Under the pieces are notes generated by a model. The model had not been told where the DNA came from. It did no database searches and saw only the letters and a list, made by a program, of their open reading frames with translations. Shown here in pieces: positions 1-64,000 of a DNA stretch of 64,000 bases. The position numbers and the translations under genes were made by a program. Origin of the DNA: Saccharibacillus brassicae. Lineage in GTDB: Bacteria; Bacillota; Bacilli; Paenibacillales; Paenibacillaceae. The stretch lies in assembly GCF_006542275.1 (NCBI RefSeq), contig NZ_CP041217.1, forward strand, positions 2,279,501 through 2,343,500. The letters run 5' to 3'. Position 1 is the stretch's first letter. Every line of letters starts with the position of its first letter.

Positions 1-1869
1 GCCGTCGCCGGTCATGGCGGTGATCCGGCCTTTTTTCTGCCAGGCGCGGACGATGCGGATCTTGTTCTCCGGCGAGACGCGCGCGTACACGGCGATATGT
101 TCCAGCCGGTTGTCCAGTTCGCTGTCGGACAGCGCGTCCAGCTCGCGGCCGGTCAGCGCTTCGTCGCCTTCTTCCATCAGCCCGATATCGCGGCCGATCG
201 CCTGCGCCGTCGTCTTGTGGTCGCCCGTGATCATGACCGGGCGAATACCGGCGCTTCGCGCTTCCTTGATCGCGCCGTAGACCGCGTCGCGCGGCGGATC
301 GATCATCGCCGTCAGACCGACGAACACCAATTCGTTCTCGTCGTCTTCGTCGACCGTGACGCCGGCGGCGATTTCTTTGTAACCGAAGGCCAGCACGCGC
401 AGCGCACGGTCGGAGAACGATTCGTTCTGCGCCTGAATGCCGCGCAGCCATTCGTCCGTGAACTTCTCTTCGCGACCGTCGATCCGGATGCCGGTGCAGC
501 GGTCGAGCAGCACGTCCGGTCCGCCTTTGACGAGCAGCAGGCGGCGGCCGTCGACCGTATGCACGGTCGACATCAGCTTGCGGTCGGAGTCGAACGGAAT
601 CTCGCCTTCGCGTTCGTACGTGCCGCGCACTTCTTCGTGGCTGCGGTTTTTCTTGGAGCTGTAGGCGAGCAGCGCCGTCTCCGTCGGATCGCCGATCTCC
701 TGTCCGTCTTCGTTGATGCGCGAGTCGTTGCACAATACCGCGATGCGCATCAGCCACTGCTCGGAATCCGTCCATTCGTTCGGATCGTCCGGCACCTGGC
801 CTTCGCGGCCTTCCGGCACGAAGTCGTCGACGACGGTCATCTTGTTCTGCGTCAGCGTACCGGTCTTGTCGGTACAGATGACGCTCGTCGAACCGAGCGT
901 CTCGACCGCCGGCAGGCGCCGGATGATGGCATGGCGCTTCGCCATCTTGTTCGTGCCGACCGCAAGCACGATCGTCACGATCGACGACAGCGCTTCGGGA
1001 ATCGCCGCGACCGCGACGGCTACGGCGAACATGAACGAGTTCAGGATCGCGCCCGTCATGTCTCCCGTATCGTTGGAGAACCATTCGCGTCCCGCTTCGA
1101 CGCCGAAGATGACGATGCAGAGAATAAGGATGAACAGACCGAGTTTCTTGCTGAAGCTCTCCAGCTTGCGCTGCAGCGGCGTCTGCTTCGCTTCGGCGCT
1201 CTCGATCAATCCGGCGATCTTGCCGATCTCCGAATTCGTGCCCGTGCCGGTGACGAGCATCGTCCCCCGGCCGTAGACCACGAGCGCGCCGCTGAACACC
1301 ATGTTGCGGCGGTCGCCGATCCCCGACTCTTCTTCGATCGTGTCGGTATGCTTCTCGGCCGGTTCCGATTCGCCGGTCAGCATGCCTTCGTCCGTCTTCA
1401 GCGAGCTGCTCTCCAGCAGCCGTCCGTCGGCCGGCACGTAATCGCCCGCTTCGAGCAGCACGATGTCGCCGGGCACCACTTCCCTCGCCTCGATCGTATG
1501 TACCTGTCCGCTGCGTTTGACTTTGGCGGCGGGCGCCGACATCTGCTTGAGCGCATCGAGCGAATTTTCCGCTTTGCGCGTCTGCACGACGCCGATCACC
1601 GAATTCATGATCAATACCGCGAAGATGATAATCGATTCGATGATCTCGCCGAGTGCGAGCTGCACGATGGCGGCCGCCAGCAGCACGATGACCATCGGAT
1701 CTTTGAACGATTCGAGAATCAGCTTCCAGATCGGATCTTTTTGCCGCTCCTTCAGTTCGTTGTAGCCGTGTTCCTCAAGCCGTCTGCCGGCTTCCCCCGT
1801 TTCCAGACCTTCCGGGCGGGACTTCAGTTCCTTCAAAGATTCTTCCCCGCTTGAGCGATAAAAATCCAC
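1..1869 (-). CDS. Calcium-transporting P-type ATPase (P2 type), partial
   Basis: Membrane pump that couples ATP hydrolysis to cation (probably Ca2+) export. The gene runs off the left edge, leaving 623 codons from a GTG start with a GAGGAGGG ribosome site six bases upstream. Visible landmarks in order are the N-terminal cation-ATPase region, paired helices around residues 55-90, the actuator-loop TGES motif at 165-168, the IPEALSS helix that replaces the usual PEGLP in many Firmicute calcium pumps, and the phosphorylation motif DKTGT beginning at Asp334. The window ends inside the TGDGxND hinge, so the C-terminal membrane helices lie outside. The IPEAL-type helix and the length fit the PMCA/LMCA1-like bacterial Ca2+ pumps. 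Ion specificity is inferred from family resemblance only. The next gene, a membrane protein, is read on the same strand and lies upstream. Confidence 0.93.
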   Translation of the reverse strand, partial: MDFYRSSGEESLKELKSRPEGLETGEAGRRLEEHGYNELKERQKDPIWKLILESFKDPMVIVLLAAAIVQLALGEIIESIIIFAVLIMNSVIGVVQTRKAENSLDALKQMSAPAAKVKRSGQVHTIEAREVVPGDIVLLEAGDYVPADGRLLESSSLKTDEGMLTGESEPAEKHTDTIEEESGIGDRRNMVFSGALVVYGRGTMLVTGTGTNSEIGKIAGLIESAEAKQTPLQRKLESFSKKLGLFILILCIVIFGVEAGREWFSNDTGDMTGAILNSFMFAVAVAVAAIPEALSSIVTIVLAVGTNKMAKRHAIIRRLPAVETLGSTSVICTDKTGTLTQNKMTVVDDFVPEGREGQVPDDPNEWTDSEQWLMRIAVLCNDSRINEDGQEIGDPTETALLAYSSKKNRSHEEVRGTYEREGEIPFDSDRKLMSTVHTVDGRRLLLVKGGPDVLLDRCTGIRIDGREEKFTDEWLRGIQAQNESFSDRALRVLAFGYKEIAAGVTVDEDDENELVFVGLTAMIDPPRDAVYGAIKEARSAGIRPVMITGDHKTTAQAIGRDIGLMEEGDEALTGRELDALSDSELDNRLEHIAVYARVSPENKIRIVRAWQKKGRITAMTGDG

Positions 1870-2060
1870 GCAATCCCTCCTCTTCATTCGGCGCGGGCCG
1901 GCATTCCGACGATCGAAACCTACATGCCGGCCGCTCTCTCTCCCTTTTACCCAGAAGGAGCGAAGAAGGTGACGGTTTTTCAGGTGTTTTTTCAGCAAAT
2001 TCCAAAACGTTAACAGGCAGGTCAAACTTGCGCGCAAAGCCCGCCGCTGCGGCATACGTT

Positions 2061-3584
2061 TCAGTTTACATATCGGTTAAGCTGCTCGCGGGCCTGCCAA
2101 TCGGACAGGTTCCAGGATTGCCACGGCACGTTCTCTCCAAGCTCGCTTTGGGCTTTTTCCCGCAGCCGCCGATCCAATTCGCTGTCTGGTTCGGCGCGTT
2201 CGATCAGGACAGGCACCGCATCGTCGGACAGGTCCAGCAGATACTCAAGGTCGATCGTCGCCTCGGCCGCCTGCTGGCGATCGAGGTTGAGCCGCGTGAT
2301 CACGCGATCCATGCAGGCATAGTTGACCGCCAGGTACGCAGCGACGCCGAGCACGACCAGCACGCGGCCGAGCGGGATACGGCGCATGCGGATACACAGC
2401 GCGAACAGAACCAGCACGGCGAACAGGAAAATCATGAACGCATGCACGAGAAAACGCAGCCGCGTATAGCCGTACGCTTCTTCGTACAGCAGCAGCCGGG
2501 AAAAAGCCGAACCGAGCATCGCTACCGAGCAGAGCGCGAGCAGCAGATGCAGGCCGTCCAGCGCCCGGCGTATCCGGCCTTCCCCGCGCAGCGTCGCGTA
2601 CAGACCGAGCAGCAGCACACCGAAGTTGATAAACGTTACGCCGATCAATTCCCCGAAGCCGCTGCGCGCATAGTCGGCGTACGAAGAAGATTCGGGCAGC
2701 ACGCCCTGCCAGGCGCCGAACAGGTACGAGAACTGGAACGCCACGAACAGCACGTAGACGAGATTCAACGCGACCAGCAGCGTGACCACGGGCAGCGGCT
2801 GCAGTTTGGAGAGCGGATCGGTCGTTTGGACCGGATGGACCGGTTCAAAATGTTCCGCAAGCTTCGGACCCTGCACGGGCGGCCGGCGTTTCGGCGAACG
2901 GAACCCGCCCAGATACGTGAACAGGAATCCGCCTGTCGCAAGCGCCCACAGCAGCCGGATTCCGCCGTCTCCGAGCGACAGATTGCCGAACCAGGCCGGG
3001 ATTTCGCCCGCCATCGTGCGCAGCACGCCGTCCGCCGAAAGCAGCAGCATCAGCACGACCGCAAGCAGCGGCACCGCGAACGCCAGTCCGTACAGCACCT
3101 GCCGCAGCGCGGAATCGCCTTCGCCGTTTGCGGCATCCCCTTCCTGCGGACGACGCCGGAACAAAGCGAACACGTCCGGCACATGCAGCACCGTCTGCTT
3201 CAGCATATGGCCGAACGCGTCGGGAATAAGCCGCAGGTCGTGCCAGCTGCGTCTGCGGTCGCCCAGCATGTAGGTCAGATGCCAGGCGGTCAAGGTCGGC
3301 AGCGCGAGCAGGTTCAGCACGAAAAACACCGGGTTGTCGAACAGCGCATACGTCAGCGCAAGCAGCAGCACGGCGGCCGCAAGCAGGTACCCGGCCGGCC
3401 CTTGCGGACGTACCGCTTCCCGGCCGAACGTCCAGAAGTAGGCGTACAGCAGCAGCAAAAACAGCGGCACGGACAAGCCCGGCAGAAGCCCGTAGAACAG
3501 CAGTTGGTGCAGGCCGCCCAACGTCAGCGCGACTGCCAGGGCGGGCAGCAGGCTCCTTTTTGACTTGATCGTCGATTCGTTCAT
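2061..3584 (-). CDS. DUF4173 multi-spanning membrane protein
   Basis: 507-residue integral membrane protein of unknown function with about ten or more hydrophobic segments. The first follows a short basic N-terminus (MNESTIKSKRS), and a soluble C-terminal tail rich in Asp/Glu/Arg follows the last. Overall length, the GEL(I)GVTFINFGVLLL helix and the closing ALNRY-like end (EQLNRYV) match the DUF4173 family, which is often encoded near sensor or regulatory genes. I chose the internal ATG at 3584 because GGAGGG lies 8 bases upstream; a start 60 bases earlier has no comparable site. It is divergent from the SgrR-like regulator beginning at 3719, so the 134-base gap should hold both promoters. 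No catalytic residues are recognised. Confidence 0.8.
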   Translation of the reverse strand: MNESTIKSKRSLLPALAVALTLGGLHQLLFYGLLPGLSVPLFLLLLYAYFWTFGREAVRPQGPAGYLLAAAVLLLALTYALFDNPVFFVLNLLALPTLTAWHLTYMLGDRRRSWHDLRLIPDAFGHMLKQTVLHVPDVFALFRRRPQEGDAANGEGDSALRQVLYGLAFAVPLLAVVLMLLLSADGVLRTMAGEIPAWFGNLSLGDGGIRLLWALATGGFLFTYLGGFRSPKRRPPVQGPKLAEHFEPVHPVQTTDPLSKLQPLPVVTLLVALNLVYVLFVAFQFSYLFGAWQGVLPESSSYADYARSGFGELIGVTFINFGVLLLGLYATLRGEGRIRRALDGLHLLLALCSVAMLGSAFSRLLLYEEAYGYTRLRFLVHAFMIFLFAVLVLFALCIRMRRIPLGRVLVVLGVAAYLAVNYACMDRVITRLNLDRQQAAEATIDLEYLLDLSDDAVPVLIERAEPDSELDRRLREKAQSELGENVPWQSWNLSDWQAREQLNRYVN

Positions 3585-3718
3585 CTCTCGTTCCCTCCGC
3601 CTGTCCGAACGGTCTGCGCCGTCGGGACTGTATTCTTTTCCCATTGTAGACGTTAAAATAAGAAGATAAATAGAAAGGTTGGGAGACGTTTTTTCGCATT
3701 TTACGGAGGAGGACGAGC

Positions 3719-5860
3719 ATGAAGCTGCACAGACAATTCCTGCTGCTGCACGAGCGGTACGGAGCGGAAGACGACGGGGAGACGGGCGCGCAGGTGACGC
3801 TTGCGGAGGTGGCGGAGACGCTGGACTGCACGCATCGGAGCGCCCTGACGGTCATCGGCAAAATGGCGGCGGCAAACTGGATCGGCTGGTCGTCCAAGCG
3901 CGGGCGCGGCCGGCGTTCGGGCCTGACGTTTCGCGTGACGCCGGAAGAGATCGCCGCGGCCTCGGTGGCGGACGCGATCGGGCGCGGCGATGTGCGCGGC
4001 CTCGCGGGCGGTCTCGGCGACGGCGCTCCGCCGCCCGCGATGCGGGAACGGCTGCGCGAATCGCTGCGCGCCTACTTCGGCCACCATTCGGAGACCCGCA
4101 CCGGGCGGCAGATCGACACGCTGCGGCTGCCGATCCGCCAGCGGCTGCATTCGCTCGACCCGCTGCGCACGAACCTGCTGGCGGAATCGTTTGTCGTCGG
4201 CCACGTGTTCGACGGACTAGTGCGGCAGCAGGGCGGCTCGGACGAGATCCTGCCGGCGCTCGCGCATCATTGGGAATGCGGCGAAGACGGCACGGCGTGG
4301 ACGTTCTACCTGCGCAAAGACGTGCCGTTCCACGACGGCCGCCTCCTCACCGCCGACGACGTCGTCCATTCGTTCGAGCGCATGCGGCGGCTGCCCGAAC
4401 GGATGCTGTACGGCTTCATGTTCCGCAATATCGCCGAAGTGACGGCGCCCGGCCCGCTCGTCGTGCGGTTTCGCCTGAAGCGGGCGCACGCGCTGTTTCT
4501 GCCGTTTCTGTGCACCAGCCGGGCGTCGATCGTGCCGCTGCGGCGCGGCGACGAACCGGTCGCCCTGCGCCCGATCGGCACCGGCCCGTTCCGGGTCGCG
4601 GCTTTCGATCCCGGCTTGTGCGTGCTCGAAGCGCATGTGCCGCATTACGCGGGCCGCGCGCATCTGGACCGGGTCGAGATCGTCAATCTCCCGTGGCGGA
4701 TCGCAGGCGGCGAAGACGGCGGCGAATCGGATTCGCCGTTTCACGTGTGGCCGGGTGGCGGGCCGGTGGCGGCGGGGACGGACGGCGAGGCGGCAAGGGA
4801 GGATGGCGGGACGGCGGGCGCGGACGGCACGGCGACAGGCGCGGATAACGACGCGACAGGCACGGATAGCGACGCGGCAAGAGCGGACGGCGGGATGGCG
4901 GGAAAAGAGGGCGACGACGAAGCAGGCAGCGGGGCGGCAGCTTCTGCGGGCGCGGAGCGGGGAGCAGGATCGCTTGCGGAAGCGGCGCAGCCGGAAAGCG
5001 GCGATTCCGCCGCAGGGCCGGACGACAGCGGCAGCGGCGTCATGAGGCAGGAAAGTGCCTGGAGCCGGGCACACGCGGAAGTGTTCTCGCGCAAATTCGT
5101 CACGTGCAACACGAAAAGCGGACCGCTGCGCGATCCCGCCGAACGGGCCGCGGTCATGGCGGCGATCTCCGCGGAGGACGCGCCGGGCGGGGCGGCCGGA
5201 CGGCGGGAAGACGCAGCGGATGCGGCGACGGCCGGAGCGGAAGCGGCGGATGCGGCGCACTTGGGCGCGGCGGAGAGCCGCACGCGCACGGGCTCTGCCG
5301 GCGACGGCCCGGCAGCCGAAGCGGGCGGCTTCGCGAGCCCGGGCTTGGCCGATTCGGCTGCCGCTGCGCCGGCGGCCGAACCTACCGCGGAGCGGCAGCC
5401 GCTGCGCCTGCTGACCATTCCGCAGTATCGCAAAGACGCCGCTCTCCTCCGAGAGCGGCTGGAACGACGCGGCTATGCGTGCCGCGTCATCATCGTGACA
5501 GTGGACGATTTCAAAGGCCGGACCCGGCTGGCAGCCGACCTGATCCTGTTCTCGCTGATCCGCGATCGCGACGAACAACTGCGGCTGTTCGACCTGTACC
5601 AGACGCTGTCGGAACATGCCGACTCGTCGACCCGTTCTTTCGTCCGGAGCGCGCTGCGCCGGGCCGCGGAAGAGACGACGCCCCGCGGGCGGGGCCGCGA
5701 ACTGGATCGGCTGGAAGCTTTCCTGATCGCGCAGCATCAGCTGCATATCCTGTACGAGACGCCGCTTCAGACGGCGTACCTGCCCGGCATTCGCGGCGTC
5801 AGCTTCGGCGCGCAGGGCTGGATCGATCTGCGGACGATCTGGTTTCCGCCGGGAAGTTAA
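3719..5860 (+). CDS. SgrR-like transcriptional regulator (HTH plus solute-binding-protein domain) with low-complexity insert
   Basis: 713 residues. The first ~110 residues form a winged-helix DNA-binding region of the SgrR_N type (TLAEVAETLDCTHRSALTVIGKM is the recognition region). Residues ~115-340 and ~560-713 are the two halves of a family-5 extracellular solute-binding-protein fold (FVVGHVFDGLV..., ALAHHWECGEDGTAW, GTGPFRV). Such proteins are cytoplasmic sugar- or ligand-responsive regulators, and there is no signal peptide here. Residues ~345-442 and ~480-559 are Ala/Gly/Asp/Glu-rich, partly repetitive tracts that split the ligand-binding fold. Relatives are typically about 550-600 residues, so this is the extra length. 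The ATG has GGAGGAGGACGAGC upstream. Ligand unknown; the divergent DUF4173 gene is a possible target. Confidence 0.85.
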   Translation: MKLHRQFLLLHERYGAEDDGETGAQVTLAEVAETLDCTHRSALTVIGKMAAANWIGWSSKRGRGRRSGLTFRVTPEEIAAASVADAIGRGDVRGLAGGLGDGAPPPAMRERLRESLRAYFGHHSETRTGRQIDTLRLPIRQRLHSLDPLRTNLLAESFVVGHVFDGLVRQQGGSDEILPALAHHWECGEDGTAWTFYLRKDVPFHDGRLLTADDVVHSFERMRRLPERMLYGFMFRNIAEVTAPGPLVVRFRLKRAHALFLPFLCTSRASIVPLRRGDEPVALRPIGTGPFRVAAFDPGLCVLEAHVPHYAGRAHLDRVEIVNLPWRIAGGEDGGESDSPFHVWPGGGPVAAGTDGEAAREDGGTAGADGTATGADNDATGTDSDAARADGGMAGKEGDDEAGSGAAASAGAERGAGSLAEAAQPESGDSAAGPDDSGSGVMRQESAWSRAHAEVFSRKFVTCNTKSGPLRDPAERAAVMAAISAEDAPGGAAGRREDAADAATAGAEAADAAHLGAAESRTRTGSAGDGPAAEAGGFASPGLADSAAAAPAAEPTAERQPLRLLTIPQYRKDAALLRERLERRGYACRVIIVTVDDFKGRTRLAADLILFSLIRDRDEQLRLFDLYQTLSEHADSSTRSFVRSALRRAAEETTPRGRGRELDRLEAFLIAQHQLHILYETPLQTAYLPGIRGVSFGAQGWIDLRTIWFPPGS

Positions 5861-5888
5861 GGGAGCGGCAGCCCCCTGCTCCGCAGAC

Positions 5889-5928
5889 AAAAGCCCGGCC
5901 AATCGCGCAATGCGATAGCCGGGCTTTT
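5889..5928 (+). terminator. Intrinsic terminator after the SgrR-like gene
   Basis: Arms AAAAGCCCGGC and GCCGGGCTTTT, with a smaller AATCGC/GCGAT stem inside the loop, 28 bases after the stop codon. T-rich on the plus strand and A-rich before the stem, so it may act in both directions. Confidence 0.8.
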
Positions 5929-6043
5929 CGTTCGTGATTGATGACAGACCGTTCCTCGGTCCGACCCATCAAAACCTTTCGCTCTATCCGCTCCTTCAGG
6001 TCTGCAACCGAATCCACGAGCAGATGTATGCCCGAACCCGTTC

Positions 6044-6181
6044 AAATGTTGACTTTTCGACAGCATTTTAGCAAAAAAAGAGCAGTTTAGTTCGAAAAGT
6101 TGACGTTTTGCACACATTTTCCGCTTAAAACAGTCCTTTCGGCGTTTTTTAAGCAAAAATGTGATCATAAAGTCAACATTT
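6044..6181. repeat. 138-bp hairpin repeat with terminal inverted repeats, copy A
   Basis: Begins AAATGTTGACTTTT and ends AAAGTCAACATTT, an inverted pair. A second GTTGAC near 6095 pairs with the right end and encloses matching arms (CACACATTTT / AAAATGTGAT and GCTTAAAAC / GTTTTTTAAGC), so the transcript would fold into a long stem-loop. A homologous copy of 139 bp lies at 29985-30123. It resembles a MITE or REP-type element; no transposase is present. Confidence 0.75.
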
Positions 6182-6206
6182 CTTCAAAAACCCACCTTCC
6201 CGCAGC

Positions 6207-6266
6207 AAAATGTTGCCTTTTCGCACACATTTTTCGCCCCAAACAGCCTTTTCGGCTTGTTTGAGC
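6207..6266. repeat. Partial copy of the same hairpin repeat
   Basis: AAAATGTTGCCTTTTCGCAC followed by ACATTTTTCGC...AACAGCCTTTTCGGC matches the inner part of copies A and B. The right inverted arm is missing, so this is a truncated or decayed copy. Confidence 0.6.
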
Positions 6267-6315
6267 GGCCGCCGCAGCTTCACGCTGCCAAACAGTCTAC
6301 CTTTTCCGCTTCAAT

Positions 6316-6540
6316 CGACTCGAGCGCTTCAGTCGCCTTAATAGCCTTAATGGCTTCAATCCACTCAATCGTCTCGAGTGCTTCAATCCCCTCAATCGAC
6401 TCGAGCGCTTCAGTCGCCTTAATGGCCTTAATGGCTTCAATCCACTCAATCGTCTCGAGTGCTTCAATCCCCTCAATCGCCTCGAGTGCTTCAATCGCCT
6501 TAATCTGCTCTAACCGTCTCAAGCGCTTCAAGCGGCTTCA
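6316..6540. repeat. 81-bp minisatellite with degenerate third unit
   Basis: Units 6316-6396 and 6397-6477 differ at only one or two positions. A shorter diverged unit continues to about 6540. Each unit is itself built from CTCGAGTGCTTCAATC-like sub-repeats. On the minus strand it can be read as a 27-residue Ile/Glu/Ala repeat from a TTG codon at 6531, but there is no ribosome site and no recognised domain. I treat it as non-coding. Confidence 0.75.
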
Positions 6541-6636
6541 ATCTTCAATCCCCTTGACCCGTCCCAATCCGCTCTATCCGCCGCAATCGCCTCAGCCGCG
6601 CTCGTCAACCGCACCCTCTCACCCGCCTCACCCGCC

Positions 6637-7665
6637 TCACCCGCGCGCGCCTTTCCCCGAAATCCGCCGGTGCGTCTCTTCGTCCGCCACCACGTACAGC
6701 TTCGCTTCCGCCGGGATCGGCGTACCGAGCTTGCGGTTGATGCCGAGGTCTTCGCGGTCGGCGATCAGCGTGGCGCCCTGCGCCAGCAGCGCCTGGAACG
6801 CGTCGCCGTACGTGCGCCACGAGCGGTCGACCGGCACTTCGTACACGTCGCTACCGTTCGTGCGGTTAAGCAGCTGCGTGATGACGTCCGAGCTGCCTTC
6901 GTGCAGCGCCGCCCGCACCGCGAGACGCGAGATGGCGTCATGCGACAGGATGAACTCGTTCACCTGTGCGTGGCGGAAGTTCTGGACGTGGTTTTCGATC
7001 GTGATCTCGACCGTCGTATGGACCTGCGGCGCGATCCGCTCGATGCTGGACACGATCAGCAGCGATTTGCCGTCGACGAGCGCACCCTCCTGAATGCGCT
7101 CGTCCGCGAAGATGATCGCGGCCCGGCAGGTGGCGATGCTCGCTTTGGCGAGGATGTGGTCCGCGGCCGGATCGCCGCTGACGAAATGTACCTGCTCCAG
7201 CTGTTCCAGCGGATGCCGGTTCGATTCGTCGATGAGCACGATCTGCGTTTTGGGCGCGTTTTCCAAAATTTCTTCGATCGCCGACCGCGCTTTTTTGCCC
7301 CAGTTGACGATTACGATATGTTCCCGTCCTTCGAACTTCAACAGGCCCGCCCCTCTCTGCCGCTGCACCTCCGCGATCGAATCGATCACCTTGCCGATCA
7401 CAAGACTGAGCAGACCGATCCCGAAGATGTACAGGAAAATAGTAAAAATTTTGCCCGCGGGCGTCGTGGCGAAATAGTCGCCGTACCCCACCGTGGCCAT
7501 CGTCGTCAGCACCCAATAGAAAGCGTTGAACCAGTTCGTAAAAGTCGCAGGCTCGATCGCGTAGGCGATCGTCGCACTCAGCAGCACGAAGGTCAAGATG
7601 ATGACTCCGATCGTCGTCTTGCTCATATGCATCAACCTGGTCGACAGCCGGATAAAAAAGTGCAC
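6637..7665 (-). CDS. Potassium channel with RCK/TrkA-N domain (YugO/MthK-like)
   Basis: 342 residues. It is a two-helix channel: TM1 at ~17-38 (TIGVIILTFVLLSATIAYAI), the selectivity filter TVGYGD at 58-63, and TM2 at ~73-90. A cytoplasmic RCK domain with a Rossmann start (HIVIVNWGKKARSAIEEI) binds nucleotides or ions and gates the pore. B. subtilis YugO is the closest familiar relative and is used in biofilm electrical signalling. The start is a GTG at 7665 with GGGGGAG upstream; an ATG 36 bases downstream is the alternative. It is divergent from the DUF4178 gene at 7819 and lies next to a DUF350/ATP-grasp operon, which suggests a shared envelope or ionic stress role (inference). Confidence 0.9.
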   Translation of the reverse strand: MHFFIRLSTRLMHMSKTTIGVIILTFVLLSATIAYAIEPATFTNWFNAFYWVLTTMATVGYGDYFATTPAGKIFTIFLYIFGIGLLSLVIGKVIDSIAEVQRQRGAGLLKFEGREHIVIVNWGKKARSAIEEILENAPKTQIVLIDESNRHPLEQLEQVHFVSGDPAADHILAKASIATCRAAIIFADERIQEGALVDGKSLLIVSSIERIAPQVHTTVEITIENHVQNFRHAQVNEFILSHDAISRLAVRAALHEGSSDVITQLLNRTNGSDVYEVPVDRSWRTYGDAFQALLAQGATLIADREDLGINRKLGTPIPAEAKLYVVADEETHRRISGKGARG

Positions 7666-7730
7666 GTCCGCTCCCCCTTGCTTGGATTCGGGCCGCGGAT
7701 CGTCTACGATAGGAGAATAGAAGACTTTTC

Positions 7731-7757
7731 CGAAACGCGGCCGCTTGGCAACACGTA
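7731..7757 (+). promoter_or_regulatory. Candidate ECF-sigma (SigW-like) promoter for the DUF4178 gene
   Basis: CGAAAC (7731-7736), 17-base spacer, CGTA (7754-7757), 62 bases before the ATG. The spo0M promoter candidate at 20188-20214 has the same two elements at the same spacing. Confidence 0.5.
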
Positions 7758-7818
7758 AAGCCCTACATGCGAAAACTGCCGGACAAGCCGGCTTTATCCC
7801 AGGTTGGAGGTCATAACC

Positions 7819-8328
7819 ATGTCCATGTTCAAACGCATTCGCAACATCTTTGCCAAACCGGAAGCTCCGCTGAAGGAACGCGGCATTCTCGAGATCGGCC
7901 CCGGCGATATTTGCGAAGTCTCGATGGTGACGTACGAAGTCACCGGCCGCACCCAGAACGCCCGCCGCAAAGCCGTCGTCCTGACGCTGCGCGACGGCGC
8001 GAACCTGTCGTACCTCGTTATCGAGGAACGCGAAGAGAACAAATACGCGCTCTACCGGCCGATCGACGGACGCCTCGATTCGATCCAGGACGTGCCGGCG
8101 ACGATGGATCTCGACGGCGTCGTGTACCATCTCGAAGAGCAGTACAACGGCCACGTCGCGACGACCGGCCGCACGCCGTTCATGCAGGGCGGCGACCAGT
8201 CCGTCTGGCAGTACCAGTCCGACGACATGAAGCTGCTGCGGATCGAATGGATGGACGGCCGCTTCATGCTGTACGAAGGCGAAGACATCCCGCCGGCCGA
8301 CGTGCGCGTGATCCGGGGCGGCGCCTAA
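7819..8328 (+). CDS. DUF4178 domain protein
   Basis: 169-residue soluble protein. Residues ~18-165 form a beta-rich DUF4178 domain (ILEIGPGDICEVSMVTYEV..., SYLVIEEREENKYALYRPI, WQYQSDDMKLLRIEWMDG). Family function is not known biochemically. Relatives occur next to DUF350, PspA-type and glutathionylspermidine-synthase-like genes, as they do here. The ATG at 7819 is chosen because TTGGAGG ends 9 bases before it. A TTG start 15 bases upstream would place the ribosome site inside the gene. It is convergent with the DUF350 operon and separated from it by a shared terminator. Confidence 0.8.
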   Translation: MSMFKRIRNIFAKPEAPLKERGILEIGPGDICEVSMVTYEVTGRTQNARRKAVVLTLRDGANLSYLVIEEREENKYALYRPIDGRLDSIQDVPATMDLDGVVYHLEEQYNGHVATTGRTPFMQGGDQSVWQYQSDDMKLLRIEWMDGRFMLYEGEDIPPADVRVIRGGA

Positions 8329-8336
8329 GACGCGTT

Positions 8337-8441
8337 ACGCCCTGCGGCGGTAAGCCCTGCGGTGACATGCCCTTCGGCAGCACGCTCTGCAACGGCACGC
8401 CCTGCTGTGACACGCCCTTCGGCAGCACGCCCTGCGGAGGC
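8337..8441. repeat. 15-bp tandem repeat, seven units
   Basis: Seven consecutive 15-base units of the form ACGCCCTGCGGCGGY directly after the DUF4178 stop codon. Units differ at two to five positions. On the minus strand they would encode a GVPPQ-like pentapeptide repeat but with no start signal. Not CRISPR: units are contiguous, without spacers. Confidence 0.7.
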
Positions 8442-8506
8442 ACGCCCGCTCCCGAACTATTCGCACCATTCGCGCCGAATTTCGATCGCCAGGCCGTCAA
8501 GCCCGA

Positions 8507-8545
8507 GAAGGCCGCGCCCGCTGGAATAGCGGACGCGGCCTTTTT
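8507..8545. terminator. Bidirectional terminator between DUF4178 and DUF350 genes
   Basis: AAGGCCGCG...CGCT / AGCG...CGCGGCCTTTTT stem-loop in a convergent intergenic gap; T-run on the plus strand and A-run on the left arm. Confidence 0.75.
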
Positions 8546-8555
8546 GCTGCGCCGA

Positions 8556-8969
8556 TCAGATGATCAGGCTGCTGATCGAGATCGCCGTGCCGATGAAGAC
8601 CGCGCACAGCAGCAGGCCGACGGCGACGTTGCCTTTTTCGAGCTGGTCCGCGATTTTGAACTTCGGCGTCACCAGTTCGAATACGTAGTAGACGATCACG
8701 AGGCAGATCTGTCCGACCACGAACCAGATCGCCATGTACCAGATCGACGTGTTCGTGTAGGCCGAGATGCCGAGAATGATACCCGTCGCGATAAACTTGC
8801 CGCCGAGCGCGAGGCCGACAGCCACATTGCCTTTTTTGAGCTCGTCCATGTCGTTGAACGGCGTCTTGATGAAGAACACCAGCATGCCCAAGATTTGCAG
8901 CACGATGATCGCGACCAGACTGACCGCCAAATTGTATACCGTTACCCAGTCAAACCCCAAATCCTCCAT
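8556..8969 (-). CDS. DUF350 membrane protein (YjfL-like)
   Basis: 137 residues, four transmembrane helices arranged as two DUF350 repeats. Each repeat carries a KKGNVAVGLALGG / EKGNVAVGLLLCA motif (residues ~47-60 and ~110-123). The start ATG at 8969 overlaps the TGA stop of the upstream lipoprotein gene (TGATG), implying translational coupling; a GTG 12 bases earlier is an alternative. In E. coli the homologue YjfL sits in an operon with a PspA family member, a small lipoprotein-like protein and the ATP-grasp YjfC. The gene order here mirrors that arrangement. Confidence 0.88.
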   Translation of the reverse strand: MEDLGFDWVTVYNLAVSLVAIIVLQILGMLVFFIKTPFNDMDELKKGNVAVGLALGGKFIATGIILGISAYTNTSIWYMAIWFVVGQICLVIVYYVFELVTPKFKIADQLEKGNVAVGLLLCAVFIGTAISISSLII

Positions 8970-9613
8970 CACTTGGCCCACCCCCGAAATTTCGCATATG
9001 CCAGATCGTAATCGGCAAAGTCATGCACTTCTTCCAGCACGACTTCCGTCGTCTTGACGTCTTTCAGCTTGCCGTAACGCGATTCGTCGACCGGTTGTTT
9101 GATCCGGTTGCCCGACGGCAGTTCGACCACGGCAAAATTGCGCGTCTCGCCGCCTTTTTCCGTTTTGTACACGCCGACCACGTCAACTTCCGTCGTGACG
9201 GACACTTTGAGATTTTCCAGATCGGCCTTCGCCGCGGCTTCGTCCGCATACGACTTGAGCGTCGTCCAGCCGGACAGCTGCACGTCGTTGCGTCCCTGCT
9301 CGTCGGTCCTAAGCGTCGCGCTCATCGATTGCAGCGTCCATACTTCCTGCCCGGTCGCGTAGTTATTGTCGTTCGGCAGCAGCTCGTTGTCCGGCAGCAC
9401 GGTCATGTCGCTGCCGATCAGGTCGCCGACCGAACCTTCCTGAATGCGGTAGTCCCAAGGCACCGTATTTTCGCCCGGCCCGTCGTCGGCATTCGTGCTC
9501 GTCACGGAGCTGTTCGAACAGGCACCGAGCACGAGCAGCAGCAGAAGCGCCGGCAGCCAGACGAGTGTCCGCATGCGGCGGTTCCGCCCGGCCTTTTCGT
9601 TATTTCGCAGCAT
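8969..9613 (-). CDS. DUF4247 lipoprotein
   Basis: 214 residues. A basic start, a hydrophobic stretch at ~18-30 and the lipobox LVLGAC predict lipidation at Cys32 and anchoring to the outer face of the membrane. The mature part is hydrophilic with alternating beta segments (VWTLQSMSATLRTD, VVGVYKTEKGGETRNFAVVEL) and fits DUF4247. The ATG directly follows the TAG stop of the ATP-grasp gene with no gap, and the gene overlaps the DUF350 start, so all are probably one transcript. No catalytic motif seen. Confidence 0.8.
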   Translation of the reverse strand: MLRNNEKAGRNRRMRTLVWLPALLLLLVLGACSNSSVTSTNADDGPGENTVPWDYRIQEGSVGDLIGSDMTVLPDNELLPNDNNYATGQEVWTLQSMSATLRTDEQGRNDVQLSGWTTLKSYADEAAAKADLENLKVSVTTEVDVVGVYKTEKGGETRNFAVVELPSGNRIKQPVDESRYGKLKDVKTTEVVLEEVHDFADYDLAYAKFRGWAK

Positions 9614-10825
9614 CTATTCCACTCCCAACGCGATAAAATGGCTGGCATTGCCGGTAATGAGTCCTCCGGCGCGGCCCAGCATGCCGCACGGAGCTCCGTC
9701 GATCACGAACATGCCCGCGAGCAGATGCAGTTCGCCTTCGGCGGTGTGCACGCGCGGCAGATCCGCTCTTTTCTGATACACGACCGGGAACAGCCCGCTC
9801 GTGTCGTAGCCGTCTTCGTCCTGCAGCTCCAGCTCGCCGGCCTGTCCGTACATGCGCACGGAGCCGCCTTCGCGGCCGAACATGGACTTCGAGACGTAAT
9901 CGCCGGAAAACAACGGCTTGTTATATGTAGGCAGCATGTAGCGGGAAATGGCTTCGCGTTCTTCCTCGTCGTACAGCATGCCCAGTTCGTGCAGACCCCA
10001 GACGACGGCCATCATGCCTTTGGATTGCAGCAAAATGGCATGCGGATGATTGAACAGCTTGAGCTGTCCGCTCTCGACCGCGTAGGCCAGCGCTTCGCCT
10101 CCGTCGTCCACCGACATCCACTCTTTGGGATACAGGGCGAACATCCGGTCGATCGGCCGGCCCTGCCCGTCTTTGACCCGGCCGTCGTCGATCGTCAGTT
10201 CCAGGCAGTCGACCAGCCGCATCTCGCGGCCGCTGTGCTTGACGAGCGCCTCGATCGTGCCCGAGTCTTCGGCATGTTCGCCGTAGGCGATACACGCCGC
10301 CGTATCCGGCCGCTCGGCCGCCCAGGCCGCCCTGACCCGCTCCGCCATGCCGCCGTTCATGCTGCGCAGCCCGAGCCGCTCGCACATCCACGGCGTGGCG
10401 ATCGACGACTCCACGTAGCCGGTCGGCGTGTCCGCATTAAGCTCCAGCAGCTTGATGCGAGCGCGGCCCGGCTCGCCGGGCTCGTCCGTCACGGCAAAAT
10501 CGAAGCGCGCGTACCGGCTGATCTTCGCGTCTTCCGCGACCGGCGCCTGGTCGAGCATGTTCCACAGGATCGGCGGAATGCCGATCAATTCGTACAGGTC
10601 GCGGCGCCGGTGGACGTAGCGAACCGCTTTGTCGAACACGTTCCACAGTCGGACCGACGCCTGTTCCAATTCGGCGTGGACGTCCGCGCCCATGACGGCC
10701 GCCTGGTCGATCCAATACCGTTCGTCTTCGTAGTCCGCCCACGTGAAGCCCAGTTCGCGCAGTTCCTCCACGCGGGCCGCGCGGTCTTCCGACGGCGTGC
10801 CCGCGATGCGAAAGATCCCGCTCAT
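9614..10825 (-). CDS. Glutathionylspermidine synthase-like ATP-grasp protein (YjfC/YgiC-like)
   Basis: 403 residues covering only the synthetase (ATP-grasp) half of the glutathionylspermidine synthase family; the amidase half of E. coli Gss is absent. Recognisable stretches are FTWADYEDERYWIDQAAV, LLELNADTPTGYVESSI, CIAYGEHAEDSGTIEAL, YLLPTYNKPLFSG-like MLPTYNKPLFSGDYVSKSMFGREGG (substrate and ATP loops) and the C-terminal VIDGAPCGMLGRAGGLIT. The true substrate of such stand-alone members is unknown, and they are thought to ligate peptides or amines. The start ATG overlaps the preceding gene's stop by four bases. Cytoplasmic. Confidence 0.9.
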   Translation of the reverse strand: MSGIFRIAGTPSEDRAARVEELRELGFTWADYEDERYWIDQAAVMGADVHAELEQASVRLWNVFDKAVRYVHRRRDLYELIGIPPILWNMLDQAPVAEDAKISRYARFDFAVTDEPGEPGRARIKLLELNADTPTGYVESSIATPWMCERLGLRSMNGGMAERVRAAWAAERPDTAACIAYGEHAEDSGTIEALVKHSGREMRLVDCLELTIDDGRVKDGQGRPIDRMFALYPKEWMSVDDGGEALAYAVESGQLKLFNHPHAILLQSKGMMAVVWGLHELGMLYDEEEREAISRYMLPTYNKPLFSGDYVSKSMFGREGGSVRMYGQAGELELQDEDGYDTSGLFPVVYQKRADLPRVHTAEGELHLLAGMFVIDGAPCGMLGRAGGLITGNASHFIALGVE

Positions 10826-11607
10826 CCGCCGAAGAAGCCGCCGGACTTCGAACCCGACGACTTGGAGCCGGACGAGCTGAGTCCGCTGGACCGGCCGCCG
10901 ACGCCGCCGGAACCCGAAGACGTGGACCGCCGGGTGATTTTGCCGGTGGAATTCGACGTCTTCGGGCGCACCGTCGAACCGGTCACCGAGCGGTTCTGGA
11001 AGCTGCCGCTGTCGTACGTGCGCGGCGTGTACGGACGGGTCGAGCCCGCGTAATAGCCGCGGCGGTTGTCGTACCAGCCGCGCGACGAATAGACGCCGGC
11101 ATTGTTGAACAGGAAGTGATACAGCAGCAGGTCGCTCCAGCCGAAGCCCGACCCGTATCCGCCGTAATAGTTGTTGACGACGGTCGTCCCGTCCGATCCG
11201 CCCGAAGGCGCGGTCGTCTGCTCCTGCTCCTGCAGGTCTTCTTCCGTAATCGGCAGGCTCCAGTCGACCGTCGGGTCGTAATACTGCTTGACTTCGTCCG
11301 TCGAGAACTCGACCAGCTTCGGCTCCGAAGAACCGCCGGACGCGTTCGAGGCCAGCGCTCCGCCCGGCACCAGCGCCGTATTGGCGATCAGCGCAAGACC
11401 CAGCGACGTCGACAGCACCTTGATCGGCCGGCCGAAGCCCGGTTCTTTGTCCTTGCCGGCGCTTTCGGCGGCCGGATCGGCAGATGGGCTTTCGACCTTG
11501 CCCGGCTTGTTCGACTTATTCGGCTTGTCCAACTCGCCCGTCTTGTCCGGCGATTGCGCTTGGGGTTCCGCTTTTAACGTATAGCGTTCTTTATCCGTAT
11601 GATCCAA
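10822..11607 (-). CDS. Ser/Gly-rich membrane-anchored protein of unknown function
   Basis: 261 residues. Residues 1-62 are charged and Pro/Lys/Asp-rich, followed by one hydrophobic segment (~63-86, VLSTSLGLALIANTALVPGGALA) that could be a signal anchor. Then come an acidic region, a Tyr/Gly-rich patch (VVNNYYGGYGSGFGWSDLLLYHFLFNNAG) and a Ser/Gly/Lys-rich tail ending GGFFGG. The composition of the tail recalls the YgiB/UPF0441 proteins that accompany ATP-grasp YgiC in E. coli; this is a resemblance, not proof. The start is TTG with AAGGAGGG 9 bases upstream. It overlaps the ATP-grasp gene by four bases. Confidence 0.7.
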   Translation of the reverse strand: MDHTDKERYTLKAEPQAQSPDKTGELDKPNKSNKPGKVESPSADPAAESAGKDKEPGFGRPIKVLSTSLGLALIANTALVPGGALASNASGGSSEPKLVEFSTDEVKQYYDPTVDWSLPITEEDLQEQEQTTAPSGGSDGTTVVNNYYGGYGSGFGWSDLLLYHFLFNNAGVYSSRGWYDNRRGYYAGSTRPYTPRTYDSGSFQNRSVTGSTVRPKTSNSTGKITRRSTSSGSGGVGGRSSGLSSSGSKSSGSKSGGFFGG

Positions 11608-11653
11608 CGTTCTTGTCCCTCCTTCGCAAACGTTCCGTCTGGGGTGCCCGGCT

Positions 11654-11866
11654 TCAGCCGTGCATCGGCACGAGCAGCAGTTCGAGCTTGCCCGTATCGA
11701 CGTTCAGCCGTCCTTCGACCGCTTCGTATTCCTTGCCCTGCACGACGAGGTAATTGGCATGTTCGAGCGCCGCGACCATGTTCATGCTCCACGGACGCTC
11801 TTCGATCTGCCTCAACTCGCCCCCGACCATTTTTTCGAACAAGATCACCGCAATGTCCCTATCCAT
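11654..11866 (-). CDS. Small conserved-looking protein, first gene of the ATP-grasp operon
   Basis: 70 residues, no family recognised. Compact alpha/beta pattern: MDRDIAVILFEKMVGGELRQIEERPWSMNMVAALEHANYLVVQGKEYEAVEGRLNV, then a closing beta segment. The ATG has AAAGGGGA five bases upstream. It precedes the Ser/Gly-rich gene by 46 bases on the same strand, and the five genes to 8556 form one likely operon. It is probably cytoplasmic, since no signal or membrane segment is present. Confidence 0.65.
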   Translation of the reverse strand: MDRDIAVILFEKMVGGELRQIEERPWSMNMVAALEHANYLVVQGKEYEAVEGRLNVDTGKLELLLVPMHG

Positions 11867-11930
11867 TCTCTATTCCCCTTTCTTGTCGGATTCCATTCTT
11901 CCACTTCTATTATCCGTTTATGCCCTCGTA

Positions 11931-11956
11931 TACGCGCCTGGCACAAATGCGTTGCG
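11931..11956 (-). promoter_or_regulatory. Possible ECF-type promoter for the ATP-grasp operon
   Basis: On the minus strand CGCAAC (11956-11951), 16-base spacer, CGTA (11934-11931), about 65 bases before the first gene. It shares the AAC/CGTA core with the stronger candidates at 7731 and 20188 but has a weaker -35 element. Confidence 0.35.
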
Positions 11957-12070
11957 AAAACTCCCGGCATCGCTCAGAACTTCCCGATATTCCCATTCAG
12001 CATACGATTTCTGTTTATTTAAGGCAATATTTACGTTGAAAATGATTGGGCATCCGTTGACGGCCGCCGC

Positions 12071-12388
12071 TCAGCGTCCCAAATGGAACACCGGCTTCAG
12101 CTCCCGCGATACGGGGCTGTCGTCCGGGTTCGTCTCCATAATGTCCCGCATATACGCCCACCATCTGCGGCAGACGTCGGTATCGGCCGATCGGGCCCAG
12201 CGCTCTTCGTCTTCGATCTCAAGATAGGCAAACAGCCGATCCGTCTCCGCGTCCAGAAAAATCGAGTAGCTGAGCATGCCGTGTTCGCGCAGCATGCCCT
12301 CCATCTCCGGCCACAGCTCGTCGTGCCGGCGCCGGTATTCGTCGTGATGCTCCCTGAAGACTGTCATGACCGAAGCTTTGCGTATCAT
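12071..12388 (-). CDS. rhaM: L-rhamnose mutarotase
   Basis: 105 residues, the usual length. It interconverts alpha and beta L-rhamnopyranose and acts as a small dimeric ferredoxin-like-fold enzyme in the cytoplasm. Diagnostic stretches are YRRRHDELWPEMEGMLREHG (the conserved His in the RHDELWPE motif is the catalytic-site signature), YSIFLDAETDRLFAYLE and the C-terminal WWAYMRDIMETN..PVSRELKPVFHL. No other rhamnose gene is adjacent, so it stands alone here. The ATG has GGAGGGAACGAAC upstream. Confidence 0.93.
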   Translation of the reverse strand: MIRKASVMTVFREHHDEYRRRHDELWPEMEGMLREHGMLSYSIFLDAETDRLFAYLEIEDEERWARSADTDVCRRWWAYMRDIMETNPDDSPVSRELKPVFHLGR

Positions 12389-12454
12389 GTTCGTTCCTCC
12401 CTGTACGTGAATAGGCGGCTGCCCGTCGACCTTGGCGACAGCCGGCTCGGGAAA

Positions 12455-12483
12455 AGTATAGCGTTTTCAAGAAATCCGGGCAA
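12455..12483 (-). promoter_or_regulatory. Sigma-A type promoter of rhaM with a cre-like overlap
   Basis: Minus strand TTGCCC (12483-12478), 17-base spacer, TATACT (12460-12455), 67 bases before the rhaM ATG. The sequence TTGAAAACGCTATACT overlapping the -10 matches 12 of 14 positions of the CcpA cre consensus. That would fit catabolite repression of a sugar enzyme, but it is weak evidence alone. Confidence 0.5.
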
Positions 12484-12535
12484 ACCTGTTAGGGGAAAAA
12501 AACGGTTCCGGTTCCGGGATGCGCTTGAATGATCG

Positions 12536-12572
12536 AAAAAACCCGGCTCTCCATATGGAGAGCCGGGTTTTT
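12536..12572. terminator. Terminator between rlmN and rhaM
   Basis: AAAAACCCGGCTCTCC / GGAGAGCCGGGTTTTT perfect stem with a short AT loop. The T-run on the minus strand fits termination of the rlmN transcript. Confidence 0.8.
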
Positions 12573-13034
12573 CGGGCAGATTCGGCTGCGAGGCGGACGC
12601 GGCGGATGCCGCGCAGCGCGTACGAAGGATAGATTCGCCGCGCAACGCATATGAAGGGCCGAATTCGCAGCCTAACGAATCCTCATCCCGCTATAAGCCA
12701 ATTTTTCGCCTTTTTCGCAAATTAACGAATCGTCATATCCTTATGCAGCCGCAAACGGCCATTTGGGGACGATTTGGAGCCGATAGCGTGACGACGATTC
12801 GTTAGCCGATTTAAAAAGCGGCCCGGAAGACAAATAGCGTGATAACGGTTCGTTAGCGTGATCGAGCAGGCGATCCGGCGATTCGTGATCCGCGATTCCG
12901 GCACAGACCGCAAGACCCGGAAGTCCAACGCTGCCGGGCCGGGCAAACTACCTGTCCAAGCAGACCCCGATCCCGGCTTCGTACGAGCCCGCTCGGACAT
13001 CGGCCGATCGCGAGCCCGCCCGCGCAACCGCAGC
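12573..13034. other. Non-coding stretch with four-copy repeat
   Basis: No gene found between the terminator and the rlmN stop. It contains related GCCGCGCAACGCATACGAAGG-like phrases near 12605-12660 and the four-copy 22-bp repeat at 12673-12855. GC-rich unstructured sequence follows. Confidence 0.6.
12673..12855. repeat. Four copies of a 22-bp motif, two direct then two inverted
   Basis: Copies at 12673-12694 and 12723-12744 read TAACGAATC..., and copies at 12783-12804 and 12834-12855 are reverse complements ending ...GATTCGTTA or ...GGTTCGTTA. Each begins TAACGAAYC and most close with CGCTAT. The arrangement allows nested stem-loops spanning ~180 bp. Function unknown; intergenic repeat or binding-site cluster. 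Confidence 0.75.
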
Positions 13035-14132
13035 TCAGCCCGCCGCGACGGTGCCGGTACGGCCGGACTGGCCGTCTTTGCGGATCTGCTTGCTGCGCAG
13101 CTGTCCGCAGGCGGCATCGATGTCGGTGCCGTGTTCCATGCGGACGGTCGCGTTGATATTGCGCTTCTTCAGGACGTCGTAGAAGCTGTTGATCGCTTCC
13201 GGCGTGCTGCGCTGGTACTGGCTGTGCTCGTCGACGGGGTTGTACGGAATCAGGTTGATGCTGGCCTGATCCTTGAACTCGTCCAGCAGGTCGGCCAGTT
13301 GGGCCGCCGTGTCGGTGCCGTCGTTGACTTCGCTCAGCAGGATGTATTCGAACATGATCCGGCGGTTCGTCGTCTTGAGGTAATAGCGGACGGCGTCCAT
13401 CAGCTGCTCCAGCGGGAACGCGCGGTTGATCATCATGATCTGCGTGCGCAGGTCGTTGTTCGGCGCATGCAGCGAGATCGCCAGATGCGTCTGGGTGCCG
13501 AGATCCGCGAACGCGCGGATCTTGGACGGGATGCCGCTCGTCGAGACGGTGATGCGCTTGGCCGCGATCGCGAGTCCCTTGCGGTCTTTGACCACTTCGA
13601 GGAACTGGATCAGATGCTCGAAGTTGTCGAACGGTTCGCCGATGCCCATGACGACGATGTTGGTCACTTTCTCGTCTTGGCCGGCCGCGTCGAGGTAATG
13701 CTGCACGGTCATGATCTGCTCGACGATCTCGCCGGCGGTCAGGTCGCGGCTTTTCTTGATCAGGCCGCTCGCGCAGAAGCTGCAGCCGATATTGCAGCCG
13801 ACCTGCGTCGTAACGCAGACGGACAAGCCGTACTTTTTGCGCATAAGAACGGTCTCGATCAGGCTGCCGTCGTGTAATTGCAGCAGAAATTTGACGGTGC
13901 CGTCGGAAGCTTCCTGCTTGACGAACTCCGTCATCGTGTTCAGGGCAAAGCGGTCTTTGAGCAGATCGAGACAAGCTCCGTTAACGGCCGTCATCTGATC
14001 GAAATCGCTCACTCTTGCCGTATACAGCGCCTCCCAGATGTGCGCGGCACGGGATTTTTTCTCCCCGTTTTGCGTCAGCCATCCGGACAGCGCATCCAAA
14101 GTCAGTCCATAAATGGACGGTTTGCTGTTCAT
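13035..14132 (-). CDS. rlmN: 23S rRNA (adenine2503-C2)-methyltransferase, RlmN family
   Basis: 365 residues. It is a radical-SAM enzyme that methylates C2 of A2503 in 23S rRNA (and A37 of some tRNAs). The radical-SAM cluster is CNIGCSFC (CX3CX2C), the SAM-binding GEPFDN motif follows, and the C-terminal resolving Cys is in DIDAACGQL. The N-terminal [16 protein letters not shown] and [22 protein letters not shown] stretches are very like B. subtilis RlmN. The resistance enzyme Cfr (C8 methylation) was considered and is less similar. The ATG has AGAGGG upstream. It stands alone, with a terminator-like hairpin before it. Confidence 0.9.
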
Positions 14133-14200
14133 GGTGGGTTACCCTCTTTTCAAAACCGGAACGGACGCTTCTTGTGCGCCGCTGCCCGGTACGTAAAATT

Positions 14201-14229
14201 CGGCTGTACGGCGGTAAGCCGCACAGCCG
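14201..14229 (-). terminator. Possible terminator after the HD-GYP gene
   Basis: CGGCTGTACGGCGG / CCGCACAGCCG hairpin about 70 bases past the HD-GYP stop on the minus strand, followed there by AATTTT. T-run weak. Confidence 0.45.
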
Positions 14230-14297
14230 AGCGTTCGCTTTTCATTGTCCCAAATTTCGGGGTTGAACACAAGAGGCGGGGAGCGCGCTTTTGCCCG

Positions 14298-15809
14298 TCA
14301 GAACACTTTCTCGTCGGCGTAGCGGGCCCGAATCTCCAGAAACTCGTCCAGGTGCGCGAGAAACAGGTCGGTCAGCATCGGGTCGAAATGGCCGCCTTTT
14401 TCTTTGTGGAACAAGTCGACGATCTCGCCCAGCGGCCACGCCTTTTTGTAGACCCGGTCGCTGGCCAGCGCGTCGAACACGTCGGCGATCGCGGTAATCC
14501 GGCCGTAGAGATGGATCTCTTCGCCGCGCAGTCCGTGCGGGTAGCCGCCTCCGCTGTATTTCTCGTGGTGCTGCAGCGCGATGATCGCCGCCGTTTTGAG
14601 GATCGGCCGGGTGGAATGCTTCAGCATTTCGTACCCCGACAGCGCATGCGTCTTCATCGTGGCATATTCTTCTTCCGTCAGCTTGCCCGGCTTGTTGAGG
14701 ATGGAATCGCTGATGCCGACCTTGCCGATATCGTGCATGGGACTCGCCAGCGCCAGCAGGTTCGCTTCTTCTTCCGGCAGTCCGTATTTGAGCGCGAGCA
14801 GTTTCGTGTATTCGGCGACCCGTTTGACATGAAATCCCGTCTCCTGGGAACGGGTCTCCGCGATTTCGCCCAGCGTGTAGATGATTTCCTTCTGCGTGCT
14901 CTCGATCTCGTGGCGCAGTTCCATATTCTCGAACGCCGCGTCGGTATTGGCGCAGTACGACTCCGCCAGATAGTATTCCCAGTCGATCGGCGTCCGGCAG
15001 GAATCGATAAAGATCAACCGCTCGGTGCCCGCGATACCCGGCGAATGGAAGCTGAAGCCTTCCAGCGTCAGCGAATGCCGGTTGAACGTGCGCAGCCTCG
15101 GCAGCACGTTCTCGATGTCGCGGGGCAGCGAATAGACGTCGAGGTCCGCGTATTTGCCCGCCGCGGCGAGCTTGCGCCATTTTTTGTCGTTTTTTTGCAG
15201 GATCAATCCTTCGAAAGGGTGTGGCGTCTTCAAAATCGAAGCCAGATGACGCAGCACGTCCTGCGCCAACTCTTCCATCGAACCCGCGTTCAGCACGAAC
15301 GAAGAATACAGCGCCACGTGCTCCAGGCTCTTTTTCTCGTCTTCGGTCTTCTTGAAATCCCGGTAAGCGCGAAACGAGCCGACCAGCGCCGACTTGAGCT
15401 TGCCGAGGCCGCCGTCGAGTTCGCCTTTGATCCGGAAGCTGTTGATATCGTAGCCGCACATGATCTCTTCTTCCGCCGCCGCCCAGCCTTTGTCGGCCAC
15501 GACGACGATCCGGACCGCCGCGTTCGAAAGCGTACCGCGCACGTAACCGACCAGGTCCAGCGGCTGCCGGTCTTGCGAAGCGTCGAGCTCCAGCAGCACG
15601 ACTGCGATATCCGTCTGTTCTTCCAACAGGGGGCGGGCTTCATGGATGTTTTCAGCATGAAGAAGCCGCACAGGACGGCTTTCAAAATCAAATCCGGCCA
15701 GCAAATGCGACATCAATCCGGCTTCGTCGCGTTCGCCTCCGACCAGCAGGATTTTCCATTCGCTCTCCGTCGTAAGATTTTCCTCTCCGATTCGCAGGTA
15801 TCTGTCCAT
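14298..15809 (-). CDS. HD-GYP cyclic-di-GMP phosphodiesterase with DUF3369-type sensory region
   Basis: 503 residues. Residues ~15-145 look like a degenerate receiver (ILLVGGERDEAGLMSHLLAGF, VVLLELDASQ). Residues ~150-320 match DUF3369 (YSSFVLNAGSMEELAQDVLRHLASIL), and the C-terminus is a complete HD-GYP domain. Its metal and catalytic motifs are HDIGK at 359-363 and HHEKYSGGGYP at 414-424. The enzyme should hydrolyse c-di-GMP in the cytoplasm. The usual phosphoacceptor Asp context of a receiver is not obvious, so control may be by ligand or partner. The ATG at 15809 is chosen for its GGAGGAG site; an upstream in-frame start lacks one. Confidence 0.9.
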   Translation of the reverse strand: MDRYLRIGEENLTTESEWKILLVGGERDEAGLMSHLLAGFDFESRPVRLLHAENIHEARPLLEEQTDIAVVLLELDASQDRQPLDLVGYVRGTLSNAAVRIVVVADKGWAAAEEEIMCGYDINSFRIKGELDGGLGKLKSALVGSFRAYRDFKKTEDEKKSLEHVALYSSFVLNAGSMEELAQDVLRHLASILKTPHPFEGLILQKNDKKWRKLAAAGKYADLDVYSLPRDIENVLPRLRTFNRHSLTLEGFSFHSPGIAGTERLIFIDSCRTPIDWEYYLAESYCANTDAAFENMELRHEIESTQKEIIYTLGEIAETRSQETGFHVKRVAEYTKLLALKYGLPEEEANLLALASPMHDIGKVGISDSILNKPGKLTEEEYATMKTHALSGYEMLKHSTRPILKTAAIIALQHHEKYSGGGYPHGLRGEEIHLYGRITAIADVFDALASDRVYKKAWPLGEIVDLFHKEKGGHFDPMLTDLFLAHLDEFLEIRARYADEKVF

Positions 15810-15979
15810 TCCGTGTCTCCTCCAGCACATTGTCGATCCGGTTCTTGATCCGTCCTTCAGTTTAGATTGCGTCCTTTTCGCTTTATCGTCAACTGGGCGG
15901 GTGATTTGAAGGGAACACGGGTATAAAATGGAGAAGATTGCGATAAAAAAAGCCGGTTCAACGCCGCAAGGAGGAAAAG

Positions 15980-16894
15980 ATGACGCAAATCCCGCTTTTT
16001 GCCGAACCCGGGCGCAAAATCGTGCTCGCCGGAGCGACCGGATTTATAGGAAGCGAACTGCAGGCCCGATACGCGAAAAAAGGATACGACGTCCGCATGA
16101 TCTCGCGGCGGCCCGGCCATATCTCCTGGGACGATCCTGCCGCGATTGCCGAAGCGCTCGAAGGATCGGCGCTGCTCGTCAATCTCGCCGGACGCTCGGT
16201 CAACTGCCGCTACAATGAACGCAACAAGCGCGACATTCTGACTTCCCGCACCGACACGACGCGCCGTCTCGGGGAAGCGGTCGCCGCCTGTTCTAATCCG
16301 CCGGAACTGTGGATCAATTCCGGAACGGCCACGATCTACCGGGACGCCCGCGACCGTCCGATGACGGAAGACGGCGGCGAACTCGGCAGCGGCTTCTCCG
16401 TCGACGTCGCCAAAGCGTGGGAAGAAGCGTTGTTCGCCGCCGATACGCCGCGCACGCGCAAAGCCGTTCTGCGGATCGCCATCGTGCTCGGACGCGGCGG
16501 AGGCGTCATGACGCCGTACGCCAACCTCGTCCGCTTCGGCCTCGGCGGCCGGCAGGGTCCCGGCGATCAGCGCTTCAGTTGGGCGCATCTCGACGATATT
16601 TGCCGGATGGTCGAATTTTTGGAGCACCGCCCCGACCTGTCGGGCGTCTTCAACGCCTCGGCGCCGGAGCAGGTCACGAACGCCGAGCAGATGCGCGTCA
16701 TCCGGGAAGCGTACGGCCGCAAGTTCGGCCTGCCCGCGCCGGTCTGGATGCTCCGGCTCGGCGCGGTCGCGATCCGGACCGAGACGGAACTGATGCTCAA
16801 GAGCCGCTGGGTGGCGCCGGAACGCCTGCTGCGCGAAGGGTTCGAATTCCGGTACCCGACGCTGCGCGAAGCGATGGCGGACATCGCCCGCTGA
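15980..16894 (+). CDS. TIGR01777 family NAD-dependent epimerase-like protein
   Basis: 304 residues, atypical short-chain dehydrogenase fold. The N-terminal dinucleotide-binding loop is VLAGATGFIGSEL (residues ~15-27), with the family stretches LLVNLAGRSVNCRYNERNKRDILTSR and RIAIVLGRGGGVMTPY. A C-terminal DUF1731 domain follows (GLPAPVWMLRLGAVAIRTETELMLKSRWVAPERLLREGFEFRYP). Relatives are YfcH of E. coli and cell-division-associated epimerases, but the substrate is unknown. The ATG is preceded by AAGGAGGAAAAG. It is convergent with the MerR gene with only 14 bases between stops. Confidence 0.88.
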   Translation: MTQIPLFAEPGRKIVLAGATGFIGSELQARYAKKGYDVRMISRRPGHISWDDPAAIAEALEGSALLVNLAGRSVNCRYNERNKRDILTSRTDTTRRLGEAVAACSNPPELWINSGTATIYRDARDRPMTEDGGELGSGFSVDVAKAWEEALFAADTPRTRKAVLRIAIVLGRGGGVMTPYANLVRFGLGGRQGPGDQRFSWAHLDDICRMVEFLEHRPDLSGVFNASAPEQVTNAEQMRVIREAYGRKFGLPAPVWMLRLGAVAIRTETELMLKSRWVAPERLLREGFEFRYPTLREAMADIAR

Positions 16895-16908
16895 GGCGCG
16901 GCCCCCGC

Positions 16909-17673
16909 CTATTGCCCGCCGCGTCGGCGCATGTATTCGTCCGTAATCGCTTCAATATAAGCGGAAGCTTCGTCGTCCAGTCCGTAGGCGCGGGCCGGTT
17001 CGCCCGGCTCCGGCCGGACGAACGTCCAGTAGCGCTCAAGCAGCCGCTCGTCGCCGCCGAAAGCGCCTTCCGCGTACTCCAGCAGCGCGTGCGCCAGCTC
17101 AAGCGACTCCGGCGCGTCGGGCGGGCGGTGCAGGTTGGCGCGAACACCGCGCAGCAGCGCCGCCCACGCTTCGGCCTGCGGCCCGGTCTCGACCGGCTGC
17201 GGAAGCCGGCGCAGCTCTTCGTCGGAGAAGAAAGCCCGCCGGGCCTCGCCTTTGCGCGAAGCGTCGAAGTCGCCCAGCTGGCGCACGAAATCGGCCATGT
17301 CTTCCAGCACGACTTCGCCGTTCACTTCGATCGAGAACAGGCTGGACTCGATCAGCTTCCGCATGGCGGCAAGCTCCTCCATGCGCGACTCAATCTGCTG
17401 CGACTGCCGCAGCAGCGCGCTTTTCCATGACTGTTCGCGCGGCCCGTCGCTGCCGGCCGGCAGGTCGCCGATCGCCGACAGCTTGAATCCCATCGCTTTG
17501 AGCACGGCGATCTCCTGCAGCCGGACGAGGTCCGCCGGGCCGTACAGCCGATACCCGGAATCCGGGTGGCGTTCGGGCTTCAGCAGGCCGAGTTCTTCGT
17601 AATAATGAAGCGCGGCTACGCTGACGCCCGAACGCCGGGCCAATTCGCCGACTTTGTACGTGCGGCTGTCCAT
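16909..17673 (-). CDS. MerR family transcriptional regulator
   Basis: 254 residues. The N-terminal winged helix is typical MerR (YKVGELARRSGVSVAALHYYEELGLLKPERHPDSGYRLYGPADLVRLQEIAVLKAMGF). A coiled-coil region follows at ~80-115. The remaining ~140 residues contain a TipAS-like all-helical region (FFSDEELRRL, LAHALLEYAEGAFGGDERLLERYW), which in relatives binds drugs or peptides. It lies 32 bases after the CPBP protease gene on the same strand, so the two are probably one operon. The ATG has GGGGGAG upstream. Target unknown. Confidence 0.88.
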   Translation of the reverse strand: MDSRTYKVGELARRSGVSVAALHYYEELGLLKPERHPDSGYRLYGPADLVRLQEIAVLKAMGFKLSAIGDLPAGSDGPREQSWKSALLRQSQQIESRMEELAAMRKLIESSLFSIEVNGEVVLEDMADFVRQLGDFDASRKGEARRAFFSDEELRRLPQPVETGPQAEAWAALLRGVRANLHRPPDAPESLELAHALLEYAEGAFGGDERLLERYWTFVRPEPGEPARAYGLDDEASAYIEAITDEYMRRRGGQ

Positions 17674-17705
17674 CGTCTCTCCCCCTTTTCGGTCGTGCTG
17701 CGAGC

Positions 17706-18650
17706 TTACCCCAACCGCCGCGCCCTGCGCAAGGCATCGCCCGGCGCTTTTTCGTTATGCCGGCGGCGCAGGCCGCCGATCACCGCGAACACCGCCGCTC
17801 CGCCGACCACGACGGTCAGGAACAGCACGAACAGGCTGCCCGTCTCCCGTTCGATTTCGACGTAGCGGACCAGTCCTTCGCCCGGTTCGGCCAAAACGGC
17901 GAACCGCGCCAGCATAAGGTACGCCAGATGAAAGCCGATGCTGCCCCCGAGTCCGCCCAGCGCGAAGCGGGCGAACTGCAGCGCCACGGCAAAGAAAAAC
18001 AGCAGCACGACGTAATCGACGGTGACCGCCTGCGTGTCCATGCCGGTCGCCGCCTGCAGGGCGCGCGTCGCGAGCGGCGCCAGCACGAACAGCACCGGAG
18101 CGAGTATAAACGCGGCGGCTCGGCGCATCCGGCGGCCCAGCGCGTCGGGAATGACGCCGCGGAACACGAGTTCTTCCGGCAGCGCTTCGTACAGCAGCGC
18201 GACGCCGAGATTGAACGCCATTGCGCCCAGCAGCGGCGCCGTGAACCGAATCTCTTCCACGACGATCCAGCCGAGGCCGTGGGCGATCCCGAACCCGAGC
18301 GCCGCAAGCGCAAGCGCGATGCCGGCCGCGGCCAGGCCGGCACCGACTTCCCGCTTCCAGGCGCCGCCGCGAACGCGCAGCGGGAATTCGCCCGCCCACC
18401 GGCGGTACATCCACAGCACGGCCGGCACGACGATCAAGGCGACGATCAGCGCCTGCACCAAGCGCTGGACCGGCAGGCCGACACCCGCACGCTCCATTGC
18501 GTGATGCGCCGCGGCCGCCGCATACAAAGCCAGCACGAAGCTTCCCCAGCCGGCGGCGACCGGCGCGAGCGCTCGCGGCTTTTTTTCCCGCGGCGATAGG
18601 GTATCCGTTTTTTTACCCGATTCCGTCTCCGATTTCCTGCGCGATTTCAT
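17706..18650 (-). CDS. CPBP family intramembrane metalloprotease
   Basis: 314 residues with about eight hydrophobic segments and a basic N-terminus. The CPBP (CAAX/Abi) motif 1 is EELVFRG (residues ~156-162), with the Glu-Glu and Arg of EExxxR. Motif 2 is carried by the FHLAYLMLARF helix with its conserved His. Family members cleave prenylated proteins or process peptides, and some bacterial members give immunity to bacteriocins. It sits upstream of a MerR regulator in a two-gene arrangement. The ATG has GAAGGAGGAG upstream. Confidence 0.87.
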   Translation of the reverse strand: MKSRRKSETESGKKTDTLSPREKKPRALAPVAAGWGSFVLALYAAAAAHHAMERAGVGLPVQRLVQALIVALIVVPAVLWMYRRWAGEFPLRVRGGAWKREVGAGLAAAGIALALAALGFGIAHGLGWIVVEEIRFTAPLLGAMAFNLGVALLYEALPEELVFRGVIPDALGRRMRRAAAFILAPVLFVLAPLATRALQAATGMDTQAVTVDYVVLLFFFAVALQFARFALGGLGGSIGFHLAYLMLARFAVLAEPGEGLVRYVEIERETGSLFVLFLTVVVGGAAVFAVIGGLRRRHNEKAPGDALRRARRLG

Positions 18651-18757
18651 ATCCGTTCTCCTCCTTCGGCGCGAAACGGGTGTTCCGCTTCGCCTGATCC
18701 CATCGTAAACCCTCAGGTAAACCCGAGAGTCAAGCGCAAGTCTGCGAGAAGCGGGTA

Positions 18758-20155
18758 ATGGAACGTATGAACTCCCAAACCGAAAGCGAGGAAAATCACT
18801 TGTCGCACACTCCGAATGTTCCGTCCGAACCGTTGACGATCGTGATCGGCGCCGGCCTGGCCGGCTTGACCTGCGGATTCGAACTGGCCGAAAAAGGCAA
18901 ACCCGTGCTCGTGCTGGAAGCCGCCCCGTACGTAGGAGGCCGCACCGCCAACTGGAATGAGCACGGCATGGAGGTCGAATCCGGCTTCCACAAATTCATC
19001 GGCTATTACACGCTGCTGCCCGAGCTGCTCGAACGCGCCGGCATCGAACTGAACGACATGCTCTTTTGGGAAAAAACGATGGAAGCCCGGCACCCGGAAG
19101 CCAAAGAATCCGGCGAATTCGGACTCGACGTGATCCGCGCTCCGCTCAAAACGGTACTCGGCGCGCTCGGCAACAACAGCTACCTCACGCCGGCCGACAA
19201 AGCGTCGCTGATTTCGTTTTTCGCGGCCGGGTTCAAAGATTATTTGGCCAATCCCGAAGACCTCGACGAGATTTCGCTCAAAGACTACGCCGAACGCCAT
19301 CACGTGACGCAGCAGGCGCTGGACCGCATCTTGCAGCCGCTGTCGTCGGGCATCTTCTTCCTGCCGCCCGAGCAGTATTCGTCCTACGCTTTCTTCGGCC
19401 TGTTCGCCCCGGGCATTCCGCGTCTGCACAAAATGCGGATCGGCGCGTTCAGCGGCGGCATGACCGACGTCATGTGCCGGCCGCTGGCGGATGCGATCGA
19501 GCGGCTCGGCGGAACGGTGCGCACGTCGGCGCCGGTCAAGAGCCTGATCGTGGAAAAGGAGAGCGTGATCGGCGTCGAACTCGAAAACGGGGAACGGCTG
19601 CTGTCGGCGAACGTCGTCGTGGCCGCCAATATCCGCCGCTCGCAGAAGCTGCTGGCCGAACATTTCTCGGCCGTGTCGGCGTTCCAGCCGTTCTTCGAAC
19701 TGGACGCCATGCCGCACGTGACGGCGCAGTTCGAACTGCAGCAGCCGCTGCTGGCGCAGGACCGGACGACGTTCGGACCCGGCACGCAGCTCGGCTCGTT
19801 CGGCGAGCAGTCCCGCACGACGTTTCGCGGCAAGGACGGGCGGACGTCGATCATCCTCGTCGATCCCGACTCGCTGGTCGACCTGCCGGAAGAAGAAGTG
19901 TGGCAGCGCACCGTCGAGAGCCTCAAAGCAATCGGGCTGAACGGCGTCGACAGCGCGATGGAATACCGCATTATCCGCGGCGACGAGAACTTCTACCGCC
20001 TGTCGCCGGGCAGCGAGAAAAAGCGGCCCAAGCAGGTCACCCCGATCCCGGGCTTGTTCCTCGCCGGCGATTATACGAAGCAGCCGTTCCTCGCGACGAT
20101 GGAAGGCGCGGTTATCTCCGGCCAGCGCGCGGCGAGAGGCATTTTAAAAGCATGA
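18758..20155 (+). CDS. FAD-dependent oxidoreductase, phytoene/carotene desaturase-like
   Basis: 465 residues. It has a canonical FAD/NAD-binding start (TIVIGAGLAGLTCGFELAEKGKPVLVLEAAPYVGGRT, residues ~27-63) and the C-terminal FAD motif GLFLAGDYTKQPFLATMEGAVISGQRAA. Both are shared with zeta-carotene desaturase and other flavin amine oxidase-fold enzymes. No crtB- or crtM-like gene is nearby, so a carotenoid substrate is only a guess. The start is uncertain: the ATG at 18758 has a weak site, and an in-frame TTG at 18800 preceded by GCGAGGAAAA is a real alternative. It is followed 93 bases later by spo0M. Confidence 0.85.
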   Translation: MERMNSQTESEENHLSHTPNVPSEPLTIVIGAGLAGLTCGFELAEKGKPVLVLEAAPYVGGRTANWNEHGMEVESGFHKFIGYYTLLPELLERAGIELNDMLFWEKTMEARHPEAKESGEFGLDVIRAPLKTVLGALGNNSYLTPADKASLISFFAAGFKDYLANPEDLDEISLKDYAERHHVTQQALDRILQPLSSGIFFLPPEQYSSYAFFGLFAPGIPRLHKMRIGAFSGGMTDVMCRPLADAIERLGGTVRTSAPVKSLIVEKESVIGVELENGERLLSANVVVAANIRRSQKLLAEHFSAVSAFQPFFELDAMPHVTAQFELQQPLLAQDRTTFGPGTQLGSFGEQSRTTFRGKDGRTSIILVDPDSLVDLPEEEVWQRTVESLKAIGLNGVDSAMEYRIIRGDENFYRLSPGSEKKRPKQVTPIPGLFLAGDYTKQPFLATMEGAVISGQRAARGILKA

Positions 20156-20187
20156 ACCGGCCTATTCCGAAATTTTTGACGGCAAAA

Positions 20188-20214
20188 CGAAACCGCATTC
20201 CGTACGCCGCCGTA
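20188..20214 (+). promoter_or_regulatory. ECF-sigma (SigW-like) promoter of spo0M
   Basis: CGAAAC (20188-20193), 17-base spacer, CGTA (20211-20214), 34 bases before the spo0M ATG. In B. subtilis spo0M is among genes read by an ECF sigma (SigW) as well as SigH, so the match is consistent with known biology. Confidence 0.55.
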
Positions 20215-20248
20215 TAGTTGGCATCAATCAAACGGAGGGTGAATATTT

Positions 20249-21025
20249 ATGTCTTTTTTCAAAAAAATGCTAGCCAGCGTTGGAATCGGTAATGCCAAGG
20301 TGGATACGGTGCTCGACACGGCGCAGGTGCCGGTCGGCGGCGACATCTCGGGTATCGTGCATATCGAAGGCGGCCAGGTCGAGCAGCAGGTCGACCGTAT
20401 CTATCTGTTCATCAAGTCGGAATATATCCGCGAGCGCGACGACCGCAAACACAGCGAGACGGTGACGATTACCAAGTTCCTGCTGACCGACCGGTTCACG
20501 CTGCGCGCCGGCGAACGCAAGCAGATCCCGTTCCGCTTCACGCTGCCGGAATACGTGCCGATCACGCTGCGCAGCTCCGGCGTGTGGGTCGAGACCGGCC
20601 TCGATATTCCGAGCGCCGCCGACGCCACCGACCGCGACGCGCTGAACGTAACGCCGAGCGACGAGATCCAGATCGCGCTGGACGCGGTCGAACTGCTGGG
20701 CTTCCGCCTGCGCGAAGTCACGAACGATTACGCGCCGCGCCTCGGCGCTCCGCTGCCGTTCGTGCAGGAATTCGAATACGTGCCGACGACCAAATTCCGC
20801 GGCCAGCTCGACGAACTGGAAGTGCTGTTCCGCCAAAATAACGGCGAGCTCGAACTGATGCTCGAAATCGACCGCCGCGCCCGCGGCCTCGGCGGATTTT
20901 TCTCCGAAGCGATGGGCACGGACGAGAGCCTCGTTCGTCTGCACCTGTCCCGCAGCGACCTGAGCCGCGGCCCGCACGCCGTCGCGGATCTGCTGGAAGA
21001 CACGATTGCGCGGTACGCGCGTTAA
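20249..21025 (+). CDS. spo0M: Sporulation-control protein Spo0M
   Basis: 258 residues, the family length. It has an arrestin-like fold of two beta domains: SFFKKMLASVGIGNAKVDTVLD at the N-terminus, then GGDISGIVHIEGGQVEQQVDRIYLFI, and a second domain from about residue 125 (DALNVTPSDEIQIALDAVELLGFRLREV). A C-terminal helix ends LLEDTIARYAR. The protein affects early sporulation and cell-shape control in B. subtilis. This supports a spore-forming host. The ribosome site is CGGAGGGTG, and a strong terminator follows the gene. Confidence 0.95.
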   Translation: MSFFKKMLASVGIGNAKVDTVLDTAQVPVGGDISGIVHIEGGQVEQQVDRIYLFIKSEYIRERDDRKHSETVTITKFLLTDRFTLRAGERKQIPFRFTLPEYVPITLRSSGVWVETGLDIPSAADATDRDALNVTPSDEIQIALDAVELLGFRLREVTNDYAPRLGAPLPFVQEFEYVPTTKFRGQLDELEVLFRQNNGELELMLEIDRRARGLGGFFSEAMGTDESLVRLHLSRSDLSRGPHAVADLLEDTIARYAR

Positions 21026-21052
21026 GCCGCGTTGGCAAGTGCGCCGAACGGC

Positions 21053-21085
21053 AAAGGACCGCCCCCATTGGGGGCGGTCCTTTTT
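21053..21085. terminator. Terminator after spo0M
   Basis: AAAGGACCGCCCCC ATT GGGGGCGGTCCTTTTT; perfect arms 28 bases past the stop. Confidence 0.88.
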
Positions 21086-21216
21086 GCGATACGCGCTTTT
21101 GTGTGGCATACACTTTTAACGGCGTGCGCCTTGTATCGGATACGGAATTTGCGGCCCGAGCGGGGCCGGACGCGATCGGACGCGATCAGACGCGAAGTTG
21201 CAGCCGACAGGCCCGC

Positions 21217-22209
21217 TCAACCCCGGCGATCCAGCCGGAACGCGTCCGCGAGCAGCTCGTACATGCGCAGCTTCGCTTCGAAGTCGGGCGAGACCGTCGC
21301 CAGCATCACTTCGTCCGCTTCGTACAGATCCGCGAGCGCGATCAGCTGGCGCCGCACGCCGGCCGGATCGCCGACGACCATACGCACGCGTCCGGCCGCG
21401 ATCTTGGCCTGCTGCTCCGCCGTATAGACGCGCGCAGCGATCTCCGCGAGCGAAGGCACGCGGTCCAGCCGGCCGCCTTCGCCGATATCGAGCAGATAAT
21501 CGTCAAAAGCGGCGGCGAGCCGCTGCGCTTCCGCTTCGTCGCGGCCGCATACGGCAAACAGCGATACCAGCACCCGCGGGCGTTCGCTGCCCGAAGCAGG
21601 AACGAAGCGTTCGCGGTACGCTCGAACCGCTTCGCGGCCGGCCCGGCCGCGAACGAAATGGCCGAACGCCAGGCCCATGCCGTTCGCCGCGGCGATCTGC
21701 GCGCCGCCTTCGCTGGAGCCGAGCAGCCACAGCTCCGGCGGCGTCTGCGGGCGCGGCGTGACCGCGGCGCCGGCGGTGCCGCGAATATGGGCCGCCAGCC
21801 GCGCCACCTGCTCGGGATACTGCCGGAACGAGCCGCTGCGGCCGTCCAGCAGAGCGGCGGACGTCTCGGCCCGCCCTCCGGTCGAGCGCCCGACGCCAAG
21901 ATCGATGCGGCCCGGGTAGAGCGAAGACAGAACGGAGAAATTCTCCGCCACCTTGAACGGACTGTGCATCGGCAGCATCACGCCGCCCGAGCCGACCCGC
22001 ATCCGCCCCTGAAGCGAGGCGGCCGCGGCCGTGACGAGAATTTCGGGCGCGCTGCCCGCGAGCACCCGGTTGCCGTGATGCTCCGATACCCAATAACGGT
22101 GATAGCCCCAACGCTCCGCGCTGCGGGCCAGTTCCAACGATTCGCCGAAAGCCTGCTCCGAAGAAGAACCTTCGCGAATTTCCGAATAATCCAGAATCGA
22201 CAGCTTCAT
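21217..22209 (-). CDS. Luciferase-like (LLM class) flavin-dependent oxidoreductase
   Basis: 330 residues, TIM-barrel bacterial-luciferase fold using reduced FMN or F420-like flavin. Characteristic stretches are WGYHRYWVSEHHGNRVLAGSAPEILV, VGSGGVMLPMHSPFKVAENFSVLSSLYPGRIDLGVGRSTGG and LWLLGSSEGGAQIAAANGMGLAFGHF. The group is MsnO8/YvbT-like; the substrate is unknown. The ATG has AAGGAGGAGCAGG upstream. It is transcribed alone, with no obvious flavin reductase next to it. A second, more distant member lies at 55122. Confidence 0.9.
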   Translation of the reverse strand: MKLSILDYSEIREGSSSEQAFGESLELARSAERWGYHRYWVSEHHGNRVLAGSAPEILVTAAAASLQGRMRVGSGGVMLPMHSPFKVAENFSVLSSLYPGRIDLGVGRSTGGRAETSAALLDGRSGSFRQYPEQVARLAAHIRGTAGAAVTPRPQTPPELWLLGSSEGGAQIAAANGMGLAFGHFVRGRAGREAVRAYRERFVPASGSERPRVLVSLFAVCGRDEAEAQRLAAAFDDYLLDIGEGGRLDRVPSLAEIAARVYTAEQQAKIAAGRVRMVVGDPAGVRRQLIALADLYEADEVMLATVSPDFEAKLRMYELLADAFRLDRRG

Positions 22210-22415
22210 CCCTGCTCCTCCTTCCGCCGTTCGGTTGAACGATCCGCGTCTTCTTCATTATAAGGCATAAGCGGAAGCGAAGCCCAAAACGGACACGGCA
22301 AAAAAGCCGGAGCTTCGTACCCCAGCTTGATTCGATAGGCGGCCCCATGCAGGGTGCACCAAACGTTCGTCCGCCAGGCCGCTTGCGCCGCCGAAACGGA
22401 CAACCGCGATCCGGG

Positions 22416-23330
22416 TCAGATGATATTGTTAAAATCTTTCGCGCGCGCGTCCAACTGCTCCGAAGCGGCGGAAATGTCTTCGAACTCTTCCATCGCGGTG
22501 CGGATCTGCGACTGGCTCTGGACAATATTCTCCTGCGCCAGATTCGTTCCTTCGGTAATGTTCGAGACTTCCTTCGTGATGCCTTCAATGTTGCGGCGCA
22601 CTTCGACGATCGACTCGCTGACGCGGCCGGCAAGCTTGCGCACTTCTTTGGCCACGATATCGAAGCCTTTGCCGTGTTCGCCGGCATGTGCCGCTTCGAT
22701 CGCCGCGTTCAGCGCCAGCAGGCTCGTCTGGGAAGCGATTTCCTGAATCGTCTGAACGATGCCGCGAATCGATTCCGCCTGGCCCTGCAAGCTGGCAAGT
22801 GTCGAAATGTTTTTCTCCGAGATGTCCGAGATCCGCTCGACGCTCTTGAGCATTTCGTGGCTGCGCACGATGCCCGATTCCGCACGCAGGTTCAATCCTT
22901 CGGACATCTGCTGCAGTTCGGTCACGACTTCCTCAATGCTGTTCTGCCGGCGCGTAATGTCGGTCGCTACCTTGAACACGGCCTGCACTTTGCCGCTGCT
23001 GTCGATGACCGGCATGTACGTCGCTTCCAGCCAGAGGCGCTTGCCGTGGGCGTCCATCCGCTCGACCTTGTCCTGAAAACTCCGTCCGGACATCAGGTCG
23101 CGCCAAAACTTTTCGTACTCCGAGCTGTTCAAAAATTCCGGGAAGCAAAACTGCCGGTGTTCCATTCCCAACATCTGCTCTTCCGTGTACCCCATCGCCT
23201 GGGCAAAATTCGAATTGACGTACACGACCCGGCGCTTCATATCGAAGCGGATCAAGGCCAGACTTTTCTCCAAGGCGCTGATGACCAACTGATCCATTGC
23301 TTCTTCTCTCATTACACGAATACGATCCAT
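22416..23330 (-). CDS. Soluble PAS-methyl-accepting chemotaxis-type signalling protein 1
   Basis: 304 residues with no membrane helix. Residues ~10-120 are a PAS domain ([34 protein letters not shown]..., [23 protein letters not shown]). Residues ~125-304 hold a shortened chemoreceptor signalling domain that keeps the hairpin tip ([45 protein letters not shown]). It should signal to CheA/CheW or act like the BdlA/Aer class in response to a small ligand or redox. The ATG at 23330 follows AAAAGGGTG. It is a tandem paralogue of the gene at 23636. Confidence 0.9.
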
Positions 23331-23635
23331 AGACGATTCACCCTTTTCCGTAAATTCATTTCTAGGCTGAGGCACCAAAATTAAAAGCCCGTCAATCCAA
23401 TTTTGCCCAATACTAATACGTTACTCTTTATATCGTCCGTCGGTGACTAAATATTATATTTTTCGACATTTCCCAGAGATTTTTTTTGAAATTTATTCCA
23501 GCTGGGTGGTCTTTTTGCTAATAAACCCCACGTAATCGTTTAAAATTCGGTCCAATCTCTAATTATGTCGAATTTTGTATAAACCAAAAGACCGAATCGT
23601 TGATTCGGCCTTGGTTGTGCGTATTCTTTTTCCGG
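23331..23635. other. AT-rich gap between two paralogues
   Basis: About 300 bases, markedly AT-rich against the surrounding sequence (GACATTTCCC..., TTTTTTTGAAATTTATTCC). It should hold the promoter of the downstream paralogue (22416-23330) and the terminator of the upstream one (23582-23616). No gene seen. Confidence 0.6.
23582..23616 (-). terminator. Terminator after the second PAS-MCP gene
   Basis: AACCAA...CCGAATC GTT GATTCGG...TTGGTT stem-loop 20 bases past the stop on the minus strand, with TCTTTT within the distal arm. Confidence 0.65.
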
Positions 23636-24544
23636 TCAAATCAGTTTCGAAAACTCTTTCGCCTGCGCATCCAGTTCGCCGGAAGCGGCCGAAATATCCG
23701 CGAATTCGTCAATTGCCAGTCGAATCCCTTTTTGGCTTTTGGACACGGTGGACTGCGCCCGGCTCGTGCCCTTCGTAATGTTGTTCACTTCGCGCGTGAT
23801 GCCTTCGATATTCTGCCGGACCTCGACGATCGATTCGCCGACCCGTTCGGACAGCTTCCGCACTTCCTTGGCCACGACGTCGAAGCCTTTGCCGTGCTCG
23901 CCGGCCCGCGCCGCTTCGATCGCCGCATTCAGCGCAAGCAGCCCCGTTTGCGAAGCGATCTGCTGAATCGTCTTCACGATGCCGCGAATCGATTCCGCCT
24001 GCTCCTGCAAACTTTCGAGCGTCGTCATATTCTGGCTCGACACTTCGGCGATCTCCTCGATGCTGCCGAGCAGTTCGTGGCTGCGCTGGATGCCGGCTTC
24101 CGCCCGAATGTTCAGGCCGTCCGACATCTGCTGCAGCTCGCCCATGACGGTCGAAATGGTCACGATGCGCTCGGTGATGTCCGACGCGACCTTGCACACG
24201 CCGAGCACCTGGCGATTGCTGCCGAAGACCGGCATGTACGTGGCTTGCAGCCACAGCCTTTTGCCGGCCGAAGTGATTCGCTCGACCTTGTCTTCGTACG
24301 TGCGCCCGTTGAGCAGGTCGCGCCAGAAGCGGTCGTAGTCCGAACTGTTGGCGAATTCGGGCAGGCAGAAGCGCCGATGGTCCATACCGAGCATCTCTTC
24401 CCTGGAATAGCCCAGCACCGCGGCAAAGTTCTCGTTCACGTACACGACCCGGCGGCTCACGTCAAAACGGATGATGGCCAAATTGTCTTCCAGCGCCCTG
24501 ACGACGAAACTGTCGCTTACTTGTTCTTCATTCGGTCCGTTCAT
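23636..24544 (-). CDS. Soluble PAS-methyl-accepting chemotaxis-type signalling protein 2
   Basis: 302 residues, the same architecture as the neighbour at 22416. The PAS domain is at ~12-120 ([33 protein letters not shown]) and the truncated signalling hairpin has the tip [45 protein letters not shown]. The two proteins share most residues throughout, so this is a recent tandem duplication, but the PAS pocket flanks differ ([14 protein letters not shown] against [14 protein letters not shown]). No membrane segment. The ATG at 24544 follows GGGAGGG/AGGGGA. Confidence 0.9.
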
Positions 24545-24721
24545 GAGTCCCCTGGTCCCTCCCGTCCCATATTCCAAAGTCTATTTTCCATAGGCGGCAC
24601 AAAAGCGTCTGCGGCATGGAAAATTGTTCAAGTATTGAAGTATTCGGCGAGAGCCCGTCTCATTCCTGCCCATTTTTTGGACAAAATTTGAAAAGGAATC
24701 CATATTTAATTCGGCGCGGCG

Positions 24722-26116
24722 TTACCCTTCGCGGCGCAGCAGCGAATCGTCCGCCAGCGTCACCCGGTTTTTGCCGGCCGCTTTCGACGCGTACAACGCG
24801 GCATCCGCCAGCTGGTACAGCTCTTCGAAAGTGCCGCGATTGTGCCGTGCCCAGACCATGCCGATGCTCGACGTGACGCCGATCGAACCGTGGCGCGGCA
24901 GCTCGAAGCGCGCCGATCCGATCGCCCGCCGCAGACGCTCGGCGCCATCCAGCGCTTCGGACTCGGGCACGCCGGTCAGGAAGACGGCGAATTCTTCGCC
25001 GCCGAACCGGCCCGCTACCGCACGGCCTCCGAACGCTTCGCGCAGCACGCCGGCAAAGCCTTCGAGAATAACGTCGCCCGCCGCATGCCCGTACGTGTCG
25101 TTGATTCGCTTGAAATCGTCGATATCGAGCAGCGCAAGCGTCAGCCCCGGCTCTTCGAGCCGCCCGGCGAGCAGCTCCAGAAAGTGCCGCCGGTTGAACA
25201 GCCCCGTCAGGCCGTCGATCGTCGCGTGCAGCGTCAGCACTTTTTTCTGCGCTTCCAATTCTTCGTTCTTCTCGCGCAGCTGACCCATATACATCTTCGT
25301 GTTGTCGATGATCCGGTCCGCTTCGACGGCGATCTCCTCGATCTCCGAATACGAGCGGTCCATGCGGACGCCGTTCTCGAACAGCTCGTCCACGTCTCCG
25401 TCCGCCAGGCGGCGAAACACGTTGCGCAGCTGTCCCAGCGAACGCTGCATCGGACCGATCAGCAGTTTGCCGAGCAAATAGTTGACATAGAAGCAGAGCA
25501 GCCCGAGCAGAAGCATCAGCACGGCGGTGACGCCTACGATCTCTACCAGCAGCGGCGGATAGATCCGGGACGTAATCAGCCCGATCTCCCGTCCTTCGTC
25601 GTTCACGATCGGCGCCAGATACGGCTTGTTGAAATATTCGTACAGCCAGTTGCGCTCGCGGATCGCTTCTTCGGCCGTGCCGGACGGCGACAGATAGGCG
25701 CTGCGATACAGCTCCCTGCCGTCCAGCTCGACGATCAGGTCGACCGTATGCAGCTCGCGCGGCATCTCGCGCCCTTCGTCGTAGACGAGCGGCTCGTCGC
25801 CGTCGATCAGCGGAATCCGGTAATTGACGACCTCCTGCCGCTCGACCGTCTCCCACCAGCGCTGAAAGCCGGAAGCGTCGGGCGACAGGTCTTCGAGGCG
25901 TTCGATGCCGTGGTTGCCCGGAAACGCCGGCGACGTCATCTCCCGCATCGTCGAATGCGCCACAAGCTGCGCGCCGAGCTGGGCCAGCGGACGAATGACG
26001 ATGGAGAGCAGGATGGTGACGATGACCGCAAAGACGAGAATCGTGAACAGCGTGGACGAATTCATGGAGCGGCGGATCAGCCGGCTCAAACTTCGGCTGC
26101 CGGTAGGGTTGGTCAC
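24722..26116 (-). CDS. Membrane-bound diguanylate cyclase (GGDEF)
   Basis: 464 residues. TM1 is at ~22-45, followed by an extracytoplasmic sensor of ~150 residues. TM2 at ~193-215 leads into a HAMP-like linker (YVNYLLGKLLIGPMQRSLGQLRNVFRRLADGDVDEL), a coiled coil, then a GGDEF domain with an intact active site GGEEF at 372-376. It makes c-di-GMP from two GTP. No RxxD inhibitory site is obvious. The start is GTG with GGGAGGA nine bases upstream. It lies beside the two PAS-MCP genes, so signal and second-messenger output may be linked (inference). Confidence 0.92.
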   Translation of the reverse strand: MTNPTGSRSLSRLIRRSMNSSTLFTILVFAVIVTILLSIVIRPLAQLGAQLVAHSTMREMTSPAFPGNHGIERLEDLSPDASGFQRWWETVERQEVVNYRIPLIDGDEPLVYDEGREMPRELHTVDLIVELDGRELYRSAYLSPSGTAEEAIRERNWLYEYFNKPYLAPIVNDEGREIGLITSRIYPPLLVEIVGVTAVLMLLLGLLCFYVNYLLGKLLIGPMQRSLGQLRNVFRRLADGDVDELFENGVRMDRSYSEIEEIAVEADRIIDNTKMYMGQLREKNEELEAQKKVLTLHATIDGLTGLFNRRHFLELLAGRLEEPGLTLALLDIDDFKRINDTYGHAAGDVILEGFAGVLREAFGGRAVAGRFGGEEFAVFLTGVPESEALDGAERLRRAIGSARFELPRHGSIGVTSSIGMVWARHNRGTFEELYQLADAALYASKAAGKNRVTLADDSLLRREG

Positions 26117-26361
26117 AGGGAAGTCCTCCCGTTCTTGGACTGAGTATGGGTTTTGCGTTTCTCAATTGTATCGGCGCATTCGGTCGTGCGCAATCCGTTT
26201 TGTGCCGGTGTCGGGACCGCCGTTCGCAAAATTTTCGTTAAATCGGCGAAACGGCGCAATAATCGGACAAAATCGGATGAAAAAAAGGCGGCGCTGTGCT
26301 ACAATACTGAAATTGCAAACATTGCAATCGGCCATCAACCTAGGGAGGTTTATCGATCGCC

Positions 26362-27000
26362 ATGCTTATTATTGGTATCGCCGGCGGCACCGGTTCCGGT
26401 AAAACAACGGTAGCACGCTCCGTCATTGACCGCCTCGGCGCGGGCAAAGTCACGTTCATATCACAGGACAACTATTATAAAGATCATCCGGAGCTGAGCT
26501 TCGAGGAGCGCGGAGCGATCAATTACGACCACCCCTTCGCGTTCGACAACGATCTGATGGTTCGGCACCTGAACGACCTCAAGGCAGGCCGGGCGGCTTA
26601 CGCTCCGGTATACGACTTCACCGTGCACGCGCGTTCCGCGGACAAGACGGTGGAGCTCAAGCCGAACAACATCGTCATCATCGAAGGGCTGCACGTCCTG
26701 TCGGACGAACATCTGCGCGCCCTGCTCGACATCAAGGTCTTCGTCGACACGGACCCGGACGTGCGCATCCTGCGCCGCGTGCTGCGTGACATCGAAGATC
26801 GCGGCCGCAATATCCGTTCGGTGCACGACCAATATTTGACGACGGTCAAGCCGATGCACGAAGCGTTCATCGAACCGTCGAAGAAATACGCCGACCTGAT
26901 CATTCCCGAAGGCGGGCACAACGAAGTCGGTATCCAGCTGCTGTCGATCCTGACGGAGAAATACCTGTCGGGCGACCACAAGTGGAACCATTCTTCCTGA
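26362..27000 (+). CDS. udk: Uridine kinase
   Basis: 212 residues. It phosphorylates uridine and cytidine in pyrimidine salvage, in the cytoplasm. The Walker A motif is GGTGSGKTT (residues 8-16), followed by the substrate region SQDNYYKDHPELSFEERGAINYDHPFAFD. Further motifs are YAPVYDFTVHAR, the IIEGLHVLSDEHL loop and the lid RRVLRDIEDRGRN. Length and motifs match B. subtilis Udk. GGGAGG lies 13 bases before the ATG, a little far. An extended -10 (TGTGCTACAAT) is visible near 26295-26305. A perfect terminator follows. Confidence 0.96.
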   Translation: MLIIGIAGGTGSGKTTVARSVIDRLGAGKVTFISQDNYYKDHPELSFEERGAINYDHPFAFDNDLMVRHLNDLKAGRAAYAPVYDFTVHARSADKTVELKPNNIVIIEGLHVLSDEHLRALLDIKVFVDTDPDVRILRRVLRDIEDRGRNIRSVHDQYLTTVKPMHEAFIEPSKKYADLIIPEGGHNEVGIQLLSILTEKYLSGDHKWNHSS

Positions 27001-27039
27001 CCGCGTGTTCGTGAACCGCAGCACCCGCAAAGCCCAAGC

Positions 27040-27074
27040 AAAAAAGCTTATCCTTCGGAGGATAAGCTTTTTTG
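27040..27074. terminator. Terminator after udk
   Basis: AAAAAAGCTTATCC TTCG GGATAAGCTTTTTT type stem-loop with a UUCG-like tetraloop, 40 bases past the stop. Confidence 0.9.
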
Positions 27075-27157
27075 GCATCAAATGGGTCCGGACGCCGCGC
27101 GATTCCCGGATCGACGGGGCTCTTGAGCGCCTCGCGGCGGCTCGGCGTCCGGTCGTC

Positions 27158-27514
27158 TTATTTGTAAAAGACTTTGTCCACGTTGTATTTCGCGCGGCCG
27201 TTGTTGATCAGGTACGTCTCGTAGATTTCGCGCTCCGTCGGATCGGCGACGACGCACACTTCGATGCGGCGCACTTCTTCCCGGTGAGCCTTCATCGGAG
27301 AGACGTTGTCTTCGAAATGCTTCTTGATGCGCGGTCTGATCTTGCGGGCTTTGCCGACGAACAGCAGCTCGTCGTTCTCGCCGTAAAACATGAAGATGCC
27401 GCCTTCCTCCCGTGTAATCAGGTGGAAATCGGTAAAGCCGTAAATATGGCTGAGCTGCGGATCCGTCTGCTTCTCGATCACGACGTCCGGCTTCGGTACG
27501 GTAATTTGAATCAT
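27158..27514 (-). CDS. GIY-YIG-like small protein
   Basis: 118 residues. The segment GGIFMFYGENDELLFVGKARKIRPRIKKHF (residues ~38-67) aligns with the GIY-YIG core of UvrC (PGVYLF...VLYVGKAKNLRKRV), with Phe replacing the first Tyr and FVGKA replacing YVGKA. The later ETYLINNGRAKYN stretch supplies the conserved Glu and Asn positions. It is probably a nuclease or a nuclease-derived nucleic-acid binder; activity is uncertain because the catalytic Tyr is altered. I chose the ATG at 27514 because AAGAGGAC lies 9 bases upstream, while a GTG nine bases earlier overlaps that site. Confidence 0.75.
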   Translation of the reverse strand: MIQITVPKPDVVIEKQTDPQLSHIYGFTDFHLITREEGGIFMFYGENDELLFVGKARKIRPRIKKHFEDNVSPMKAHREEVRRIEVCVVADPTEREIYETYLINNGRAKYNVDKVFYK

Positions 27515-27748
27515 GCTTGTCACGTCCTCTTATTCGAATGATGCGGTGGCCCGCCGGCTGCGCGAAGCGCGTCCGGCGCTGCTCATCCTATCATACATTT
27601 CCCCGGCGCGCCACGAAAATAAACGGGAAGCGCAACTTCGGACGTCGCGGCTGCGTATGCTTTTCCATGCAGAACCCGATCGTCCGCCAGCCCGGCGGCC
27701 GCCTTCTTGGCGGGTCGACCGGGATTCCATTTCAGAGGAGTGAAGTTC

Positions 27749-29677
27749 ATGTCCACGGTTAACGCAAGCATCACCGAAGGCGTGCTGCGCACACGCAAAA
27801 AACTGCGCCAGGATACGCTGATTTCGATATTCGAGGAATTCGACGGGGAACGGATGAGCCTGGATGACGACAAACGGGCCGAGAAGTATCGCAAAATGGC
27901 GCTGAGCCCGTTTTCTTTTTATCGCGGCAGCGCTTACCTGTTTTATTTTGACGTAACACGCCAATATTTCCCGTACCACACGCCCAAAGAGCGCCCGACG
28001 TGGGTGCAGGGCGACCTGCATTTTGAAAACTTCGGCGCTTTCCAGAGCGAGACGGGCCGCATCGTCTACGACGTGAACGATTTCGACGAAGGGTACGTGG
28101 GCTCGTACCTCTACGACGTTGTGCGGATGGCCGTGAGCGTCGTGCTCGTCGGGCGCCAGCTCGGCTACACGCCGACCGAACAGGTCGAAGCCGCGGCGCA
28201 TTATATCCGTTCGTACTATAAGCAAATCGACAAGTTCGCCTGCGGCAAAGACGACCCGGCCGACTTCGTCGTCGATTCCGACTGCGCCAAAGGCCCGGTT
28301 CGCAAGCTGCTGCGCAAACTGGAGAAACGGCAGCAGGGTCATTTTCTGGAAAAAGTAACAGCCCGGATGCAGAGCGGACGCGCGTTCCTCGAAAATGCCG
28401 AGCTGGTCGAACCGGCCGAAGCGGAACGCGCAGAGCTGGAGCGGTCCTGGAGCCTGTACATGGACACGCTGCTCTGCCGCCGTCCCGACGCGGAGCATTA
28501 CCGGATCAAGGACGTCGCCGTGAAGCGCGGTTCCGGCACCGCTTCGATCGGCCTGTCGCGGTTCTACGTGCTGATCGAAGGCGGCTCGGCCGAAGCGACG
28601 GGCGACCGCGATTCCGACGATACGGTGCTCGAAGTCAAGGAAGTTCGCGTGCCGGTGCCCGCCTACTTCATGCCGTATTCCGAATCGTTCTGGAACACGT
28701 TCTCCCATCAGGGCAAGCGGGTCACCGCGACGCAGCAGGCGATGCACCACGAAGCCGATCCCTACCTCGGTTTCCTGACGATGGACGGCCGCCATTTCTA
28801 CGCGCGCGAACGTTCGCCGTACAAGAAGCGCCTGAAGCTCGAAGACCTCAAAACGACCGAAGACATGGAGCGCGTCCTGACGCTGATGGGCCGCCTGACG
28901 GCCAAGATGCACGCCCGCGCCGACTTCGACGTCAGCATGGGCCTCCTGCCCTACCACAGCGAAAAAGAAATCGCCAAAGCGATGGGCGACGACTCCGACG
29001 CGTTCGCCAAACACATCTCGCAGTTCGCCTACGCTTACTCCGACGTCGTGGAGCGCGATTACGCGCTGTTCACGGAGTGGATCGCGCAGCGCTTCCCGGA
29101 GACGCAGGCGGGTGCGGGTGCGGCTGGCAGCGGCGGGAAGGCCGGAGGTGAAGGCCAGGAGGCAGGTGCGGGCGCGGCTGGAAGCGGCGCGGAAGGCGGC
29201 GGTGAGGCCGGAGGCGAAGCGGCGGCAGGTTCGGGCGCGGCTGGAAGCGGCGCGGATGGCGGCGGGGAAGGCGAGGATGCGGCCGGAGGCGAAGGCCAGG
29301 CGGCAGGTGCGGGCGTGGCTGGAAGCGGCGCGGATGGCGGCGGTGAGGCCGGAGGCGGAGCGGCGGCAGGTGCGGGCGTGGCTGGAAGCGGCGCGGAAGG
29401 CGAGGGTGCGGCCGGAGGCGAAGCGGCGGCAGGTGCGGGCCCGGATGGCAACGGCGCGGATGGCGGCGGGGAGGCCGGAAGCGAAGGCCAGGCGGCAGGT
29501 TCGGGCGCGGCTGGAAGCGGCGCGGAAGGCGGCAGTGAGGCCGGAGGCGGAGTGGCGAGCGGCAGCGGCGTGACGGCGGCGGCGGAACGGGAGCCGGCCG
29601 TGGAAGACGGCGTAACGGTCGAGCCGTCGATGGAAGGCGAGACGAAGACCGCGGCCGGAGCTTGCGAAGAGGACTGA
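27749..29677 (+). CDS. DUF2252 protein with long Gly/Ala-rich repetitive tail
   Basis: 642 residues. Residues ~1-450 are a DUF2252 domain, a kinase-like fold of unknown activity. Signature stretches are MALSPFSFYRGSAYLFYFD, TWVQGDLHFENFGAF (the HRD-like loop), VYDVNDFDEGYVGSYLYDVVRMAVSV (the DFD/DFG-like metal site) and TAKMHARAD. From residue ~455 the protein ends in ~170 residues of Gly, Ala, Glu and Ser made of imperfect 21-residue repeats (AGSGADGGGEAGGEAA type), which relatives lack. The ATG at 27749 is chosen for GAGGAG seven bases upstream. The tail is probably disordered. Confidence 0.88.
   Translation: MSTVNASITEGVLRTRKKLRQDTLISIFEEFDGERMSLDDDKRAEKYRKMALSPFSFYRGSAYLFYFDVTRQYFPYHTPKERPTWVQGDLHFENFGAFQSETGRIVYDVNDFDEGYVGSYLYDVVRMAVSVVLVGRQLGYTPTEQVEAAAHYIRSYYKQIDKFACGKDDPADFVVDSDCAKGPVRKLLRKLEKRQQGHFLEKVTARMQSGRAFLENAELVEPAEAERAELERSWSLYMDTLLCRRPDAEHYRIKDVAVKRGSGTASIGLSRFYVLIEGGSAEATGDRDSDDTVLEVKEVRVPVPAYFMPYSESFWNTFSHQGKRVTATQQAMHHEADPYLGFLTMDGRHFYARERSPYKKRLKLEDLKTTEDMERVLTLMGRLTAKMHARADFDVSMGLLPYHSEKEIAKAMGDDSDAFAKHISQFAYAYSDVVERDYALFTEWIAQRFPETQAGAGAAGSGGKAGGEGQEAGAGAAGSGAEGGGEAGGEAAAGSGAAGSGADGGGEGEDAAGGEGQAAGAGVAGSGADGGGEAGGGAAAGAGVAGSGAEGEGAAGGEAAAGAGPDGNGADGGGEAGSEGQAAGSGAAGSGAEGGSEAGGGVASGSGVTAAAEREPAVEDGVTVEPSMEGETKTAAGACEED
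29110..29580 (+). repeat. Coding minisatellite of ~63-bp units in the DUF2252 gene
   Basis: Imperfect tandem units of about 63 bases (GGTGCGGGCGCGGCTGGAAG followed by CGGCGCGGATGGCGGCGGTG...) keep the reading frame and encode the Gly/Ala/Glu tail. Adjacent units are nearly identical, so copy number should vary between strains. Confidence 0.8.
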
Positions 29678-29851
29678 GCGGCGGCTGGCGGCCGGGCGTG
29701 GCGGAGCGGAAGCCGGGAGCAACGCGGTAGAGGCGGCTTGTAAAACGCCGACCCGGTCCGCTCGAGGCGCAAAGTGCCGCCGAAGACCGCGGATGCGGCC
29801 CTGCGCGCGGAGACAGCCGCCGCGGGACTCGTCGAGCAGGTCGAACGATCA

Positions 29852-29898
29852 AAAAGAACCTTCGTTTCCGCCCGGCGGCGGAAATGAAGGTTCTTTTG
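29852..29898. terminator. Terminator, convergent DUF2252 / metallopeptidase gap
   Basis: AAAAGAACCTTCGTTTCCGC and its near-complement (GCGGAAATGAAGGTTCTTTT) form a long stem with a short GC loop. Confidence 0.8.
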
Positions 29899-29984
29899 TC
29901 GATCGCGGATCCGGCGGATCGAACGCGGCGCGAATCACGCTTGGCCGCACGGTGGTATGGAGCTGTTACAGCTCTTTGCAGCTG

Positions 29985-30123
29985 AAATGTTGACTTTTGG
30001 GCAGCATTTTAGCTGCAAAAGGGGCCTCTTCGCTTTGAAAGTTGACTTTTTGTGCACATTTTTCGCTGAATACAGCCTTTTCGGCGCTGTATGGGCAAAA
30101 ATGTGTGCATGAGGTCAACATTT
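29985..30123. repeat. 139-bp hairpin repeat with terminal inverted repeats, copy B
   Basis: Begins AAATGTTGACTTTT, identical over 14 bases to copy A at 6044, and ends GGTCAACATTT. It shares with copy A the blocks CAGCATTTTAGC, AAAGTTGAC, GCACATTTT, CAGCCTTTTCGGC and GCAAAAATGTG in the same order and spacing. Confidence 0.75.
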
Positions 30124-30250
30124 TGCCGAATTAGCCGGGTTTTCGATCCAAATGCTGACGAAAAGTCAACATTTGGATCGGACGCCCGGGCGAACTCCCG
30201 TGGCACGCCCGCACGCAGCGCAAGCCCGCCCACAGCCCGCAGCCCAAATC

Positions 30251-31117
30251 CTACAAGCTGCCGCCGAACGTATCGCCGCCTTCGATCGTGCCGCTCTGGA
30301 AGCCTTTGTAGAACCAGCTTTTGCGCTGTTCGGACGTGCCGTGCGTGAAGCTGTCCGGCACGACGTAGCCCCGCGATTGCAGCTGGATGCTGTCGTCGCC
30401 CACGGCGCTTGCGGCCGTCAGCGCTTCGTCCAGGTCGCCCTCCTCCAACAGGTTCTGGCCCTGTTCGTAATGCGCCCAGACCCCCGCGTAATAATCCGCC
30501 TGAAGCTCCAGCTTGACGGAATACTTGTTGTACTCCGTTTCGCTCAATTTCCGGCGCAGCTGGTCGACCTTCCCGCTCGTGCCGAGCAGGTTCTGCACGT
30601 GGTGACCGACCTCGTGCGCCACGACGTAAGCCATCGCGAAGTCGCCCGGAGCGTTGAACTGCCGATTCAATTCGTCGTAAAAGTCGAGGTCGATATACAG
30701 CTTCTCATCGCCCGGACAATAGAACGGCCCGACGGCGGAACTGGCCGTGCCGCAGGCCGACTGCACGCTGTCCGTAAACAGGACGAGCTTGGGATTACGG
30801 TAAGTCATCCCGTTTTCGCGGAACACCCGGCTCCACACTTCTTCCGTGTCGGCCAGCACGACCGAGACGAAATCAGCCTGTTCTTCTTCCTCCGCCGTTC
30901 CCTGGTAACTTCCCTGCGTCTGGGTCTGCGCCGTGTCCGTCGAAGAGCCGCCTCCGCCGAGCAGGCTGCCCGGATCGCCGCCGAGCAGCATGACGATGAT
31001 CACGATCACGACTCCGCCGATTCCGAGGCCGCCGCCTACTTTCAATCCGCCGCCTCCGCCGCTTTGTCCGCGCCGGTCTTCCACGTTACGGCTCGCTTTT
31101 CTGCCTTTCCACTGCAT
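30251..31117 (-). CDS. Neutral zinc metallopeptidase, YpfJ family
   Basis: 288 residues. A Lys/Arg/Gly-rich start is followed by one transmembrane helix (~30-46, GIGGVVIVIIVMLLG) and a Ser/Thr/Gln linker. The peptidase-like domain at ~80-288 has the zinc motif HEVGHH (VVAHEVGHHVQNLLG), the family marker CPGDEKLYIDLDFYDEL, and ELQADYYAGVWAHY with the presumed third ligand. Membrane-tethered, probably facing outside; the substrate is unknown for the family. The ribosome site is AAGGAGGCACATCG. It is convergent with the DUF2252 gene. Confidence 0.92.
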   Translation of the reverse strand: MQWKGRKASRNVEDRRGQSGGGGGLKVGGGLGIGGVVIVIIVMLLGGDPGSLLGGGGSSTDTAQTQTQGSYQGTAEEEEQADFVSVVLADTEEVWSRVFRENGMTYRNPKLVLFTDSVQSACGTASSAVGPFYCPGDEKLYIDLDFYDELNRQFNAPGDFAMAYVVAHEVGHHVQNLLGTSGKVDQLRRKLSETEYNKYSVKLELQADYYAGVWAHYEQGQNLLEEGDLDEALTAASAVGDDSIQLQSRGYVVPDSFTHGTSEQRKSWFYKGFQSGTIEGGDTFGGSL

Positions 31118-31497
31118 CGATGTGCCTCCTTGATCGCGGCGAAGCCCGGGATTGCTGCCCGCCTTCGCCGCCCCGATTGATCCGCCGAACGTGCCGTACT
31201 CCCGCGAACAAATGCGCCGGCTGCGTTCTCGCTCTCTTCCACAGAATTAACCCGCAGCCCGGCAGTCAACGCGAATCGCGGCAAAAACCGCGGCAAAAAC
31301 CGCGCCAAAAAGCGTCCGGTCCAAGACCGAACGCCGATTTGGCCGCCGGGACGGCCCGAGCGTATGCGGCCCGGACGCACGCGCCCCGCTCAGCGCTCCG
31401 GGCACAGAAGTCCCGAGCCGGCAGGCCCGGAGCCGGTATCCACGGAGCCGACAAGCCCCGAACGCGCACGTCTTCCCGCACGGCCGGGCCGCTTCGG
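31118..31497. other. GC-rich gap without a recognisable gene
   Basis: 380 bases between the EcsC stop and the metallopeptidase start. It contains short CGCGGCAAAAACCGCGGCAA-type direct repeats near 31270-31310 but no supported gene, RNA or terminator. The metallopeptidase promoter should lie in its first part. Confidence 0.5.
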
Positions 31498-32388
31498 CTA
31501 CTGCCGGTCCAGAGCGTCCAACCGCTCCAGCACGCGCCGCTTGCGATACAGCATGACGGCCGCTTCGGACACGTCGCCGAGCGTCTGCCGGTTGGCGAAC
31601 GCGCCGAAAACGATACCCGCGACCGGGACGGCCTGAAGCAGCTTTTTCCAGCCCCAGCTCTCCCGGTAGGTCATCACGACTTCGCGCCAGCCCTGGATTT
31701 TGGACATCCCGGTGATGGCGGGCGGCAGTTTGCCGTCTTCGCCGGCTTTGAGATTCAGTTCTTCCAGCACGGCCTGCTTGCCGACGATGTCGGAGGAAGC
31801 GAACTGCAGCACTTTGATCGCGAATACGCGCTCGGCTTTCTCGTTGGCGTCGTAGCCGTAGCAGAGGCCGATTTCCTGAATGACTTTGAGCGACAGGCCC
31901 AGCACCGCGGGAATGTCCGCCGCGAGCGTGAATACCCCGCCAAGCCCCGTGGTCGCGCCCTGCGCCGTAGCGAGGTTGCGGCTCTCCGCGCTCAATCGGG
32001 ACGAAGCTTCGTCCATCAGGGAGAGCGGGTACGGGCCGGCTTCCGGCTGCTGCCTTTTGCGTGCCAGATTCTCCAGCATGCCTGTCACGCGCCGCCGCGC
32101 GATCAGGTATTTGCCGCCGTTCTGGACGTAGTTGCCCATCTCGTCGAGCAGGCTGCCGATCTTGCGGTGGATAAACTTGGGCGTGACTTTGTCGAGCAGC
32201 TTGAACGGAATCTGGGTGATGCGGTCCCAGATCGGCAGTTTGCGCTGGCTCTTCATCCATTTCTCCACTTCCGCCAATGCGGCGCGAAGCTGTTCGGTGC
32301 TGTCGGGCACGGCCGGTTGCGCGGCTTCGCGCCCGGCTGCGTCTTCTTCCGCGTTCTCCGGACGGATCTCGTCGGGTTCGTTCGTCAT
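31498..32388 (-). CDS. EcsC family protein
   Basis: 296 residues. An acidic N-terminus is followed by the EcsC domain at ~55-280 (IPFKLLDKVTPKFIHRKIGSLLDEMGNYVQNGGKYL, ATTGLGGVFTLAADIPAVLGLSLKVIQEIGLCYGYD, WKKLLQAVPVAGIVFGAFANRQTLGDVSEAAVMLYRKR). Two or three hydrophobic helices suggest membrane association. EcsC was named from the B. subtilis ecsABC locus, where AB form an ABC exporter; here no transporter is adjacent, so this is a stand-alone member of unknown role. The ATG has AGGGAGGAACACGC upstream. Confidence 0.88.
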   Translation of the reverse strand: MTNEPDEIRPENAEEDAAGREAAQPAVPDSTEQLRAALAEVEKWMKSQRKLPIWDRITQIPFKLLDKVTPKFIHRKIGSLLDEMGNYVQNGGKYLIARRRVTGMLENLARKRQQPEAGPYPLSLMDEASSRLSAESRNLATAQGATTGLGGVFTLAADIPAVLGLSLKVIQEIGLCYGYDANEKAERVFAIKVLQFASSDIVGKQAVLEELNLKAGEDGKLPPAITGMSKIQGWREVVMTYRESWGWKKLLQAVPVAGIVFGAFANRQTLGDVSEAAVMLYRKRRVLERLDALDRQ

Positions 32389-32721
32389 GCGTGTTCCTCC
32401 CTGGTCTCGGATGTGTATCTTCTAGACTACCCTTTATACGCGATCCAGAAAAGAAAGATGCGAAAAAAAGACGCGTCGACGGGGCGGCGGAGCGCAGCGT
32501 GTACGCAGAGCCGGCCGTAGGTCCGCAGCGGAACGCGGGAGAACGGCGAACCCAGTCCGCCGGGCGGCGGGCGGACCTTCAGGCCGCCCGGCAGCCGGGC
32601 CTGCGCGGCGCCGGCGCAGACGGCCGGGCCAAGCGGCGGGCCGCTCGCCGCCCGGGAACGGCCAGCCGCCCAGCGGCGCGGCGCCGGGCGGCCGAGGGCC
32701 GCTGCGGCCGCCCCGCTCCGC
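32389..32721. other. Very GC-rich gap without a recognisable gene
   Basis: 333 bases of strongly G/C-biased sequence (many CGGCCGGG and GCCGCCC runs) between EcsC and the sigma-factor gene. Long open frames exist only because stop codons are rare in such composition; none has a ribosome site or family match. Confidence 0.5.
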
Positions 32722-34287
32722 TCAATCCGCGGCCGGCACCACCTGCCGCGCGCGGACGTCCCAGCGCGGCGAAGCTTCGCCGGCGAGGCGCAGCCCGCCG
32801 GCCCAGGCGGGAGAGACCGGCCCAGGCGCGGCCGTCTCTCCCGCAAGGATGCGCCGTCCGAGTTCCGACGGCGCGAAGGTCCGGTTCCCGAATTCCGGCG
32901 CGAAGAAGCCGTATTTCGGGAACGCTCCCGATCCGCCGGCAACGAGCAGCGGATCAGGGCCGGCGGTCATCCGCTCCAGATGCCGCCAGAATTCCAGGTC
33001 GCCCAGGCCGAGGGCGACCAGCCGGTCCGCCGAGCGCTTGAACAGCTCGGCGGGGGTAGAGGCGCCGGCGGCCGCTTCTTCGAGCGCGGTCCGCTCGATG
33101 ACGCCGAGACCGTCCGCGGTCGACGGCAGCCGCGACAGATGCGCCTCGAACGCGGCGCGCGCGAACGGCAGCGCCGCGGTGTCCGATTCGAGGAAGCGGA
33201 CATGGTCTTCGGGATTCGGCGAGCTGTAGGCCGCCCACAGCCGCTCCGCGAGCGCGTACTGCTCGGGCCCGACCGGCTGCCACGTGCCGGACAGCGTCTT
33301 GAGCTGGTCGGCACGGAGCTGGCCGAGACCGTGAAAAATCCCGATGCCCGGGAAGGCGCCGACGCAGAGCAGGCTGATCCGCGCGCTGCCCGTTTGCATG
33401 CGGCCGATCCGGTTCAGCACCAGCGCCAGCATCGTCTGGTCGAACAGGTCGTGCTCGAACCACAGCACGACTTCCTCGTACTGCTGCAGTTCCCGCAGTT
33501 TGCGTTCCTGCTCCGCGCAGCCGCCGAGCAGCGTCTGCCGGGGAATGCCCAGCTCCCGCTCCAAATGTTCCGCCCGCGCGTAACGCGCCGACGCTTGTTC
33601 CATATCGGGAAAGACCGGTCCGAACGGATACAGTTCCCGCCAGACGAGCACGTCCCCTTCGATACCCGCTTCGCGTATCCGCTCGGCCGTATGGTCTCCG
33701 TTTACAAGGTGCAGCATGCTTTTTCCTCCTTCGTACAGATCGTGGAACGCGGCGGAGAAGTCCGAGACGTGCAGCGCCGACCGGAGCCGGGCGCGGGCGT
33801 CGAACAGCCTTTTTTTGAGTGCCGATTCCGATACGCCCAAAAAAGCCGAGATGTCCCGAATCCGGTAGCCTTCGAAATAAAACAGGCGCACCGCGAGCCG
33901 CTGGCTGCCCGGCAGTTGTTCCACCGAATCGTACAGCGCCCGCCGCTGCTCTCTGCGCTGCGCGATCTGTTCCGTATTCGCCGCTTCGTCGGCGAACGCC
34001 GCCGCCGTCTCTTCGATCGGCAGCGTCGGCACCGCTTTGCGCCGGATCATCCGGAAAGCGCGGCGCCTGACGATCGTGCGCAGCCAGCCGGGGAACGCTT
34101 CCGGGCGTTCCAGCTCCCGAATTCCGGCGAACGCTTCCGCGAATGCCTCCTGCACGGCGTCTTCCGCAGCGTGCGCGTCGCCGAGTTTTTCGTAGGCGGC
34201 GGCATAGGCCATTTTACCGAACTGCCGAAACAGCCGCTCGTACGCTTCGGGATCTCCCGCCTGCGCTTTTTTCACCCAATCTTCCAT
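32722..34287 (-). CDS. ECF sigma factor fused to a DUF1835 domain
   Basis: 521 residues. Residues ~1-165 are an ECF sigma factor: region 2 with AYERLFRQFGKMAYAAAYEKLGDAHAAEDAVQEAFAEAFAGI, region 4 with LPGSQRLAVRLFYFEGYRIRDISAFLGVSESALKKRLFDARARLRSAL. From residue 191 it is a DUF1835-type protein (MLHLVNGDHTAERIREAGIEGDVLVWRELYPFGPVFPD, then helical sequence with VLWFEHDLFDQTML). The junction carries a perfect ribosome site before in-frame Met191. I chose the ATG at 34287 because an ECF-type promoter and GGAGGAGG lie just upstream. No anti-sigma gene is adjacent, so the DUF1835 part may supply control (inference). Confidence 0.85.
   Translation of the reverse strand: MEDWVKKAQAGDPEAYERLFRQFGKMAYAAAYEKLGDAHAAEDAVQEAFAEAFAGIRELERPEAFPGWLRTIVRRRAFRMIRRKAVPTLPIEETAAAFADEAANTEQIAQRREQRRALYDSVEQLPGSQRLAVRLFYFEGYRIRDISAFLGVSESALKKRLFDARARLRSALHVSDFSAAFHDLYEGGKSMLHLVNGDHTAERIREAGIEGDVLVWRELYPFGPVFPDMEQASARYARAEHLERELGIPRQTLLGGCAEQERKLRELQQYEEVVLWFEHDLFDQTMLALVLNRIGRMQTGSARISLLCVGAFPGIGIFHGLGQLRADQLKTLSGTWQPVGPEQYALAERLWAAYSSPNPEDHVRFLESDTAALPFARAAFEAHLSRLPSTADGLGVIERTALEEAAAGASTPAELFKRSADRLVALGLGDLEFWRHLERMTAGPDPLLVAGGSGAFPKYGFFAPEFGNRTFAPSELGRRILAGETAAPGPVSPAWAGGLRLAGEASPRWDVRARQVVPAAD
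33715..33731 (-). promoter_or_regulatory. Internal ribosome site and start inside the sigma-DUF1835 gene
   Basis: AAGGAGG (33731-33725), seven bases, ATG (33717-33715), in frame with the sigma factor. It falls exactly where the DUF1835 homology begins, so a separate ~330-residue DUF1835 product is expected in addition to, or instead of, the fusion. Confidence 0.7.
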
Positions 34288-34319
34288 CGTCGTTCTTGGC
34301 CTCCTCCGCTCGTTCACCC

Positions 34320-34350
34320 TATTAGTGCCGCGTGGCGCGGCTTTGGTTAC
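34320..34350 (-). promoter_or_regulatory. Candidate autoregulatory ECF promoter of the sigma-factor gene
   Basis: Minus strand GTAACC (34350-34345), 17-base spacer, CACTAATA (34327-34320), 33 bases before the chosen ATG. GTAACC with CNCTAATA is a pattern I know from promoters in front of ECF sigma genes in related bacilli. Confidence 0.45.
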
Positions 34351-34474
34351 TTTTTCGCCCTTTATTTCCATGAGGATATTTTTCTAATCTTTCTTTTTTT
34401 CGTACCGATGAAGAGAGAGATAGACTATGATAACCATAGAGCTAAAGAACTATATAAAAAAGAGGGAACCCTTC

Positions 34475-37141
34475 ATGCGCATTTCCGTCAAACCTGCTGC
34501 CGCCCTTTTATTCGTCCTATTGTTTACGCTTGGGTATTACGCCTGGATCGCGATCTGGACCGACAACGACAACGTTGCGACGTGGGGAGGCAATCTCCTG
34601 TCCGTAGCCGGAAGCCTTACGGCCGCTTTCTGGCTGGCCGGCGCCGCCCGGCGAACGCTCGGAGAGAAACGAACGTTCTGGACGCTGCTGTCGATCGGCT
34701 GCTTCAGCTATTTTATCGCCGAATTGATCTGGCTGTACGAAGAGAAATTTTTGCGAATCGATCCCCCTTCCCCGGGCTGGACCGACTTCTTTTATATTCT
34801 TCAGGTCGTCTGCTACCTCGCCGCGTTCATCTATCCGTTTATTCGGCTCAAAAAAAGCTACGGCGCGTTCAAGCTGGTGTTCGACATCCTGATCGTCATG
34901 ACCGTCGCCGCCACGTTCAGCTGGCATTACCTGATCGGGCCGATTCTGCGCGAAGGCAAGCTGTCGACGCTGACGATGGTCGTCAACCTGTCTTATCCGA
35001 TCACCGATCTGGCGCTGCTGTTCGGCGCGATGAGCCTGTATTGGGGCGCGCGCCGCATTTTCCCCGGACGCCTGATCGTGTTTATCTTCGCCGGCCTCGT
35101 GACCCAGGCGTTCGTCGATTCGATCTATCTGTACCTGCTGTCCGCCGAATCGTACGACTCCGGCAGCTTCGTCGATCCGTTCTTCATGCTCAGCCTGCTG
35201 CTGGTCGGCTACGCCGGATATATCCAGCAGCCCGAAACGCAGACCGAATCGGTCCGGGACGTGCCGGAGGCGGGCGTCGAACGGCTCGACATCCCGCGGA
35301 TCGTGCTGCCTTACCTGAACGTGATGATCCTGTTCTTCTTCATGATCTCGGGCTCCGCCGGCATCGATGCTTTTACGATCGGAACGGGCGTGTCGATCCT
35401 GCTCGTGATCGTGCGGCAGCTGCTGATCATTCTGGAGAATCACCAACTGCTGCTCAGCGTGTACCGCAAGACGGAACAGCTCGAATTGAGCGAGCAGCGC
35501 TACAAATCGATGTTCGAATACCATCCGGACGCCGTCTATTCGCTCGATTCGAACGGCAAGTTCGACAGCGCGAACGCGGCTTCGGCGGATCTGCTGGACT
35601 GCGCGCCGGAGCAGCTGATCGGCAGGTCCCATACCGAGTTCGTGCATGAGCCGATCAGCGGCCTGGCCGATTATATGGGCGCCGCCAAGTCCGGGCTGTC
35701 GGAACGTTACGAAGGCCAAATCCGCAGCCTCAGCGGCCGGATCAGCATCGTCAGCGTGACGCATATCCCGATTCGCGTGCGCGACCGCGTCGTGGGCATT
35801 TTCGGTATCGGCCGCGACATTACGGAGAACAAACGCAATGAGGAACAGATTCGTTATCTGGCTTACCATGACGCGCTGACGGGCCTGCCCAACCGCGCGT
35901 CGTTCGATGCCGAACTCAAAGAGACGATCGAGGAAGCGCGCGTGTCGGGCGAGACGTTCGCCGTCGTGTTCATCGACCTCGACCGCTTCAAAAACGTGAA
36001 CGACACGCTCGGCCACGACGTAGGCGACCGGCTGCTGATCTCCGTGGCGGAACGGCTGCGGCTCTGCATCGGCGAAGCGGACACGGTCGCGCGCCAGGGC
36101 GGCGACGAGTTCACGCTGATCCTGCGCGGCGTCGACGACCGGGAAGGCGTCCGGGCGGCCGCCCAACGCATTCTGGAAGCGCTCCGGCCTCCGCACGATC
36201 TGGAAGAGCAGGAGATCGTCGCGCTGCCGAGCATCGGCCTGTCGGTGTATCCGATCGACGACGACACCCCGGTCGGCCTGATGAAAAAGGCGGATATCGC
36301 CCTGTACCAGGTCAAATACGGCGGCCGCGGCCATCACCGGATGTACTGCGAGACCGATCCCGGCGTGTCGCGCAAGTTCATGTTGGAAAAAGATCTGGGC
36401 CTTGCGCTCGACGCCGAGCAGTTCTTCCTGCATTACCAGCCGCAGATCGATTCCGCTTCCGGACAGTTAAAAGGGGTCGAAGCGCTGATCCGCTGGAACC
36501 ATCCTCAGCTGGGGCTCGTCTCGCCGGTCGAATTCATTCCGATCGCGGAAGAAAGCGGGCATATTCTGGCAATCGGCGATTGGGTGCTGAACGAGGCGTG
36601 CCGGCAGGCGAAGCAGTGGAGCGACGCCGGCAGGCCGATCAAGGTAGGCGTCAACTTGTCGCCCCGGCAGCTGCACCGGCCGGATATCGTCGAACAGATC
36701 GAAAGCGTGCTGAACGAGGTAGGCCTTCGCCCGGATCTGCTCGATCTCGAAATTACCGAATCGGCGGCGCTGGAGAAGCCGGAACTCGTACTGGCCCGGT
36801 TAAAAGCGCTCAAGCAGCTTGGCCTGACGCTCTCGATCGACGACTTCGGCACGGGCTACTCGTCCCTGTCTTATCTGGAGACGTTCCCGATCGACAAGCT
36901 CAAGATCGCCCGGCAGTTCACGAGCAAGCTGGAGAACCGCCAGGTCAACCGGAAGATCGTCTCGCACATTATCGATCTCGCCCGGACGCTGGACATGAGC
37001 GTCATCGCCGAAGGCGTCGAAAGCGAGAACCAGGCCGAGATTCTGCGTACGATCGAATGCGTCGAGATGCAGGGCTTCCTGTTCGGCCGGCCGGTGCCGC
37101 CCGAAGACATCTGGACGATGCTGCACGCCGTACCGAAGTGA
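34475..37141 (+). CDS. Membrane GGDEF-EAL protein with PAS domain
   Basis: 888 residues. About nine hydrophobic helices fill residues ~5-320 (a multi-spanning sensor). A PAS domain follows at ~345-450 (RYKSMFEYHPDAVYSLDSNGKF), then GGDEF with an intact GGDEF at 542-546 (RQGGDEFTLIL). The EAL domain has EAL at 669-671 and downstream LEITES, DDFGTGYSSLSYL and VIAEGVE motifs. Both catalytic sites look complete, so it could make or hydrolyse c-di-GMP depending on signal. The ATG at 34475 is preceded by AGAGGGAACCC; an in-frame ATG 48 bases earlier has no site. It is divergent from the sigma gene. Confidence 0.93.
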   Translation: MRISVKPAAALLFVLLFTLGYYAWIAIWTDNDNVATWGGNLLSVAGSLTAAFWLAGAARRTLGEKRTFWTLLSIGCFSYFIAELIWLYEEKFLRIDPPSPGWTDFFYILQVVCYLAAFIYPFIRLKKSYGAFKLVFDILIVMTVAATFSWHYLIGPILREGKLSTLTMVVNLSYPITDLALLFGAMSLYWGARRIFPGRLIVFIFAGLVTQAFVDSIYLYLLSAESYDSGSFVDPFFMLSLLLVGYAGYIQQPETQTESVRDVPEAGVERLDIPRIVLPYLNVMILFFFMISGSAGIDAFTIGTGVSILLVIVRQLLIILENHQLLLSVYRKTEQLELSEQRYKSMFEYHPDAVYSLDSNGKFDSANAASADLLDCAPEQLIGRSHTEFVHEPISGLADYMGAAKSGLSERYEGQIRSLSGRISIVSVTHIPIRVRDRVVGIFGIGRDITENKRNEEQIRYLAYHDALTGLPNRASFDAELKETIEEARVSGETFAVVFIDLDRFKNVNDTLGHDVGDRLLISVAERLRLCIGEADTVARQGGDEFTLILRGVDDREGVRAAAQRILEALRPPHDLEEQEIVALPSIGLSVYPIDDDTPVGLMKKADIALYQVKYGGRGHHRMYCETDPGVSRKFMLEKDLGLALDAEQFFLHYQPQIDSASGQLKGVEALIRWNHPQLGLVSPVEFIPIAEESGHILAIGDWVLNEACRQAKQWSDAGRPIKVGVNLSPRQLHRPDIVEQIESVLNEVGLRPDLLDLEITESAALEKPELVLARLKALKQLGLTLSIDDFGTGYSSLSYLETFPIDKLKIARQFTSKLENRQVNRKIVSHIIDLARTLDMSVIAEGVESENQAEILRTIECVEMQGFLFGRPVPPEDIWTMLHAVPK

Positions 37142-37534
37142 CGGGACGCGCTCATAAGCGTGCTTCCGAGCGGGTCGGTCGGCGTATGGATCGGCTCAGC
37201 GCCGAATCTGTCGCTCGGCGCCGCGAGCGGGCCGGTCGGCGGGTCGCCGAACGCGCTGCTCGGCGCCCCAAGCGGGTGGGACGCGGTGTCGACCGGTGCG
37301 TCGGCCAGCTTCGCCTTCGCCTGTCGTCTTGGCTTCGGATTTAAGCGCTCGCTGCGTATCGGAACGAACAACCCCCGCCGGGACCCGGCGGGGGTTGTTC
37401 GTGTATCGGTTTTCTTTTCCCATATCCGGCACCGTCTTCGGTTCGATCGTCCGTTCGATCGTCAGTTCGCTCGTCCGTTCGATCTCTCACCCGGTCTTCG
37501 CTCCAACCGGGACCTCCGCCCAAGCGCCCAGCGT
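37142..37534. other. Convergent gap with one terminator
   Basis: 393 bases. The first half is GC-rich with loosely repeated GGTCGGCG phrases, then the terminator at 37366-37400, then a TTCGATCGTCCG-like short repeat near 37440-37490. No gene supported. Confidence 0.5.
37366..37400. terminator. Strong terminator between the GGDEF-EAL and GyrI-like genes
   Basis: GAACAACCCCCGCCGGG / CCCGGCGGGGGTTGTTC, 17-base perfect arms; functions for either strand. Confidence 0.75.
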
Positions 37535-38146
37535 TCAGCCGACCGCGATATAGATCAGCACTTCCGCCGCTTCGGGGTCCATGCCCCGGGTGTCGTACAG
37601 CTCGAAGTCGCCGGTATACGTCCGCCGCTCGGCCGACTGTTCGAAATGGGCCCAGATGCCGGCCCACGCTTCGGCGACGACTTCGCCCATCGGGCCTGTG
37701 CGGGTCTTGAACACCCGATAGCGGCTCTGCGGCACCAGCGCCCGGAACGTCTCGGGCACACGGAACGCGCCGCTTTCCGCGCTCTCCGCTGCGGCTTGGG
37801 AAGCTTCGGACCGAACGGCCGAAGTCTGCGATCCGGCCGAAGCGGCGGCAGATTCATGGCCGATTACGAGCGTGTAGGCGCCCGAAGCGTCGCTCTCGTA
37901 ATCGGTGTAGAGCGCATAGAGCAGATGCGGATTGAGCACTTCGGGCCCCGGGTCCGCGGCGAGCGAACTTTGTCCGTACGTCTGCCACAGGCCCGGAATT
38001 TTGCCGGCCGAACCGAATTCGGCCGCATTGGTCGTTCTTGCGGCGAAGCCGGTCAGGGCAAACGCTTTGCGCGTCTCGTACGCGGCCCCGCTCTCCGATT
38101 CTTCCTGGTGCTCGCGCTGACGGGCTGACGCATTGAAAGATTCCAT
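37535..38146 (-). CDS. GyrI-like/AraC effector-binding domain protein
   Basis: 203 residues. It resembles stand-alone effector-binding (Cass2/GyrI-like) proteins: FALTGFAARTTNAAEFGSAGKIPGLWQTYGQSS, NPHLLYALYTDYESDASGAYTLVIG, SRYRVFKTRTGPMGEVVAEAWAGIWAHF and DFELYDTRGMDPEAAEVLIYIAV. Such domains bind small cationic molecules. Residues ~97-127 are an Ala/Ser/Glu-rich tract inserted where relatives have a short loop. It lies downstream of a WYL regulator, with a perfect 38-bp palindrome between them. The ATG has AGAGAGGAAGAGG upstream. Confidence 0.8.
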   Translation of the reverse strand: MESFNASARQREHQEESESGAAYETRKAFALTGFAARTTNAAEFGSAGKIPGLWQTYGQSSLAADPGPEVLNPHLLYALYTDYESDASGAYTLVIGHESAAASAGSQTSAVRSEASQAAAESAESGAFRVPETFRALVPQSRYRVFKTRTGPMGEVVAEAWAGIWAHFEQSAERRTYTGDFELYDTRGMDPEAAEVLIYIAVG

Positions 38147-38185
38147 TTCCCTCTTCCTCTCTCGACTCCGTTTCCGTCAGTATAC

Positions 38186-38223
38186 GCCTCTAACATGGAC
38201 AGCTTGCTGTCCATGTTAGAGGC
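38186..38223. promoter_or_regulatory. Perfect 38-bp palindrome between WYL and GyrI-like genes
   Basis: GCCTCTAACATGGACAGC, TT, then its exact reverse complement. It lies 6 bases beyond the WYL stop and 40 bases before the GyrI-like start. No T-run follows on either strand, so it is either a terminator lacking a U-tract, an mRNA stabiliser or an operator. Confidence 0.6.
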
Positions 38224-38229
38224 ACCTTC

Positions 38230-39270
38230 TCATTTTCGGTCCGACACCCGCTCCAATACCCGATCCGACGTGCGATCCGCCACGCTTTTCCCGGCTGCGC
38301 CTTCGCTTCCGGACCTGTCGCTCCCGTCGGCGTCGGCGTCCGCGCCGTAAGCGGCGATCAGGCTTCGTGCCCGCCGCAGCAGCTCGCTTCGCACTTCGGG
38401 CGGCGATTCGACCGTCACCTTGTCGCCGTAGCTGAGCAGCATGCCGTAGAACCATTCGTCGCGCGAGAACGACGTATGCACCCGGACGCTTCCGTCTTCC
38501 GTTTCTTCGATGCTCGCCGGATTGAATTCGTCCGTCACGCGAATCCGGACTTCCGGGCGAAAACGCAGCGACACTTCGATCCGGGGCAGCGGATTCCAGT
38601 CGTCGTTCCATGCGTAACCGTCGAGCGTCGGCGCCGGCTTAGGCAGAAACGGCTCGCCCGTCTCCCTGAGCTCCAGTATGCGCGACAGCCGAAACAGCCG
38701 GAATTCGCTGCGCAGCAGACAGTACGCCTGTACGTACCAGACGCTTCCTTTCATCAGCAGCATGGACGGTTCGATAAGGCGCCGGCTCTCCAGCCCGTTC
38801 ATGTTCAGGTAGCGAATGTCCATCCGCACCGCTTCCCGGGCAGCCTGCCGCAAAATCTCGACCTGGCCGCGCATCATTCCGTTCGGTCCCCACGGATTGA
38901 AGTCGAACACGACGCCCGGCCCGGCTCCTTCCTGGCCGCTTCCGCTGCCCAGCAGCGCCTGCACCTTCTCCGTCAGGTCGGCGAACGTCCGGTCCCCGAG
39001 CACGCTGGCCGCGCCTTTTACCGCTGTGCGCAGCGCTTCGATCTCGCCGGAGCTGAGCATCTGCCGCCCGATCGTGTAGCGTTCCATCAGCTCGAACCCG
39101 CCGCTCATGCCCTGATGCGACACGATCGGAATCCCGGCGCGGCACAGCGTCTCGATGTCCCGGTAGACGGTCTTGGTCGAGACTTCGAATCTCTCCGCCA
39201 GCTCCCCCGCGCTGATGCGCCTGCGGTTCAGCAGCAGAATGGTGATCGCCAGCAAACGGTCGATTTTCAT
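38230..39270 (-). CDS. HTH-WYL transcriptional regulator (YafY family)
   Basis: 346 residues. The N-terminal HTH_11 (MKIDRLLAITILLLNRRRISAGELAERFEVSTKTVYRDIETLCRAGIPIVSHQGMSGGFEL) is followed by a WYL domain at ~140-215 (MDIRYLNMNGLESRRLIEPSMLLMKGSVWYVQAYCLLRSEFRLFRLSRI). A WCX-type C-terminal extension follows (VSLRFRPEVRIRVTDEF). WYL domains sense ligands or nucleic acids. The ATG at 39270 follows GAGGAGGAAG; earlier in-frame starts lack this. A charged repetitive tail (DGSDRSGSEGAAGK, DRTSDRVLERVSDRK) is unusual. The likely target is the GyrI-like gene downstream. Confidence 0.9.
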   Translation of the reverse strand: MKIDRLLAITILLLNRRRISAGELAERFEVSTKTVYRDIETLCRAGIPIVSHQGMSGGFELMERYTIGRQMLSSGEIEALRTAVKGAASVLGDRTFADLTEKVQALLGSGSGQEGAGPGVVFDFNPWGPNGMMRGQVEILRQAAREAVRMDIRYLNMNGLESRRLIEPSMLLMKGSVWYVQAYCLLRSEFRLFRLSRILELRETGEPFLPKPAPTLDGYAWNDDWNPLPRIEVSLRFRPEVRIRVTDEFNPASIEETEDGSVRVHTSFSRDEWFYGMLLSYGDKVTVESPPEVRSELLRRARSLIAAYGADADADGSDRSGSEGAAGKSVADRTSDRVLERVSDRK

Positions 39271-39589
39271 ACGTTCTTCCTCCTCTTCGCGCAGCCTTCT
39301 CTCCTCTATTCTACGGCAAACAAACGTTCGCGCCCAGTCCGAAATACTGCGGCTTCCGGGCCAAACTTGCAACCGCATTCCCGCATCCTTTAAGATCAGG
39401 TGGAGGACATCGCGGCGGGTACCGGGCCCCTGCCCTCAAGCGGACGCTCGCAAGCAAAATTGAAAATATCTCTTCTTTTTCTGAAAATATATCGATATTT
39501 ACATATTGAATCGGGACGCCGTCATCGACGTTTTCGCAGCAGCACCGGGAGCCGGAATCCCTTCAAATTCAACAGCCGAGGTGAACGAA
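39271..39589. other. Divergent promoter region, WYL and DedA genes
   Basis: 319 bases. The GC-rich left part should carry the WYL promoter. An AT-rich patch at ~39455-39515 (AAATTGAAAATATCTC..., ATATATCGATATTTACATAT) is the likely dedA promoter region. No gene seen. Confidence 0.5.
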
Positions 39590-40213
39590 ATGGAGAATTG
39601 GATTACGGACTTCATGAACGACTGGGGATACTTCGGCATTTTTCTGCTGATTGCCCTGGAAAATATTTTCCCGCCGATTCCGTCCGAGGTCATCTTGACG
39701 TTCGGCGGATTCATGACGACGCAGACGGACATGAACATTACCGGAGTCGTGATCGCTTCGACGCTCGGCTCCGTGGCGGGCGCGGTCGCGCTGTACGCGA
39801 TCGGCGCCGTCATGAAGCAGGACCGCATGGAGCGGCTGATCGAGAAGCGCGGCAAATGGCTCCGGCTCAAAAAAGAAGACGTCGGCAAAGCCTACGGCTG
39901 GTTCGACCGTTTCGGCAAATGGGCCGTGTTCCTCTGCCGCCTCGTGCCGCTCGTGCGCAGCCTGATCTCGATCCCCGCCGGCAGCGTGCGCATGAATCTG
40001 GGTTCGTTCCTGCTGCTCACAACGCTCGGCTCGCTGCTGTGGAACACGGTACTGACGTATATCGGCAGCGCGGTCGGCGAATCGTGGGAAAGCGTAGTCG
40101 GCCAGCTTGACGTCTTCTCGAACGTGATCTACGTCATCCTCGGCGTACTGGTCGTCGGAGGAGCGGCATTCTTTTTCTGGAAAAGAAGCCGGGGGGCGAA
40201 AAGCGAGTCTTGA
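39590..40213 (+). CDS. DedA family membrane protein
   Basis: 207 residues, four to five helices, with a VTT/SNARE-associated domain. Typical stretches are MNDWGYFGIFLLIALENIFPPIPSEVILTFGGFM, TLGSVAGAVALYAIGAV and the conserved FCRLVPLVRSLISIPAGSVRMNLGSFLLLTTLGSLLWN (written FLCRLVPLVRS in this protein) with its two Arg residues. Members act as lipid (undecaprenyl-phosphate or phosphatidylethanolamine) flippases and affect envelope homeostasis and cationic antibiotic tolerance. The ATG at 39590 follows GAGGTGAACGAA. Downstream are short repeats rather than a terminator. Confidence 0.92.
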   Translation: MENWITDFMNDWGYFGIFLLIALENIFPPIPSEVILTFGGFMTTQTDMNITGVVIASTLGSVAGAVALYAIGAVMKQDRMERLIEKRGKWLRLKKEDVGKAYGWFDRFGKWAVFLCRLVPLVRSLISIPAGSVRMNLGSFLLLTTLGSLLWNTVLTYIGSAVGESWESVVGQLDVFSNVIYVILGVLVVGGAAFFFWKRSRGAKSES

Positions 40214-40264
40214 AAGGGGAGGGGAAGGGAGTTTTGGATAGGACGGAAAGGGTAAAGTTCTAAA

Positions 40265-40285
40265 AGATTAAAGATTAAAGATTAA
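40265..40285. repeat. Three tandem AGATTAA heptamers
   Basis: Three exact 7-base units after dedA. A related GATTAAC triplet lies at 59150-59170 after an aldo/keto reductase gene. Confidence 0.6.
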
Positions 40286-40300
40286 AAGATGTCGCTTAGC

Positions 40301-40436
40301 GCGGCGTCTGCAAATTAAGGGGCCGTAGGCTTTCTCAATTTTTGACGCGGCAGCTGCAAATTAAGGGCCGAAGGCCTTCTCAATTTTCGACGCGGCGGCT
40401 GCAAATTAAGGGCCGAAGGCCTTCTCAATTTTCGAT
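40301..40436. repeat. Three tandem 45-46-bp units upstream of the ABM gene
   Basis: Starts at 40301, 40347 and 40392. Each unit reads GCGGC..CTGCAAATTAAGG, then GCCGAAGGCCTTCTCAATTTT, and contains the inverted pair AATTAAGG / CCTTCTCAATT. The last copy ends about 15 bases before the ABM gene, so it may sit in the mRNA leader. Confidence 0.7.
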
Positions 40437-40453
40437 ACTAAGGGGTTTTTCAA

Positions 40454-40765
40454 ATGGAAGAAATCACGATCACGGCCATACTCAAAGCCAAGCCCGGAAC
40501 AGAGCACGAGCTCAGAGGCGAGCACGAGCTCAGAGGCGAGTTAATCAAAGTCGTCGGTCCGACGAGGACGGAGCAGGGATGCGTCGAATACGTGTTGAAC
40601 GAATCGACCGAAGATCCGCTCACCTTCGTCTTCTACGAGCGTTGGGAGAACGCGGCGGCCGTCCAGGCGCATCTGGACAGCGAGCATTACCGGGAGTACC
40701 GGCGGGCGACGGAACCGCTGATCGAGAGCCGCGAGGTGTACCGGCTGCAGCCGATTACGGGGTAA
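40454..40765 (+). CDS. ABM-domain quinol monooxygenase-like protein (YgiN type)
   Basis: 103 residues, ferredoxin-like dimeric alpha/beta barrel of the antibiotic biosynthesis monooxygenase family: ITITAILKAKPGTE, LIKVVGPTRTEQGCVEYVLNESTEDPLTFVFYERWENAAAVQAHLDSEHYREY. Family members act on quinones or polyketides without cofactors, or degrade haem. The loop after KPGTE holds a duplicated hexapeptide (EHELRG twice) produced by an exact 18-bp tandem repeat at 40502-40537, so helix 1 is lengthened by six residues. The ribosome site is AAGGGG. Confidence 0.88.
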   Translation: MEEITITAILKAKPGTEHELRGEHELRGELIKVVGPTRTEQGCVEYVLNESTEDPLTFVFYERWENAAAVQAHLDSEHYREYRRATEPLIESREVYRLQPITG

Positions 40766-40917
40766 TCCGTTGCCGGGGCAAGCCCGATCGCATGCAAAAA
40801 AAGATCGGGATCGCCCGCGAACGATAGCGCACAAGCCGGATCGAACATCCTTATAAGGAAGCGGCTGGAACCCTTGACCGAAGATTCCGTCGGCAGGTCG
40901 GGTCCCGACATCCGAAC

Positions 40918-40963
40918 AATAGAATCGCCCTTTGCCGAATCCGGCGAAGGGCGATTCTATTTG
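40918..40963. terminator. Terminator after the ABM gene
   Basis: AATAGAATCGCCCTTTGCCG and CGAAGGGCGATTCTATTTG form a long stem around AATCCGG. Confidence 0.75.
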
Positions 40964-41056
40964 CCGAATTCTCGGGTATAGAAAAGGGAATGACCGGAGA
41001 GCGGCACATACAGCCGTTCTCCGGCAGCGACAGGAAGCGAGAGGTGAACGACCGCT

Positions 41057-42049
41057 ATGTTCAGCGAAACTGAAAATCATCAAGCAAACGGCTTATCCGG
41101 CGGCGCGAACGAGGCTTCCGGCACATCCGATTCCCTATACGTCACGGCGGCGGAAGAAGCCGTCGACGAACTCGAACACGTCTCCGGCGTCCATCCCGGC
41201 TACCGGCGTGCCCATGCGCGCGGCTTTTGCTGCCGGGCTTCTTTTCTCCCGAGCGGCAAAGCCGCCCCGTACACGACCGCCGCGCATTTGCAGGAGCGCG
41301 AGATCAAGGCGATCGTCCGCTTCTCGGGCAGCTCGACCGATCCGGCGCTGGCCGACCTGTTATCGCCGGCCAAAGGCATGGCGGTCCAGTTTTTGCTACC
41401 GGAAGGCGGGCACACCAATATGGTGGGCGTTACCGTTCCGGTCTTTTTTGCCCGGACGCCGGAATCTTTTATGGAAATGCTGACGACGCTCAACCGCACC
41501 AAAGCCGGCAAGATGCCCAAAGCGGAAGCGCTGCGCCGCTTCGCCCGCCACTTCGGCGAGAGCCGGCAGAGTCTGCTGGCGCTCAAGCGTCTCAAACCGC
41601 CGGCCAGCTACGCCACCAACCTCTATTACTGCATTCACGTCTATATTCTCGTCGATTCGGAAGGACGCCGCCGGCCGGTCAAGTTCGAATGGATTCCCGA
41701 CCTCGGCGTGCAGACGCTGTCGATCCACGACGCGGCCGCCATGCCCGACGACTATCTGGAACGCGAACTGGAGCTGCGGATGCTCGCGCATCCGCCGTCG
41801 TTCAAGCTGAATATCGTCTTCGGCGAAGAAGGCGACCCGACGAACGATCCGACCAAGCGCTGGCCGAGCGACCGCAAACGGATCGACGCCGGCCGCCTCG
41901 TGCTGCTGGAACCGATCGCCGAGCCGCCGGGACTGATCATGGACCCGACCGCCGTCCCGGACGGAATCGCCCTGTCCGACGACCCGATCCTGAACTTCCG
42001 CCGCGATACGTACGCGGAATCTTTGAAACGCCGCAGCGGCGGGCATTGA
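41057..42049 (+). CDS. Small catalase-family peroxidase (SrpA-like)
   Basis: 330 residues, a minimal haem catalase without a signal peptide. Family landmarks are HPGYRRAHARGF with the distal His in HARG, the KAIVRFSGSSTDPALADLLSPAKGMAVQFLLPEGGHTNMVG core and SYATNLYYCIHVYILV. The C-terminal DPILNFRRDTYAESLKRR carries the proximal Tyr with upstream Arg. It probably removes organic or hydrogen peroxide in the cytoplasm. The ATG follows GAGGTGAACGACC. It is monocistronic between terminators. The Cys-Cys pair directly after HARGF is a slightly odd detail. Confidence 0.88.
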   Translation: MFSETENHQANGLSGGANEASGTSDSLYVTAAEEAVDELEHVSGVHPGYRRAHARGFCCRASFLPSGKAAPYTTAAHLQEREIKAIVRFSGSSTDPALADLLSPAKGMAVQFLLPEGGHTNMVGVTVPVFFARTPESFMEMLTTLNRTKAGKMPKAEALRRFARHFGESRQSLLALKRLKPPASYATNLYYCIHVYILVDSEGRRRPVKFEWIPDLGVQTLSIHDAAAMPDDYLERELELRMLAHPPSFKLNIVFGEEGDPTNDPTKRWPSDRKRIDAGRLVLLEPIAEPPGLIMDPTAVPDGIALSDDPILNFRRDTYAESLKRRSGGH

Positions 42050-42150
42050 GCGCTGAGCAGGCATTGAGCGCAGGACGGGTATCGAGCGCAGGGCGGGCAT
42101 TGAGCGCAGGGCGGGTATTGAGCGCTGGGCGGGCATTGAGCGCAGGAGGC
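42046..42150. repeat. 18-bp tandem repeat after the catalase gene
   Basis: Five to six units of GCATTGAGCGCAGGGCGG type, starting at the catalase stop codon. Alternate units end GGCA or GGTA, suggesting a 36-bp higher-order period. Confidence 0.7.
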
Positions 42151-42327
42151 GGACGCCAAGTTGGAGCGTGAGGCTGAGCCATAAGGCGAAGTTGATACGC
42201 TGAGCCGCTTTTTGTAAGCCAGCATTGATTATATGGCTGACATCGGTTTGTGGGCCGGACCAGGTTGGCCGGCCGGGCCAAACCAGCCATCCTGCTCGAT
42301 GAGCAGGCGGGACAAGAATAACCGTCC

Positions 42328-42366
42328 AAGGCCCGAACCGCGAATGGATCGCGGTTCGGGCCTTTT
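42328..42366 (+). terminator. Terminator
   Basis: AAGGCCCGAACCGCGA ATGGA TCGCGGTTCGGGCCTTTT, nearly perfect stem. Confidence 0.82.
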
Positions 42367-42380
42367 CGCGGCGGCGCATC

Positions 42381-42864
42381 AGGCGCATCGCCCGCCTCAT
42401 GACAGCTATCCGATCGCCTGAACAGTCGGCCTGTTCGAATTAAGTGCACAGCTGCAATTATTCGGCTCCAAAAAGCCGTAAATTGCGAAATAGGTGCGAG
42501 AGAACAACTAATTTGCCCAAAGACGAGAATATCCGTAAGGAAAGCGGCAAATAAGTGTTCTCAGGCCGTTATTTGCGGTGAGCTCGCAAAGAAGAGGAAA
42601 TAAGTGCGCTGTCGCACTTATTAGGCGCATCGCCTGCCGAATGACAGCTATCCGATCGCCTGAACCGCTGGCCTGCTCGAATTAAGTGCACAGCTGCAAT
42701 TATTCGGCTCCAAAAAGCCGCAAATTGCGAAATAGGTGCGAGAGAACAACTAATTTGCCTATAGACGAGAATATCCGTAAAGAAAGCGGCAAATAAGTGT
42801 TCTCAGGCAGCTATTTGCAGCGAGCTCGCAAAGAAAAGGAAATAAGTGCGCTGTCGCACTTATT
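42381..42864. repeat. 242-bp tandem duplication of a structured non-coding unit
   Basis: Copies 42381-42622 and 42623-42864, about 93 percent identical by eye. Each contains an inverted pair (GAGAACAACTAATTTGCC against GGCAAATAAGTGTTCTC) around a purine-rich centre. Each also has a GTGCACAGCTGCAATT palindrome and, at the right end, GGAAATAAGTGCG CTGT CGCACTTAT. No open frame is conserved between the copies, so I regard the unit as a non-coding element. Confidence 0.8.
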
Positions 42865-42877
42865 TCCTCTTTTTTTG
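42837..42877. terminator. Terminator at the right end of the duplication
   Basis: GGAAATAAGTGCG CTGT CGCACTTATTTCC followed by TCTTTTTTT. In the first copy the T-run has been replaced by the start of copy two. It could stop the PARG operon transcript from the other side as well. Confidence 0.8.
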
Positions 42878-42976
42878 GCGTTGCGCGGCGTGTCGCGGTG
42901 TGTCCCCGCTCGAAGCCGCCCGCTGCCGGCTTGGCACCGGCTTTGTTCGCGCCCCTGCGCGCTGCGCCGCCCTCGC

Positions 42977-44089
42977 TCAGAGCGCGCGGCCCCAGATGCG
43001 CTCGAACGGCCGAAGGGTGCGGCCGTCTTGCGAACGGTCCAGTACGGCGAACACGACTTGTTCGAAGTGCGCAGACCAGCCTTCGCCGTCCAGAAGGCGG
43101 CGCCACCAGGAAGCGACTTCCGCCGGGTCGTTGCGGAACACACCGCAGCCGTAGGCGCCGAGCACGATCGTCCGGTCGCCGCGTTCGGCGAAGATCGCCA
43201 GCGCCAGTCGCATGCGTTCCAGCATGGCGATTTTGGCTTGGTCGGCATCTTCTCCCTTGAGCAGCACCTGGCCGTAGTTGACGGCCGGCAGCGTTAAGAC
43301 CGACGCGCAGACCGGAGGCGCGAGTTCGAACCGCTCGTCGCGGAAAAAGACGACGTCCGGCGAATAAATCGCGTGATGCGTATACATCATCGAGCCGCAG
43401 GCCCGATTGGCGTCGTAGTAGCCGGCGTTTCGCAGCTGCGACAGATACAGGCCGCTCGAAATCGCCAGATTCTCTTCCTGCGCCGTCGCCCCGTTCAAGA
43501 AGCCGCCGCCCGGATTTTTGGCGCTGGCAAAATTCAGCAGCCCGATACGGCCCGTTCCAGCTATGACCGCTCCACCTGCCGCCGCTTCGCGAACCGCCTC
43601 GCCTATGCGTCCTTCGCCCACCGCTTCGCGAACCGCCTCGCCTCCACCCGCTCCACCCGCCGCCACTTCGCTTCGGCCTGCTTCGCGCCCAGCTTCGCCT
43701 TGCTCCGCTTCCCTTGCCGCCGCTCCGCCTGCCGCCGCATCCCGCACCGCTCCGACGCTCTCTCCGCCCGCTACCTCGCCCAGCCCGGCTCCGCCCACCG
43801 CCAACTCCCGCACCGTTTTCACGGCCGATTCGTTGACGACGCGGTAGTCCGTGCGCAGGCTGCCGCTGCGGCCGGCCAGCGTGCGCACGATTTCCGCGCC
43901 GCGCTCCGGCGTAATAAGCCGGCTGCCTTCTTCGCTCAGCCGCTGCGCTGCGCGAATATCGATCGATTGTCCGCGGTAGGCGTACACGCCGCTGCGGGCG
44001 ATCTCTACCGTCTCGGCGGCGGTGCGCCGCATGCGGTCGCGCGCTTTTTCCCGGCTGCCGCCTGCCTGTCCCTGCGTCCGTTCATTCAT
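42977..44089 (-). CDS. PARG-like ADP-ribose glycohydrolase (TIGR02452/DUF2263 macrodomain)
   Basis: 370 residues. Residues 1-95 form the N-terminal helical part (REKARDRMRRTAAETVEIARSGVYAYRGQSIDI). The macrodomain core starts at ~178 with LLNFASAKNPGGGFLNGATAQEE. The catalytic PARG signature GGG...QEE is at 194-206, with the two Glu residues intact, and YGCGVFRND follows near the C-terminus. It should hydrolyse poly- or mono-ADP-ribose O-glycosidic bonds. Residues ~97-174 are a repetitive Ala/Gly/Glu/Arg insert (REAVGEGRIGEAVREAAAGG) absent from relatives. It overlaps the NADAR gene by eight bases, with GAAGGAGGAAG upstream. Confidence 0.88.
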   Translation of the reverse strand: MNERTQGQAGGSREKARDRMRRTAAETVEIARSGVYAYRGQSIDIRAAQRLSEEGSRLITPERGAEIVRTLAGRSGSLRTDYRVVNESAVKTVRELAVGGAGLGEVAGGESVGAVRDAAAGGAAAREAEQGEAGREAGRSEVAAGGAGGGEAVREAVGEGRIGEAVREAAAGGAVIAGTGRIGLLNFASAKNPGGGFLNGATAQEENLAISSGLYLSQLRNAGYYDANRACGSMMYTHHAIYSPDVVFFRDERFELAPPVCASVLTLPAVNYGQVLLKGEDADQAKIAMLERMRLALAIFAERGDRTIVLGAYGCGVFRNDPAEVASWWRRLLDGEGWSAHFEQVVFAVLDRSQDGRTLRPFERIWGRAL

Positions 44090-44648
44090 CTTGAACTTCC
44101 TCCTTCAATAACGTATCCCGCGCTTCGCTCAGCGCAAAACCGAGCAGATTCGTTCCGCGCCATGCGGACGGATTCTCCACGTCGGGGTGGTCTTTGCCGA
44201 GGCCGATGCCCCAGATCCGGTCTCTCGGACTGGCTTCGACCAGCACGCGGTTTTGGGTACTGCGGAGAAAAGCCCACAGCTCGGCGTTCTGCCGGAACTT
44301 CTCCGTGCTCGCGCGCCGGACGATGCCGTACGCTTCTTTTTTCCAGACGGCGTCGTCGAAGTTCCGGACTTCCCGGCCCAATTCTTTCATGCGCTTCGGA
44401 TGTTCGGCCCGCAAAATGCGCTGGCGCGTCTCTTCGTCCCGGAACAACCGCGCTTTCTCCGCCATCATGTACTGCTCCGCGCAGACGTATTCGGTGCCGT
44501 CGACCGTAAAAGCGCTCGGCCACCACTGGCTCAGACAGCTGGCGTCAATCGTGCCCGGCCGCTTGGGCGTATGTCCCCAGAAAAACAAATATTTGAACCG
44601 CTGCCCCGCTTCGTGCGCCCGGCGCAGTTCGTTCAGCTCGTAATTCAT
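44082..44648 (-). CDS. NADAR family protein (YbiA-like)
   Basis: 188 residues. NADAR fold: YLFFWGHTPKRPGTIDASCLSQWWPSAFTVDGTEYVCAEQYMMAEKARLF, RAEHPKRMKELGREVRNFDDAVW and SPRDRIWGIGLGKDHPDVENPSAWRGTNLLG. All the family's conserved Trp, Glu (AEQYMM) and Asp-Trp-Gly positions are present. NADAR enzymes cleave N-glycosidic bonds of ADP-ribose-like compounds. YbiA acts on riboflavin-pathway intermediates, and others remove ADP-ribose from guanosine in nucleic acid. The ATG at 44648 overlaps the Nudix stop (ATGA), with GGGGAG upstream, so the two are translationally coupled. Confidence 0.92.
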   Translation of the reverse strand: MNYELNELRRAHEAGQRFKYLFFWGHTPKRPGTIDASCLSQWWPSAFTVDGTEYVCAEQYMMAEKARLFRDEETRQRILRAEHPKRMKELGREVRNFDDAVWKKEAYGIVRRASTEKFRQNAELWAFLRSTQNRVLVEASPRDRIWGIGLGKDHPDVENPSAWRGTNLLGFALSEARDTLLKEEVQDE

Positions 44649-45772
44649 CGGTAATCTCCCCATTCTTCGCGGCTGCGCCGATACAATCTCGACGGCCGGT
44701 GACCCGCATGTTCCGTATATTCGTCCGTTTTCTCCACGAGCGGCTCCGCTTTGCGGCGGAAAGCCGCTTTGAGCAGTTCGCGGTCCAGAATCGCTTCGTA
44801 GACCTGCTGCAGCTGCGTCAGCGTGAACCGCTCGGGCATCAGATGCAGCGCCAGCTCGTCGCGTTCCACGCGCATCCGCAGCCGCTCGATCGCCATCGCG
44901 ATCATCTTGGCATGGTCGAATGCCAGACCGTCATTGTCCGCGATCCGGTACTCGTCGGTCGAAGCCCCGTTCGTGCGGGTAAGCCGGCGCTCCACGATCG
45001 CGGTCAATTCGATCGCGTCGGCTTCGTCCGTGCTCTCCGTCCCGTCCGCCCCGTTCCCGCGCCGCGCTTCGGCTTCGCCGCTGCCCGCCCCGAAGGACGT
45101 CAGCCGCAGCTCATAGCGCCGCGTATGCACCACGCCGCCGCCCAGCCGCTCCCGGCTGTCGCCTTGCAGCCGGTACGTCAGCTCGAACCAGGCGGCGCGA
45201 TCGGCATCGTCGCCGGCGCGCACGTCCAGACCACGGCTGTCGACGAGCGCCATATAGGCGCAGCTCATGACCCAGGTGCGCGGATCGCGCCCCACGTCGC
45301 TGAACGTGTGCAGCTGCTCCAGATAGACGCGGTCCACGCCCGTCTCTTCGCGCAGCTCCCGGGCCGCCGCCTGATCCGCCGTCTCGTTCGGGCGGACGAA
45401 TCCGCCCGGTAGCGCCCAGCTGCCCAAGTACGGATGGCCGCCCCGGCGAATGAGCAGCACGCGCAGCGAACGCTTGGGCAGCTTGCGGTAATTCGCTTCT
45501 TTGTCGCCCGCCACCGTGAAAATGACCATGTCCGCCGCCACCGAAGGCCGCTCGTAATCGCCGACGTCGTACGCGGCGAGAAATTCCTCTTCCGTCCGGC
45601 CGTCGGCGTCGCGCGCCGTCCCGGGACTGCGTTTGTCCGCGTCTTCGCCGCTTCTGCCGCTTTTTCCGCTGCCGTTCCCGCTGTGGTCAGGCTTCTCTGC
45701 GCCGTTACGCTTTTCGGGGTCGAGTCCGTTCTCTTTTCCCAAACTGCTTCCTTCCGCCCGTTCTTGTGTCAT
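44645..45772 (-). CDS. Nudix hydrolase with C-terminal winged helix (NrtR-like)
   Basis: 375 residues. Residues 1-62 are a hydrophilic Gly/Asp/Ser/Lys-rich tract. A Nudix domain is at ~75-225 with a canonical box GGFVRPNETADQAAARELREETGV at 123-146. The C-terminal ~90 residues (ALHLMPERFTLTQLQQVYEAILDRELLKAAFRRK) look like the winged helix of NrtR, the ADP-ribose-sensing regulator of NAD genes. It may hydrolyse ADP-ribose, regulate, or both. The ATG at 45772 is chosen for GGAGGTG upstream; a GTG 66 bases earlier lacks a site. It is the first gene of the Nudix-NADAR-PARG operon. Confidence 0.88.
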   Translation of the reverse strand: MTQERAEGSSLGKENGLDPEKRNGAEKPDHSGNGSGKSGRSGEDADKRSPGTARDADGRTEEEFLAAYDVGDYERPSVAADMVIFTVAGDKEANYRKLPKRSLRVLLIRRGGHPYLGSWALPGGFVRPNETADQAAARELREETGVDRVYLEQLHTFSDVGRDPRTWVMSCAYMALVDSRGLDVRAGDDADRAAWFELTYRLQGDSRERLGGGVVHTRRYELRLTSFGAGSGEAEARRGNGADGTESTDEADAIELTAIVERRLTRTNGASTDEYRIADNDGLAFDHAKMIAMAIERLRMRVERDELALHLMPERFTLTQLQQVYEAILDRELLKAAFRRKAEPLVEKTDEYTEHAGHRPSRLYRRSREEWGDYR

Positions 45773-45841
45773 GCCCGTGCACCTCCGCGTCATCTCCCGC
45801 TTGCGTCCATCTATCACGGCAAGCATTTCGTTCGTCACATA

Positions 45842-45868
45842 TTGATATTATCTAAAAGTTACTATCAA
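45842..45868. promoter_or_regulatory. Inverted repeat in the Nudix/YkgJ divergent promoter
   Basis: TTGATA (45842-45847), 15 bases, TATCAA (45863-45868), in an AT-rich gap between the Nudix operon and the divergent YkgJ-like gene. It is a plausible operator for the NrtR-like protein, but it does not match a consensus I can recall. Confidence 0.35.
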
Positions 45869-45955
45869 CAATAAAAGAATGGCCCTTTTTTGTCAACCGT
45901 GCGGCATAAAGCGTATAATGGGAAAAGAATCCAACTTCGAGGAAGTGAAACCCGC

Positions 45956-46801
45956 ATGCCGAATACGCCGGAAGCGCACACGCCGCAGCTGGCTCCGGAT
46001 GAGAACGCACCGTGTTTTTGCGGCAGCGGACGCAAAATGCGTCTCTGCCACAAGACGGCCTCGGCCGACAGCCGGGCGGTGCAGATGACCCGCTTGTACG
46101 GTGACGTCGAAGTCACGATCGCGGACTACCGGGCGGGCAGTCCCAAGCAGCCTCCCTGCCACGAAGGATGCAGCTCATGCTGCTCCGACTATTTTCCCGT
46201 GTCCCAAGTCGAATTCGAACTGCTGCTCGTCTACATGGAACGACACTGGAGCAAAGACGAAGTCCGCGAAGCGTTCGAACGCGCCGAAGAGAACCTGCTG
46301 GCGTTTCAGAGCGAAAATCCCGACCTGCACGCGTCGCTGACGCACACGGCCGACCGCCAAGGCGAGCTGGACGCGATTCGCCACCATGCGGGACGCAACA
46401 GTTTCCCCTGTCCGCTGCTCGACCGGGCGACGGGACGATGCCGGGTGTATCCGGCGCGCCCGTTTCTGTGCCGCACGCACGGCAGCTCGCATACGTTCTA
46501 CGGCAGCTGGCGCGAACGGCTGAGAACCGAGCGCGTATGCGAACATATCGAAGGCGGACGCGCGCACCGCAAGATCACGCCGAACGTCGCGGACCTCTGG
46601 CCCCGCTACGAGGAGCTGGCCGACGTGCGCGTCGGGCCGAAGCGGAATCCGCTGCGCCAGTATCCGATTTTCTACTGGCTTGTCCTGTACGGCCGGCACG
46701 GCAGCGGACAGACGACGCAGCTCGGCAATCGCGACAATTTCGATCTGCCGCTCGCCGAGCACAACGCGCGGATGGCGGCGCACGGCTCGTCGGCGAACTG
46801 A
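45956..46801 (+). CDS. YkgJ-type cysteine-cluster protein with SEC-C motif
   Basis: 281 residues. Near the N-terminus CFCGSGRKMRLCH is a SEC-C zinc motif like that at the end of SecA. The following domain has the YkgJ/CxxCxxCC-type zinc- or iron-binding cysteines: CHEGCSSCC, then FPCPLLDRATGRCRVYPARPFLCRTHG. A metal-binding protein of unknown role; no membrane segment. The start ATG at 45956 gives a protein beginning MPNTPEAHTP and has GAGGAAGTG upstream. It is divergent from the Nudix operon. The gene ends before a bidirectional terminator. Confidence 0.87.
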   Translation: MPNTPEAHTPQLAPDENAPCFCGSGRKMRLCHKTASADSRAVQMTRLYGDVEVTIADYRAGSPKQPPCHEGCSSCCSDYFPVSQVEFELLLVYMERHWSKDEVREAFERAEENLLAFQSENPDLHASLTHTADRQGELDAIRHHAGRNSFPCPLLDRATGRCRVYPARPFLCRTHGSSHTFYGSWRERLRTERVCEHIEGGRAHRKITPNVADLWPRYEELADVRVGPKRNPLRQYPIFYWLVLYGRHGSGQTTQLGNRDNFDLPLAEHNARMAAHGSSAN

Positions 46802-46857
46802 ATATCGGCCTTGCACATGCAGCGCCAATCCCGAATCCCCGCCGAAAAAAAACCATC

Positions 46858-46911
46858 AAAAAGACCGCTTTCCCCGCCATCTCTCAGATGGTCGTGGAAA
46901 ACGGTCTTTTC
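46858..46911. terminator. Bidirectional terminator, YkgJ-like / DUF3934 gap
   Basis: AAAAAGACCG...TTTCC and GGAAA...CGGTCTTTT outer arms with an inner CCATCTCTCAGATGG stem. Confidence 0.75.
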
Positions 46912-46970
46912 TTGCTGCCCGCGCTGCTGCGCCGACTGTATCTTCATCGGCTGCGGCCGGAAACTTCCGC

Positions 46971-47135
46971 CTATTCGCCGTTTGCTCCGCCGGTTTCGGG
47001 TTTCGCTTCGGTGTCTTTGGTTCCCTTGGTCTTGTAAGGTTTGGGTGCGTTCTTCTTGCGGTTCTCCGCTTTTTGCCAGCGGGTCCAGCCTTTCTTGCCG
47101 GTACCGCGGCCCGTGCCGCCCTTCTTGCTTGCCAT
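46971..47135 (-). CDS. Small basic DUF3934-like protein
   Basis: 54 residues, Lys/Gly/Thr-rich, beginning MASKKGGTGRGTGKKGWTRW and continuing QKAENRKKNAPKPYKTKG before a more acidic end. The KGGTGRGTGKKGWNRWQ-like start is what I know from the DUF3934 family of ~40-50-residue Bacillus proteins of unknown function. Strongly basic, so it may bind RNA or ribosomes (inference). The ATG has GCGAGGCG nine bases upstream; the stop is TAG. Found by reading the minus strand between the terminator and the diguanylate cyclase. Confidence 0.72.
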   Translation of the reverse strand: MASKKGGTGRGTGKKGWTRWQKAENRKKNAPKPYKTKGTKDTEAKPETGGANGE

Positions 47136-47332
47136 GATTGGTTCGCCTCGCTTTCGCGTCCCTCGCCTCCCGCCGTACCGATCTATCGGCCGTTCCGATG
47201 CGCATGGACGTCTGTCGTTCTATCGTACGTTAGACGCGGCTCCGGCACAAGGGAGAATCGCCGTTTAGCCGCAACATAAATTTATGGATGTTGGCGGTGT
47301 GGAGCGATTGAGCGGCCTTTTCGGGAGCCCGC

Positions 47333-48940
47333 TCACTCCGCCCCTTCCAACCGGGCGGCGTCCGTGCCGCGGACTTCGTCCGCGTACAGGCTGACGCGGT
47401 TGCGGCCGAGCTGCTTGGACTCGTACAGCGCCTGGTCGGCTTTGCGCATCAGCGTCTGCATGCAGACGTCGGCGGGCGTGGGATCGGACAGCGCTTCCGC
47501 CGGAAGCTGCGCGACGCCGAAGCTGGACGTGACTCTCACACCGTGGCCGACGACGTCGATCGCAAGCGCCGCCACGGCGGCGCGAATACGCTCGGCCCGG
47601 GCGCACGCTTCTTGTGCGCCGGTGTCCGGCAGGTACAGGACGAATTCGTCCCCGCCGTAGCGGCCGGCGACGTCTTCGGGTTCGATGATCGAGCGGATGA
47701 TCTCCGCCACGCCGGACAGGACCCGGTCGCCCGCTTCGTGGCCGAACGTATCGTTGACGCGCTTGAAGTGATCGACGTCGAACATGACGACCGCGGCGGA
47801 CCCGCCATGCCGCGAAGCTTCGCGCAGTCCCCGCTCGGCCCGCTCGATCAGGGCGTTTTTGTTGAACAGCCCGGTGAGGCCGTCGGTATTGGCGAGCCGC
47901 TTGAGTTCTTTTTCCATCTCGACCCGTTCGGTAATGTTGACGAACGTGACGATGCTGCCGGAGCGCTGCCCTTCGCGGTCGCGGATCGGCGAGAACCGAA
48001 GATGCACGTAAATCCCGTCGTCGTCCCCGCCGAGCCGCAGATCGCATTCCCGGCCGTCGACTACGCTCTGCGCGATCTGCGGACGCTCGGCCAGCACTTC
48101 CTCGGCCGGACGCCCGATCAGGCGGCTGTTCAAGCCGGGAGCAAGCTTCAACATGGCGGCGTTGTAATCGACCATGACGTTCTGCGCATTCAGGACGAGC
48201 ACGCCGTCTTCCATGTTCTCGAACACGAGGTCGCGCGCGATCGGCGCCACGTCGAACATGCGGAAACGGAACACGGCCATGCTGTGGAACACGAACGAGA
48301 AGCTGATAAACACCGGCCCGAGGTCGATGCCGTACGGACTGAGCCCTGCGAGGTAATACAGATTGCCCGCGACCGGCACGAGCAGCCCCGCGGCCATCGC
48401 CAGCATCTGCAGGCGGAAACGGCGGCCGCTCCGGCGCATGCGCGTCGACAGCGCGAAGATCGAGAGCGCCAGGCAGCCGTACAAATAGAGCGTATGGACG
48501 GCATACCACGGCCCGCGGCCGAGTTCGACGATCGGGAACGGCGCGTCCGCCCGCAGGCCGATCGACGTATAGTACAAATGATGCAGATCGTTCGTATGCT
48601 GAATCACGAAAGTCAGCAGCGGGATGAGGTACAGCATGCGCTTTTTCCAATTGCCGAGCCGGATGCCCGCGTATTCCACGCACATCAGCAGCGTAAACAC
48701 CGGCAGGAAAGGCAGGGAGAAATATTCGATGCCGATCCAGAATTTGATCTGTTCCAGCGTGTCGCTGGTCAGTTCGAACGCGTATCCGAACGCCAAAATA
48801 GAAGCCATAAGCGCGGCCAACACGTAATATCGGCCGCCTGGCGCATGCTTGAATCGGAGCAGGGCATAAACCGCGAGAAAAAGGCTCAGCATCCCGCCCA
48901 TCATGATGATCGATACGTATACGAATAACGGCTGGGCCAT
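47333..48940 (-). CDS. Diguanylate cyclase with 7TM sensor and PAS domain
   Basis: 535 residues. Seven or eight hydrophobic helices at ~5-225 match the HisKA_7TM sensor module (YYVLAALMASILAFGYAFELTSDTLEQIKFWIGIEYFSLPFLPVFTLLMCVEYAG). A PAS domain follows at ~240-355 (NMEDGVLVLNAQNVMVDYNAAMLKLAPGL), then GGDEF with intact GGDEF at 429-433 (RYGGDEFVLYL). It makes c-di-GMP in response to an unknown membrane or extracellular signal. The ATG at 48940 is chosen because GGAGCAGGTG lies just upstream; starts 15 and 117 bases earlier lack sites. Confidence 0.92.
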   Translation of the reverse strand: MAQPLFVYVSIIMMGGMLSLFLAVYALLRFKHAPGGRYYVLAALMASILAFGYAFELTSDTLEQIKFWIGIEYFSLPFLPVFTLLMCVEYAGIRLGNWKKRMLYLIPLLTFVIQHTNDLHHLYYTSIGLRADAPFPIVELGRGPWYAVHTLYLYGCLALSIFALSTRMRRSGRRFRLQMLAMAAGLLVPVAGNLYYLAGLSPYGIDLGPVFISFSFVFHSMAVFRFRMFDVAPIARDLVFENMEDGVLVLNAQNVMVDYNAAMLKLAPGLNSRLIGRPAEEVLAERPQIAQSVVDGRECDLRLGGDDDGIYVHLRFSPIRDREGQRSGSIVTFVNITERVEMEKELKRLANTDGLTGLFNKNALIERAERGLREASRHGGSAAVVMFDVDHFKRVNDTFGHEAGDRVLSGVAEIIRSIIEPEDVAGRYGGDEFVLYLPDTGAQEACARAERIRAAVAALAIDVVGHGVRVTSSFGVAQLPAEALSDPTPADVCMQTLMRKADQALYESKQLGRNRVSLYADEVRGTDAARLEGAE

Positions 48941-49123
48941 GTTCACCTGCTCCATCTGGAAGATAGGATCGCTTTCGGTCAAACGGACTATAGGGACTGG
49001 GTATTCTTGCGCAATTCTTTTTATTATATAGCAGTTTAGCTGTTTATGCCCAACCATTAGTTGGATAGCGGCCGGTTCGTGCGGAAGTGTACCGGGCCAC
49101 GCAGAATCGCGCGGTTTCCAATC

Positions 49124-49158
49124 AAAAAGCCGCTCCGCGGAAAATCCGCGAAGCGGCC
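49124..49158. terminator. Terminator after the SDR gene
   Basis: AAAAAGCCGCTCCGCGGA / TCCGCGAAGCGGCC stem-loop just past the SDR stop on the minus strand, where it ends in a GGCTTTTT run. Confidence 0.75.
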
Positions 49159-49173
49159 GGGACGAACTTTGTT

Positions 49174-50190
49174 TCAGCCTTTGATCTCGGCAACGGCCCG
49201 TTCCAACGCCGCCGCCACTTTATCGCTCCAGGCGTCGAATTCGGGATCTTCCTGCTGCGCTTCCGAATGCGACAGCATGTACGCCACCGCTTCGCGCAGT
49301 CCCTGGTCCGCCCGCGTCGTCGCGACGAATTCCGGCACGAGCCGCTTGAGCTTCGAGTTGTCGAACACGACCGTATTGGCCTTGTCGCCGAGCAGGCTGC
49401 CGCGGTAGTCTTCGCCGCTGCACGCGTCGAGGAACGCCGACGGCGCATGCAGCAGGTTCGGCTTCACCCCGAGCGCCGACGCGACGATCTCGTGAATCTG
49501 GTTCCACGTGACCGATTCGTCGGACGTGATATGCACCGCATCGCCGATCGCGTGAATATTACCCATCAGCCCGACGAAGCCTTTGGCGAAGTCGCGGCTG
49601 TGCGTGACCGTCCAGAGCGACGTGCCGTCTCCGTGCACGAGCACCGGCTTGCCTTCCTGCATCCGCTTGAGCACCTGCCATGGCCCTTTGCTGCCGTGTA
49701 CGCCGACCGGCACCGAACGTTCGCTGTACGTATGGCTCGGACGGACGATCGTCACCGGGAAGCCGTCTTCGCGGTAACGCTGCATCAAGTATTCTTCGCA
49801 GGCGATCTTGTTGCGCGAGTATTCCCAGTACGGATTCGCGAGCGGCGTGCTCTCGGTGATCCGGTAATCCGCCGGCGGCGACTGGTAGGCGGACGCCGAG
49901 CTGATAAACAGATACTGCTTCGTTTTCCCTTTGAACAGACGGTAGTCGCGCTCGACCTGCGCCGGCACGAATGCGATGAACTGCGCGACTACGTCGAACT
50001 CCAGATCCGCGATCAGCTTGGCCGCTTCGGCTTCGTCGTTGATGTCGCCCTGCAGCAGATGCGCGCCTTCCGGCAGTTCCGCATTGCGGCTGCCCCGGTT
50101 CAGCAAATAAAGGTCATGCCCCTGCGCAAGCAGCAGCTTCGTAATCTCTGTGCTGATCGTGCCCGTTCCTCCGATAAATAGCGCTTTCAT
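49174..50190 (-). CDS. NAD-dependent epimerase/dehydratase (extended SDR)
   Basis: 338 residues. The nucleotide-binding loop is MKALFIGGTGTISTEITKLL. The catalytic region holds the conserved Tyr-x-x-x-Lys as YSRNK (NPYWEYSRNKIACEEYL), with FISSASAYQSP supplying the Ser. Later stretches VTIVRPSHTYSERSVP and VTWNQIHEIVASALGVKP fit the sugar-nucleotide epimerase or reductase group close to plant CSP41-like proteins. Substrate unknown. The ATG at 50190 follows GGAGGGGAAAAT. It is divergent from the secreted-protein gene at 50363. Confidence 0.88.
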   Translation of the reverse strand: MKALFIGGTGTISTEITKLLLAQGHDLYLLNRGSRNAELPEGAHLLQGDINDEAEAAKLIADLEFDVVAQFIAFVPAQVERDYRLFKGKTKQYLFISSASAYQSPPADYRITESTPLANPYWEYSRNKIACEEYLMQRYREDGFPVTIVRPSHTYSERSVPVGVHGSKGPWQVLKRMQEGKPVLVHGDGTSLWTVTHSRDFAKGFVGLMGNIHAIGDAVHITSDESVTWNQIHEIVASALGVKPNLLHAPSAFLDACSGEDYRGSLLGDKANTVVFDNSKLKRLVPEFVATTRADQGLREAVAYMLSHSEAQQEDPEFDAWSDKVAAALERAVAEIKG

Positions 50191-50362
50191 ATTTTCCCCT
50201 CCGTTTTGAAAAAAGATAGACTTGCCCGTTTTTTTCCACTTTACGGCCTTTAGGATAGCATGCCCGCAAGGCGAACACAAATTTCCATTGAGGTGATTCA
50301 ACAGGAAAAATTTTCTTTAAAGGTAAGCGTGAAGCCCAATCCACGGAAAAGGAGCTGCATCT

Positions 50363-51541
50363 ATGAGAAAACCGTTTCGTCCCTTTCTTTTGTTGATGCT
50401 TTGCCTCATTCTGACGGCCCTGCCTGTAACCGCTTTTGGCGCTTCGGCGCCTACTACCAAAACGCCGGCTGCCGATCTGCGCACGACGATGGCCAAAGTG
50501 CACGGCGAACATGCCTACTACACGGTTATAGCCATGCAAAAACGATTTAACCAAGCCAAAGACGCCTCGGAAGCGATGAACTTGCTCAACGCCAACTCGA
50601 ATACGATGGCCATGATGGTGTCGGACCTCTACGGCAAAAGCGCCGCCCAAACGTTCCGCACAGGCTGGGATAACCATATCGCGCTGCTGATGAACTACGT
50701 TGACGCGACCCGCTCCAAGAACGACGCCGCCCGCAAACAGGCCACGTCGGATCTGAAGAAAAACGCTTCGTCCATGGCTACGGTGCTCAACAATCTCAAT
50801 CCGCACCTCGACCGCAAGACGCTCGAACAAAACCTGCTCGTCCATGAGCAGTATCTGCTGCAATCGTTCGACGGCTACGCTTCCGGCAAATACGGAACCG
50901 CGTACACGGCTGCGCATAACGCCTATGCCCGCACTTCGACGATCGGCGCCATGATGGCGACCGCCGTCGTGAAGCAGTTCCCGGCCAAGTTCAAAGGAAC
51001 GTCGACCCAGACGGATGCCGCCTACCTGCGCCAGCAGATGGGACAAGGACTCGGCGAGCACGCGATCCTGTCGATCCTCGTGCTTCAGAAAGCGCACGAC
51101 AAAGCGCCGGATTACGCCAACGCCAAAGCCGCGCTGGATAAAAACACGGCCGCTTTGACCGCGGTGCACCGCAGCCTGTTCGGGGCCGGCGCCGCCAAAA
51201 CGTTCAACGAACAGTGGAACCGCCATATCAAGGATTACCAGCTGTATCTGGCTGCGACGCTTGCCGGTAACGAAGCGGGCCGCAAAGCCGCCAAAGCCGA
51301 TCTCGGCGATTTCGTCGCCAAGATTACCGCGTTCCAGGTCAACCGCCTGCCGCTCGACAAGACGATGACGTACCAGGCGAACGCCATGCACGGCGCGCAT
51401 GTGATCACGGCGATCGACTCGTATCACAACGCCAACTACGCCAAGACGTATCAAGCGCTGCGCATCGGCTACAACCATATGTGGATGACCGGCAACGACC
51501 TGTCCGAAGCTGTGGTGAAAAAGATGCCGGGAAAATTTTAA
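50363..51541 (+). CDS. Secreted duplicated helical protein with conserved histidines
   Basis: 392 residues. The signal peptide is at ~1-27 (PFLLLMLCLILTALPVTAFGA). The mature protein is two homologous all-helical repeats, ~38-205 and ~218-392. Each has GEH near its start (VHGEHAYYTVIAMQKRF; GLGEHAILSILVLQKAH), a WxxHI (WDNHIALLMNYV; WNRHIKDYQLYL), and a His pair mid-repeat (LLVHEQYLLQSF; NAMHGAHVITAI). Each ends V(V)KxxPxKF. I recall similar modules in Paenibacillus proteins that also carry copper-amine-oxidase-N domains; no function is known. The spacing of His suggests helical-bundle metal binding (inference). The ribosome site is AAAGGAG. Confidence 0.75.
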   Translation: MRKPFRPFLLLMLCLILTALPVTAFGASAPTTKTPAADLRTTMAKVHGEHAYYTVIAMQKRFNQAKDASEAMNLLNANSNTMAMMVSDLYGKSAAQTFRTGWDNHIALLMNYVDATRSKNDAARKQATSDLKKNASSMATVLNNLNPHLDRKTLEQNLLVHEQYLLQSFDGYASGKYGTAYTAAHNAYARTSTIGAMMATAVVKQFPAKFKGTSTQTDAAYLRQQMGQGLGEHAILSILVLQKAHDKAPDYANAKAALDKNTAALTAVHRSLFGAGAAKTFNEQWNRHIKDYQLYLAATLAGNEAGRKAAKADLGDFVAKITAFQVNRLPLDKTMTYQANAMHGAHVITAIDSYHNANYAKTYQALRIGYNHMWMTGNDLSEAVVKKMPGKF

Positions 51542-51616
51542 GCGAGACGAAGTTGGGAAAAAAGCGGAAGGGACGAGCTGCGCTCTACTCGATTTTTCCG
51601 GCAAGGGCAGGAAAAG

Positions 51617-51649
51617 AAAAGGAACGGCTTATGAGCCGTTCCTTTTTTT
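51617..51649. terminator. Terminator, convergent secreted-protein / quinone-reductase gap
   Basis: AAAAGGAACGGCT TATG AGCCGTTCCTTTTTTT. Confidence 0.85.
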
Positions 51650-51676
51650 GTGTGGGCGATTTCAGGGCAGCCACGC

Positions 51677-52264
51677 TTACTGAGCCACGGCCCGGAAATA
51701 TTTGTAGACTTTGTCCAGCTTCTGCGCATGCTTGCCTTTGGGACTTTCCATGCCGCCAAATTCGAAAAACTTCACTTTTTTGATGCCGACGTATCCGAAC
51801 AGCGCCCGGCGCATGAGTACCTGATGGGCGTTGCCCATGACGAGGCGCAAATAGCCGGTCGGTCCTTTCATGACGGAGATGCAGACGACGGATTTGCCTT
51901 TCATGAGTCCTTCCGGCATCAGGCCGCCTTTGTCGAGATAGGCGAACTTGGACGCGAACATCCGGTCGACGAAGCCCAGCATCATCGCGGGCGGACGTCC
52001 CCACCAGATCGGATAGATCAGCACGATTTTGTCCGCCCACATGAGCAGCTCGCGATGCCGCGAAAGTTCGGGATCGATATGCATGTCGCGCCGGCGCTTG
52101 TCTTCGTTGAACACCAGCACCGGGTCGAAGCCTTCTTCGTACAGATCGAGCACGCGGACTTCCTTGACGCCCGGGTTCTCGCCTCCGCCGCGCAATACCT
52201 GCTGCATAAAAGCGTAACTCAGGCTCTGGTGATTGGGATGCGCGTAGATCAACAGCATGTTCAT
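51677..52264 (-). CDS. NAD(P)H-dependent flavodoxin-fold oxidoreductase (quinone reductase type)
   Basis: 195 residues, the length of KefF/MdaB-type reductases. The FMN-phosphate loop region is MLLIYAHPNHQSLSYAFMQQVL. The second cofactor region is KIVLIYPIWWGRPPAMMLGFVDRMF, where PIWWGRPPA is the family signature, and the later VCISVMKGPTGYL fits the third loop. It should reduce quinones or azo and nitro compounds with two electrons. The ATG at 52264 follows AAGGGGAACACAC. It is divergent from a MarR gene with two matching palindromes between them, so it is very probably the MarR target. Confidence 0.9.
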   Translation of the reverse strand: MNMLLIYAHPNHQSLSYAFMQQVLRGGGENPGVKEVRVLDLYEEGFDPVLVFNEDKRRRDMHIDPELSRHRELLMWADKIVLIYPIWWGRPPAMMLGFVDRMFASKFAYLDKGGLMPEGLMKGKSVVCISVMKGPTGYLRLVMGNAHQVLMRRALFGYVGIKKVKFFEFGGMESPKGKHAQKLDKVYKYFRAVAQ

Positions 52265-52282
52265 GTGTGTTCCCCTTTTCAT

Positions 52283-52296
52283 TATCATTTGATAAC
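52283..52296. promoter_or_regulatory. MarR operator candidate 1
   Basis: Perfect 14-bp palindrome TTATCA TT TGATAA, 19 bases upstream of the reductase start. Confidence 0.7.
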
Positions 52297-52323
52297 AAAA
52301 AGATAGCACACCGGAGTTATAGT

Positions 52324-52337
52324 TGTCAAATGATAAT
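52324..52337. promoter_or_regulatory. MarR operator candidate 2
   Basis: TTGTCA AA TGATAA, one mismatch from site 1 in the half-sites, centred 41 bases from it (about four helical turns) and 48 bases before the MarR start. Confidence 0.68.
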
Positions 52338-52384
52338 TGTTTATAGATAAGTTTTTTGCTATGTTAAAGAAAAGAGGTGAGAAC

Positions 52385-52813
52385 ATGGACCACAGCGCAC
52401 TATTTCAAAAAGTCGTCGCTTTCATATCTTCGGTACATGAAGTCAGCCACGAACTGACCAAGGGCGTGAAGAGCGAAGATATTACGCCCGCCCAATATAA
52501 AATTCTCGAATATATGATGTTTACGCAGCCGGTAACGCCGAGCGATATCGCGGACTGCGTCGATTTGTCGCTGCCCAATACAAGCCGGGAGCTGCGCAAG
52601 CTGCTGGAAAAAGGATTGTGCGAAAAAGCGGTGGACGACGCCGACCGGCGCCGCCAGCTGTTCCGGCTGTCCGCGAACGGGCAGGCTTTGATGGGCCGCG
52701 TGTTCGGACAGGCACAGGAACGGTTCGAGCAGCGGATCGACGGCATCTCGGCAGAGGAAGAGCAGGAGATCGAACGGGCGCTGGCGCTGCTGCAGCGAAA
52801 GCTGTTCGGGTAG
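52385..52813 (+). CDS. MarR family transcriptional regulator
   Basis: 142 residues with the standard MarR winged helix: helical dimer parts at ~5-35 and ~120-142, and DNA-binding helices at ~45-80 (ITPAQYKILEYMMFTQPVTPSDIADCVDLSLPNTSRELRKLLEKGLCEK). The wing is AVDDADRRRQLFRLSANGQALM. No Cys that would suggest thiol redox sensing. The ATG at 52385 follows GAGGTGAGAAC. Divergent from the flavodoxin-fold reductase; it probably represses that gene and itself through the two palindromes, with quinone-like inducers (inference from MhqR-type pairs). Confidence 0.92.
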   Translation: MDHSALFQKVVAFISSVHEVSHELTKGVKSEDITPAQYKILEYMMFTQPVTPSDIADCVDLSLPNTSRELRKLLEKGLCEKAVDDADRRRQLFRLSANGQALMGRVFGQAQERFEQRIDGISAEEEQEIERALALLQRKLFG

Positions 52814-52828
52814 AGACGTTCAGCCCTT

Positions 52829-53149
52829 TTAATCAGACGGAGTTTTGGCTATCCGTTCCTTGATTGCTTTGACTTTGCTGCCGGACAGGCTGCAGGCGAT
52901 CCCTTCTGCAAAAAAGATTTGTTTGTTTGAAAAATCAATTTCCTGTACATTTTCCGGATTGATCAAAAAAGCTTTATGTACCCTCATCATTTGGGGGTAC
53001 TCTTTTTCCAACTGATTCAGCTTCCCATAGAACTGATACTGCGAATCCGCCGTATGTACAATCAGCTTATGCGGGGGGAGCGTTTCGATAAAGTAAAGGT
53101 CGGACAGCGCCAGATGAATACGACGACTGCCGATGGCGAGCGAGAACAA
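52829..53149 (-). CDS. LytTR DNA-binding domain, probably 5'-truncated AgrA-like regulator
   Basis: 106 residues forming a LytTR domain: FSLAIGSRRIHLALSDLYFIETLPPHKLIVHTADSQYQFYGKLNQLEKEYPQMMRVHKAFLINPENVQEIDF. The only start in frame is a TTG at 53149 with no ribosome site. The frame stays open upstream and reads AgrA-like linker (IEECVQVAFQRSLDRRKIDK) and a few receiver-end-like residues, but has no start codon. So this looks like the 3' part of a response regulator that lost its receiver start, or a decayed gene. It overlaps, out of frame, the small gene at 53158. Confidence 0.6.
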   Translation of the reverse strand: MFSLAIGSRRIHLALSDLYFIETLPPHKLIVHTADSQYQFYGKLNQLEKEYPQMMRVHKAFLINPENVQEIDFSNKQIFFAEGIACSLSGSKVKAIKERIAKTPSD

Positions 53150-53157
53150 TTGCTTGT

Positions 53158-53367
53158 CTATTTTTCGCCTATCCAGAGATCTCTGGAACGCAACCTGAAC
53201 GCATTCTTCGATCTGCGGACGCTCAGAAAAAAGCGAAGTTTCGCTTTTTTTAATCCAAAAGCAAGTAACAGCAGCAGAAGCGTATAATCTGAAAGCTGTA
53301 TGAACAGTATGCCTGAAGACGAAATGGTAATCACAACATTCCTCCTTGTAAAAAAACCTTTCAACAT
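53158..53367 (-). CDS. Small hydrophobic protein overlapping the LytTR remnant
   Basis: 69 residues from an ATG at 53367 with AAAGGAG eight bases upstream. An alternative in-frame GTG has an even better AAGGAGG site. One hydrophobic segment (ITISSSGILFIQLSDYTLLLLLLAFGL) is followed by a very basic tail (KKAKLRFFLSVRRSKNAFRLRSRDLW). No family recognised. Because the LytTR frame in the same DNA carries recognisable AgrA linker, this could be a fortuitous frame; the two strong ribosome sites argue that something is translated here. Confidence 0.4.
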   Translation of the reverse strand: MLKGFFTRRNVVITISSSGILFIQLSDYTLLLLLLAFGLKKAKLRFFLSVRRSKNAFRLRSRDLWIGEK

Positions 53368-53418
53368 CTATTAAACTCCTTTGAAAGGCATTTACAAGTA
53401 TAGTAGAATGTTATTTAG

Positions 53419-53511
53419 CTATAAATTTACTTTATACCCAATTTTAACATCGATTATATTTCTGACTGCAATGCTCTTTAGCTCCTGATCTTTAATAATC
53501 TCTTTTTTCAT
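53419..53511 (-). CDS. 30-residue peptide gene
   Basis: ATG at 53511 with TTAAGGAG four bases upstream, seven bases after the stop of the membrane-protein gene. It encodes MKKEIIKDQELKSIAVRNII and ten more residues, ending TAG. No Cys and no hydrophobic leader, so it is not an AgrD-type autoinducer precursor. Leaderless peptide, regulatory leader or decay product are all possible. Locally AT-rich. Confidence 0.4.
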   Translation of the reverse strand: MKKEIIKDQELKSIAVRNIIDVKIGYKVNL

Positions 53512-53519
53512 TTTACTCC

Positions 53520-53732
53520 TTAATGCCGACCTCTCTTCTGTTCGCTTAACTTTCGAATCAGAGCCCCTACCGACAAGATCAACATGCCCAAGCTCATAAC
53601 AAATCCTACGACGTTAAACAAAGTCAGAGGCTGTCCCTCGACTCTTCCGAAATTCGAAGCTCCGACTCCGACCAGAATCATGAAAACAATCGAACTTATG
53701 ACCAATGACATGATCGCTTTTTTCGGTTCCAT
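53520..53732 (-). CDS. Small two-helix membrane protein
   Basis: 70 residues with helices ~7-27 (IMSLVISSIVFMILVGVGAS) and ~40-62 (LFNVVGFVMSLGMLILSVGALI) and a basic C-terminus (RKLSEQKRGRH). No family recognised. The ATG has GGGAGGAACAAG upstream, a strong site. It heads a run of small genes (30-residue peptide, 69-residue protein, LytTR) on one strand, an arrangement that recalls small bacteriocin or quorum-sensing loci, but no known component is present. Confidence 0.6.
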   Translation of the reverse strand: MEPKKAIMSLVISSIVFMILVGVGASNFGRVEGQPLTLFNVVGFVMSLGMLILSVGALIRKLSEQKRGRH

Positions 53733-53883
53733 CTTGTTCCTCCCGTCTATTTGGCTTCATGCAACGAAACGTTCCGTTTGCTCCCTCACTCTCTCATACT
53801 TTGATCCCTTATAGGCACAAACCGTCCTGAAACGAATGTTTTCCGTCCCGAATCCATCAGACAGCCACCAAGCTGTTTACAAA

Positions 53884-53937
53884 AAAAGAGCAGGTTCGCT
53901 TCGAAGTCTCTCCGCTTCGATGCGAACCTGCTCTTTT
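53884..53937. terminator. Terminator after the AHSA1 gene
   Basis: AAAAGAGCAGGTTCGC / GCGAACCTGCTCTTTT outer stem with an inner TCGAAG/CTTCGA stem, just past the stop on the minus strand. Confidence 0.88.
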
Positions 53938-53941
53938 CATT

Positions 53942-54442
53942 TTAGGCCAAATACTCTTCCAGCCGGTCCCACGTCTCGCGGATGCCGTGCTCCATGCCCA
54001 TCTCGACGACGGTCTGCAGCGATTGTTCGGAATCGTACAGCGTGCGCGAGATCAGCTTCGTGCCGCCTTCGATCTCTTCGAAAACGAGCGTCGTGTCGGA
54101 CGGAGGCAGGTCTTCATTGATCGCGCCGTCGGCATCGGAAAAATAATCGGTGTAGACGAACGAGTTCGGCGCGTCAATCGACCGGTATACCCCTTTGCCC
54201 CACGATTCCATCCCGAAAAACTCGCCCTGATTCTTGTCCTTGCACGTCATGCAGTAATGCCAGACTCCTTCCGGGCGAAAATCGAGCGTGCACGCGGTCA
54301 GCTCCCAGCCTCGCGGTCCCCACCAATGCGTCAAATGTTCGCATTGGGTGAAAGCGGCGAACACTTTCTCGCGCGGTGCCTTGAAGATCCTTTCCATAAT
54401 AAATTCGCGGCCTTCGACTCTTACGATCATGCGGTCGGTCAT
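53942..54442 (-). CDS. SRPBCC/AHSA1 family protein
   Basis: 166 residues, START-like ligand-binding fold: IMERIFKAPREKVFAAFTQCEHLTHWWGPRGWELTACTLDFRPEGVWHYCM, then YFSDADG and TLVFEEIEGGTKLISRTLY, and the C-terminal helix (MGMEHGIRETWDRLEEYLA). These proteins bind hydrophobic ligands; AHSA1-type members in Firmicutes are usually paired with an ArsR repressor, as here. The ATG has GAGGAGGACCACGAC upstream. It lies 99 bases downstream of the ArsR gene, probably in the same transcript, and ends in a strong terminator. Confidence 0.9.
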   Translation of the reverse strand: MTDRMIVRVEGREFIMERIFKAPREKVFAAFTQCEHLTHWWGPRGWELTACTLDFRPEGVWHYCMTCKDKNQGEFFGMESWGKGVYRSIDAPNSFVYTDYFSDADGAINEDLPPSDTTLVFEEIEGGTKLISRTLYDSEQSLQTVVEMGMEHGIRETWDRLEEYLA

Positions 54443-54541
54443 GTCGTGGTCCTCCTCGAAAAGCTGAATTTGAATACAACTTCCAAGCCTGCCCCGGGCA
54501 TCGGCCCGAAGCTCGTTTCCCGTGCTGTCCCGTGCTGCCGA

Positions 54542-54862
54542 TCAGTCCGGCATGTCGCGCAGGTACGCGTCCAGCCGGTCGAACCGTTCTTCCCACAGCT
54601 CGCGGTAGCCCGCCAGCCAATCTTCCAGTTCGCGAAAAGGCTCGGGCCGCAGCCCGTAATGTCTGCGGTTCGCTTCGGCCCGCACCTCGACCACGCCCGC
54701 CTGCTGAAGCACCTTCAAGTGCTTGGAAGCCTGCGGCTGGCGCATGTCCAATCGCTGCACGATCTCGCCCACGCTGAGCGGCCCGCCGCGCAGCAGCGAG
54801 ACGATCCGCATGCGGCCCGGTTCCGCCAACGCGCCGAACAACTCCGTATTCCCTTCATCCAT
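54542..54862 (-). CDS. ArsR family transcriptional regulator
   Basis: 106 residues. Winged helix: LFGALAEPGRMRIVSLLRGGPLSVGEIVQRLDMRQPQASKHLKVLQQAGVVEVRAEANRRHYGLRPEPFRELEDWL. The metal-binding Cys motif of true ArsR/SmtB sensors (ELCVCDL) is absent, so this is the non-metal class that controls SRPBCC partner genes. A perfect 34-bp palindrome lies 111 bases upstream and is the obvious operator. The ribosome site is poor. Confidence 0.9.
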   Translation of the reverse strand: MDEGNTELFGALAEPGRMRIVSLLRGGPLSVGEIVQRLDMRQPQASKHLKVLQQAGVVEVRAEANRRHYGLRPEPFRELEDWLAGYRELWEERFDRLDAYLRDMPD

Positions 54863-54972
54863 ACCGTCTCTGCGCGGCCCCTCGATCCGGCTTCTGTCTA
54901 CTTTCGCCCGAAGCGGGCCCGCGCAAGATCACCTCTTTCCGCTCTGCGTCTTGTGTCGGCTTCAGTATAACC

Positions 54973-55006
54973 GAATCGAATATTCCTGTACAGGAATATT
55001 CGATTC
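54973..55006. promoter_or_regulatory. Perfect 34-bp palindrome upstream of the ArsR gene
   Basis: GAATCGAATATTCCTGT followed immediately by its exact reverse complement, no loop, in AT-rich surroundings 111 bases before the ArsR start. Too perfect for chance; best explained as the ArsR-family operator. Confidence 0.72.
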
Positions 55007-55053
55007 TCTTTTCAATCTCCCCGGGCCCGCTCGTCGGCACAACCCCCAACGAC

Positions 55054-55086
55054 AAAAAAGGCCCGCGCCCTCAGGCGCGGACCTTC
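55054..55086 (-). terminator. Terminator after the second luciferase-like gene
   Basis: Minus strand GGTCCGCGCC TGAG GGCGCGGGCC TTTTTT, 36 bases past the stop. Confidence 0.82.
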
Positions 55087-55121
55087 TCGGATCACGAATC
55101 CTTTTATCCCGTGTGACCTCT

Positions 55122-56186
55122 TTACTCGGCCGGCTGTCCCGCCGCTTCCCAGGCCGCGATCTCTTCGCGCACGATCGGGGCGACCTTCGTACCGAGCAGC
55201 TCGACCGAACGCATCACGTCTTCGTGATTGCCCATCGTGCCGACCGGCGTATGCAGCATGAAGCGCGTGATGCCGACTTTTTTGCGCAGGTCGATGATCT
55301 TCTTCGCGACCGTCTCCGGGCTGCCGACGTACAGGGCGCCTTCCGGACCGCGCAGCGCGTCGTAGCCCTGGCGGGTATACGGACCCCAACCGCGCTCTTT
55401 GCCGAGCACCGTCATCGCGTAGCGCATCGACGGGAAGAACTTGTCCGCCGCTTCGTCGTCGGTCTCGCCGACGAAGCCGTGCGAATGCGAAGCGACCGGA
55501 AGCAGGGAAGCGTCGTTCCCGCCGTGCTCGGCGGCGCGCTTGTACAGGTCGACGAGCGGCGCGAACTGGCTCGGACGTCCGCCGATGATCGCGAGCACCA
55601 GCGGCAGGTTGAGCAGGCCGGCGCGCACGACGGATTCCTGGTTGCCGCCGCTGCCGATCCAGACAGGCAGCTTCTCCTGTACCGGACGCGGGTAGACGCC
55701 CCGGCCTTTGATCGCCGGACGGTGTCCGCCTTTCCAGTCGACGATTTCCGATTGCTGGATCTTGAGCAGCAGCTCCAGCTTCTCGTCGAACAGGTCGTCG
55801 TAATCGTTCAGATCGTACCCGAACAGCGGGAACGACTCGATGAACGATCCGCGGCCCGCCATGATCTCCGCGCGGCCGTTCGAGATCGCGTCTACCGTCG
55901 AGAAATCCTGAAATACGCGGACCGGATCGGCCGAAGACAGCACCGTCACCGCGCTCGTCAGACGGATCTTCTCGGTGCGCGCCGCCGCCGCGGCCAGAAT
56001 GACCGCAGGCGCGGACGCCGCGTAATCGATCCGGTGATGCTCGCCCACGCCGAAAACGTCGAGGCCGACTTGGTCCGCGAGCACGATTTCTTCCACTACC
56101 TGGCGAATGCGCTCCGCGTGACTGATCGTCGGGCCGGTGCCGTCCGCAGGGGTCGTTTCCACAAATGTACTGATACCGATTTCCAT
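55122..56186 (-). CDS. Luciferase-like (LLM class) flavin-dependent oxidoreductase
   Basis: 354 residues, TIM-barrel flavin monooxygenase fold: ADQVGLDVFGVGEHHRIDYAASAPAVILAAAAARTEKIRLTSAVTVLSSADPVRVFQDFSTVDAISNGRAEIMAGRGSF, PVWIGSGGNQESVVRAGLLNLPLVLAIIGG and YVGSPETVAKKI. Only distantly similar to the LLM protein at 21217. Substrate unknown. The ATG has AAAGGAGATTCAATT upstream. The promoter side is AT-rich with GTAAGTAAC near 56242, which might be a regulator site. It ends in a terminator. Confidence 0.9.
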   Translation of the reverse strand: MEIGISTFVETTPADGTGPTISHAERIRQVVEEIVLADQVGLDVFGVGEHHRIDYAASAPAVILAAAAARTEKIRLTSAVTVLSSADPVRVFQDFSTVDAISNGRAEIMAGRGSFIESFPLFGYDLNDYDDLFDEKLELLLKIQQSEIVDWKGGHRPAIKGRGVYPRPVQEKLPVWIGSGGNQESVVRAGLLNLPLVLAIIGGRPSQFAPLVDLYKRAAEHGGNDASLLPVASHSHGFVGETDDEAADKFFPSMRYAMTVLGKERGWGPYTRQGYDALRGPEGALYVGSPETVAKKIIDLRKKVGITRFMLHTPVGTMGNHEDVMRSVELLGTKVAPIVREEIAAWEAAGQPAE

Positions 56187-56529
56187 AATTGAATCTCCTT
56201 TTGATGAGCCGCCGAATCGAAGGCTAAATATATTTATTAAAGTAAGTAACTATAATTATTTTATATACTCATTATCGGCTTTTTCTTCGAAGATTTCAAG
56301 CTTTGTTTTGAAAATCGGTTCAATCTTCACGGAATCCGGGCAGGAACGGTCGCGAAAAAGAGAATCGGAACGAGGACCGCGATCGGAAAAGCGACGCCGA
56401 CGGCGGGATTGCCTGTTTTCTAACGGGCAGCGGCGGAGTTTCTTTTCACGAAAAAGCGCCTTGCCGCGAGATTCCCACGGCAAAGGCGCTTTCTGTCTTA
56501 CCTACTGCTTGATTGCTGCCCCGATCGAA
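56187..56529. other. Gap between LLM and WGxxGxxG genes
   Basis: 343 bases. The left part is AT-rich and holds the LLM promoter. The middle is without features. The terminator of the WGxxGxxG gene is at 56451-56493. No gene seen. Confidence 0.5.
56451..56493 (-). terminator. Terminator after the WGxxGxxG gene
   Basis: AAAAAGCGCCTTGCCG and CGGCAAAGGCGCTTTCT arms; T-run on the minus strand. Confidence 0.78.
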
Positions 56530-56811
56530 TTATCTGCCTGTACGAGTCGTCGTATCATGGTCGTGGCGGCGGCGCAGACCGAGCAGGCCAAGCAAACCAA
56601 GCAGGCCAAGCAGGCCCCAAAGTCCGTTGTCTCCGTCGTCGTCGGTTGCTTCGTCCACGGCGTTGCCTGTCGTTTGTTCCACTTCGGCTGCGGCCGAAAC
56701 GTAAGAAGTTCCGGCAGAAGCGGTCGAGACTTCACCCGCGAAAGCGGAAGCGGCACCGAACGAGGAAACGAGCGTGAAAGCGATGAGAAGAGTTTTAACT
56801 TTAGCCAACAT
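56530..56811 (-). CDS. Secreted WGxxGxxG-motif protein
   Basis: 93 residues. The signal peptide is at ~1-26 (KTLLIAFTLVSSFGAASAFAG), followed by a Ser/Thr/Ala/Glu linker and an acidic DDDGDN patch. The C-terminal LWGLLGLLGLLGLLGLRRR is the WGxxGxxG signature. This tripartite tail (motif, hydrophobic, Arg cluster) resembles a C-terminal sorting or anchoring signal used in several Firmicutes. The ATG has AAAGGAG ten bases upstream. A long AT-rich leader precedes it, suggesting its own regulated promoter. Probably cell-surface; function unknown. Confidence 0.8.
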   Translation of the reverse strand: MLAKVKTLLIAFTLVSSFGAASAFAGEVSTASAGTSYVSAAAEVEQTTGNAVDEATDDDGDNGLWGLLGLLGLLGLLGLRRRHDHDTTTRTGR

Positions 56812-57077
56812 TTTGTTTGTTCTCCTTTGTAAAGCACGAATGACATTCTTTTACTATTAACCTCGGTTAGGTTTTTGAATCTTTTCTATCTTCTTATGTA
56901 AGCTAAGTATCCAAATCCGGTAAGTTCTCGAACCCTTGCCCTGTATAGGTTTAGAAATCTTTTTCGATTAGTTGAATATATTTTCCCCAGATGCTTGAGA
57001 CCTTATTTTAAGCTGGTTCTTCGCTTGGACCGGGTGTTATATAAGGGGGTAATCCTCCCTTGAAAGGAGCTGGAAGC

Positions 57078-58007
57078 TTGCCGAACTCCGCCGCTGCCGC
57101 CCTCAAAAACGGACTGCTGCTCATGCGGCCGGCCGCCGTCATCGCTTCGAGCGTCGTCATTATTTTCTCCGGCGTCTATCCGCTGTTTGCCGATCCGGCG
57201 GTGCCGACCGATCGGGTACTGACCGCGGCGGCGCTGCTGCTCGTCGGCTGTCTGCTGATCCACGGCCTGCTGACGCATGCGCTCAACGATTATACCGATT
57301 ACCGGTCCGGCACGGACGAACGCAGTCCCGCCCTGCTGTCCGGCGGCAGCCGGGTCATTCAGAACGGACGCATCTCGCCGGAAGCGCTGGGACGTTTCGG
57401 CTTCGGGCTGACGGCCGTACTGCTGATTGGCGCGGGGGTGCTCGCCGCAATGGGGCAGATTCGGCTCGCCGTGCTGCTGGTCATCGGAATCTGGGGTGCT
57501 GTCTCCTACTCCGCGGCTCCGCTTCGGCTGTCGTACGTTCCTTTTGCCGGGGAGTGGCTGAGCACGTTTCCGTCCACTTTCGCGCTGGGACTCGGCGGAG
57601 CGTGGCTGCTGCTGGACGATCTGCCGCTGTGGGCCGTGCAAAATGCGTGGATCAACGCCATGTACTGCATATCCTGGGTAATGGTGCATCATATTCCCGA
57701 TCTGGAGGCCGACCGCGGCGCTTCCCCCGTCAAGCGGACCAGCGTCGTCTGGGCCGCCGACCGGTTCGGCCCCGCGTTCGCCCGTCTGCCGGCCGTCGTC
57801 TATTTCGCCCTGATCGGCGTATCCGCGCTCTGGTTCGCCGGAACGGGCCGGACGCTCGCCGCGGGTATCGTGCTGGCGGCTGCGGCGCTGTCGGTCTATT
57901 GGCTGGCCCGGGTGGACGTGCAGGACGCGGCAGCCGTGACGGCGTGCGAGAAAAAGATGCTGCTCACCGCGATGATTCTGGCGATCGGGCTCGGTATTTT
58001 CCACTGA
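57078..58007 (+). CDS. UbiA-type prenyltransferase
   Basis: 309 residues, eight or nine membrane helices. The first Asp-rich motif is NDYTDYRSGTDE (residues ~69-80, the NDxxDxxxGxDE type) and the second is DLEADRGASPVKRTSVV (~207-223, DxxxD with following Lys-Arg). These place it in the UbiA superfamily (MenA, protohaem farnesyltransferase and others). The isoprenoid acceptor cannot be told from sequence; no menaquinone genes are nearby. The start is TTG at 57078 with AAAGGAG eight bases upstream; an upstream in-frame TTG would contain that site. Confidence 0.87.
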   Translation: MPNSAAAALKNGLLLMRPAAVIASSVVIIFSGVYPLFADPAVPTDRVLTAAALLLVGCLLIHGLLTHALNDYTDYRSGTDERSPALLSGGSRVIQNGRISPEALGRFGFGLTAVLLIGAGVLAAMGQIRLAVLLVIGIWGAVSYSAAPLRLSYVPFAGEWLSTFPSTFALGLGGAWLLLDDLPLWAVQNAWINAMYCISWVMVHHIPDLEADRGASPVKRTSVVWAADRFGPAFARLPAVVYFALIGVSALWFAGTGRTLAAGIVLAAAALSVYWLARVDVQDAAAVTACEKKMLLTAMILAIGLGIFH

Positions 58008-58072
58008 ATCCGGTCGAAGGGGCGCATCATGCCGAAGCTTCGCTTCCAAACTCGTACGGCGGCTTTTTCGCC

Positions 58073-58101
58073 TTGAAAACGTTTTATTTTTATGCCACAA
58101 T
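58073..58101 (+). promoter_or_regulatory. Possible promoter with cre-like overlap before the aldo/keto reductase gene
   Basis: TTGAAA (58073-58078), 17 bases, CACAAT (58096-58101). TTGAAAACGTTTTAT at the -35 matches the CcpA cre consensus at all but one position. Confidence 0.35.
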
Positions 58102-58219
58102 TGATATGTTTTCAAGTACCGGTTAGCCTGAAAGGTTCCTTTGCCAAAGTCGTCCATTCATACAGCAGCGGGGGTTCCGTTGAATCGGACCTTCGTCCAA
58201 TACGAGGAGGAAAGACCTG

Positions 58220-59137
58220 ATGAGAACAATCAAGCTCGGAAGCAGCAATCTTGACGTACCGATAGTCGCTGTCGGCTGCATGAGAATCGATTCCCTGGAC
58301 AAAAAAGAAGCGGAAACCTTCGTGCAAACGGCACTCGACGAAGGCGCGAACTTCTTCGACCATGCGGACATTTACGGCGGCGGCAAGTGCGAAGAGATTT
58401 TCGCCGAAGCGGTACATATGAGCCCGTCCGTGCGCGAGAACCTGATCCTTCAATCCAAATGCGGCATCCGTCAGGGACAGTTCGATTTCTCCAAAGAGCA
58501 TATCCTGTCTTCCGTCGACGGCATCCTGCAAAGACTGAACACCGATTACCTCGACATCCTGCTGCTGCACCGTCCCGACGCCCTCGTCGAGCCGGAAGAA
58601 GTGGCAGAAGCGTTCGACAAGCTGGAAGCTTCGGGCAAAGTGCGCCACTTCGGCGTATCCAACCAAAAACCGATGCAGATCGATCTGCTCAAAAAATACG
58701 TGAAGCAGCCGCTGGTTGCCAATCAGCTCCAGCTCAGCATCACGAACGCCAACATGATCTCCAACGGCGTCAACGTCAACATGCTGATCGACGAATCGGT
58801 CGACCGCGACGGCAGCATTCTCGACTACTGCCGCCTGAACGATATCACGGTCCAGCCGTGGTCGCCGTTCCAATACGGATTTTTCGAAGGCGTGTTCCTC
58901 GACAACGACAAGTTCCCGGAATTGAACGCGGAAATCAACAACGTGGCCGAAGCGCACGGCGTCAGCAACACGACGATCGCGATCGCGTGGCTGCTGCGCC
59001 ACCCGGCCAACATGCAGCCGGTGACAGGCACGATGAACGTGCAGCGCATCAAAGACTGCATTAAAGCCGGCGAAGTGAAGCTGTCCCGCGAAGAATGGTA
59101 CGCCATCTACCGCGCGGCGGGCAACAAACTGCCTTAA
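58220..59137 (+). CDS. Aldo/keto reductase (YdhF-like)
   Basis: 305 residues, TIM-barrel NADPH reductase. The start MRTIKLGSSNLDVPIVAVGCMRI is followed by the catalytic Asp and Tyr in FFDHADIYGGGKCEE, Lys in LILQSKCGI and His in LDILLLHRPD. This is the complete Asp-Tyr-Lys-His tetrad. The QPWSPFQYGFFEG and GTMNVQRIKD segments match the E. coli YdhF subgroup. It acts on small carbonyls; the physiological substrate is unknown. The ribosome site is GAGGAGG. A complex terminator follows. Confidence 0.93.
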   Translation: MRTIKLGSSNLDVPIVAVGCMRIDSLDKKEAETFVQTALDEGANFFDHADIYGGGKCEEIFAEAVHMSPSVRENLILQSKCGIRQGQFDFSKEHILSSVDGILQRLNTDYLDILLLHRPDALVEPEEVAEAFDKLEASGKVRHFGVSNQKPMQIDLLKKYVKQPLVANQLQLSITNANMISNGVNVNMLIDESVDRDGSILDYCRLNDITVQPWSPFQYGFFEGVFLDNDKFPELNAEINNVAEAHGVSNTTIAIAWLLRHPANMQPVTGTMNVQRIKDCIKAGEVKLSREEWYAIYRAAGNKLP

Positions 59138-59149
59138 CTTCAGGCTAAA

Positions 59150-59170
59150 GATTAACGATTAACGATTAAC
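59150..59170. repeat. Three tandem GATTAAC heptamers
   Basis: Exact 7-base units between the aldo/keto reductase stop and its terminator; related to AGATTAA units at 40265. Confidence 0.6.
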
Positions 59171-59186
59171 GCCTTATTTTCGGCGC

Positions 59187-59251
59187 AAAAAGCCCTGTTC
59201 GTACGCTTCGGGGGTATCCGCGGATACTCCCGAGCGACGACAGGGCTTTTT
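59187..59251. terminator. Branched terminator after the aldo/keto reductase gene
   Basis: AAAAAGCCCTGTTCGT / ACGACAGGGCTTTTT outer stem enclosing CGCTTCGGG/CCCGAGCG and GTATCCGCGGATAC stems. Confidence 0.85.
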
Positions 59252-59307
59252 GGTAGGTAACGCTTCGTGCCGGCTTGCGGGAGCGGCGGCGGCCGATTCG
59301 ACGGCCG

Positions 59308-60351
59308 TTACCCGTCGGTGCGCAGCACTTTGGCCCGCGGCGGCTCCGGTTCGCCATGCAGCGCCCTGCCGTACAGCTCGACCAACCGCCGTCCGACGGC
59401 GTCGAGGTCGAGGCCGAGCGCAAGCTCGCGGCCATTACCCGTCAGATCCGGCAGCGTGCGCTGCGTGATCCCGCGTATGCCGCGCTCGAACGTCTCCAGG
59501 CTCCGCGCTTTGTACACGGTCTCGCCGTCGCGCAGCCAATCCGCATAGATCGGCAGATCGCGCACGAGGACCGGAATTTCGGCGGCCAGCGCTTCCAGCA
59601 GCACGATGCCTTCCGTCTCCTCGTGCGTGGCGAACAGAAACAGGTCGCTGCCGCAGTAGGCGTCGCGCAGTTCGGTCCGGTTCACGTAGCCGGGAAAATG
59701 CAGGTTCGGCAGCTTCGTCTCGACGGCTTGGCGAATCTTCGGCGGGATCATGTACAGCGGCGTATGGCCGAACCAGTAAAATTCGTGATCCGGCATGCGG
59801 CGGGCCAGTTCCACGAAGTCCAGCACGCCTTTGCGCTCGATGTAATGGCCGACCGACAAAATGACTTTGGTGTCGGCTGCGAGTCCGTACCGCTCGCGGA
59901 ACCGGAGTCCGGCTTCGGCGTCCGGCGCGAAGAAGGCACTGTCCACCCCGTTCGACAAGCTGACGATCGGGCCGGTCAGGCCGTACCCGAGCAGCAGGCC
60001 TCGGGCATAGTCGGTCGGCGTGATCAGCAGGTCGGCGCTGCGGTAGCAGCGCATGATCCAGCGCTTGAACAAGGGAGCGGCCAGATTGGAGCCGATAAAC
60101 GAATTGCGGAAGTCTTCCATCGTGGAATGGGCATGGTACACGACCTTTTTGCCCTGCCGCTTCGCTCTTCGCGCCATGCGCAGCGAGTCGGGGAAAATGG
60201 TGTTCAGATGGACGACGTCGTAGTCTTCCCGTTCGTCCATCGTGTACGCGACGCCGAGCCTTTCCAGCGCTTCGCGCTGATGGCGCACGGCTTCGCCGAC
60301 CCCGCTTCGGCTGACCGTATCGAGCGATCCGGCATAGAGCAGTATTTTCAT
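59308..60351 (-). CDS. GT4 family glycosyltransferase (second step, LafB-like)
   Basis: 347 residues, GT-B fold. N-terminal acceptor domain MKILLYAGSLDTVSRSGVGEAVRHQREAL. The C-terminal donor domain starts near KVILSVGHYIERKGVLDFVELARRMPDHEFYWFG. The retaining GT4 EX7E motif is in EETEGIVLLEALAAEIPVLVRD. It resembles enzymes that add the second sugar to glucosyl-diacylglycerol (LafB/BgsA type) in lactic acid bacteria; the exact sugar is inferred. Third gene of the GT-VTT-GT operon, 26 bases after the membrane gene. The ATG at 60351 follows GGGAAGGACAACG. Confidence 0.88.
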   Translation of the reverse strand: MKILLYAGSLDTVSRSGVGEAVRHQREALERLGVAYTMDEREDYDVVHLNTIFPDSLRMARRAKRQGKKVVYHAHSTMEDFRNSFIGSNLAAPLFKRWIMRCYRSADLLITPTDYARGLLLGYGLTGPIVSLSNGVDSAFFAPDAEAGLRFRERYGLAADTKVILSVGHYIERKGVLDFVELARRMPDHEFYWFGHTPLYMIPPKIRQAVETKLPNLHFPGYVNRTELRDAYCGSDLFLFATHEETEGIVLLEALAAEIPVLVRDLPIYADWLRDGETVYKARSLETFERGIRGITQRTLPDLTGNGRELALGLDLDAVGRRLVELYGRALHGEPEPPRAKVLRTDG

Positions 60352-60377
60352 ATTCGTTGTCCTTCCCTTCTTCACGT

Positions 60378-60977
60378 TCAAGCCATCCCGAACAATCCGG
60401 CGGCCCACGTAATCGCCGCGCTCAGGCCGAAGCTGTAGGCGGCGATCGCCAGCGGCTTGCCGAGCAGGATAATCGTCGTGAAGCGGCGCAGCGTCATCTT
60501 CGTCGTTCCGGCAAGGTAGCAGAGGAAATCGTCCGGCGCAACCGGCATGAAGATGCCGACGGCGAACAAATTATTGAAGCGCCGGCCTTCCGTCCAGTGT
60601 TTGTATTTGGCGAGCAGCTTCGGACTGAACATGCTGTCCAGAATCGGGCGGCCGTATCTTCGCGCCAGCAGGAACGCCGCAAGCGAGCCGAGGCAGATGC
60701 CGACGTAATTGTAGAGGAATCCGGCCAGCGGCCCAAAGATCAGAATGCCGCCGACGCAGCCGATACCGCCGGGCAGAATCGGGATGACGACCTGCACGGC
60801 CTGGAAGACGACGAAGATCAGCGGAGCCCAGACGCCAAACCCCGTCAGAAAAGCTTCCAGCGAAGCCTGGGAACTGAATAAGCCCGCATAGAATCCGTAA
60901 ACGATGCAGGCCGCGCAGGCGGCCAGGCCCGCGGCGGTCGTGGCGTTCATCATGTAGCGCATCGAGGAAGACTTCAA
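60378..60977 (-). CDS. TVP38/TMEM64 (VTT-domain) membrane protein
   Basis: 199 residues, five or six helices. The VTT core is GVWAPLIFVVFQAVQVVIPILPGGIGCVGGILIFGPLAGFLYNYVGICLGSLAAFLLARRYGRPIL, followed by FAVGIFMPVAPDDFLCYLAGTTKMTLRRF. The conserved re-entrant loop residues include the Pro-Ala-Pro-Asp-Asp-like turn. Relatives (YdjX/YdjZ, TMEM64) are DedA-superfamily proteins linked to lipid scrambling or flipping. Placed between two glycolipid-type glycosyltransferases it may move the lipid product (inference). The start is TTG with GGAGGGAACGATT upstream. Confidence 0.9.
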   Translation of the reverse strand: MKSSSMRYMMNATTAAGLAACAACIVYGFYAGLFSSQASLEAFLTGFGVWAPLIFVVFQAVQVVIPILPGGIGCVGGILIFGPLAGFLYNYVGICLGSLAAFLLARRYGRPILDSMFSPKLLAKYKHWTEGRRFNNLFAVGIFMPVAPDDFLCYLAGTTKMTLRRFTTIILLGKPLAIAAYSFGLSAAITWAAGLFGMA

Positions 60978-61068
60978 AATCGTTCCCTCCGATCTGTCAG
61001 TATGGAATCCGTAAGCCGCCGGGTGATCCGGCTGTTGGGCTGTCCGCCTGCCAAGGCTTGGATGGCCT

Positions 61069-62256
61069 TTATTTGAGAGCCGCCATCAGAGGCGCCCGGC
61101 CGGCCGCCGGGCTGTAACTCGCGGCAGCCCGGAGATAGATCTGCTCCGCGCTGTCGCCGAAAGCGGAAGACGAGTAGCGTTCCAGCGCAAGCTTGCGGGC
61201 GTTCTCGCCGAGCTCCGCCAGCAGTCCCGGCCGATCGAGCGCCGTCGCGAGCGACGCTTCGAACTGCTCGAACGTCTCGTACTGCCAACCGTTGACGCCG
61301 CTGTCGACGACGCCGTTGAGGCAGTCATCCCGGCGGCACAGCACCGGCACGCCGGAAGCCATCGCTTCGATGTAGGTCAAGCCCTGCGTCTCGCTGTTCG
61401 AAGCGCTGACGAACAGGTCGCCCAGCTTGTAATAATTCGCGACTTGTTCCGGCTGGACCATGCCCGCGAACACGATCCGCTCGCGCAAGCCGAGCTCGTC
61501 CGCGCGCCGTTCCAGCGCCTGCCGGTTCGGGCCGTCCCCGACGATCAGCAGCTTCAGCCGCGGATGGGGACAGCGCGAGACGAAGCGCAGGATTTCTTCG
61601 AGATTTTTCTCTTTGGCTAACCGTCCGACAGACACCAGTACCCGATCTTCTTCGGACAGACCGAGGCTTTTTCTAAGAAGCAGGCGACGTTCCGCAGGCA
61701 GTTCGGCCTGAAACTGGCTCAGGTCCACGCCGGTCGGCACGACCTGGATATCGCCGGGCACGCCGTAACTTTCCAGTAGACTGCGGACTTTCTGCGTAGG
61801 GGCGACGACGCTCTCCACATGCTTCAGCGTGCGGCGGGTAAACAGCGCGACCGCCGCGCGTCCCCACGTGCGGCTGGGCGAGAAATAATGGGTGTAGTCT
61901 TCGTACACCGTATGGTACGTATGAACGATCGGGATCTTCAGCGCTCCCGCTATGTATCTGGCCATGCGGAACGTACTGAATTCGCACTGCGAATGAATAA
62001 CGTCCGGTTTCCAGTCGAGCAGCTCGCGCAGCTCTCTTCGATGTACGCGCAGCGCCGTGCGAACGCCCGGGTAGAGCGCGCCCACGGAGCCGATATGGGT
62101 GACGCCGCCTTCGGTGAACGAACGGCCGTCCGGCGACAGGGTCAGGATGCGAACCTCGTGCCCGTTCTTCTCCAGTTCGTTTTGCAAATTGACCACCGAG
62201 GTAACGACGCCGTTGATGATCGGTCGGTAACATTCGGTCGTAATCAAAATTTTCAT
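61069..62256 (-). CDS. GT4 glycosyltransferase, 1,2-diacylglycerol 3-glucosyltransferase-like
   Basis: 395 residues. The start MKILITTECYRPIINGVVTSVVNLQNELEKNGHEVRILTLSP, the HSQCEFSTFRMARYIAGALKIPIVHTYHTVYEDYTHYF stretch and QVVPTGVDLSQF are typical of diacylglycerol glucosyltransferases (LafA/alMGS). The donor-site motif is SETQGLTYIEAMASGVPVLCR with the EX7E spacing. It should transfer glucose to diacylglycerol at the membrane face. First gene of the operon, 91 bases before the VTT gene. The ATG follows GAGGGACAGGT. The last residues (RAPLMAALK) are a short non-conserved tail. Confidence 0.9.
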   Translation of the reverse strand: MKILITTECYRPIINGVVTSVVNLQNELEKNGHEVRILTLSPDGRSFTEGGVTHIGSVGALYPGVRTALRVHRRELRELLDWKPDVIHSQCEFSTFRMARYIAGALKIPIVHTYHTVYEDYTHYFSPSRTWGRAAVALFTRRTLKHVESVVAPTQKVRSLLESYGVPGDIQVVPTGVDLSQFQAELPAERRLLLRKSLGLSEEDRVLVSVGRLAKEKNLEEILRFVSRCPHPRLKLLIVGDGPNRQALERRADELGLRERIVFAGMVQPEQVANYYKLGDLFVSASNSETQGLTYIEAMASGVPVLCRRDDCLNGVVDSGVNGWQYETFEQFEASLATALDRPGLLAELGENARKLALERYSSSAFGDSAEQIYLRAAASYSPAAGRAPLMAALK

Positions 62257-62590
62257 ACCTGTCCCTCGATTTCGATAGAATTTTGATCGGTGGGAATGCG
62301 GATTCTGTTATTGTAAGCTCTATGTTTAAAATACATTCGAATTGCAGATTAAACAATGCTAAACAATTGTTAACAAACTTCCGCTTTGGATCGTGCCGCT
62401 GCTTCATGGACGCCGGGGAACGATCCAGGCCCTGCATCGAATGCCGCGCGGGAGTGTCTATGGGGATTACGTGCTCCCGCGCTCGGCGTTTCGCCCAATC
62501 GCGCGCGAGGACATAAATAGTCGGGACGCCTCTTCCAAAAACAAGTATACCCGTTACGCGAAGGCTTCACGAACGAACCGATTCCATGCG
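62257..62590. other. Promoter region of the glycosyltransferase operon
   Basis: 334 bases. The AT-rich part 62290-62375 (TGTTTAAAATACATTCG, AAACAATTGTTAAC palindrome) should hold the operon promoter on the minus strand; the rest is GC-rich and shows no gene. Confidence 0.5.
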
Positions 62591-62620
62591 AAAAGGCCGA
62601 AGCGGCCGGCTTCGGCTTTT
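62591..62620. terminator. Terminator after glycerate kinase
   Basis: Minus strand AAAAGCCGAAGCC GGCC GCTTCGGCCTTTT, three bases past the stop codon region. Confidence 0.82.
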
Positions 62621-62623
62621 GCG

Positions 62624-63793
62624 TTAAATCGGCGGCTCCTGCCGACTGTTCCAACCGGAGAGCTTCAGCACCCGCGCGATGTTCTCGCACGTCCGGGCCA
62701 CGTTCTCCGGGCCGGCGGCCAGCAGGTCGGGCAGCCGCGCGGCGCCCGGCACGATGCCGAACACCGCGTCGATCCCTTCGTCGTACAGGCTCTCGATCCC
62801 GTCGCCGACGAAGCCGGCGATCGCGATCACTTTTTTGCCGGCCCGGCGGGAAGCCCGGGCGACGCCGTACGGCGTTTTGCCGAATCGGGTCTGGACATCG
62901 ATCCCGCCTTCGCCGGTGAACACGAGATCGGCTTCAGCCGCTTGGCGCTCGAACCGGTTATAATCGAGCACGATGTCGACGCCGCGGCGCAGCTCGGACC
63001 GGGTGAACGCGAGCAGTCCCGCGCCGAGGCCGCCGGCCGCGCCCGCTCCCGGCACGTCGCGGACGTCGCGGCCAAGCTGCTGCGCGATCACGTCGGCGTA
63101 ACGGGACAGATTGGCGTCGAGCGTCTTGACCATACCCGGCGTGGCGCCTTTTTGCGGGCCGAACACATGCGAAGCGCCCTGCGCGCCGCACAGCGGATTA
63201 GTCACGTCGCAGGCGACGACGATTTCGACCTGCCCGAGCCGGGGATCGAGTCCCGACGTATCGATCGACCGCAGCTCGGCCAGACCGCCGCCGCCGCGGC
63301 GAAGCTCCTGCCCGTTCGCATCCCGAAATTTCACGCCGAGCGCTTCGGCCATGCCCGCTCCCCCGTCGTTGGTGGCGCTGCCGCCGAGGCCGATCAGAAT
63401 CTTCCGCACGCCGAAGTCCAGACAGGCGCGGATCAGTTCGCCCGTGCCGTAACTGGTCGCGATGAGCGGATTTTTCGTATGCTCGTCGACAAAATGAATC
63501 CCGCTTGCCGACGCCATCTCGATCGCCGCCGTCTGCCCGTCGCCGAGCAGGCCAAAGCTTGCCGTCACCGGCGCACCGAGCGGACCCGTCACTTCCCGCT
63601 CGTGCAGCGTGCCGCCCGACGCGTCGACCAGCGACTGCACCGTGCCTTCGCCGCCGTCCGCCATCGGAAGGTGGATATAGCGGGCGTCCGGGTAGACCCG
63701 GCGCAGCCCCGTCTCCATCGCGAGGCAGACTTCTTTGGCTGTCATGCTTCCCTTAAAAGAATCCGGCGCAAGCAGAAACGTATGGCCGTGCAT
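62624..63793 (-). CDS. Glycerate kinase (GlxK/GarK type)
   Basis: 389 residues. It phosphorylates D-glycerate with ATP to 2-phosphoglycerate. Family stretches in order: LLAPDSFKGSMTAKEVCLAMETGLRRVYP, LPMADGGEGTVQSLVDASGG, SYGTGELIRACLDFGVRKILIGLGGSATNDGGAGMAEALG, VVACDVTNPLCGAQGASHVFGPQKGAT and DLVFTGEGGIDVQTRFGKTPYGVA. All are intact, including the GGSATNDGGAG nucleotide region. Cytoplasmic. The ATG follows CGGAG. It lies 51 bases after an aldo/keto reductase gene on the same strand, possibly one transcript. Confidence 0.95.
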   Translation of the reverse strand: MHGHTFLLAPDSFKGSMTAKEVCLAMETGLRRVYPDARYIHLPMADGGEGTVQSLVDASGGTLHEREVTGPLGAPVTASFGLLGDGQTAAIEMASASGIHFVDEHTKNPLIATSYGTGELIRACLDFGVRKILIGLGGSATNDGGAGMAEALGVKFRDANGQELRRGGGGLAELRSIDTSGLDPRLGQVEIVVACDVTNPLCGAQGASHVFGPQKGATPGMVKTLDANLSRYADVIAQQLGRDVRDVPGAGAAGGLGAGLLAFTRSELRRGVDIVLDYNRFERQAAEADLVFTGEGGIDVQTRFGKTPYGVARASRRAGKKVIAIAGFVGDGIESLYDEGIDAVFGIVPGAARLPDLLAAGPENVARTCENIARVLKLSGWNSRQEPPI

Positions 63794-63844
63794 GGAATCA
63801 CGCTCCGTTCTCGATCCTGAATTCGGTCATGCCGGGGATACCGG

Positions 63845-64000
63845 TCAGTTCAGGCGGTAGACCGCGAACGGTTCGCCGGAGCGGAACGGCTCGCTGATCT
63901 CGTCGAGCTTCGCCAGCAGCTCCGCGTCCGGCTGCAGCCGGACGCTCTCCAGATTGTCTTCCACCTGCTGCGGACGCGTCGCGCCGACGATCACGGTCGA
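63845..64000 (-). CDS. Aldo/keto reductase, C-terminal part
   Basis: The last 51 codons before a TGA at 63847-63845. STVIVGATRPQQVEDNLESV is the conserved cofactor-phosphate-binding end of aldo/keto reductases, followed by LQPDAELLAKLDEIS and a short tail ending FAVYRLN. The rest lies beyond the window, so the subgroup cannot be given. It is upstream of glycerate kinase on the same strand. Confidence 0.8.
   Translation of the reverse strand, partial: STVIVGATRPQQVEDNLESVRLQPDAELLAKLDEISEPFRSGEPFAVYRLN

Follow-up and report, generated by a model that had tools for sequence, protein, structure and literature searches.

A predicted nested gene in an ECF sigma factor-DUF1835 fusion of Saccharibacillus brassicae and its topoisomerase-like model

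The window analyzed here is a 64,000-nucleotide stretch of the Saccharibacillus brassicae contig NZ_CP041217.1 (positions 2,279,501 to 2,343,500), and the features of the locus are listed in Table 1. The frame is open from the ATG at 34287 to the stop codon at 32722 without a break, and Pfam domains are found on both halves; the in-frame joining of an ECF sigma factor to a DUF1835 protein, as described in the first-pass annotation, therefore holds, with neither a stop codon nor a frameshift between the domains. The sigma half belongs to the ECF class, as it contains regions 2 and 4 only, without regions 1 or 3; PF04542 and PF08281 both score above their cut-offs, and TIGR02937 matches with an E value of 9.2e-23. 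The structural model aligns with region 2 of E. coli sigmaE (Z-score = 14.3) and also fits the SigW structure. The DUF1835 match covers residues 192 to 297 (E = 1.9e-6; 28.4 bits against a gathering cut-off of 21.1 bits), and PF08874 is matched by all 84 aligned homologues at E values of up to 1. A longer frame, reaching up to an ATG at 34371, crosses the ECF-like promoter; since this upstream ATG precedes the promoter, 34287 is the most likely start of the full-length product. The spacer between GGAGGAGG and this ATG is 12 nucleotides, which is longer than the 7 nucleotides at the internal start.

Table 1. Coordinates of the features of the fusion locus within the window
Feature	Position	Strand	Basis or remark
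ECF-type promoter GTAACC-N15-GGCACTA	34323..34350	minus	Sole exact match in the genome; equivalents before 127 of 133 distinct fused genes
Shine-Dalgarno sequence GGAGGAGG of the full-length product	34300..34307	minus	Sequence; homologous Shine-Dalgarno and start in relatives
Sigma-DUF1835 fusion gene, 521 aa	32722..34287 (stop included)	minus	Uninterrupted frame and Pfam domains
Sigma-70 region 2	34033..34233	minus	PF04542, residues 19-85, E = 3.7e-13; model match to E. coli sigmaE
Sigma-70 region 4	33784..33942	minus	PF08281, residues 116-168, E = 1.6e-11
Internal Shine-Dalgarno sequence AAGGAGG	33725..33731	minus	7 nt before the internal ATG; Gly187 codon constraint
Internal start codon ATG, residue 191	33715..33717	minus	Start codon in all 133 distinct fused genes
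Nested DUF1835 gene, 331 aa, putative separate product	32722..33717	minus	PF08874; start residue shared with solo homologues
TOPRIM-like half (VNGD, WFEHDLFD, and GLGQLxxxQL motifs)	33217..33717	minus	Model match to GyrB TOPRIM; GyrB profile match
GyrA-like winged-helix half	32839..33171	minus	Whole-model alignment to gyrase/topo IV cores; weak GyrA profile match

The ECF core carries a folded C-terminal extension and, as had also been stated, no anti-sigma gene adjoins it; according to Pfam, the neighbors encode PAS-GGDEF-EAL, EcsC, and Zn peptidase proteins. The PAS-GGDEF-EAL gene (34427-37141, plus strand) is divergent, carries DUF4084 at its N-terminus, and is retained in other Saccharibacillus. 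No conserved operon partners were found in Paenibacillaceae outside Saccharibacillus. The segment between the stop codon of the fusion gene and the EcsC gene (32500-32720) has a GC content of ~83%, against roughly 60 to 68% on the EcsC side. Elsewhere in the window, 27707-29677 (plus strand) encodes a DUF2252 protein with a long, repeat-built low-complexity tail of Gly, Ala, and Glu. An anti-phage defense role was rejected, as PADLOC and PHROG gave no family match.

The intact fusion occurs in 10 of the 16 Saccharibacillus genomes, in which the relatives are uninterrupted and 64 to 76% identical; the other six lack the gene and hold only distant ECF paralogues at ~30% identity. DUF1835 was matched in 253 of 394 Paenibacillaceae genomes, and among the matches listed, most lie in frames of more than 500 codons and about 30 lie in short frames. 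All 80 named loci (Saccharibacillus, Paenibacillus, and Gorillibacterium) are fused. Outside the family, a sample of 398 Bacilli genomes contained the fusion in only two genomes, one from the same order and one other with a frameshift in the sigma part. Together with those of the named genomes, a set of 85 genes yielded 133 distinct fused genes, with identity down to about 45%. The fusion is widespread in Paenibacillaceae and is not a chance joining; it is present in most DUF1835-bearing members of the family, which do not always encode two separate genes.

The internal ATG opens the sequence MLHLVNGD, one residue ahead of the DUF1835 match, and the arrangement of AAGGAGG, 7 nucleotides, and an in-frame ATG at the domain boundary is as first reported. 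The same frame, Shine-Dalgarno sequence, and start codon are present in all 10 Saccharibacillus genomes bearing the gene. At the boundary, the 85 fused genes have ATG (71 genes), GTG (9 genes), or TTG (5 genes), and the 133 distinct genes have ATG (111), GTG (13), or TTG (9) and no other codon; i.e., Val is encoded there solely by GTG and Leu solely by TTG, while elsewhere in the genes other codons dominate. The Shine-Dalgarno sequence is formed by a Gly codon, which is GGA in 70 and GGG in 14 of the 85 genes, with one Arg, and GGA in 112 and GGG in 19 of the 133 genes, with two Arg, whereas GGC and GGT account for 46% of the Gly codons gene-wide in the 85 genes. These counts are drawn from related sequences and overstate independence, but a clustered subset agrees with them: all 20 representatives that are less than 65% identical have GGA or GGG, and all 20 have a start codon. 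The GGAGG sequence is found at the junction in 71 of the 85 genes, compared with 30 expected from back-translation with the codons of each gene. In a scan of conserved codons for synonymous constraint in the 85 genes, Gly187 (numbered 185 in the trimmed alignment) ranks first of 224, and this rank is to be read in preference to the z values, which ignore relatedness. In L102, EGG has become GGE in the protein, and GGAGG is retained but shifted; the exceptions are L066, with a weakened Shine-Dalgarno sequence (GAGCGAGG), and L395, with AAGGGG. RNA folding at the internal start is unremarkable (z = 0.6), with no sign of an occluding switch. The conservation of the internal Shine-Dalgarno sequence and start codon at the codon level indicates that the internal start is under nucleotide-level selection, as in a gene within a gene. 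Along with the sigma-deleted lineages that keep DUF1835, this conservation strongly supports a separate DUF1835 product and, with it, the two products from one gene that the first-pass annotation had suggested.

ECF sigma factors use promoters with an AAC-type -35 element, usually that of their own gene. The motif GTAACC-N15-GGCACTT lies ahead of 127 of the 133 distinct fused genes, mostly at a narrow range of distances (reversed control, 0), and the Saccharibacillus version is GGCACTA or similar. With the strict motif, 65 matches were obtained from 295 family genomes, 60 of which contain at least one (reversed control, 0); nearly all of the matches that could be placed belong to the fusion gene, to decayed copies of it (L241 and L242), or to a solo descendant. 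In the S. brassicae genome, the pattern with the 15-nucleotide spacer is exact only at the gene itself, and matches with one or two mismatches are fewer than those in the reversed control; a pattern with a 16-nucleotide spacer misses the promoter, the real spacer being 15 nucleotides. No sigma-A-like promoter was found upstream of the fusion gene. Because the motif precedes nearly every fused gene and almost nothing else, the main transcriptional target of the sigma factor is most likely its own gene, although weaker promoter sites could have escaped the scan; the autoregulation suggested earlier is thus well supported by these comparisons. A second copy of the promoter was observed in five genomes from a single genus of Paenibacillaceae (L236-L240), at about position 2000 on the strand of the site; it is flanked by a D-Ala-D-Ala carboxypeptidase gene and by the 3' end of an oligopeptide-binding gene, into which it reads antisense. 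This second site is kept while its flanks diverge, and an antisense RNA is possible; the regulon may therefore exceed one gene.

Solo DUF1835 genes (n = 43; 33 in-group and 10 from other Bacilli families) begin at the same residue as the internal start, mostly with a Shine-Dalgarno sequence. In the DUF1835 tree, the in-group solo genes are scattered among the fused ones, corresponding to 12 to 19 changes, and fused genes lie at the in-group base of this quick tree, the deep branches of which are weakly supported and the root of which was set by outgroup and midpoint. The solo gene of L097 is accompanied by a sigma remnant, DARQKRNGKLPAGEFVTVLNHLYEGGQS (E = 4e-5), that of L199 by the tail of sigma in a different frame (E = 4e-10), and an LYEGG-like end persists in those of L087, L088, L091, L095, and L200; in L078, an ECF promoter lies immediately ahead of the internal Shine-Dalgarno sequence. 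The histories of the sigma and DUF1835 parts are correlated (r = 0.87), and none of 500 permutations gave a value as high. The scattered solo genes, the sigma remnants, and the L078 promoter point to a likely order in which a separate DUF1835 gene was followed by one old fusion and then by repeated loss of the sigma half, with DUF1835 still used from its own start. We infer gain or loss on the tree itself, while the sigma remnants are direct evidence. Multiple independent fusions are unlikely in view of the correlated histories, the sigma remnants in solo genes, and the fused genes at the in-group base. Since solo genes persist after sigma loss and also occur in other Bacilli families, DUF1835 is more than a dedicated anti-sigma domain.

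Two further arrangements were observed. L241 and L242 retain the promoter and the first sigma codons, followed by an internal deletion up to the last part of DUF1835, and are decayed fusion copies. In family f31 of Bacilli (L318-L320, L322, and L323), the solo DUF1835 gene belongs to a conserved cluster; downstream of it are a gene without a Pfam match, a class II fumarase/aspartase-type lyase gene, and Spo0M genes, and a class-III aminotransferase gene is on the opposite strand.

The AlphaFold2 model of DUF1835, built from 84 homologues, has a pLDDT of 95.6. When this predicted model was compared with solved structures, each of the best 20 Foldseek hits was the core of a type IIA topoisomerase (E = 1.6e-7 to 2.8e-4), and the 50 entries that VIA-align 2 listed were likewise all type IIA topoisomerases (best Z-score = 12.5, 286 residues, 4.2 Å). 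Residues 1 to 167 of the model align with the GyrB TOPRIM domain (Z-score = 11.0, 139 residues, 2.8 Å), and the full-length model gives the same topoisomerase-core answer. In profile comparisons, DUF1835 matches GyrB around GLGQLxxxQL/GLGEMxxxQLW, and its C-terminal half matches GyrA around LPSxxNGLGIVE/LPDVRDGLKPVH; the scores exceed those of all 60 column shuffles and of the reversed profile each time and are weak alone (single-comparison E values of 0.002-0.014). DUF1835 is thus predicted to fold like the cleavage core of type IIA topoisomerases, i.e., as a TOPRIM domain with a winged helix. The TOPRIM catalytic Glu corresponds to Asn (NGD for EGD) in 83 of the 84 homologues aligned by motif, and the acidic ExD..D cluster is largely kept among the 84. 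The RYTE-equivalent position, as placed by motif, is occupied by Leu, Pro, Ile, Val, Met, or Ala and never by Tyr, and no Tyr is conserved after Y164. An ATPase (GHKL) domain is absent from the protein according to Pfam, and no such partner is conserved among the neighbors. These features may suggest a loss of catalysis. A shared fold does not prove function. A sequence search gave no solved structure of a DUF1835 relative, and no link between DUF1835 and TOPRIM was found in the literature searched.

We consider it probable (roughly 0.7) that the locus is a self-transcribing gene with a nested gene, in which DUF1835 is a topoisomerase-like core that probably serves as an effector and, in the fusion, is likely a sensor or brake. 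The ECF sigma half would steer RNA polymerase mainly to the promoter of its own gene, GTAACC-N15-GGCACTT. The resulting mRNA would carry two ribosome-binding sites for the same frame, the first giving the sigma-DUF1835 fusion and the second, at the domain boundary, giving DUF1835 alone. As a shrunken type IIA topoisomerase-like core (TOPRIM and winged helix) from which key catalytic residues appear to have been lost, DUF1835 would probably bind nucleic acid, either DNA or RNA, and not cut it. The DUF1835 module would probably be the effector, with its dose set by the sigma factor, and within the fusion it would likely respond to a signal or brake the sigma half in place of the missing anti-sigma factor. 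Type IIA topoisomerase cores are dimers, and braking may proceed via pairing of fused with free DUF1835 copies. It is a tentative and rather doubtful extension of this scheme that DNA topology, or some other nucleic-acid signal, governs sigma activity through the fused topoisomerase core, which would be catalytically dead, while the internal product serves as dimer partner; if true, a single gene would act as sensor, effector, and transcription switch.

Other explanations share some of the same evidence. DUF1835 might be a dedicated built-in anti-sigma domain, with the internal product as extra anti-sigma that tunes the ratio; there is no adjacent anti-sigma gene, and positive autoregulation would presumably need a brake. 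However, in many lineages DUF1835 has persisted after loss of the sigma half, and other Bacilli families have DUF1835 without a sigma half, which suggests another job, and no anti-sigma family is among the Pfam matches of DUF1835; we therefore regard this explanation as unlikely. We find it quite improbable that the internal Shine-Dalgarno sequence and start are left over from an ancestral gene for DUF1835 alone, kept as an EGGxxM protein linker with only the fusion being made. The solo genes of other Bacilli families do have both elements at the same place, so that the fusion probably inherited them, and EGG and M are conserved as amino acids too; protein constraint nevertheless leaves unexplained the purine-only third positions of the Gly codon and the restriction of substitutes for ATG to GTG and TTG, and the shifted GGAGG of L102 and the top rank of the Gly codon among 224 also stand against it.

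The sigma half could also be a mere targeting arm that brings DUF1835 to transcription complexes, where it would act on DNA at or near active promoters without any effect on sigma. The topoisomerase-like predicted fold would suit such a role, and so would the finding that the own promoter makes up nearly all of the strong sites, but target loci are not known, and a separate DUF1835 product would need no sigma arm; this explanation seems highly improbable. For the self-transcribing gene with a nested gene, several consequences follow. DUF1835, a domain of unknown function, gains a testable structural identity, and the regulon is seemingly so small (the own gene) that a single gene and a single reporter would suffice to rebuild the circuit. 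The locus also indicates that a fused effector can remain separately expressible by retaining its former start site throughout a bacterial family.

C-terminal extensions of ECF factors are already known (PMC8999054), and the present protein resembles such factors in having an ECF core with an extension, no separate anti-sigma gene, and likely autoregulation. On the other hand, its extension is about 330 residues long with a topoisomerase-like predicted fold and is not of the SnoaL, TPR, Cys-rich, or ZAS type; its internal start is selected, and the DUF1835 extension is found as a stand-alone protein as well. That review does not mention DUF1835, which is named in only one paper of the literature searched. 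The likeness to the type IIA core (GyrB TOPRIM and GyrA winged helix; topo IV and topo II) lies in the domain order, in the predicted fold over about 290 residues, and in the resemblance of GLGQLxxxQL to GLGEMxxxQLWETTM and of LPSxxNGLGIVE to LPDVRDGLKPVH, whereas DUF1835 is far shorter, lacks an ATPase domain, has Asn in place of the TOPRIM Glu, and has no Tyr where sequence places the RYTE equivalent. The DUF1835 (PF08874) genes that stand alone in other Bacilli share the domain, the start residue, and, in most cases, the Shine-Dalgarno sequence with the fusion gene but have neither the sigma half nor the ECF promoter.

Genes within genes that arise by internal in-frame translation are known from RpnL/RpnS (PMC10327210), Cas8-Cas11b (PMC11899642), and two-product phage endolysins (PMC9430671), and their internal products often join or inhibit the full-length protein. 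As in those systems, the C-terminal part would be made from an internal start, here predicted from sequence alone; the host protein is a sigma factor, unlike in those systems, and no such report was found in the literature searched. Within that literature, novelty appears to lie in the combination, in what the extension is, and in how deeply the internal start is conserved, and this would be the first sigma factor known with a topoisomerase-like module and a nested gene.
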